This document shows positions 1 through 26,063 of a stretch of DNA of 26,063 bases, piece by piece. The stretch's first letter is position 1; every line of letters begins with the position of its first letter. Source of the stretch: a virus; the IMG/VR virus record IMGVR_UViG_3300000117_000144, positions 4,331-30,393 of that record; one strand, 5' to 3'. The notes under the pieces are model-generated. The model did not search any database, was not told the DNA's origin, and saw only the letters and a program-made list of their open reading frames with translations. The position numbers were made by a program, and so were the translations under genes.

Positions 1-564
1 TACATCTCTAGCTTCTGCGCTTTTTCCGTAAGTAGGAACCATTTGAAGTGCTTGAGAAGCAGTGCTTCCTAGGCCCATTAAAGCTTGCTGGTTAAGTTGA
101 GCTTTAGCCTCTGCTGCTTGTGCTGCTGCTTGCTGAGCACCAGCGGCTTCACCAAGTTTTATCTGCATTTTGATATCACTTTTACGAGTTTCTTCATCGG
201 CAACTAATTTAGCTAGTCCTGACATTTCTTGACCTTGAGCAGTTCTGATTGCTCCAGAAGCCTGAACCGCTCCCTCTTGAACTCTTTGAGAGCCACCTAA
301 AACGCCACGCTGGTCACCCTCTCTAATGGCTGCCATCTCTGTTTTAATCTGAGCACCCAGTGTGTCCTGCATTTGTTCGTATGGCTCTTGTTGTATTGCT
401 AGAGCTTTCATTTCATTTTTTGTTAGCTCTTTCTCTACTTCAGCCATAGCTAATGCTGCAGACCTTGCTGCTGCTTCTTCTTTTCTTCTTTGTTTACCAG
501 CATTGATAAAACTCATTGTGGTTGTTCCTGCTGTTATAACTAAGCCTGCTATTGCTCCTGACAT
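1..564 (-). CDS. Probable internal virion / DNA-ejection protein (3' end outside window)
   Basis: The frame is open from ATG at 564 to the window edge, giving 188 residues of a longer protein. The N-terminus (about residues 1-22) is small and hydrophobic (MSGAIAGLVITAG) and is followed by charged heptad-like helices. The sequence is then Ala/Gln/Glu rich, with runs such as QQAAAQAAEAKAQ around residues 145-160. A hydrophobic N-terminus followed by long Ala-rich helices, placed after the tail genes, is typical of podovirus internal or ejection proteins such as T7 gp14. That assignment is by composition and position, not by a catalytic motif. The gene overlaps the upstream cupin-like gene by 16 bases, so the two are probably translationally coupled. 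It could instead be another coiled-coil virion protein. Confidence 0.6.
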   Translation of the reverse strand, partial: MSGAIAGLVITAGTTTMSFINAGKQRRKEEAAARSAALAMAEVEKELTKNEMKALAIQQEPYEQMQDTLGAQIKTEMAAIREGDQRGVLGGSQRVQEGAVQASGAIRTAQGQEMSGLAKLVADEETRKSDIKMQIKLGEAAGAQQAAAQAAEAKAQLNQQALMGLGSTASQALQMVPTYGKSAEARDV

Positions 565-1076
565 AATAATTTTTTATTTAATATAACATACTCAGGTAGT
601 TCTTTATAATCTTCCGTATAAACCTCTGCCTCAGCATCTTCAATTGTTTTAGCGTTTGTTCTGTATACGCACACCCAAGTTGTATCTTCATGTATATAAG
701 CAACTCGTTGCGTACCTATCTCAGTCATCACTTTCATTGGTGCTTTTATTCTTTTGACCTCGCCAGTATCTAATAAAACTGACATCTCACCTTTTAAAAA
801 AAAAGATGGGTGGTTTTGTTTATGAATAAAACTTACAACCAATGTACCTTTCGGCATAAAAATCTCTCTGGTATATAGTCCGTCTTTCAAATGATGAGTA
901 ACTGGCATCAACTTTTCCATCTCAGGAGTGTGGTGCTTTACTGAACCATTATGTACTAAGACGTTCTCTTTGAATGTTTTAATATTCTCCCAAAGAAGAC
1001 CTCTATTTTTATGGACATATTCTAGTATATTTTCTGGTTTATTTTTCCTTTTCCTAAAAATACTTAATATACCCAT
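549..1076 (-). CDS. Cupin-like phage protein
   Basis: A 175-residue protein. Residues 70-140 read as a small beta-rich cupin-type barrel: a PKGT turn at 75-78, H85 and H89 followed by a KGEMSV turn at 95-100, then IGTQRVAYIHEDTTW at about 120-134. The turns fit the cupin pattern, but the canonical metal-binding HxH...E set is incomplete, so an enzymatic role is not supported. The N-terminus is strongly basic (FRKRKNK at 7-13). The start ATG lies 6 bases from a promoter-like core, which would make the leader very short. It sits between virion genes and overlaps the probable ejection protein. A virion or assembly role is inferred. Cupin fold moderately likely; function unknown. Confidence 0.55.
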   Translation of the reverse strand: MGILSIFRKRKNKPENILEYVHKNRGLLWENIKTFKENVLVHNGSVKHHTPEMEKLMPVTHHLKDGLYTREIFMPKGTLVVSFIHKQNHPSFFLKGEMSVLLDTGEVKRIKAPMKVMTEIGTQRVAYIHEDTTWVCVYRTNAKTIEDAEAEVYTEDYKELPEYVILNKKLLCQEQ

Positions 1077-1079
1077 AAC

Positions 1080-1101
1080 TTTTACAAAGATATGAATTTT
1101 A
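1080..1101 (-). promoter_or_regulatory. Promoter-like 22-base element before cupin-like gene
   Basis: The minus strand carries the core TATCTTTGTA (1083-1092), which fits the Bacteroidota -7 consensus TAnnTTTG. It is flanked upstream by AAAATTCA and downstream by AAA. A 22-base copy differing at one position lies at 20202-20223. No TTG/TTTG -33 element is found at the expected 17-23 base spacing. The start codon begins 6 bases after the core, so any transcript would be nearly leaderless. Confidence 0.55.
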
Positions 1102-1911
1102 AGGGAAACTTTTGAATGCCTGGCTTTTTACTGCAAATAGTTCTGTAGCAGAGGTAGAAGTATTGGTTAACTTAAATTCACAGTAGTGACCTAAGACCCC
1201 TTGAGATTCTGCAATAGAATTTTTAATAAACAAAAAGTATTCATTAACTCCTGGTATTACAACACTTCCTGCTACTGTTGTATCAATAGTTACTATAGAT
1301 GTTCCGTTGTTTTGTTTTACTAATGACGTAACCTCTCCAGCTAAGCTAGGATTGTAAACTCCAGACCCAGGTGAAGTTTCTACACCAAAATAAAATAAAT
1401 CTCCATTCGACAAAATAGAACCAATATTAGATGGAGGGACAAAGGTAATAGTTGCTGTATTAACTCCAATTACAACATCATCACTAAACCCTATACCTGT
1501 AAGTGAACGTAAAGGGAGTTGAGCTGTATTGCTAGGTAAGTCTGTATTGTTTCTAATAAATGCAAACCAGTCAGATTCTTTCTGTTCAAAATAACTTGCA
1601 TTAATAAAACCTGTCGTTTGTAAATCAGTTATAAATGTACCCTCCCATGCATCATCAGCTTCAAGAGCAATTGTTTTAAATTTTTTATTCTCTAAAGCAG
1701 ACTCATTAAAAACGCTAGTCAATGTGGAATTTCCTTGTATTCCATAAAAATTATTTCTTGGAACACTAGGTGCATTGTGTTGATATAAATTACCATTTTT
1801 AAATGTATATAAAAATTGATTCATACCCTTTATAAACTCTGGAAAATAAGAGTAAAAAGAAGGCCACCCTTTTGCTGAACTGCTATATGTTAATGTATAA
1901 TTTTCTGCCAT
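1099..1911 (-). CDS. Virion structural protein, unknown role
   Basis: A 270-residue protein. It begins with an aromatic-rich segment (YTLTYSSSAKGWPSFYSYFP, residues 5-24) followed by GMNQFLYTFKNGNLYQHN. I recall this N-terminal pattern from other marine Bacteroidota phage structural proteins. The remainder is Ser/Thr/Gly/Asn rich and beta-strand-like, with no catalytic motif, signal peptide or membrane segment. It sits 19 bases downstream of another probable virion gene and after the giant tail gene, so a tail-tip or spike-associated role is inferred. No terminator separates it from the neighbour. Confidence 0.6.
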   Translation of the reverse strand: MAENYTLTYSSSAKGWPSFYSYFPEFIKGMNQFLYTFKNGNLYQHNAPSVPRNNFYGIQGNSTLTSVFNESALENKKFKTIALEADDAWEGTFITDLQTTGFINASYFEQKESDWFAFIRNNTDLPSNTAQLPLRSLTGIGFSDDVVIGVNTATITFVPPSNIGSILSNGDLFYFGVETSPGSGVYNPSLAGEVTSLVKQNNGTSIVTIDTTVAGSVVIPGVNEYFLFIKNSIAESQGVLGHYCEFKLTNTSTSATELFAVKSQAFKSFP

Positions 1912-1930
1912 TTTTTTATTTTACTAGTTC

Positions 1931-2887
1931 TTATGGTTCAATGCACGCACCTGTAGATATAACAATACCATATTGTATCTCAAGGAAAGTACTGCTGTTT
2001 ATTATTACGTATTGACTAGTGCCTGTGTTATTTATTAATGTTCCTGCGCCATCATCTAAAAAAACATAATTACCCACACCAGGGACACTAAGCGTCTGAG
2101 GTGTAAATACAATTGGTGGCTGAGCCGTAGTGGTTGCATTCTGCGCAAAGTAATAGGTTTCTGTTGCTGGCGCACAAGAAATACCTGATTGAATAGTTGA
2201 AGCTTGGAAACTATCTAGAGTAGCAGGGCAACTTACTTGAAAGGAAAAAAATGTATTTAATATAGGACCATAATAGTCTATATTCATATTGGTTTGTGTT
2301 GCTGAGTTCTTTGGAATTACCTGAGTATAAACCCTAGTTCCACCGCCTCTTAAATCAAGTTGATTTGTGTTTACAGTTATAGGAGCATTTGTCCCAGTAT
2401 TAATATAAGTTCCGTCTGTTTGAAGAGTGTACACAGGAAGCCCAGTTGTAGATACTGGAGTATTAGCGTTACTTCCGTAATAAGTCGGCTGACCAACTGG
2501 TGTATTTAATCCAACTGGCCCTGCATTATTTCCTAGATATGTTAATTGATTATATGTTTGATTATTGTATGTAACTAATACACCATCTGGTATACTGCTT
2601 CCAACAATAGAATAAATAATTACAGCACCCAAATCTGACCCTGCATTAACTTGACCTAAGAAAGTTCCGTTTACATTACTAGATTCTCCAGCAACTTGAC
2701 CACATGGAGCAACGCATGACGGACAAGGTTGAGCAGGAAGTAAAACACAATTAAGTAATTCACGTACTATTAAGCCGTTTGAATATAATCCATCTGCTGC
2801 ACAAACATTCATGTCCTCATCGGCAAATATTGCCGTTGAAGTTGCCAAGTCTGGTCCGTTTAAATAATATGTTCCTGATACTGCCAT
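1931..2887 (-). CDS. Cys-containing virion or tail-tip protein, unknown role
   Basis: A 318-residue protein rich in Thr, Asn, Gly and Val with predicted beta structure. An N-terminal module (about residues 5-65) reads YYLNGPDLATSTAIF and then CAADGLYSNGLIVRE. It ends in a Cys-rich stretch, PCPSCVAPCG. I recall this module at the N-terminus of many uncultured Bacteroidota phage tail-associated proteins. The clustered Cys residues could form a disulfide or metal knot; this is inference. The gene lies 14 bases after the 1481-residue tail gene and probably shares its transcript. Confidence 0.6.
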   Translation of the reverse strand: MAVSGTYYLNGPDLATSTAIFADEDMNVCAADGLYSNGLIVRELLNCVLLPAQPCPSCVAPCGQVAGESSNVNGTFLGQVNAGSDLGAVIIYSIVGSSIPDGVLVTYNNQTYNQLTYLGNNAGPVGLNTPVGQPTYYGSNANTPVSTTGLPVYTLQTDGTYINTGTNAPITVNTNQLDLRGGGTRVYTQVIPKNSATQTNMNIDYYGPILNTFFSFQVSCPATLDSFQASTIQSGISCAPATETYYFAQNATTTAQPPIVFTPQTLSVPGVGNYVFLDDGAGTLINNTGTSQYVIINSSTFLEIQYGIVISTGACIEP

Positions 2888-2901
2888 TCTATTTATTTTA
2901 A

Positions 2902-5900
2902 TTATGGTATTGGTGGTTCGGTACAGTCACAGCACACATCGTTTAAGTCTGTTGTTCCGTAACATAACACATCTTCCGTTGGTTGTCTATAATCATATAC
3001 TAAATATAAGTTTGAGCCTGTTGTAGTCATTGTATAGTTTCCAATATATTGGTCTGGCGCAAGAGAAACATCTAAAGGTAAAGCTGTACCTGCAGCAGAA
3101 ATTAAAGAAAGTATACCAGCTGGTGTAGCTGCGTATGTGGTGTTAGTTCTTAAGGCATATAACTCATTTTGAGTAGGCTGAAAAACAAAATTATCAACAG
3201 GTCTTTTATGACAAATTACTTGAACAGAAGCATTGTCAGCAGGAATAACTCCTGCTCCTTGCGGAGCGGTTACTGAATCAAACTGACTGATAATAATAAA
3301 ATCAGTGCCATCTATAAATGTTACCTGCTCAGAATGTAGTGGCGATAAATATGTTCCGTCTATCCATCTATACTCATTGTGTATGGTTTGGCCTACGTGA
3401 GTAGCGTTTGTTATACAAACTTGATACACAGTTATAATCTCAGCAACAGGACACTTTATAGCTACCTTTATAGTAGCACCGCTTTTACCAGTAAGAGTAA
3501 CTTGAGCTTCAGATTCACTAACAATATTTTTATCAAAAACAAAAGAAGAACTTCCATTATTAATAGTGGTTGTTGGCAACACATCTACACCATTATAAAC
3601 TACCTTTATAGTACTACCTTGTGAGTCACTTGCGAATATTTCTATATCTGTATTTCCTACTAATTCTCCTAAATCTATACAATAATTAAATGTTTTATCT
3701 TCAGGAAAAGTAAATGTTCTTTCAATACCACAAGCAATGCAAGATTCTTCTGAAGGCAAATCTTCCTCATTAACACTTAAAACATATTCATTCATATATG
3801 GGTCATACCCTCCTAGCTTTTGAGTGTTTAATCCATTAATAAATCTATCTCTAAACCAAGACCTCATACCAGCTTCAGAAATTACTGTAAGCTGTTCATT
3901 TTGTCCTGCAGAACCTGTAAGCATAATTACTGCACCACGCTTAGCGTCAGTAAAATATTTATTGTAACCCCAAGAACAAAAGCTTTCAGGGTTTCTTGAA
4001 ATACCATACTCTTCTATTCTGGCTATCTGAGTTCCTAAAACCTCTGGTACAGAAGCAACTTGACCTCCCCCAGTGGAGTCGGTTAACAAGTTCTTTCCAG
4101 CCAGAACATAAGAAATTTTATCTTCTTGTAAAACTAATATGTCGGTTTCTCTTCCATGAAGTTTCTCGATTGGACCATATATATCTTCACAAGGTTTAAA
4201 ATTTAGTAAACCTAAGTTAAATTCGTTTAACTTGTTTACATTACTTTCATTGTTGTAAACACCACTATAAGTTAAATCAGCAAAGCGATGCGCTTGCTTA
4301 AACTCTAATTCAGAAGTAGATGTAGTTCTTTCTCCTAAACTAAACTCTTTACCTGCAATTGAATCTCTAATTCTATAACTTTCTACACCATTACCAAAAG
4401 AATAACAATTGAAAAAGTCTGTTAATATAATAGCAGACTGAGTACTTGTTTGATTTTGTACATTACCATTGTGTCTTCCTGTTGATTTATCTATACTAAA
4501 TACATCTGCAGATTCATACCATAAATCTGGAGTAGCATCTTGTGGTTCAGTTTCAAAAACCAATGTATTCTCAGCTCTAAAAACTTCTATCTTAGCATTA
4601 ATACACGCTCTTCTTTTACTTGAATTTTTAGCGCCAGAACATGAGTTAGTTCCAACTAATCCGAGAGAAAGTTGATTGTTACTTGTTGCTCGTAAAAACT
4701 GCCACTGATATTCACATCGGTTTTGCGGCATAGCAGCTAAAGCATTATTTGTTGCAACACCTGTCTGTATAGCAGGGTTATAATAATTAGCATAGTAAGG
4801 AGCTGGACAATCAGGGTCTCCTGTAATTCCAGATACCGCTCCACTATCTAATAAAGAAGCGATGTTATCTCCATCCCACCATTCTTTAAAGCTATCATAA
4901 TCCTGTGAAGCTGTTAGCTTTAAATCTAATGTATAACGTCTTCCATCACAAGCACGATTCCCTGTTCCTTTTCTTCTAAAGTCTACATATATATTTATTC
5001 TTGAGCCTGCAGGCAGTGAGTAATCAATAAATTGTCCTGGGTTATCTGGGTCTTCAATGCTTACTGGATAAGCTACTCTTGGGTGGTCGTTTCTTCTTCT
5101 ACCACAATCACCTCTATTGCCATATAAAACTGTCGGTAAATCGCCTTGAACCACCTCAAAGTCATTAGGTATTATTTTCATATAAGTACCTGCTGGAACA
5201 GGAATGTCTGTACCATTAGAGTCTTTTGGTGGAGGGTCCATAAAGTCTTGTGTCTGAGCTTCTTTCTGTAAAACAGTAGCATACTGACATCTTGTAGTCG
5301 GCCCACCAGTATCAGCCTTTACCCTAAGTCTATCCCCCTCTTCAACCTTTCTAGAGTTTTCACCCTCTAATAAAAAGTATGTTGCTGCTGTTCCTACCTC
5401 ATCAAAAAATATGTTTGAATAAACTGTATTGTAATCTTCAAAATCTGGCTTTATACAAAGCTTATATCGGTCAGCCCAAGATGGCGCTAGTTGCGATGGG
5501 GGAATATTTACTTCAATAGAATTTTGAAGAGATGCAGCCGAGCAACCTACGTGAACAGTATTGTTAGGACTAACAAGAGCTGTTGATGAACGATTAAACT
5601 CGTCCATATAAACAATACCTACTTCATAATCTCTATCGCTATGTAAGCTTTTTGGGTTTCCAATACCTAAAAAACTACCTTCAGCAAAAGTAACAGTATA
5701 GTATTCATAAACACTTTGTGTAGGTGTAGTTAAATCATCTACAAATCTCATCGCTGGTACAACAAAACCAATCTCAGAACTACCTGGGCTAGAAATTACT
5801 TCTATAGGCTGGCCAGCCGTGGTAATACCGCTTTCAAATTTTATCAATGAATCCAGTGTATTTGGAATAGAACAATTCCATTCATCTGTAATAGTTGTTC

Positions 5901-7347
5901 CGTCACATGAAGTTTCATTTCCAGGTACAGGGTCATACACTGGAAGTATATTTGCTGCCGTTCCTATTGTCTGTATAAATAAAGGGTCTTGTGATAATTC
6001 ATAAGCACTTCCAAAATCTATAGGCAATATATATGTAAAGTCTAGTTCTAAATTTGTAGACTGTTGAGACGGAAAAGGGGTTTGACCAGAAAATTGAGAA
6101 TGAGTATATCGTATTTCAAAAGTAATCGCTGCGCCAGCTTTTAACTCTACATCATCAAAATCAAAAAACACCGCAGCATTTACAATGTTTTGACTTCCAT
6201 CAATATTATACGTAAAAGAATCAGTTCGGTCATCAATAGTTTCAGCTCCAATTTCTTCGGATAAAAGTCTACAAAAATACTCAAGCCTTATAGGGTTAGT
6301 GTTTAAATCTAATAAGTCATAACCATCTACATAATTACCATAGATTAATCTATTGCCCATTAATGTTTGAGCTTGAGCTTTTAAAGGAACATTATCAAAT
6401 AACCTAACTAACTGTGTTGGGTTTAAAACAGTATATATTTTGCTGTTACTGAAATCTAAACTGTAATCTGTATTATCTGCATATCCAAGATTTTGTTTAT
6501 CAAATATCTCTATAGACTTTATAATACTTGATGTGGTTTCAGCAAAAACAACTTCTATAGCTTTCACTAAAGGACCTCCACTGTTATAAGTAACTTTAAC
6601 GTTGTTGAATGCGTTTGTCATTCCCTCATTCAAACCTGATTCTATTTTATAATCAAATCCTTTAGGAACAAAAGCTGGTTCTGTGAATTGTGATAAAGCA
6701 GAATACTCGCCATCTTCATATCTATATCTATAAGCAAATGTTATAAATCTTTCTTCTATAAAATTTTCTTCACCAGATAAATTTGTTAGCTCAAATGATG
6801 GAGCTGCAACTGGTGGCTTTTTAATTACTAAAAGTTGTTCTGCTAAATCAGGCGAGGTTGAGTTATAATTTCTAGTAATGTTTATAAATCTAGGTTGGTT
6901 GTAGTTATCAGTCCAGAATAATAAATCCTCAACTCTGTTAACTCCAGTAATTAAATAATCTTCATTGAAATTTAAAACTGTTTGCCCTGAACCAGTTGTC
7001 ACAACATGATACGTTAATAAATTTAATTGCACATTATATGATACAACTAAGTCTACTATACCTTTTCCTGAGTGTGCTGGGTCATGTACAAACCAATACA
7101 ATGTTTCTCTTTGCCCATCCTCATAAGCTCCAATACATTTAGCCTGAGAGCTTAAAGGCACTCCTTCATGCTCTAATGCTGTTAACTGCTGATTACCTCT
7201 ACTATTTTCAACCGAACCAACTTCAGATTCTTCAGTAGACCCCAGCCTAATATTAAGTGCGTCAATATACTCGCCATTAGGGAGTAAGCGTTCATCAACG
7301 CTTTTATTCATGCGCCCTGCAATAAAATTTCTAGTAATCTCTGCCAT
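2902..7347 (-). CDS. Giant tail protein (crAss-like tail stabilisation / muzzle type)
   Basis: A 1481-residue protein, the largest complete gene here. The N-terminal segment (about residues 7-55) contains NFIAGRMNKSVDERLLPNGE followed by DALNIRLGSTEESEVGSVEN, which I recognise as the conserved start of the large tail protein of Bacteroidota phages with crAss-like architecture. The rest is long, beta-rich and has scattered Cys residues, ending in a CCDC cluster near residue 1473. No peptidase or lyase motif was seen. It follows the tail tube-like gene with a single intervening base, matching the tube-then-stabilisation-protein order of crAss-like genomes. It probably forms the distal part of the short tail. 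The N-terminal match is strong; the exact structural role is from known relatives. Confidence 0.75.
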   Translation of the reverse strand: MAEITRNFIAGRMNKSVDERLLPNGEYIDALNIRLGSTEESEVGSVENSRGNQQLTALEHEGVPLSSQAKCIGAYEDGQRETLYWFVHDPAHSGKGIVDLVVSYNVQLNLLTYHVVTTGSGQTVLNFNEDYLITGVNRVEDLLFWTDNYNQPRFINITRNYNSTSPDLAEQLLVIKKPPVAAPSFELTNLSGEENFIEERFITFAYRYRYEDGEYSALSQFTEPAFVPKGFDYKIESGLNEGMTNAFNNVKVTYNSGGPLVKAIEVVFAETTSSIIKSIEIFDKQNLGYADNTDYSLDFSNSKIYTVLNPTQLVRLFDNVPLKAQAQTLMGNRLIYGNYVDGYDLLDLNTNPIRLEYFCRLLSEEIGAETIDDRTDSFTYNIDGSQNIVNAAVFFDFDDVELKAGAAITFEIRYTHSQFSGQTPFPSQQSTNLELDFTYILPIDFGSAYELSQDPLFIQTIGTAANILPVYDPVPGNETSCDGTTITDEWNCSIPNTLDSLIKFESGITTAGQPIEVISSPGSSEIGFVVPAMRFVDDLTTPTQSVYEYYTVTFAEGSFLGIGNPKSLHSDRDYEVGIVYMDEFNRSSTALVSPNNTVHVGCSAASLQNSIEVNIPPSQLAPSWADRYKLCIKPDFEDYNTVYSNIFFDEVGTAATYFLLEGENSRKVEEGDRLRVKADTGGPTTRCQYATVLQKEAQTQDFMDPPPKDSNGTDIPVPAGTYMKIIPNDFEVVQGDLPTVLYGNRGDCGRRRNDHPRVAYPVSIEDPDNPGQFIDYSLPAGSRINIYVDFRRKGTGNRACDGRRYTLDLKLTASQDYDSFKEWWDGDNIASLLDSGAVSGITGDPDCPAPYYANYYNPAIQTGVATNNALAAMPQNRCEYQWQFLRATSNNQLSLGLVGTNSCSGAKNSSKRRACINAKIEVFRAENTLVFETEPQDATPDLWYESADVFSIDKSTGRHNGNVQNQTSTQSAIILTDFFNCYSFGNGVESYRIRDSIAGKEFSLGERTTSTSELEFKQAHRFADLTYSGVYNNESNVNKLNEFNLGLLNFKPCEDIYGPIEKLHGRETDILVLQEDKISYVLAGKNLLTDSTGGGQVASVPEVLGTQIARIEEYGISRNPESFCSWGYNKYFTDAKRGAVIMLTGSAGQNEQLTVISEAGMRSWFRDRFINGLNTQKLGGYDPYMNEYVLSVNEEDLPSEESCIACGIERTFTFPEDKTFNYCIDLGELVGNTDIEIFASDSQGSTIKVVYNGVDVLPTTTINNGSSSFVFDKNIVSESEAQVTLTGKSGATIKVAIKCPVAEIITVYQVCITNATHVGQTIHNEYRWIDGTYLSPLHSEQVTFIDGTDFIIISQFDSVTAPQGAGVIPADNASVQVICHKRPVDNFVFQPTQNELYALRTNTTYAATPAGILSLISAAGTALPLDVSLAPDQYIGNYTMTTTGSNLYLVYDYRQPTEDVLCYGTTDLNDVCCDCTEPPIP

Positions 7348-7348
7348 T

Positions 7349-8272
7349 CTATTTTATCCACTTATCCATACCTCTGATGTTTTGAATCAAACGTCCTGGA
7401 TGTATATTACTAATTCTAAGCTTAGCGTTTCTTAATAACGCAGAGCTTCTTTTTCTTGCTCTAGCAACAACATATTCTTGTACACCAAACTTAGCATTTA
7501 ATATAGCAAATTGAATGTAAGCATAAACATATTCTTCAAATAATTTATTTACACTGATTTGAGAGTCATCACCACCCTCCATGCCATCAGAGACGTATTC
7601 AAGAATACATAACTCCCCTGCCATATCTGAACTAAAGTTTATAACCCCAGCTTTTTTATTTATTTTAAATGTAGGATTAAAGTTTGCTGTCTCTGTGTTT
7701 AATCCGTACTGAGCACCGATACCATAATCAAAATACCAATCACCATCCACACAATACCCCTCTCTATTATTGTAAGGGCTTTGCTGATTAAGGTAAATAC
7801 TTTTTTTAGTACCCTCTATCCTTTGTAAGTCAATCGTTGATGTAGACGGCTTTAAAATGTTTCCATCATGGTCAAATAATATTCTGCAATTATTATCTTG
7901 AAGATAGGCATTGCTCCAATTAGTTTGAATATTTTCGGTTAAAGGCCTAAGCACGCCATCTTTATATAAGGATATTCTAACCCAATTAACATAATCTATA
8001 GGTAGTACATATCTTAAAGTATCACATACATCTAATTCTAATATTTTTAATTCTTTAAAGGCATCATAATTTAATTCTTGAATTGCTCTTTTTGCGTGAA
8101 ACAAAATTCTGTATCGCTCTTCATTGTTAATCAAACTATGATTTCCTGCATACATCAACATAAAGTTATTGACTATATCATATAAACTTACATATTGATA
8201 TGACCCCCAATTAGCGTCTTCAGGAGCATTGCCGTTGTTTTCGTAATATTGATATTCTGTTAAGTATGCCAT
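7349..8272 (-). CDS. Tail tube-like / head-tail connector protein
   Basis: A 307-residue protein. Conserved-looking blocks are YQYVSLYDIVNNFMLMYAGN (residues 26-45), FHAKRAIQELNYDAFKELK (58-76) and LPIDYVNWVRISLYKDGVL (90-108). These match my recollection of the tail tubular protein of crAss-like and marine Bacteroidota phages, which relates to P22 gp4 / T7 gp11 connector proteins. Its ATG overlaps the stop of the upstream gene by one base (TAATG), indicating translational coupling. Only one base separates it from the giant tail gene. Together these three form the connector-tail unit. Confidence 0.7.
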   Translation of the reverse strand: MAYLTEYQYYENNGNAPEDANWGSYQYVSLYDIVNNFMLMYAGNHSLINNEERYRILFHAKRAIQELNYDAFKELKILELDVCDTLRYVLPIDYVNWVRISLYKDGVLRPLTENIQTNWSNAYLQDNNCRILFDHDGNILKPSTSTIDLQRIEGTKKSIYLNQQSPYNNREGYCVDGDWYFDYGIGAQYGLNTETANFNPTFKINKKAGVINFSSDMAGELCILEYVSDGMEGGDDSQISVNKLFEEYVYAYIQFAILNAKFGVQEYVVARARKRSSALLRNAKLRISNIHPGRLIQNIRGMDKWIK

Positions 8273-9306
8273 TATTTTTCTTTTTGTTCTTCTCTCATAT
8301 CCATTGATTGCCCAAACTGAATAGCTTGAACTTCTCTAATAGACATTCCTGCATATTGTAATATTTTATTTACTAATGTAGGCTCATCTTCAAGAGGAAG
8401 CTCAAAATCTTGATACAATGCATCCGATTGATTAAATGATGGTTCACCTCCAACTAGTTGAGCATAAGTCCATTTAGGGTCTCTAGGGTATCTAATATAC
8501 TGACATAATATTCTGCCAGCAGATGTTTCACCAGAGTTTATTACGTTTGCACCCCATTGAAAATTTTCAGGATACACTTGTATTACCTCACTATTTTGTG
8601 AATAAGCTGGGAACAACTCTGTAGGTTTAGTCAAATTAGACATGTTTAGTTGTGTAATTTTTTTATTAGTTACTTTTTCACATTCATTTAAACCTTGTTT
8701 TGTACTAAGAATTGTATAATTGCTTGGTGCTGAAAGAAAAATATCACTATCTAATACCAATGTATCTGTTGTAGATGAAGTAAGGTATCGTATATTTGCT
8801 GTTTGTCCAGTTGATAAATTAACCACAACATCCCCAGGCTGAACTCCTAAGCTAAAAAAGTTTTTAGTATTATCCACTAATTCATTTGGACTAACTAAAG
8901 TATTAGTGCTGTTAGCAACTAAGTATCTTGTAAGTAATAAAATTTTATTTATCAAATAATAATTAGAACCTGTTGTAGCTGTTGTAGGAACACTATAAGT
9001 AGATGTTGCGGATGGGGATGTAATTATTTCATTCGCACCATTAATATAAACTGGCTCAAGAAATTCTTGTTCCGAAAATATATTAATTGCCTCGTCGTAT
9101 ACTTTTTTAATATCTGCCAATCCAATTCCTGATTGCCTAGCATTCTCTTTATTTACTTGATAATTATATTGATAGAAATAATCTTCAAAAATATCTAGCT
9201 GCGCTTGCTTGGCATATAAATTAAAATCACTAGGAGTAATGTACCCATAGTTATTTTTATTAAGAACTGACAGTACAGTTTCACGTACTGAATTTATAAT
9301 GCTCAT
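8272..9306 (-). CDS. Head-tail connector / ring protein
   Basis: A 344-residue protein. The N-terminal helix-rich region includes LNKNNYGYITPSDFNLYAKQ (residues 15-34), then AQLDIFEDYFYQYNYQ and ENARQSG, a pattern I associate with ring or connector proteins of crAss-like phages. The centre (about 100-200) is Thr/Ser rich and beta-like, suggesting an inserted domain. It is the first gene after a terminator and a promoter-like core, with a 16-base leader after the core, so it probably heads the tail transcript. The ring role is inferred from position and resemblance; no enzymatic motif is present. Confidence 0.6.
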   Translation of the reverse strand: MSIINSVRETVLSVLNKNNYGYITPSDFNLYAKQAQLDIFEDYFYQYNYQVNKENARQSGIGLADIKKVYDEAINIFSEQEFLEPVYINGANEIITSPSATSTYSVPTTATTGSNYYLINKILLLTRYLVANSTNTLVSPNELVDNTKNFFSLGVQPGDVVVNLSTGQTANIRYLTSSTTDTLVLDSDIFLSAPSNYTILSTKQGLNECEKVTNKKITQLNMSNLTKPTELFPAYSQNSEVIQVYPENFQWGANVINSGETSAGRILCQYIRYPRDPKWTYAQLVGGEPSFNQSDALYQDFELPLEDEPTLVNKILQYAGMSIREVQAIQFGQSMDMREEQKEK

Positions 9307-9322
9307 CTGTTAATTTATTTAC

Positions 9323-9332
9323 TACAAAGATA
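9323..9332 (-). promoter_or_regulatory. Promoter-like core before the tail gene unit
   Basis: The minus strand reads TATCTTTGTA, matching TAnnTTTG. It lies 3 bases downstream of the terminator T-tract and 16 bases before the start of the 344-residue gene. No -33 element is visible. The terminator-then-promoter arrangement suggests independent control of the tail genes. Confidence 0.5.
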
Positions 9333-9335
9333 AGC

Positions 9336-9368
9336 AAAAAAAAAGAGGTTGCATTTCTGCAGCCTCTT
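9336..9368 (-). terminator. Intrinsic terminator after the 250-residue gene
   Basis: On the minus strand a 10-base stem (AAGAGGCTGC pairing with GCAACCTCTT, one C-A mismatch) encloses a 6-base loop and is followed by nine T residues. The remaining gap bases 9369-9431 hold nothing recognisable. Confidence 0.8.
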
Positions 9369-9431
9369 CTTGGTTGGTTAGAGTTATCAGCTCTATTATT
9401 ATTATGAATGTTCCGATTACAAAATTAATAA

Positions 9432-10184
9432 TTATTTTTTATTATCCAAGTTTTTTTCAAGAAACTTTAAAACATCAATACCCTCGTCAGATTGAAGATA
9501 GCTTGCAATCACATAGTAAGGGTCTTCCCCAAAGGGAAGATTAAGCATTCTCTTTTTGTTCTTATCAGTATTGAAGTATACGTCTTTCTTGTTGTTCTTG
9601 AATATTAACACTCTGTGATTAAAAAACTCTTTTATTTTAGAGTTAAGCTTTAATGCAGGGTCTTTAACGGCTTTTAAAAACATACCTGGTTCTTGTTCAG
9701 CAAATATAAGAATGTCTCTTCTTAACTCTGCTGACGTGGTTCGAGATGTATCTGTGTTAAATAACACCCTAGCTAAAGCCTCTACCTGGTCTATATCAAG
9801 CTGTCTAGCTTCTATAAGAGCATCTACTCTACTGTTTAAAGCATCCATTTCTTTCTTAGCATCTTTCTCAGTATTAACCTCAACAAACTTACTTCCGTTC
9901 ATTGGGTGATAATGTAAGAACTCTTGAAGTATTTGGTTTGTTCTTGGGACAGATAAAAATCCATCTTCAAAAACAATTGGCTCTACAATAGCATTACCAT
10001 CTTGCTCATCTTCAAATGGGCTTTTTTGGTTTCGTGCATAGCGTAAAGCTCTGTTAGTTCCTGTACTTTCATCAAAGTACATTAAAGGATATCTTCTTGA
10101 GTTTCTAGTTGGCAGCATAAAAGAAAGTGGCGCTGCATCTTTGGTGAGTTTATAGGTCTTGTTGACCAATACATTTTTTTTCAT
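9432..10184 (-). CDS. Conserved phage protein of unknown function, downstream of capsid gene
   Basis: A 250-residue, charged, mostly helical protein without membrane segments. Residues 25-75 contain a block (TRNSRRYPLMYFDESTGTNR, then AIVEPIVFEDGFLSVP), followed by FLHYHPMNG at about 88-96. A helical stretch follows (DALNSRVDALIEARQLDIDQ, about 112-131). I recall similar proteins next to capsid genes in marine phages but know no established function. It is framed by a terminator on each side, which isolates it as a single-gene unit. No promoter-like core is found in front of it, so it may depend on readthrough from the capsid transcript. A capsid-associated or DNA-binding role is possible but unsupported. 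Confidence 0.6.
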   Translation of the reverse strand: MKKNVLVNKTYKLTKDAAPLSFMLPTRNSRRYPLMYFDESTGTNRALRYARNQKSPFEDEQDGNAIVEPIVFEDGFLSVPRTNQILQEFLHYHPMNGSKFVEVNTEKDAKKEMDALNSRVDALIEARQLDIDQVEALARVLFNTDTSRTTSAELRRDILIFAEQEPGMFLKAVKDPALKLNSKIKEFFNHRVLIFKNNKKDVYFNTDKNKKRMLNLPFGEDPYYVIASYLQSDEGIDVLKFLEKNLDNKK

Positions 10185-10204
10185 TTGATTATAATTTAAT
10201 TATT

Positions 10205-10240
10205 AAAAAAGGTTGAGGTCGCAAGTTGCGACCCCTACCT
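10205..10240 (-). terminator. Strong intrinsic terminator after major capsid gene
   Basis: On the minus strand a 15-base stem (AGGTAGGGGTCGCAA pairing with TTGCGACCTCAACCT, with one A-A mismatch and one G-T pair) closes on a very short loop and is followed by six T residues. It begins 12 bases after the capsid stop codon. It could limit downstream transcription relative to the capsid gene. Confidence 0.85.
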
Positions 10241-10251
10241 TATTATTTAGT

Positions 10252-11748
10252 TTATGATTGGAAAATCACAAAGTTGTTTGCACCCATAGTACATACACAT
10301 CTTTCAGACAGGAAGTTTACTTCCATAGCATCTAAATCAGAAGTCATTGCACCACCAGCTGAACCTGTAATCCAAGTCTTGTACTTTCTGTCTTCAGTTT
10401 CTGAAGCTCTGTATCGTACATGTAAGAAAGGACGCTTAGCATTCTTTCCAAGGATTTGGTCGTAAACAGTAGTTGAACCAGCTGGTACTAATAAACCATT
10501 TACAGCACCTGTTCCAGTTAAACCACCACGCATAGTTGGGTCGTTTAGGTATTTCCAGTCAGACTTGTAGAAGTCATAACCTCTACGGAATCCAGTGAAT
10601 CCAAGATTCAATGCCATTTCCACGTCATTGTCAAATAGACCATAAGAAGTACCATTAGCTGTAGTTCCACCAGTTCCACCTTGAGCAGAACCATTAAGCT
10701 GAGCTAACATGTCATCAATGTCAAATCCAAATTGTCTGTTTAAGAAAAGTACGTTTTCTTCAATTGCACCTTGCTTATCTAAACGAGAGATGATAGCATC
10801 AAAATCCACTAGTGAAGTTGGGTTACCACCTGCCCATACATTTCCTCTGTTTTCTACTGCGTGGAATACACCTTCAGAACCTTTGTTTCCTACATCTCCA
10901 GGTGCTGTGAGTGCTCCAGAATTTGCTTCTGCTGGTACTGCTTCAATCATAGCTGTTTCCAAGTAGTCATCAAAACGTAAACGAGTTTCATGCTCAGACT
11001 TCAAATACCATAGGTAACCTGAAGCTCCGTTTTCAGTAGTCACTTCAATCCATCCGATTTGAGCCATATCAGAACCTGATACTGCATACTTATCTTTGAT
11101 GATAATTGGTGAGTTGTCGAAGATTTCATCTTCAGCTTCTAAAGAACCTTGCATTCCTGCTGTTCCTTTTTTGAATTCAGAACCATAGATAAAGATAGTT
11201 GCGTCAGCATTACCTGCGCCTGTTCCACCTGTGTAACCTGCAGCGTTATAGAAAGCTACAGAAATTTGGTTAGCATTTAATGAACCTGCAACACCTACTG
11301 CAGTTACGATTCCTTTATATTCTCCTGAGCCATCATTGTTAGAAACAACAACAGTTTGACCTACACGAATAGCGATAGTTCCTGCTGTTAATCCTGTTGC
11401 TGCTCTGTCTGGCACTAATGCATCGTTAATGTCAAATGTTACATTATCTCCATCAACTGTTGCTGGTGCTCCACACTTTATATATTTAGTGTGTAGTCTT
11501 CCTTGCTCTGCCCACTTTACTAGGTCTGAGTTACTTGGTAGCTCAGCTCCTACTAAACGTAAGAAAGAAGAAATAGTTCTGTTACCATAACGCTCAAATT
11601 CTTTTTCATAAGTGTCTGGTAAATACTGATTCAAAAAGTTGAAATCAGTAATGTAATTTGTAGCCAACGGCACTTGCTGTGGTGCTGGCTGTAGCGCAAA
11701 ACCTGGTCCTACTGGAGTAGTGCCTGGCCCTAATAATTGTCCTGCCAT
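10252..11748 (-). CDS. Major capsid protein (HK97-fold, crAss-like type)
   Basis: A 498-residue protein, the usual size for crAss-like capsid proteins. The N-terminal arm contains FERYGNRTISSFLRLVGAEL (residues 51-70), then WAEQGRLHTKYI (79-90), which I recognise from this capsid group. The remainder is Gly/Ala/Thr rich with alternating strands, including a later block LNLGFTGFRRGYDFYKSDWK in the second half. Codons look ordered and the composition is less A/T-skewed than its neighbours, consistent with a highly expressed virion gene. It follows the acidic scaffold-like gene by 21 bases and is followed by a strong terminator. HK97 fold is inferred from the family. Confidence 0.8.
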   Translation of the reverse strand: MAGQLLGPGTTPVGPGFALQPAPQQVPLATNYITDFNFLNQYLPDTYEKEFERYGNRTISSFLRLVGAELPSNSDLVKWAEQGRLHTKYIKCGAPATVDGDNVTFDINDALVPDRAATGLTAGTIAIRVGQTVVVSNNDGSGEYKGIVTAVGVAGSLNANQISVAFYNAAGYTGGTGAGNADATIFIYGSEFKKGTAGMQGSLEAEDEIFDNSPIIIKDKYAVSGSDMAQIGWIEVTTENGASGYLWYLKSEHETRLRFDDYLETAMIEAVPAEANSGALTAPGDVGNKGSEGVFHAVENRGNVWAGGNPTSLVDFDAIISRLDKQGAIEENVLFLNRQFGFDIDDMLAQLNGSAQGGTGGTTANGTSYGLFDNDVEMALNLGFTGFRRGYDFYKSDWKYLNDPTMRGGLTGTGAVNGLLVPAGSTTVYDQILGKNAKRPFLHVRYRASETEDRKYKTWITGSAGGAMTSDLDAMEVNFLSERCVCTMGANNFVIFQS

Positions 11749-11769
11749 TTTTTAATTTTTAAAATGTTG

Positions 11770-12870
11770 TTAATTTTTTCTTTTAATACTCTTAATTTTT
11801 AAACCTCTCCCCTCGCTTGGATTAATTGCACGAAACTGAGTTCCTCCTTTAGAAGTAACTTCAGGAGCAGAACGTGTAGACATATTAATGTTTTTCATTT
11901 TTCTAGTTACATCTTCCGTTGCCGCTGCCTTTCCTTGCTCGTAAAAAAACCTTGCGAACTTGTCAGGGTTCATTGCTGCTGCTAATGCTTTATGATACTC
12001 AGACGCATCTTTAACTAATCCATCTTCATTCAAATGATTATTAATAAAATTAATAACGCTTGATTGAGATTTCTTAATCTCTTCTACAGAGCCACCTGGA
12101 TTGTATAACAAATTAGCATCATCAATACTGACCTTAAAACCTTTAAAGTCTTGATTAAGCACCTTGTCAGTTTCTTTATTAAAGAAATCTACTTTCCTAG
12201 ATTGCTGCTCTGACTGAGTCTTTGCATTCTCAACGTATTGCTTATAAGCTTTATATTCTTCACTGTCCTCAGAAACCCCAGTTGCGCTTGACTCAAGCGG
12301 CTGGCGATACATTTCTTTTTGTTCATTGAAAAACTTTCTAGCTTTTACAATTGCTTTTTTCTTTTTTAACTTTGCTCTTTTAATATCAGATTCATCGTCT
12401 ACATCTTCATCATAGAAATAATCTTCCATTAACAATTCAACATCATCTTTATCAATACCCTCTTCGGTAGCTAAAAGATACTCAGTTAAAATTTGGTCTT
12501 CATCTAAGGAATCAAAGTCTCTGTTTAATTTAACATAATCTTCAATACTTCGACCAGTTTTCTTTTTATATTCAAAATAAGCTGACACATCTTCTGGCAG
12601 TTCAACATTGTTTTCTTTTTCTGCAAACAATTGGTCTACCGATGATATGTCCTTATCATATCTATTCTTAATAAAACTAAGAACGTCTTCTTCTTTTAGT
12701 TCAGTACCTTGCGTTTCCTCAGGAACTGCGGTTTGCTCTACAACTTCAGTTTCTACTTGTGGTTGCGTTTGCTCTTCGTGTTGCTGCTCAGCTTTGTCAA
12801 TTAGAGTTTCTTCTACTTCAGCTGCTGACTTTTCTTCAACAACACCTACTTCTTTTACTTTTATTTCCAT
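11770..12870 (-). CDS. Acidic scaffold-like head assembly protein
   Basis: A 366-residue, very acidic protein. Residues 1-60 are Glu/Gln/Val rich and low in complexity. Helical segments follow, with an Asp/Glu cluster (YFYDEDVDDESD, about 147-158) directly before a Lys-rich helix (KRAKLKKKKAIVKARKFF). The C-terminus is basic (GRGLKIKSIKRKN). An acidic coiled protein between portal and capsid genes, with a basic capsid-binding-like tail, is the usual profile of a scaffolding protein. No protease motif was seen in it or beside it. A promoter-like core lies 15 bases before its ATG. Scaffold role is inferred; it could instead be an internal head protein. Confidence 0.6.
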   Translation of the reverse strand: MEIKVKEVGVVEEKSAAEVEETLIDKAEQQHEEQTQPQVETEVVEQTAVPEETQGTELKEEDVLSFIKNRYDKDISSVDQLFAEKENNVELPEDVSAYFEYKKKTGRSIEDYVKLNRDFDSLDEDQILTEYLLATEEGIDKDDVELLMEDYFYDEDVDDESDIKRAKLKKKKAIVKARKFFNEQKEMYRQPLESSATGVSEDSEEYKAYKQYVENAKTQSEQQSRKVDFFNKETDKVLNQDFKGFKVSIDDANLLYNPGGSVEEIKKSQSSVINFINNHLNEDGLVKDASEYHKALAAAMNPDKFARFFYEQGKAAATEDVTRKMKNINMSTRSAPEVTSKGGTQFRAINPSEGRGLKIKSIKRKN

Positions 12871-12885
12871 TAGATTTAATTTTTG

Positions 12886-12895
12886 TACAAATATA
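12886..12895 (-). promoter_or_regulatory. Promoter-like core before scaffold/capsid unit
   Basis: The minus strand reads TATATTTGTA, matching TAnnTTTG, 15 bases before the scaffold-like gene in the 54-base gap after the portal gene. No -33 element is visible. It could drive the scaffold and capsid genes up to the terminator at 10205-10240. Confidence 0.5.
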
Positions 12896-12924
12896 GTACA
12901 TTAAACAATTATAAATTATTTAGT

Positions 12925-15360
12925 TTATCTGGGGTCAAATTCTGCTAAATCAAACCCATCTAAACTATCTTCATTAGACTCAAAGTTTTGAGGAGGAAGA
13001 TTGTTTTTTCTTTGATTAATTAGCTTAGACTGCTCTGTGTTCTGCTGGCTAATACGTCCTGCCTTAGCCGTTTCTCTCTGAACTTCTCTTTTTGCCAGAG
13101 CTTCTTCTGATATTCCTCTTAACTGTTGATTGTAATTAAACTCTTCAGCCATCAACTGACTTTTTAGCATAGCTTCATTCTTCATCTTCTCAATTTCAAA
13201 AGCTATCTCGGCTTGTTTAATCTGCATCTTAGCATTCATCTCTGCTTGAGATTTTTGCATAGCTGCTTGCGCAGCCATTTGCTGAGACTTTAATTGTTGA
13301 GCAGCCTGCATCTGTTGTTTTAACATAGCATTCTTCTCATCACGTTCTTGCTTTTGTTTTCTTTTTACTTTTAGTAATTGATTAGCAAGTTTAATGTTTT
13401 TAATTTCTCTTATATCAATAGCGTCTTCCAGATTTATATCCTGTTTAGATAAAGCCATTTGAATGTTAGCCTCAAGCTGAGCCTTCTCTTCTTCATCAGG
13501 TGAAACCTCAATAAATATACCGAAGTCATAAATATATAAATCAGATATATCATTAAGTATACTTACGTTATACTTTCCTATTTTATTTATAAAGTCTTCT
13601 TTAAAATCAGAATACTCTAATATATCCGCTACTCTATATGTTAAAGCTTCTGCTAGTGTTCTATAAACATATAAGCTTCCTTGAAGTATATGTCTAGTAG
13701 CTGTGTTAGAGTTTAATGCAGCAAGCTTCTGTAATCCGACTAAAGAGTTAGGGTCAGGTGTTGAACCATCTCTAGCTTCATTTAATCCTGTTACAGTTCT
13801 AATCATGTTTAGATAATGATTATAGTTTGTAATAAGCATCTGAGTTTTACTAGCACCACTATTAGATGTAAGCTGTTGTATAGGAACTCTAGCTTGATTG
13901 AAGTCTCCGTCTTGTGTATAGCTTCTCCCAATTACAGAACCTGTTTGGAAATATAATCTTAATGCGTCTTCAGGATTATACGCAGCTCCTGTCCCCAGGT
14001 CAACTTCATTTAATCCATCTGCATCTATAAATACTCCATCAGGCACAGTCCTGGCTATAACTTGTTGTAATTTCAAATGTGTAATCTGAATCAAATCAGC
14101 AAAAGGAATCATTCTTCTAACTAATGATTCAATCACCCCTTTGTACATTCTTGGAGCTACGGCTACATAGTTTGGTAATGCGTGTTGTGAAGAAGACTGA
14201 GGGCGAACCATATTACTGGCTAGCTCCCACTTCAAAAGAATATCAGTACCCATCACCATTATTCCGTCATACCAAACATCAATAGTTTTTGAAACCTTTT
14301 CAAATCTACCCTCTTCCATCATTTCTGGTGGAGGGTTGAACTGGTCATCTTTTTCTATCATCTTCATAGCTCCACTGTCCGTAACTTTTTTCTTATAAAC
14401 CATCTTCTTACTGGTTTTATAATTGAAGTACATCAAAGTTACTGTGTCTCTATAAAAAATATCATTCTGATAATACTGTGCTACGTTGTAGTAATCATAC
14501 CAGCTTTGACTATATTTAGATATCTTATCTAAATCTTCATTAGTTAATGTTGGGTCAATCTTTAGAAGCTCCGTAATAGGAACAACTTTAATTTCACCCC
14601 AATAAAAACAATCTTTAAAATGTGGGTCTTCAGTATAACTATACACAACATTAGCAGGGTCAACGTATTTAACCTCTACACCAGAGCCTGGTAAAAACTC
14701 ATGCTTAGCTACACCAATACCTAATACTGTTAAATCATAATCAATACGTTTACGTGTATCTATATAATGATTTTCTTGAAACATAGTATCAATAGCTTCC
14801 TCTTCGGCTATCTCGATAGCAGGCTTATAATTAAGCTGCATATACAATGTAAGTTCTTCATCGTTTTCAGGAAGAGAATCAGGGTCCATAGTAAATGGGT
14901 CTGCTCCTGTCATGTCTTTAATATCTAAAAGTATGTCTTTAGCAGCCATCTGGCCTTCAACCATATCTTGATACTTGCTTCTTTTGCCTTGCGATAATGC
15001 ATCTTGTGCATAAGCTTTCACTTTGAAAAGCCTGTCTGACATTCCATTAACTACAATATCAACAAACTTAGGGAGTATAGGGATAGGTGTCCAATCTAAA
15101 TTAAGATAAGATAAATCTCCGTCTACTGCTAATTCATTTTTATATTTACCAACTGATTGTTCTCCTCTTGCGTATAAGCGTAATCTGTGAAAATCTCGCC
15201 ATTGGTTATAATAACGACAGCCATTGCCGTCTTTTCTAAACCACTCATACTGTATTGCTTGCCCTATCTGTAAGCCAAACTCATCAGTGGCTTTTTCTGC
15301 ATCTGATACAAATTGACTAGGGAAGCCTACAGATGAAATATTTACTTTAACTTCTTTCAT
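12925..15360 (-). CDS. Portal protein
   Basis: An 811-residue protein, long for a portal but normal for crAss-like phages. The segment SYLNLDWTPIPILPKFVDIV (residues 84-103), then NGMSDRLFKVKAYAQDALSQ, is the pattern I recognise for this portal group. Residues 665-775 form a long Gln/Ala/Lys/Met-rich coiled coil, and the C-terminus is acidic. It would form the dodecameric vertex through which DNA is packaged and ejected, with terminase as its docking partner. Its ATG follows the terminase stop directly with no gap, and the scaffold and capsid genes lie next, so the whole packaging/head block is together. Confidence 0.8.
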   Translation of the reverse strand: MKEVKVNISSVGFPSQFVSDAEKATDEFGLQIGQAIQYEWFRKDGNGCRYYNQWRDFHRLRLYARGEQSVGKYKNELAVDGDLSYLNLDWTPIPILPKFVDIVVNGMSDRLFKVKAYAQDALSQGKRSKYQDMVEGQMAAKDILLDIKDMTGADPFTMDPDSLPENDEELTLYMQLNYKPAIEIAEEEAIDTMFQENHYIDTRKRIDYDLTVLGIGVAKHEFLPGSGVEVKYVDPANVVYSYTEDPHFKDCFYWGEIKVVPITELLKIDPTLTNEDLDKISKYSQSWYDYYNVAQYYQNDIFYRDTVTLMYFNYKTSKKMVYKKKVTDSGAMKMIEKDDQFNPPPEMMEEGRFEKVSKTIDVWYDGIMVMGTDILLKWELASNMVRPQSSSQHALPNYVAVAPRMYKGVIESLVRRMIPFADLIQITHLKLQQVIARTVPDGVFIDADGLNEVDLGTGAAYNPEDALRLYFQTGSVIGRSYTQDGDFNQARVPIQQLTSNSGASKTQMLITNYNHYLNMIRTVTGLNEARDGSTPDPNSLVGLQKLAALNSNTATRHILQGSLYVYRTLAEALTYRVADILEYSDFKEDFINKIGKYNVSILNDISDLYIYDFGIFIEVSPDEEEKAQLEANIQMALSKQDINLEDAIDIREIKNIKLANQLLKVKRKQKQERDEKNAMLKQQMQAAQQLKSQQMAAQAAMQKSQAEMNAKMQIKQAEIAFEIEKMKNEAMLKSQLMAEEFNYNQQLRGISEEALAKREVQRETAKAGRISQQNTEQSKLINQRKNNLPPQNFESNEDSLDGFDLAEFDPR

Positions 15361-17583
15361 CTATCTAATTAAATCGCTTGTTAATCCCTTATTGGTATAC
15401 CTTGCAAAGTTAATGGAAATTTTTGAGCTTTTCTTTTCAGGTGTATAAAGATGCTTTTGACAAGCCATAATCGCTAAACCGCTGCTAATAGATGCATCAA
15501 ACTTAGTTCTGTTTCCTATATCAAACTTAGCCCAGTCTTCTAGAGTCCTAGTAAACGGCATAGAACCCATCAGGTCAGAGTCTCTAAATATACCTTCCAT
15601 ATCTAATCCAATATGCTTTTCAATATATGATTCTATTGCAGCTGCATGAGCTTGTTTTATATCCTCACTGGAGTTTGGTATACCTCCTAATTCTTTTTCT
15701 GTTCTTGATAATTTATTAAAAACCTTATCAGGCCTATTCATACTAAAAGCTCTGTATCCTCTGTTTTTAAAATGATACAAAAGCCTAGGCTTGTTATTCT
15801 CAACAAGTATAGGCATTCCATAAAACACACAAGCCATTAACACTTCTTCAAAAAATATTTCTGCCGTTTGAGGTCTTGCTACATACTCTAAGAAAAACTC
15901 ATTGCTTGGAGCTTCGTCCATGTTAAATTTTGTAAGACCATGTAGTGCACCATTAGAACCTCTTCCACCTACTGTTCCAGATATGTCATAACTATCACAA
16001 CCAAAAGCACCCAGGTGTTCATTACCTGGCATCTTTTTGCCATTCCTATTTATGACTCTATTCTGTAAATTTTTGTTAGGAGTCCACGACACCAAGAATC
16101 TTCCACGATTATTAGGTGTCCATATAACCTTAGAATCTTTTATTCCATCTTTCCATGAGAAAGACCCTCTTGTTAAATGATACTCTTTAATTGTAGAATC
16201 ATTGTAATCAATCTGTTGATATATTTTTGTTAAATTAAATAAAGACTGTTTACTTTCATCTCTGAAAGCATGTGACTCAGTTCTTGGGAACTGTCTATAA
16301 AATTCATTTAAAGCATCAGGGTCATTCTTTAAGCTATCAACTTCAGCTTCCCAGTAATCTATTGCACCATTTTCTATAATCTCACCATCTACACCAATAG
16401 TTTTTTCTTCAGGCTTTCTAAAAACAGGCAATCCATATCTGTCTATAAATCCTTCCATATTCCATTCCATTGGAATAAATAAGTTATATAGTCCGCTTTT
16501 GGTTTGGCCATTAGAATTACGTTTACTTAATGAAGAATCTTCGTATAATTTTTTAAAATTATCTCCACCCTTACTCAATGCATTAGAAGTAGAGCCCATC
16601 ATACATTTACCTATAATCTTACTACCTAAACGTAAACAGGTTTTTGTAACACGCCAGTTGTTTAAAATATTATTTGGCTTTATCCATTTACCACTTTCAT
16701 CATGCACTAACAATAATAGCTTCTCACCATCATAAGAGTTGTCATCTGTGTTTTTCCAATCTATAGTTGTATCTAATCCTAACAGTTCTTCTTTATCAGC
16801 ATCATACATGTTTTTCTTTGTTATCTTAGACGCTGGTATTCTAAACGCTAATTCTGTTTTAGGTTTATCCATACCATCTTGTATAGGCTTGAAGAAGAAT
16901 GGTAATCTGTTTGCTATAGGAACAACTTTATCAGTAAACATTTTCTTAGCGTCTGCTCCTGTTTTAGATAGTATTCCAACTCTAGAGTCTTTTGCAAGTG
17001 TTCCTGTGTTAACGCTCTCTGAAGAACCCATGTAAGAAAACCCTGAACGTCTTATCTTTAAATAAGTCATTCCAAAACTTCTGTTGTCAGCTTTGCATGC
17101 TTCCCAATATAAATAAAATATTCTATTAGCCTCTCTATAATCTGGATAACCCACATCTATAGATGTCCATTGAAGATACATATAGTGAGCTCCTGATATG
17201 TATGTAGGAACTCCATTGTTCATAAACCAATAACCTAACTCTCTATTATCAAATTCATTCTCAATATAATCAACCCAGTTATTTTTAAATTCACTAGGCA
17301 TTTCATTCCATTGAAATATTGATTGAATTTTACTAAGAGGTTTTGGAATATCTATTCTTTCCCAGTATTGCTCAGGTTTCTTCTTTGAACGTGAATGTAT
17401 TTTTTTTGGTTGTTTAGGTAGCCCAATAATAAGACCCTGTATATTTATAATATCTCCAAGCTCGCCGCTTCTGGATATACACACAAAGTCATACTTCTTG
17501 TTGTATCCGTACTCCCAACTGTTATTCTTGTTCTTGTTGGTAACTACGGATTTAGGTACGTAATCTTGCACCACCTTATACAT
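15361..17583 (-). CDS. terL: Terminase large subunit
   Basis: A 740-residue packaging ATPase-nuclease. In numbering from the ATG chosen here, a Walker A-like RRSGFS is at 178-183 and Walker B LLLLVHDES has catalytic D295 and E296. A coupling motif GSTSN is at 330-334. The C-terminal nuclease half shows GCDSYD (D530), ILVENN (E595) and KFDASISSG (D696), three acidic residues in the usual order for the RNase H-like terminase nuclease. The frame extends upstream to a TTG at 17610, which would overlap the preceding gene by 23 bases. The ATG at 17583 lies 4 bases after that gene's stop and is preferred. Length and motifs fit crAss-like terminases. Confidence 0.85.
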   Translation of the reverse strand: MYKVVQDYVPKSVVTNKNKNNSWEYGYNKKYDFVCISRSGELGDIINIQGLIIGLPKQPKKIHSRSKKKPEQYWERIDIPKPLSKIQSIFQWNEMPSEFKNNWVDYIENEFDNRELGYWFMNNGVPTYISGAHYMYLQWTSIDVGYPDYREANRIFYLYWEACKADNRSFGMTYLKIRRSGFSYMGSSESVNTGTLAKDSRVGILSKTGADAKKMFTDKVVPIANRLPFFFKPIQDGMDKPKTELAFRIPASKITKKNMYDADKEELLGLDTTIDWKNTDDNSYDGEKLLLLVHDESGKWIKPNNILNNWRVTKTCLRLGSKIIGKCMMGSTSNALSKGGDNFKKLYEDSSLSKRNSNGQTKSGLYNLFIPMEWNMEGFIDRYGLPVFRKPEEKTIGVDGEIIENGAIDYWEAEVDSLKNDPDALNEFYRQFPRTESHAFRDESKQSLFNLTKIYQQIDYNDSTIKEYHLTRGSFSWKDGIKDSKVIWTPNNRGRFLVSWTPNKNLQNRVINRNGKKMPGNEHLGAFGCDSYDISGTVGGRGSNGALHGLTKFNMDEAPSNEFFLEYVARPQTAEIFFEEVLMACVFYGMPILVENNKPRLLYHFKNRGYRAFSMNRPDKVFNKLSRTEKELGGIPNSSEDIKQAHAAAIESYIEKHIGLDMEGIFRDSDLMGSMPFTRTLEDWAKFDIGNRTKFDASISSGLAIMACQKHLYTPEKKSSKISINFARYTNKGLTSDLIR

Positions 17584-17587
17584 ATCG

Positions 17588-17869
17588 TTATTTTGACCTA
17601 CGTTCTGCAAACCCTTGTTTTGTATCTACTTTATTACTACTTTCTGCAATAGACAAAGCTTCTTTCTCCGCTTCTATTCTGCTTAATATTTCAAACGCAT
17701 CAAATATAGCTAGCTTCTTAGTTGCTGCCGCATTCTTAAGCCTATCCGCAGCTAAATCGTCTTCAGGGTCTGGCTTTATAATATCCTCTTTAGCAACTTT
17801 AATTAGTTGATGAACGGCCCTTCTAGCTGCGTCAATAATTTCTAATTTAATTTCCCTGTTTGATTTCAT
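17588..17869 (-). CDS. Small protein in TerS position, candidate small terminase subunit
   Basis: A 93-residue helical protein with an N-terminal helix (REIKLEIIDAARRAVHQLIK, residues 5-24), an acidic turn DPEDDLAADRL, and a second helix around LKNAAATKKLAIFDAFEIL (45-63). There are no Cys residues or membrane segments. It sits directly upstream of the large terminase with a 4-base gap, and its start overlaps the preceding gene by ATGA, so the three are coupled. Small terminase subunits are small, helical and found here in many phages, but no helix-turn-helix could be confirmed. A different packaging or structural role is possible. Confidence 0.5.
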   Translation of the reverse strand: MKSNREIKLEIIDAARRAVHQLIKVAKEDIIKPDPEDDLAADRLKNAAATKKLAIFDAFEILSRIEAEKEALSIAESSNKVDTKQGFAERRSK

Positions 17870-18429
17870 AATATCATTGTTATTTGATGGTCAAACATTC
17901 TATATAATTTTTCTCCATCTACTTCAAATTCATACTCACTATCTGGCTTGAATGATATTAAATCACCTTTTTTAACACCTTGATTAATTAAAGAAGTATT
18001 AGGATAAATCATTTCTGCAACTAAAGGCTCTTCACTTGTGTTCTTAAATATAATAGATTCTTTTGTTTTTATTGGTTTAACATAACAATATCTATCATGT
18101 GCATACCACTTATCATCTTGTTTAAACATAAAGAACTGTTCGCTGTCAACTAAAAACAAGTTGTCTTTTAAAAAACTTTTGCCGCTTTTTCTACGTCCCT
18201 TAATATCATTATAGAATTTAAAAACATTGTGGTGAACAAGAAGAGTGTCCCCTACCTTTATAGGCCCACAATAATTTATAGGTAACGCTTTTACTTCAGC
18301 ATACCTGTTTGAATACCTAGCATCTTCCTCAGAAGAACTAACAAGAAAATCTATCCCACCAATATTTTTTGTATTGGAATATCTTTTGTTTTCTCTAGGA
18401 GTTACTATAAAGTCAGTTGGTGATTTCAA
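17866..18429 (-). CDS. Tandem GroES-like co-chaperonin candidate
   Basis: A 187-residue protein that reads as two GroES-like units. Unit 1 (about 6-101) has a first strand DFIVTPRENK, then a GGI (24-26) with a loop in the position of the GroES mobile loop, RYAEVKALP (42-50), and IKVGDTLLVHH (57-67). Unit 2 (about 110-187) has YCYVKPIKT, EPLVAEMIYP and the strong GroES-like ending GVKKGDLISFKPD, then YEFEVDGEKLYRM and ITMIL. GroES ends with the same order: VKVGD, acidic turn, then a final I-L-A-I strand. Such proteins cap GroEL for capsid folding, as T4 gp31 does. The start is TTG, overlapping the previous stop as TTGA; no in-frame ATG exists until M101. Fold is inferred by eye. Confidence 0.6.
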   Translation of the reverse strand: MKSPTDFIVTPRENKRYSNTKNIGGIDFLVSSSEEDARYSNRYAEVKALPINYCGPIKVGDTLLVHHNVFKFYNDIKGRRKSGKSFLKDNLFLVDSEQFFMFKQDDKWYAHDRYCYVKPIKTKESIIFKNTSEEPLVAEMIYPNTSLINQGVKKGDLISFKPDSEYEFEVDGEKLYRMFDHQITMIL

Positions 18430-18650
18430 AAGTTTATGTTGTATTCAATGGATACAGGTATAGCTGAACTAAACTCTTTCCAAAGAATAACAACATCTCC
18501 ATCTTCTATATATATTTTGTAGGATTGTAATTCGGAATCATATTTAATTAAATGAATCTTATGTGTTCCATTAAGAACTTCTTGCCCTACCAAATAATGC
18601 ATAGCTCCAGACTTATAATCTGGACCGACGGATATTTTTCTTATATCCAT
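18426..18650 (-). CDS. Conserved small phage protein, unknown function
   Basis: A 74-residue protein starting MDIRKISVGPDYKSGAMHYL, then VGQEVLNGTHKIHLIKYD. Residues 40-60 are acidic (YKIYIEDGDVVILWKEF), and the end is SIEYNINF. Predicted beta-rich and soluble. I recall very similar small proteins in marine Bacteroidota phages without an assigned function. Its stop codon is shared by overlap with the TTG start of the GroES-like gene, so the pair is likely translated together, and a role in the same assembly step is possible. Confidence 0.6.
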   Translation of the reverse strand: MDIRKISVGPDYKSGAMHYLVGQEVLNGTHKIHLIKYDSELQSYKIYIEDGDVVILWKEFSSAIPVSIEYNINF

Positions 18651-18665
18651 TATATTTGATTTTAC

Positions 18666-19937
18666 TTATGCGTACACTCTAATTTCAAGAGACGCATTTG
18701 TTAATTTATCATCACTATTATGAGTGAGTATTTTTATTTGACTTGTACTAACCGCTTCCCAAGCTATGTCATGGTTATTTTCAGCGCTACCTCCGTTTAT
18801 AAAAACAATTGTTTTGTTAGCCGTAAAAGGTGTTCCAGTGGATGTTATTGTGTATTCTCCACCAGCTGTTCTAGCTAAATTTAAAGTACCTATGTTTGGT
18901 ATATTATTATTTAGTTCAGAAACTATTGATATAGGAGTTGTTCCTGTTTGACTTATCAAAGCTGTATATGTGTAATACGTGTTACCGCCGCCGCCAGAAC
19001 CTATCCAGACTAGTTTTTGATTTGAGCCTGCCGCTAAGACTTGACCTTCAGTTCCGAAGCTGCCAGTTGAGTCGACAATTCTTGGGAAAATAGTAAATGT
19101 GCTTGAACTGCTAGATTCGCCTATAGCTGCATTTCCTTTTAACCAAACAGTGCTAAGAGACTCTGTGGTTAAGTCTCCAGTAATAGTTGTGGCTGAAACA
19201 ATATCTAGTGAGCTAGCCGTTGAAGAGCCTAGAGCTAAATTGCCTTTAATAAAACTACTTGTGGTGTTATCCCCTATCTCTGCTTCTTTTAGTACATTTA
19301 ATCTATCTACTACAGCTATCGCAGTATTAGTATTATTTCTAATATCTAAAGCAGTTCCAATAAATGTAGCTGTAATTACAGATACATCAGTAAACGATGT
19401 TCCGTTGCCAACATTACCTACTTTAATACTATTAGAGCCTACCTGTTTTAGTATAGAATCTCCTATAGTTGTACCATCAGGGGTAAACATAGGGATTTGA
19501 TTTAACGTCCCACTCCCAGATATACTGCCAGCACCTGGCCCTGCAGCATCTATTGTAATTTGGTTAGAACCATTATCAGTTAGAGTAACATTAGTACCAG
19601 CTACAAACTTAACAGTGTCTACTGATGCATCTGAACCTGTAAGAGTTACGTCTACATCATTAGTTGACTGTGCAGAAGCTAAATCATAAGTTGTATCTGT
19701 GATTGTTGAAGAAACTGTTACATTGCCTGTAGCTTGGTCTACTGAAATTCCAGTACCTGCTATAATAGAAGATACATTCCCAGATGAGGTATTAACAAAA
19801 TTAGCAATATCTCCTATCGTAAATGTTTTTGTTTGATTGCTAATTGGACTTGAGCCAGCGGCTGTTCCAATTAAATAATCCCCTGAATCAATTGGTGATT
19901 GATTAGGGTATGATAAGGTATTACTAATTTTAGCCAT
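18666..19937 (-). CDS. Tail fibre-like protein
   Basis: A 423-residue protein dominated by Ser, Thr, Gly, Asn and Val. The N-terminus (MAKISNTLSYPNQSPIDSGD, then YLIGTAAG) resembles virion-attachment ends of Bacteroidota phage fibres. The middle has repetitive beta segments (VTLTGSDASVDTVKF, VTLTDNGSNQITIDAAG, TLNQIPMFTPDGTTIGDSIL). Near residues 200-290 short strands alternate with Ser/Thr turns. The C-terminal ~105 residues, from YYTYTALISQTG, form a separate globular-looking domain ending in SLEIRVYA, possibly the receptor-binding head. No S74 or enzymatic motif is present, unlike the large fibre at 23374-26063. Confidence 0.65.
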   Translation of the reverse strand: MAKISNTLSYPNQSPIDSGDYLIGTAAGSSPISNQTKTFTIGDIANFVNTSSGNVSSIIAGTGISVDQATGNVTVSSTITDTTYDLASAQSTNDVDVTLTGSDASVDTVKFVAGTNVTLTDNGSNQITIDAAGPGAGSISGSGTLNQIPMFTPDGTTIGDSILKQVGSNSIKVGNVGNGTSFTDVSVITATFIGTALDIRNNTNTAIAVVDRLNVLKEAEIGDNTTSSFIKGNLALGSSTASSLDIVSATTITGDLTTESLSTVWLKGNAAIGESSSSSTFTIFPRIVDSTGSFGTEGQVLAAGSNQKLVWIGSGGGGNTYYTYTALISQTGTTPISIVSELNNNIPNIGTLNLARTAGGEYTITSTGTPFTANKTIVFINGGSAENNHDIAWEAVSTSQIKILTHNSDDKLTNASLEIRVYA

Positions 19938-19940
19938 GTG

Positions 19941-20183
19941 TTATTCTTTTTTCTCAGTCACTTCTCCAGTTTCTAAATTTACAACTGAATTATCACCATA
20001 AGTTTCTTTTAACTGTTCTTCCATTTCAAAGAACATAGTTCTAATTTGTTTTATACCTTCTAAGATATTTTGTTTTTGAAGCTCTACATCTCCTAAAGAT
20101 ACTTTAGCCTGCACAAAAGAGTTGTGTAGTTCTTGTAATTTAGTTAATTCTTCTTGCGTTACTTTTTTAGTTTTGTCTGACAT
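19941..20183 (-). CDS. Small coiled-coil protein, unknown function
   Basis: An 80-residue helical protein. Residues 9-65 show heptad spacing of Leu, Ile, Val and Met (ELTKLQELHNSFVQAKVSLG, then DVELQKQNILEGIKQIRTMF). A short tail contains NLETGEVTEKKE. No Cys or membrane segment. It lies 3 bases before the fibre-like gene and 21 bases after a promoter-like core, so it may lead the transcript that includes fibre, GroES-like and terminase genes. A fibre chaperone or assembly role is plausible from its position only. I recall similar small coiled-coil proteins in marine phages, without known function. Confidence 0.6.
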   Translation of the reverse strand: MSDKTKKVTQEELTKLQELHNSFVQAKVSLGDVELQKQNILEGIKQIRTMFFEMEEQLKETYGDNSVVNLETGEVTEKKE

Positions 20184-20201
20184 GATTTTAAATTTAATTT
20201 A

Positions 20202-20223
20202 TTTTACAAATATATGAATTTTA
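20202..20223 (-). promoter_or_regulatory. Promoter-like 22-base element before the coiled-coil/fibre/packaging unit
   Basis: The minus strand carries TATATTTGTA (20205-20214) with AAAATTCA directly upstream and AAA after it. It matches the element at 1080-1101 at 21 of 22 positions. It lies in the 48-base gap after the holin gene. No -33 element is visible at the expected spacing. Confidence 0.6.
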
Positions 20224-20231
20224 TTCTTTAC

Positions 20232-20615
20232 TTATTTTTTAGTTTTTTCCCAGCTACGCCCAACAAAATACGCACCATACACAGTAACTAATAATGTTTG
20301 AAAGATTGGAATATAAGCTTCGGCTATTTTAAACTCACCAATATTGCCATCGCTAAAACATAAAGCAGTGAATATAAAAGTGAGATATATTAAAACCATT
20401 GGACGTATATTTTTAGATAGAAAGCTATCGCTTTGCATGTCATACTTCCAGCGCTCAGTAACTTGCTCTTGAGCTTCCTTGTCTGCTTGCTCCAGTATCT
20501 CTTGTACTTTTTGCTTAGCAACTAATTTTTCTTCCTCTGTGGTAACTAAGTCATCAATAACTTTTCCGACTTCTTTTATAACTCCACCAGTTAACCATTG
20601 TATAATTTTTTTCAT
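20232..20615 (-). CDS. GTA-type holin
   Basis: A 127-residue membrane protein. A charged helical N-terminus (residues 12-60, with TTEEEKLVAKQKVQEILEQ) is followed by SFLSKNIRPMVLIYLTFIFT (64-83), the characteristic lead-in of the three-transmembrane GTA holin family. Two clear membrane segments are at about 71-88 and 101-117, and the C-terminus is basic (GRSWEKTKK). It would form membrane lesions that let the amidase reach the cell wall. Its ATG overlaps the amidase stop by four bases (ATGA), so the two are translationally coupled. Only two segments are obvious; the third family segment is not convincing here. Confidence 0.75.
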   Translation of the reverse strand: MKKIIQWLTGGVIKEVGKVIDDLVTTEEEKLVAKQKVQEILEQADKEAQEQVTERWKYDMQSDSFLSKNIRPMVLIYLTFIFTALCFSDGNIGEFKIAEAYIPIFQTLLVTVYGAYFVGRSWEKTKK

Positions 20616-21022
20616 AATCCTTTATATTCATTTTGTGCGTCAAAATTAGGACAGCTTTTTATTGAAAAATCCCTGTGCCCATGTATAGAAGCGTCAGGAA
20701 ATATATTTTTTAATAACCTTAATAAAGAAAGTAAGCTTGCTATTTGAGCGCTTGTTCTATTGTCTTCAGGACACATTTCTGAATTTAAGCCTCCTGCATA
20801 ACAAATACCTATAGAGTTTTTATTGTGTCCTTTTGTGTGAGCTCCAGACTTTTCTAAAGGTCTGCCTATTTCTATCTGCCCATTTCTTTTAATAAAAAAA
20901 TGGTAGCCAATACCTGACCACCCTCTTTGTCTATGCCACTCATCTACTCTATCAGCATCAACATCCATATCAGGTGGAGTTGCTGAGCAGTGAATTATAA
21001 CCTTATTTATTTTTCTTTTCAT
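20612..21022 (-). CDS. N-acetylmuramoyl-L-alanine amidase (T7 lysozyme type)
   Basis: A 136-residue endolysin that would cut the amide bond between N-acetylmuramate and L-alanine of peptidoglycan. The zinc ligands H11 (VIIHCSATPP), H116 (HGHRDF) and C124 (SCPNFD) and catalytic Y40 (GIGYHFFIKRNG) and K122 are all present. Each sits exactly six positions before its T7 lysozyme counterpart (H17, H122, C130, Y46, K128), so the core carries no net insertion or deletion. No signal peptide, so export depends on a holin. It overlaps the upstream small membrane gene by 20 bases and the downstream holin by four, forming a lysis cassette. Confidence 0.9.
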   Translation of the reverse strand: MKRKINKVIIHCSATPPDMDVDADRVDEWHRQRGWSGIGYHFFIKRNGQIEIGRPLEKSGAHTKGHNKNSIGICYAGGLNSEMCPEDNRTSAQIASLLSLLRLLKNIFPDASIHGHRDFSIKSCPNFDAQNEYKGL

Positions 21023-21164
21023 TATAATTAATCCATATTCTTTGAGCCGTATAAATTATAGAAGCTACTAGAAGAATTAATTTTAAAATCATCTCTACAT
21101 GGGTCATTGAAATAGCAAAGCTAAAAAAGTTAAAAGCGTATATTTTGATATCTTGCAAAGTCAT
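21003..21164 (-). CDS. Small membrane protein, second holin candidate
   Basis: A 53-residue protein with a nearly continuous hydrophobic stretch (about residues 7-45: KIYAFNFFSFAISM, then MILKLILLVASIIYTAQRIW) and a basic C-terminus NEKKNK. This fits one or two membrane segments, like small phage holins. The frame can be extended upstream to 21272, but that would overlap the preceding gene by 44 bases and add an unconvincing Gln/Tyr-rich lead. The ATG at 21164 is preceded by an A-rich leader and is preferred. It lies immediately upstream of the amidase. Holin, pinholin or antiholin cannot be told apart from sequence. Confidence 0.6.
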   Translation of the reverse strand: MTLQDIKIYAFNFFSFAISMTHVEMILKLILLVASIIYTAQRIWINYNEKKNK

Positions 21165-21228
21165 TATTCTTTTATAAGTGTATAATTTACTTCTATATCT
21201 AACAAAGTGCTGTTTGTCTGTATATAAC

Positions 21229-21492
21229 CTACCATAGTGCGATAATATCTGTAGCTGTTGTTCCTGTTGCAAAAACCTGCGTTACATTAACAGGAAAAAA
21301 TTGTCCTGCGAATACCCCCACAAAAGTTATAATATCTCCCCCTGCTGTTTTGACCTTAATATTGCCTGGGCCTCCTATGTATAATGCACACCCATTGTTA
21401 ATCCCATCTGGATTTGCGACATTAGGAATTGAAGCAGTATCACTAGGTGAAACTATAGACGCTCTATTTGCTGTTAATTTTGTATATGCCAT
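21229..21492 (-). CDS. Small virion-like protein, unknown function
   Basis: An 87-residue protein rich in Gly, Thr and Val: an N-terminal MAYTKLTANRASIVSPSDTA, a central YIGGPGNIKVKTAGGDIITF and an end of VTQVFATGTTATDIIALW. The closing VFATGTTAT motif is familiar from many small marine phage proteins that are probably virion decoration or spike components. It is not membrane-like or charged. It starts 3 bases after the 51-residue gene's stop and lies upstream of the lysis genes. No established function is known to me. Confidence 0.65.
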   Translation of the reverse strand: MAYTKLTANRASIVSPSDTASIPNVANPDGINNGCALYIGGPGNIKVKTAGGDIITFVGVFAGQFFPVNVTQVFATGTTATDIIALW

Positions 21493-21495
21493 CTT

Positions 21496-21651
21496 TTATT
21501 TACTATATGGGAATTTTCTGTTTAAACTATCTCTACGTTCCGCACATCCGCAAGGTTTCCCAGTTCCCCTGCTTACTGTGTCAACAACTTTTTTTATTCC
21601 AGTAGCTTTTGTTACTTTATGAATTGTATCTCCTAAACCTCTTGATTTCAT
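21496..21651 (-). CDS. 51-residue basic protein with CxC motif
   Basis: A 51-residue, basic protein reading GLGDTIHKVTKATGIKKVVD near the N-terminus (5-24), then GKPCGCAERRDSLN with C34 and C36, ending FPYSK. The combination of an amphipathic GLGDTI...ATGIKK helix with a CGC...RR...LN...FPY tail is a recurring small phage protein type in my recollection. Its ATG overlaps the preceding stop by four bases (ATGA). The CxC pair could bind metal or form a disulfide, but there are too few ligands for a standard zinc finger. Confidence 0.6.
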   Translation of the reverse strand: MKSRGLGDTIHKVTKATGIKKVVDTVSRGTGKPCGCAERRDSLNRKFPYSK

Positions 21652-21791
21652 TTCTTACAAGTACATAATTTGTTTGGACACTTTTCAATATTTTTGAAAC
21701 TAATTGCTTGCATCCATGAATTCCATGTGCATTGAAATTTACACCATATTGACTGAATCCACAATCCTAGTTTTACAAAAGCTTTTCCCAT
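21648..21791 (-). CDS. 47-residue Trp/Cys-rich protein
   Basis: A 47-residue protein with four Trp (11, 16, 23, 26) and five Cys (17, 21, 38, 43, 45), an unusual density. The first ~30 residues would form an amphipathic helix (KAFVKLGLWIQSIWCKFQ). The rest is KCPNKLCTCKK. It might associate with membrane or metal. It overlaps the downstream 51-residue gene by ATGA and begins 9 bases after the upstream gene's stop. It is short, so reality rests on the overlap pattern and continuous packing of genes here. Function unknown. Confidence 0.55.
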   Translation of the reverse strand: MGKAFVKLGLWIQSIWCKFQCTWNSWMQAISFKNIEKCPNKLCTCKK

Positions 21792-21800
21792 TATCGTTTT

Positions 21801-22016
21801 TTATTTTTTAATTAGTGATGCTAAATGAGCGTGAACCTTTCCGTCCTTAATACATTTGTGCTCATAGCTCATGCTATGGTCACCACCATAAGCGTGGCCA
21901 TAATCTTTTTTAGACATTGCCTTTGATTCGTCACGTCTGCTTTTTAAAGACTGAGACTTCTTACCATGCTTTGCTCCTAATGACTCATCGAGTCTTGAAT
22001 TATATCCTTGTTTCAT
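21801..22016 (-). CDS. 71-residue basic hydrophilic protein
   Basis: A 71-residue protein with MKQGYNSRLDESLGAKHGKK at the start, then SQSLKSRRDESKAMSKKDYG, and several His residues near the end. It is Lys/Arg/Asp/Glu/Ser rich, without membrane or enzymatic motifs, and probably disordered. The GYN.RLDESLG...RRDES pattern is familiar from other marine phages, where it has no known function. It lies 11 bases after the 52-residue gene and belongs to the cationic small-gene run. Confidence 0.6.
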   Translation of the reverse strand: MKQGYNSRLDESLGAKHGKKSQSLKSRRDESKAMSKKDYGHAYGGDHSMSYEHKCIKDGKVHAHLASLIKK

Positions 22017-22027
22017 TTTAAAAGTTT

Positions 22028-22186
22028 TTATTTACGTCTAGCTTTTTTTCTACCTGCTGCAGCTTTTTTTGCCATTCCTTTTTTTCCGTATTTATTTACG
22101 CCAATTGAATAAGCAATTTTTTTTGCAGCAGTTTCGGATTTTCCGCTTGCCACTAGTTTTTTAACTAATGCTTTAAATTTACTCAT
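22028..22186 (-). CDS. 52-residue Lys-rich protein
   Basis: A 52-residue protein, MSKFKALVKKLVASGKSETA, then AKKIAYSIGVNKYGKKGMAK, ending in KKAAAGRKKARRK. It has about 17 Lys and few acidic residues. The first part resembles a short helix-turn unit (LVASGKSETAAKKIAYSIG), similar in outline to small phage DNA-binding helices, and the tail is a poly-basic extension. A promoter-like core ends only two bases before its ATG, so it may be translated from a nearly leaderless message. DNA binding or compaction is inferred from charge only. Confidence 0.55.
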   Translation of the reverse strand: MSKFKALVKKLVASGKSETAAKKIAYSIGVNKYGKKGMAKKAAAGRKKARRK

Positions 22187-22188
22187 GC

Positions 22189-22198
22189 TACAAAGATA
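22189..22198 (-). promoter_or_regulatory. Promoter-like core before the 52-residue gene
   Basis: The minus strand reads TATCTTTGTA, matching TAnnTTTG, with two bases between it and the ATG at 22186. A transcript from it would begin close to or at the start codon. No -33 element is visible. Confidence 0.4.
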
Positions 22199-22489
22199 CT
22201 AATATTTTCCTTTACGATTTTTTGGGGATGACTTCGTTGAACCGCCTTTGCCAGCCCATAAGTTTTTACACGCCCAATAACGTGCAGTTAGTTTTGATTT
22301 TGCTGTTCCGCACTTGTGACGTGCCTTGAAGCTCTTTCGTGCAGCTGCTGAATAATTATGTCCATATCCTTTTGCTCCAAAGTGAATAAGTTTCTCTCTT
22401 CCTCCCTCGCAGGCTTTGACCATACGCTTTTTACCTGCTCTATCAGAAGGCCGAGGTTTGTTGCAAGGCATGTTTTTTTTATTCGCCAT
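22199..22489 (-). CDS. 96-residue basic Cys-containing protein
   Basis: A 96-residue, strongly basic protein with four Cys (9, 27, 60, 74). Key blocks are MVKACEGGREKLIHFG (23-38), GYGHNYSAAARKSFKARHKC (41-60), and KLTARYWACKNLWAGKGG. Two starts are possible: ATG at 22489, or ATG at 22471 giving MPCNKPRPS. The second has an A-rich leader and matches the start I remember for similar phage proteins. The spaced Cys residues and high charge suggest nucleic-acid binding with a metal or disulfide, but no known zinc-finger pattern fits. It lies 4 bases after the 84-residue gene. A minus-strand frame at 22288-22494 is an overlapping shadow. Confidence 0.6.
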   Translation of the reverse strand: MANKKNMPCNKPRPSDRAGKKRMVKACEGGREKLIHFGAKGYGHNYSAAARKSFKARHKCGTAKSKLTARYWACKNLWAGKGGSTKSSPKNRKGKY

Positions 22490-22493
22490 ATCA

Positions 22494-22748
22494 TTATCGC
22501 TTTGTAAATTTTTTAGTTACTCTTCCTGCTTTTGTATTGGCTACTACAGTCTTACCTCTACGCCCTGCTGCTTTTTTCTTACGAGCTGTTTTAGCTCTTT
22601 CAGCTTTACTCATGGATTTAGCTTTAGCTAACGGCAAACATCTGTCAGGATTCTTTTTGTTTTTGCTTGTTCCACAAGCTCCTTTAATAGAACCATCAAG
22701 CCCTATACGAACCCACTTTTCATCTCGCCATTTTTTAAGCTCACCCAT
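22494..22748 (-). CDS. 84-residue basic protein with KW...KW...C...C pattern
   Basis: An 84-residue protein with MGELKKWRDEKWVRIGLDGS at the start, C25 and C37 (GACGTSKNKKNPDRC), then LPLAKAKSMSKAERAKTARK and a Lys/Arg-rich end. The KW..EKWVRIG...CG.S........C.PLAKA...S order is a small basic viral protein pattern I recall from several phages and large algal viruses (a DUF5872-like type, named from memory). Function is not established. Its ATG overlaps the preceding 36-residue gene's stop by one base (TAATG). Confidence 0.6.
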   Translation of the reverse strand: MGELKKWRDEKWVRIGLDGSIKGACGTSKNKKNPDRCLPLAKAKSMSKAERAKTARKKKAAGRRGKTVVANTKAGRVTKKFTKR

Positions 22749-22858
22749 TACTTCTTTTTCTTCTTTTTCTTTAAAACAGAAAAATCTGCAGCAGTTATCT
22801 TATTAAAAGGCATAGCTGCTCTTGCAATCTTTCTTTGACCTTTACTTAACTTGCTCAT
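22748..22858 (-). CDS. 36-residue Lys-rich mini-protein
   Basis: A 36-residue protein, MSKLSKGQRKIARAAMPFNK, then ITAADFSVLK and a run of Lys to the end. The MPFNKITAADF block resembles a P.NKIT.ADF.L motif found in small phage proteins elsewhere, so this is more than a random frame. It overlaps the preceding gene by four bases and the following one by a single base, which supports translation. Function unknown; charge suggests DNA or RNA contact. Confidence 0.5.
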   Translation of the reverse strand: MSKLSKGQRKIARAAMPFNKITAADFSVLKKKKKKK

Positions 22859-22932
22859 TTCTTTTTCTTTTTATAGCTTGTCTTTGTCTTTGATTTTGGC
22901 TTTGACTTAGGTTTAGTTTTTTTTCCGTACAT
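22855..22932 (-). CDS. 25-residue Lys-rich peptide
   Basis: A 25-residue open frame, MYGKKTKPKSKPKSKTKTSY then five Lys, with 13 Lys in total and no acidic residue. It overlaps the 36-residue gene by ATGA and lies two bases after the 53-residue gene's stop. The alternating K-P-K-S units resemble protamine or histone-tail sequence. A frame this short and low in complexity may be noise; its perfect fit in the overlap chain is the only support. Confidence 0.4.
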   Translation of the reverse strand: MYGKKTKPKSKPKSKTKTSYKKKKK

Positions 22933-22934
22933 AA

Positions 22935-23096
22935 TTATTTCTTTTTAGCACCCTTAGCGTAATTAGGGTCTTTACAATATTTACTAGCTGCCATATTCGC
23001 ATACGCTGACGGATATGTGTCAAAGGTTCTTTTTGCCCATGCTATTCCAGCTGGGCAAATTTTATTGCTTTTTCTTTTTGTTTTCTTCTTAGCCAT
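22935..23096 (-). CDS. 53-residue basic protein with YPSAYAN motif
   Basis: A 53-residue protein with a basic start (MAKKKTKRKSNK), C14, then AWAKRTFDTYPSAYANMAAS (19-38), C41 and a Lys-rich end. The order CP.G.A.AKR.F..YPSAYAN....KYC is a small basic protein type I recall in phages and in large DNA viruses of algae. Function is not established. Its ATG overlaps the upstream gene's stop by one base (TAATG). Confidence 0.65.
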   Translation of the reverse strand: MAKKKTKRKSNKICPAGIAWAKRTFDTYPSAYANMAASKYCKDPNYAKGAKKK

Positions 23097-23353
23097 TACA
23101 CTGGTAAATCCTCATATTGGTCTGCATAATCAGCAGGCAGATATGATTCCATACCAGCTACTTGCTCAGCACTACATTCGTCTTTATAAAAGTCGTTTGA
23201 TAGTAACCAAAGAAAGTGGTCTTTAAGACACTGCAGTTTTTCTTCTGTAGTCTCTGAATCTGCAGCTTCTGCTAATTGACCATCTACTTGGCTAACAATA
23301 ACTTCTTTGTGACTGTCTGGCGTGTTTTCTGATGTAATTACGTTTTTGTACAT
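23096..23353 (-). CDS. 85-residue acidic protein, unknown function
   Basis: An 85-residue, acidic protein (many Glu and Asp, few Lys), in contrast to the basic neighbours. A helical central part reads EEKLQCLKDHFLWLLSND (37-54), and the end is YLPADYADQYEDLP. No motif known to me. It follows the large fibre gene by 20 bases and begins the small-gene run. The negative charge could let it pair with, or neutralise, the cationic proteins that follow, but that is speculation from charge alone. Confidence 0.55.
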   Translation of the reverse strand: MYKNVITSENTPDSHKEVIVSQVDGQLAEAADSETTEEKLQCLKDHFLWLLSNDFYKDECSAEQVAGMESYLPADYADQYEDLPV

Positions 23354-23373
23354 TTCTTTTTTTTTATGTGTTA

Positions 23374-26063
23374 TTATTTTTGTGATTTTAAAATTTCTAC
23401 TTCTTCTTTTAATTCTTGTATTGCTTTTACTAATATCGGCACAAGTTTTCCGTAACTCATTTCAAGCTTTTCTTCATTTTCAGCATAAACTAATCTTAAA
23501 GTATCGTTGTCTAATTCTCTAACTTCTTGCGCTATAAATCCAAAGTCTTTTTTACCTTTATTAGCTGAATAAAATTCTACTTCTGTTTCGTTTCCATCTT
23601 CATCAAACTCTGTTCTTGTTTCTGCTCTATTGTCCCATACAAATTCTCTTGGTTGTAAAGCGTCAATAAATGCTAGACCATAGCTTAAATCTTCTATTTC
23701 TGATTTATCTCTTTCGTCTGATAAAGACGTTATAGAAGTAACAGCGCATCGTAAAGCAGTTACGCTTGAATTACCTAAAGTTATTTCGTTATTTACTGAA
23801 TTACTACTTCTTGTTGCACCATTACCTAAAAGAGTATTATTATTTCCTGAACCACCATCTGCTGAATTTCCTACCATTGTATTGTAGTCCCCTGAATTAA
23901 CTCCTGTACCTGCACTTGAACCTATACAAACATTGTAATCTCCACCACCTTCTCTAAAGGCAAGTCTACCTATACCAACATTGTCTCTGCCTGTTATGTT
24001 TTGCCCTGCACGCATTCCAAAGAAACAATTATTAAAATTTGTTGTAAGAGATTCTCCTGCACCTTCTCCAAAAAAAGTATTACTTAATGCAGATGTAGCT
24101 GATTTTCCTGCGTTATTTCCAAAAAAGGTGTTTAGGGTACCACTTGTTAAATTAACTCCTGCATCAATACCTGCGGTAGTGTTGCCTTGTGGATTACCAC
24201 TCAAACTGCTTGGAGATTCGCCAATATATAAAGAAGCAGTATCAACTAAACAATCACTTAAACCATTTAAATCAGATGCACCACCACCACCTGCGGCTTG
24301 TAATTCTAATTTACCAGCACTTGAGTTAAAAGTTAAAACATCTCCGTTACTTGCACCACTTTGAAGACCTGGTATTCTGAAAGATGTTACGCTTGCATTA
24401 CCTAATGTAATTTCATTAGAAACAGTTGCTGAACTTGCATCAGCATCATATCCAATCACAGTGTTATTAGTACCTGTAGTGATTGAATCTCCAGCTTGAT
24501 AACCTACTGCTGTATTATTACCTCCAGTAGTATATATTAAAGCTTGATGACCTAAAACCGCATTATTTGAACCAGCATTATTACCTCTTAAAGTATTTGA
24601 ACCAACAGCGACATTATTAGCGCCAGTACTAGTACCAGTTCCAGACCTTTGTCCTATAAACACGTTTTGAGTACCAGTATTTCCGTAACCAGCTTGATAA
24701 CCTATTATTGTTCTATAAGTTGCGGTTGTACCACTATAGCCAGCTTGGTAACCTATATATGTATTATCTGTTCCAGAAGTTTGAGAATAACCAGCTTGGT
24801 AACCTATTGAAATATGACCAGCAGCACTATTGTTGTTTCTTCCAGCTTCACTACCTATCTGAACAACGTTAGCTGCATTTGTACTATATCCAGCTCTATA
24901 TCCTATAAGAATACTATCATTTAAACCAGTTCCAGAGCTATAAGCAGTTTGATATCCTAAAAGTGTAGACCGACTTCCTCTAGCACTAAGCCCAGCTCTA
25001 TCTCCTATAGCAACATTAGATGTTCCAGTTCCACTAAAAGAACCACCCAAGGCTTGACTTCCTACAGCGGTGTTGGCTGCTCCTGCCTGGTTTTGACCAG
25101 CTTGATATCCTATATAAGTAGTGCCACTACCAGAAGTATTATTTAATCCAGCAAAAGCTCCAACATATGTAACACCACCAGCAAAAGGGTTTAAACCAAA
25201 ATTTTTACCAGCATCATTACCTATAAGGGTATTATTTACTTGTCCTTGTAGACTACTACCAGCATCAATACCAAGAACAGTATTTCCTTGTGGATTTCCA
25301 GATAATCCTGAAGGTACTTCGCCAACATAAAGAGAATCTGTATCAACTAAACAATCAGTTAATCCATTTAAGTCTGTTGCACCACCGCTAACAGTAGTCC
25401 AACTTGCACCAGAGCCTGTTCCGTTAGATGTTAATACTTGACCAGCCGTACCAAAATTAGCACCAGATAATCCTATTTCTCCGTTAGCACCAATTCTAAA
25501 TTCTTCTTGACCACCTGTTGCAAAAGCTATAATATCAGAACCTGGTCTAAACATACCAGTATTGTTGTCTCCAGTATTAAAAAATGTTAAAATTGGATTT
25601 GTTGCGCTTCCGTCAGAAAGTTCAAATTTATTACCTCTAAATTCTACATCATCCCAAATAGTTAAACCATTTTGAAATGAAGTACCAGAAGCATCTCCAA
25701 ATACAACTCTTGTAGTATCAATAATTAATCTATCATTTGTATCATTATAAGTAAAACCTGGTATAGCACCAAAAGCTCCACCATTATTGTACTGAAGTTG
25801 TGTATCACTACCTGCTGGACCTCCAGAGCTTGGAGTTTGTAATTCTAATTTACCTAAAGTAGAATTGTATGTTAGCACATCTCCGTTAGAAGCTCCGCTT
25901 TGTATTCCTGGTATCTGTAAAGTCGTATGACTTGCGTTACCTAATACAATGAAGTTACTTGCACCAACTGGACTTGTTGCGCCGTCCTTACCTATTATTA
26001 TAGTATTATTCCAAGCGCCAGAGTCCTTACCTGCTCTATAGCCAAGTAAAACATTATCTGACC
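23374..26063 (-). CDS. Large modular tail fibre with S74 chaperone (5' end outside window)
   Basis: At least 895 residues are visible. The frame runs to the window edge, so the GTG at 25878 is an internal Val codon, not a start. Numbering from that codon, residues 199-482 are an array of about 16 YadA-like units (NT.IGYQAG type, around 13-20 residues apart), and 566-692 hold about seven more. The two arrays share a linker (DLNGL.DCLVDT.SLY.GE) and a closing EITLGN.SVT block. The C-terminal ~115 residues form a peptidase S74 intramolecular chaperone: SDERDK (720-725), then DFGFIAQEV and a final coiled coil (LVPILVKAIQELKEEVEIL). In this family the chaperone folds the trimer and cleaves itself before the Ser of S-D-x-R-x-K. 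Confidence 0.8.
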   Translation of the reverse strand, partial: SDNVLLGYRAGKDSGAWNNTIIIGKDGATSPVGASNFIVLGNASHTTLQIPGIQSGASNGDVLTYNSTLGKLELQTPSSGGPAGSDTQLQYNNGGAFGAIPGFTYNDTNDRLIIDTTRVVFGDASGTSFQNGLTIWDDVEFRGNKFELSDGSATNPILTFFNTGDNNTGMFRPGSDIIAFATGGQEEFRIGANGEIGLSGANFGTAGQVLTSNGTGSGASWTTVSGGATDLNGLTDCLVDTDSLYVGEVPSGLSGNPQGNTVLGIDAGSSLQGQVNNTLIGNDAGKNFGLNPFAGGVTYVGAFAGLNNTSGSGTTYIGYQAGQNQAGAANTAVGSQALGGSFSGTGTSNVAIGDRAGLSARGSRSTLLGYQTAYSSGTGLNDSILIGYRAGYSTNAANVVQIGSEAGRNNNSAAGHISIGYQAGYSQTSGTDNTYIGYQAGYSGTTATYRTIIGYQAGYGNTGTQNVFIGQRSGTGTSTGANNVAVGSNTLRGNNAGSNNAVLGHQALIYTTGGNNTAVGYQAGDSITTGTNNTVIGYDADASSATVSNEITLGNASVTSFRIPGLQSGASNGDVLTFNSSAGKLELQAAGGGGASDLNGLSDCLVDTASLYIGESPSSLSGNPQGNTTAGIDAGVNLTSGTLNTFFGNNAGKSATSALSNTFFGEGAGESLTTNFNNCFFGMRAGQNITGRDNVGIGRLAFREGGGDYNVCIGSSAGTGVNSGDYNTMVGNSADGGSGNNNTLLGNGATRSSNSVNNEITLGNSSVTALRCAVTSITSLSDERDKSEIEDLSYGLAFIDALQPREFVWDNRAETRTEFDEDGNETEVEFYSANKGKKDFGFIAQEVRELDNDTLRLVYAENEEKLEMSYGKLVPILVKAIQELKEEVEILKSQK
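23803..24183 (-). repeat. Second YadA-like repeat array in fibre (7 units)
   Basis: Coding repeats with consensus N-[TVC]-x-x-G-x-x-A, such as NTFFGNNAG, NTFFGEGAG and NCFFGMRAG, at roughly 14-19 residue spacing. They lie between the second linker and the S74 chaperone. The left-handed beta-roll is the known structure of such repeats in YadA heads; here it is inferred. Confidence 0.7.
24157..24273 (-). repeat. Fibre linker repeat, copy 2
   Basis: Encodes DLNGLSDCLVDTASLYIGES and then NPQGNTTAGIDAG. It is a diverged copy of 25258-25374. With the nearby SGASNGDVLT block (24298-24360, copy at 25837-25899) it defines the boundary between repeat modules. Confidence 0.7.
24433..25284 (-). repeat. 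First YadA-like repeat array in fibre (about 16 units)
   Basis: Coding repeats with the N-[TV]-x-[IV]-G-Y-Q-A-G consensus (NTYIGYQAG, TTYIGYQAG, NTAVGYQAG) at about 13-20 residue spacing. Unit lengths vary, and at DNA level the repeats have diverged, so this is not a recent tandem duplication. A further pair of units is visible upstream, at about 25980-26060. Confidence 0.7.
25258..25374 (-). repeat. Fibre linker repeat, copy 1
   Basis: Encodes DLNGLTDCLVDTDSLYVGEV and then NPQGNTVLGIDAG. Nearly the same protein text as 24157-24273, with more third-position differences at DNA level, which points to selection on the protein. Confidence 0.7.

Follow-up and report, generated by a model that had tools for sequence, protein, structure and literature searches.

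A predicted two-domain GroES-like co-chaperonin encoded before the terminase in a marine phage of Bacteroidetes

In chloroplasts and the apicoplast, co-chaperonins of the Cpn20 type (Chlamydomonas CPN20 and CPN23, Arabidopsis Cpn20) carry two GroES-like domains head to tail. Cpn20 is reported to keep the mobile loop and the roof in both domains (PMC3542282). Mixed rings of chloroplast Cpn10 and Cpn20 contain seven domains (PMC5780408, PMC3542282), and a homo-oligomer of the tandem protein also works in these systems despite the symmetry mismatch (PMC5780408). Among phages, T4 gp31 and RB49 CocO are GroES-fold co-chaperonins tied to capsid folding; both are single-domain proteins which use the GroEL of the host. 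A GroEL-type chaperonin is encoded by phages EL, OBP and AR9, and is reported to work there without a co-chaperonin (PMC9598537). Proteins labelled ‘chaperonin cpn10’ or ‘co-chaperonin GroES’ are found in the elemo, Calle and phi13:2 phages (Elemovirus and Callevirus of the Pervagoviridae, Baltivirus of the Pachyviridae), and ‘chaperonin cpn10’ is among the genes shared by Pervagoviridae (PMC8776804); the records of these proteins do not mention a tandem architecture. The protein described here belongs to the same family and is thus not an unrecognised orphan: its family and chaperonin label are known. We computed its tandem fold, its family, its conserved position, the selection acting on it and its co-occurrence with phage GroEL and Cpn10.

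The window, i.e. the whole stretch of DNA analysed, is 26,063 bases long and forms the end of a virus contig of 30,393 bases. The contig comes from a marine Bacteroidetes phage, whose relatives include the Cellulophaga phi38:1 group. The coordinates given for the co-chaperonin gene in the initial annotation are correct; the gene itself lies on the minus strand, running from 18429 to 17866, and the plus strand across the same interval contains many stops. The reading frame begins with TTG, and at this position the related loci have either ATG (121) or TTG (68). The features of the locus are presented in Table 1.

Table 1. Features of the window; positions are counted from its first base.
Feature	Coordinates	Strand	Evidence or remarks
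Two-domain GroES-like co-chaperonin (187 aa)	17866..18429	-	PHROG_13932, AF2, Foldseek PDB, dN/dS
Unit 1, residues 1-108, predicted GroES-like barrel, loop with NIGGIDFLV	18106..18429	-	AF2, Foldseek, loop lengths
Unit 2, residues 109-187 and stop, Cpn10 domain	17866..18105	-	Pfam in relatives, hhalign, loop lengths
Conserved 74-aa gene, directly upstream, 4-base overlap	18426..18650	-	in 171/178 related loci
93-aa gene between co-chaperonin and terminase, 4-base overlap	17588..17869	-	in 155/184 related loci
Terminase large subunit	15361..17610	-	phrog_6681 E 2.5e-183
Portal protein	12925..15360	-	phrog_6547 E 5.7e-143; Pfam P22_portal
Virion structural protein, probable major capsid protein	10252..11748	-	phrog_13704 E 8.6e-97
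1481-aa protein	2902..7347	-	Pfam crAss_MUZ, E 1.7e-15
834-aa tail-fibre-like protein	23374..25878	-	Peptidase_S74, E 8.6e-9

The minus-strand run consists of the 74-aa gene, the co-chaperonin, the 93-aa gene, the terminase large subunit, the portal, a 366-aa protein and the probable major capsid protein, which agrees with the earlier placement of the gene beside packaging and head genes. A terminase follows downstream on the same strand in all 184 loci with room to tell, mostly within a few hundred bases. The 93-aa gene is without a family match at 0.01 in Pfam and PHROG; its position suggests a small terminase. The conserved 74-aa gene is a candidate partner of the co-chaperonin, and the probable major capsid protein may be its client. 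Elsewhere in the window, the tail-fibre-like protein contains NTAVG/GYQAG-type repeats and a terminal Peptidase_S74 intramolecular chaperone domain, and the 1481-aa protein matches the muzzle of crAss-like phages; the latter match agrees with the grouping of phi38:1 with the IAS virus (PMC5332604).

Relatives of the tandem protein are found in 85 of 50,697 phage records (Flavobacterium, Cellulophaga and Maribacter phages and one uncultured phage) and in at least 588 stretches of IMG/VR. The gene is under purifying selection, with dN/dS of 0.03-0.12 against eight relatives. The Elemovirus, Callevirus and Baltivirus proteins are full-length matches within the same PHROG family, occupy the same place before the terminase and have the same two-unit architecture; their identity to the window type is only 24-37%. 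Tenacibaculum phage Gundel_1 (L244, Pachyviridae) has a related terminase, and no GroES-type gene was found in its genome, so the tandem gene is not universal in Pachyviridae. Host assignment via genome bins was dropped, as ten MAG contigs carried contradictory labels. One locus (L254; CP070801.1, 870633-877193) has the tandem gene, terminase and 74-aa gene inside a 1.05-Mb MAG chromosome labelled Aenigmatarchaeota; the probable origin is phage sequence that entered the bin during assembly, with an unexpected insertion as the alternative.

Two successive GroES-like units had been proposed from the sequence; both are recognisable in it, and both halves are assigned to GroES/Cpn10 by fold comparison. 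Unit 1 (about residues 1-108) contains DFIVTP as first strand, the NIGGIDFLV loop, RYAEV and IKVGD, and unit 2 (about residues 109-187) contains CYVKPI, LVAEM, VKKGD and VDGEKLYRMFDHQITMIL, the last being a C-terminal strand canonical for Cpn10. Residues 66-68 of unit 1 (HHN) are strongly conserved, lie outside the usual GroES pattern and are missing in the phi13:2 type. Compared directly with Pfam Cpn10 (PF00166), the window protein reaches only 14.8 bits (E 0.03, residues 142-184 only), below the curated cut-off of 21.1 bits; this match is too weak to serve as deciding evidence. The protein belongs to PHROG_13932 (‘co-chaperonin GroES’) by a full-length profile match (E 1.2e-23, residues 1-178 on positions 1-190 of 200). 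Concerning unit 2, solved GroES/Cpn10 chains match it in phmmer at E 0.01-1, the hhalign probability against single-domain Cpn10 is 80-88, and the same unit in the phi38:1, L214 and phi13:2 types lies above the Pfam cut-off (25.4, 26.7 and 33.3 bits).

The sequence evidence for unit 1 as GroES-like is modest. Unit 1 of an elemo phage hits phrog_3188, a GroES family (E 1.4e-3), and elemo unit 1 has S-x-GLILN, corresponding to TSSGLxL in these phages' single Cpn10s. When unit 1 was aligned locally with single Cpn10 in hhalign, the register was correct at a probability below 6, and the match was for that reason not taken as proof. HMM scores exceed all 3,800 shuffled controls (maximum 10.4) in two elemo-type members only (14.4 and 11.6) and therefore count as weak support. 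With Pfam, unit 1 pieces of ten relatives gave no Cpn10 match and only sub-threshold matches to unrelated families.

The AlphaFold2 model of the full-length protein (76 sequences) has a pLDDT of 87.2 and a pTM of 0.80. In the Foldseek search of the PDB its two best matches are 7ekq_R (212 alignment columns, E 7.8e-5, TM 0.55/0.53) and 7ekq_Q (215 columns, E 6.2e-4); ranks 3-36 are all Cpn10/GroES, gp31 or the third 7EKQ chain. 7EKQ is the Chlamydomonas chloroplast ClpP complex with co-chaperonins, in which the co-chaperonin consists of CPN11, CPN20 and CPN23 (PMC8889267). Judging from their lengths, chains R (194 residues) and Q (205 residues) would be two-domain subunits. Both domains contribute to the 7EKQ match, since the query TM for a single GroES chain is only about 0.33. 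The earlier-noted likeness to chloroplast Cpn20 recurs in the best solved-structure match; the identity to Cpn20 is 13-14%, and the phage and chloroplast tandems are likely to be independent fusions. Unit 1 folded alone (pLDDT 86.6) also gives the GroES beta-barrel: its top nine PDB matches are all Cpn10/GroES, with a probability of 1.00 for the first four, and they reach only E 7e-3 to 0.25, so that the barrel is a divergent one. That the tandem is an artefact of one prediction is made less likely by BFVD, whose independently built model of the phi18:3 ‘chaperonin cpn10’ matches over the whole chain (TM 0.76/0.72). Another BFVD entry, the 304-residue viral protein A0A516L046, also resembles the tandem model, with a TM of 0.70 relative to query length; it may have a third unit or some additional domain.

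Based on the models, the 187-aa protein consists of two GroES-like barrels in tandem. Neither a lack of Cpn10/GroES hits in both halves nor a fold without two barrels, either of which would have spoken against the initial annotation, was observed: the predicted monomer has two GroES barrels by fold search, and in profile searches of the halves the Pfam Cpn10 cut-off is passed by unit 2 of several relatives, while elemo unit 1 matches the GroES family. A resemblance by chance, or through a widespread small-barrel fold such as the GroES-like domain of alcohol dehydrogenase, could be read from the weak direct scores of the window protein and from matches of unit 1 to GroES-like domains of medium-chain dehydrogenases. 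These matches rank below Cpn10, however, and this ranking, the relatives' unit 2, the full-length match to a two-domain co-chaperonin and the PHROG assignment together make the explanation very improbable.

GroES grips GroEL by a loop that is long, flexible and hydrophobic at its tip. Between the first and third strand, unit 1 has a loop of 27-31 residues, and G-x-hydrophobic-x-hydrophobic occurs in 72/76 members; counting in a like manner gives 24 residues for E. coli GroES. In the full model this loop of unit 1 has some of the lowest confidence values (pLDDT 64-75 at residues 21-40), as expected for a mobile loop. In unit 2 the loop has 23-25 residues in the Cellulophaga-type relatives (phi38:1 and phi13:2), 16 in all 63 window-type members and 14-15 in elemo-type members; no window-type member (0/63) has the hydrophobic tip motif there. 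A GGI-bearing loop in unit 1 only, as first noticed, is therefore true of the window clade, which differs in this respect from Cpn20 with its loops in both domains. The simplest history, from these comparisons, would be an ancestral unit 2 with a full mobile loop, later lost in the window and elemo lineages.

The shortened loop also bears on a different role, in which the GroES fold was kept and the link to chaperonins is gone, the protein acting in morphogenesis or packaging, e.g. as a head or terminase assembly factor. The fixed place before the terminase, the conserved non-GroES HHN motif and the presence of a single Cpn10 in these phages would fit such a role as well. Yet the loop of unit 1 has GroES length and a hydrophobic tip in nearly all members, Cellulophaga-type unit 2 has a loop of GroES length too, and phi38:1 gp089 is not labelled structural, unlike its neighbours gp091-093; we regard an assembly factor as quite unlikely.

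The partner of the protein had been taken to be the GroEL of the host. Among 17 related records of at least 50 kb, 14 contain a phage GroEL and 16 a separate single-domain Cpn10 above the cut-off, so that a dedicated cap for host GroEL is no longer the simplest reading. The complete genome of phi13:2 (Pachyviridae) has the tandem and a single Cpn10, and GroEL was not found in it. In G004 GroEL is absent and the single Cpn10 lies at the very end of the contig, so GroEL may be cut off; in G019 neither gene was found, and shorter fragments (<50 kb) contain neither. The lack of both in the window is uninformative, because the contig reaches only 7.6 kb upstream of the tandem gene. G001 is the long relative closest to the window, with DNA identity of 80-91% across the main aligned pieces and 96% identity of the tandem protein; its Cpn10 and GroEL share the strand of the tandem and lie 9.6-11.6 kb upstream. 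In contrast to EL, OBP and AR9, the GroEL of the window's relatives adjoins a single Cpn10, about 10 kb from the tandem. The ATPase motifs of GroEL, GDGTTT and DRVDDA, are kept in most of the phage proteins. GroEL has been noted in 36 genomes of the phi38:1 group (PMC5332604), and that of phi38:1 was detected by mass spectrometry (PMC13288928).

A cap like gp31, which replaces host GroES on host GroEL and enlarges the folding chamber, has its precedent in T4 (PMC5780408). The gp31 structures are among the fold matches (2cgt_O, prob 0.96; 1g31, prob 0.94, E 0.5), and phi13:2, with a tandem and no GroEL found in its complete genome, fits such an arrangement. Against this, the phages of the window lineage carry their own GroEL, and gp31 is a single-domain protein and a poorer match than bacterial or chloroplast Cpn10. 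The present protein has two domains and most long relatives encode GroEL, and we consider a host-GroEL cap unlikely in general; host GroEL as partner is likely only for phages like phi13:2, in which no phage GroEL was found.

We consider it probable that the protein is a late co-chaperonin of two GroES-like barrels, which helps head proteins to fold by capping the GroEL of the phage itself. Some findings stand against this: unit 1 of no member tested reaches the Pfam Cpn10 cut-off, phi13:2 has the tandem without a detectable GroEL, and Gundel_1 lacks a recognisable GroES-like gene. Also, a single Cpn10 already adjoins the phage GroEL, and the tandem could be redundant or do something else. In the proposed co-chaperonin mechanism, for which we infer timing, GroEL binding, client and oligomer, the protein would probably be made together with the head proteins, since its gene lies in the packaging/head operon and overlaps each flanking gene by 4 bases. 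Each chain would form two barrels joined by a short linker; the loops of unit 1 would grip GroEL, most likely that of the phage, while unit 2 of the window clade would have kept its barrel and C-terminal strand and lost most of its mobile loop. The tandem would probably cap the GroEL ring, with large head proteins such as the major capsid protein folding inside.

The ring probably has side-by-side barrels like those of chloroplast Cpn20, possibly completed by the phage's single Cpn10; alternatively, it may be a homo-oligomer of tandem chains only. Mixed rings are a concrete possibility because the tandem matches chloroplast co-chaperonins and, as with Cpn20, a single Cpn10 is nearly always present. 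A full chloroplast-type system, in which the phage's own GroEL is closed by a mixed seven-domain lid of single Cpn10 and tandem (e.g. three tandem and one single), is a tentative reading. If true, such a lid would in the window clade have a mobile loop at some positions only, giving an asymmetric, phage-specific capsid-folding lid.

Searching the literature for phage proteins with tandem GroES domains returned only a chloroplast review, which is not proof of absence elsewhere. In the literature searched, no description was found of the phage tandem architecture, its occurrence together with GroEL and a single Cpn10, or the loop loss in unit 2. Tandem Cpn10 has so far been described mainly from chloroplasts (and the apicoplast), and the present family is a widespread version of it in bacterial viruses. 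Phage GroEL, single Cpn10 and tandem in one genome make a simple, genetically tractable system, available in the isolates phi38:1, Calle and elemo. With it one could address how a seven-fold ring works with a lid whose domains are even in number, why both subunit types would be needed in the lid, and how tailed phages fold their large capsid proteins.
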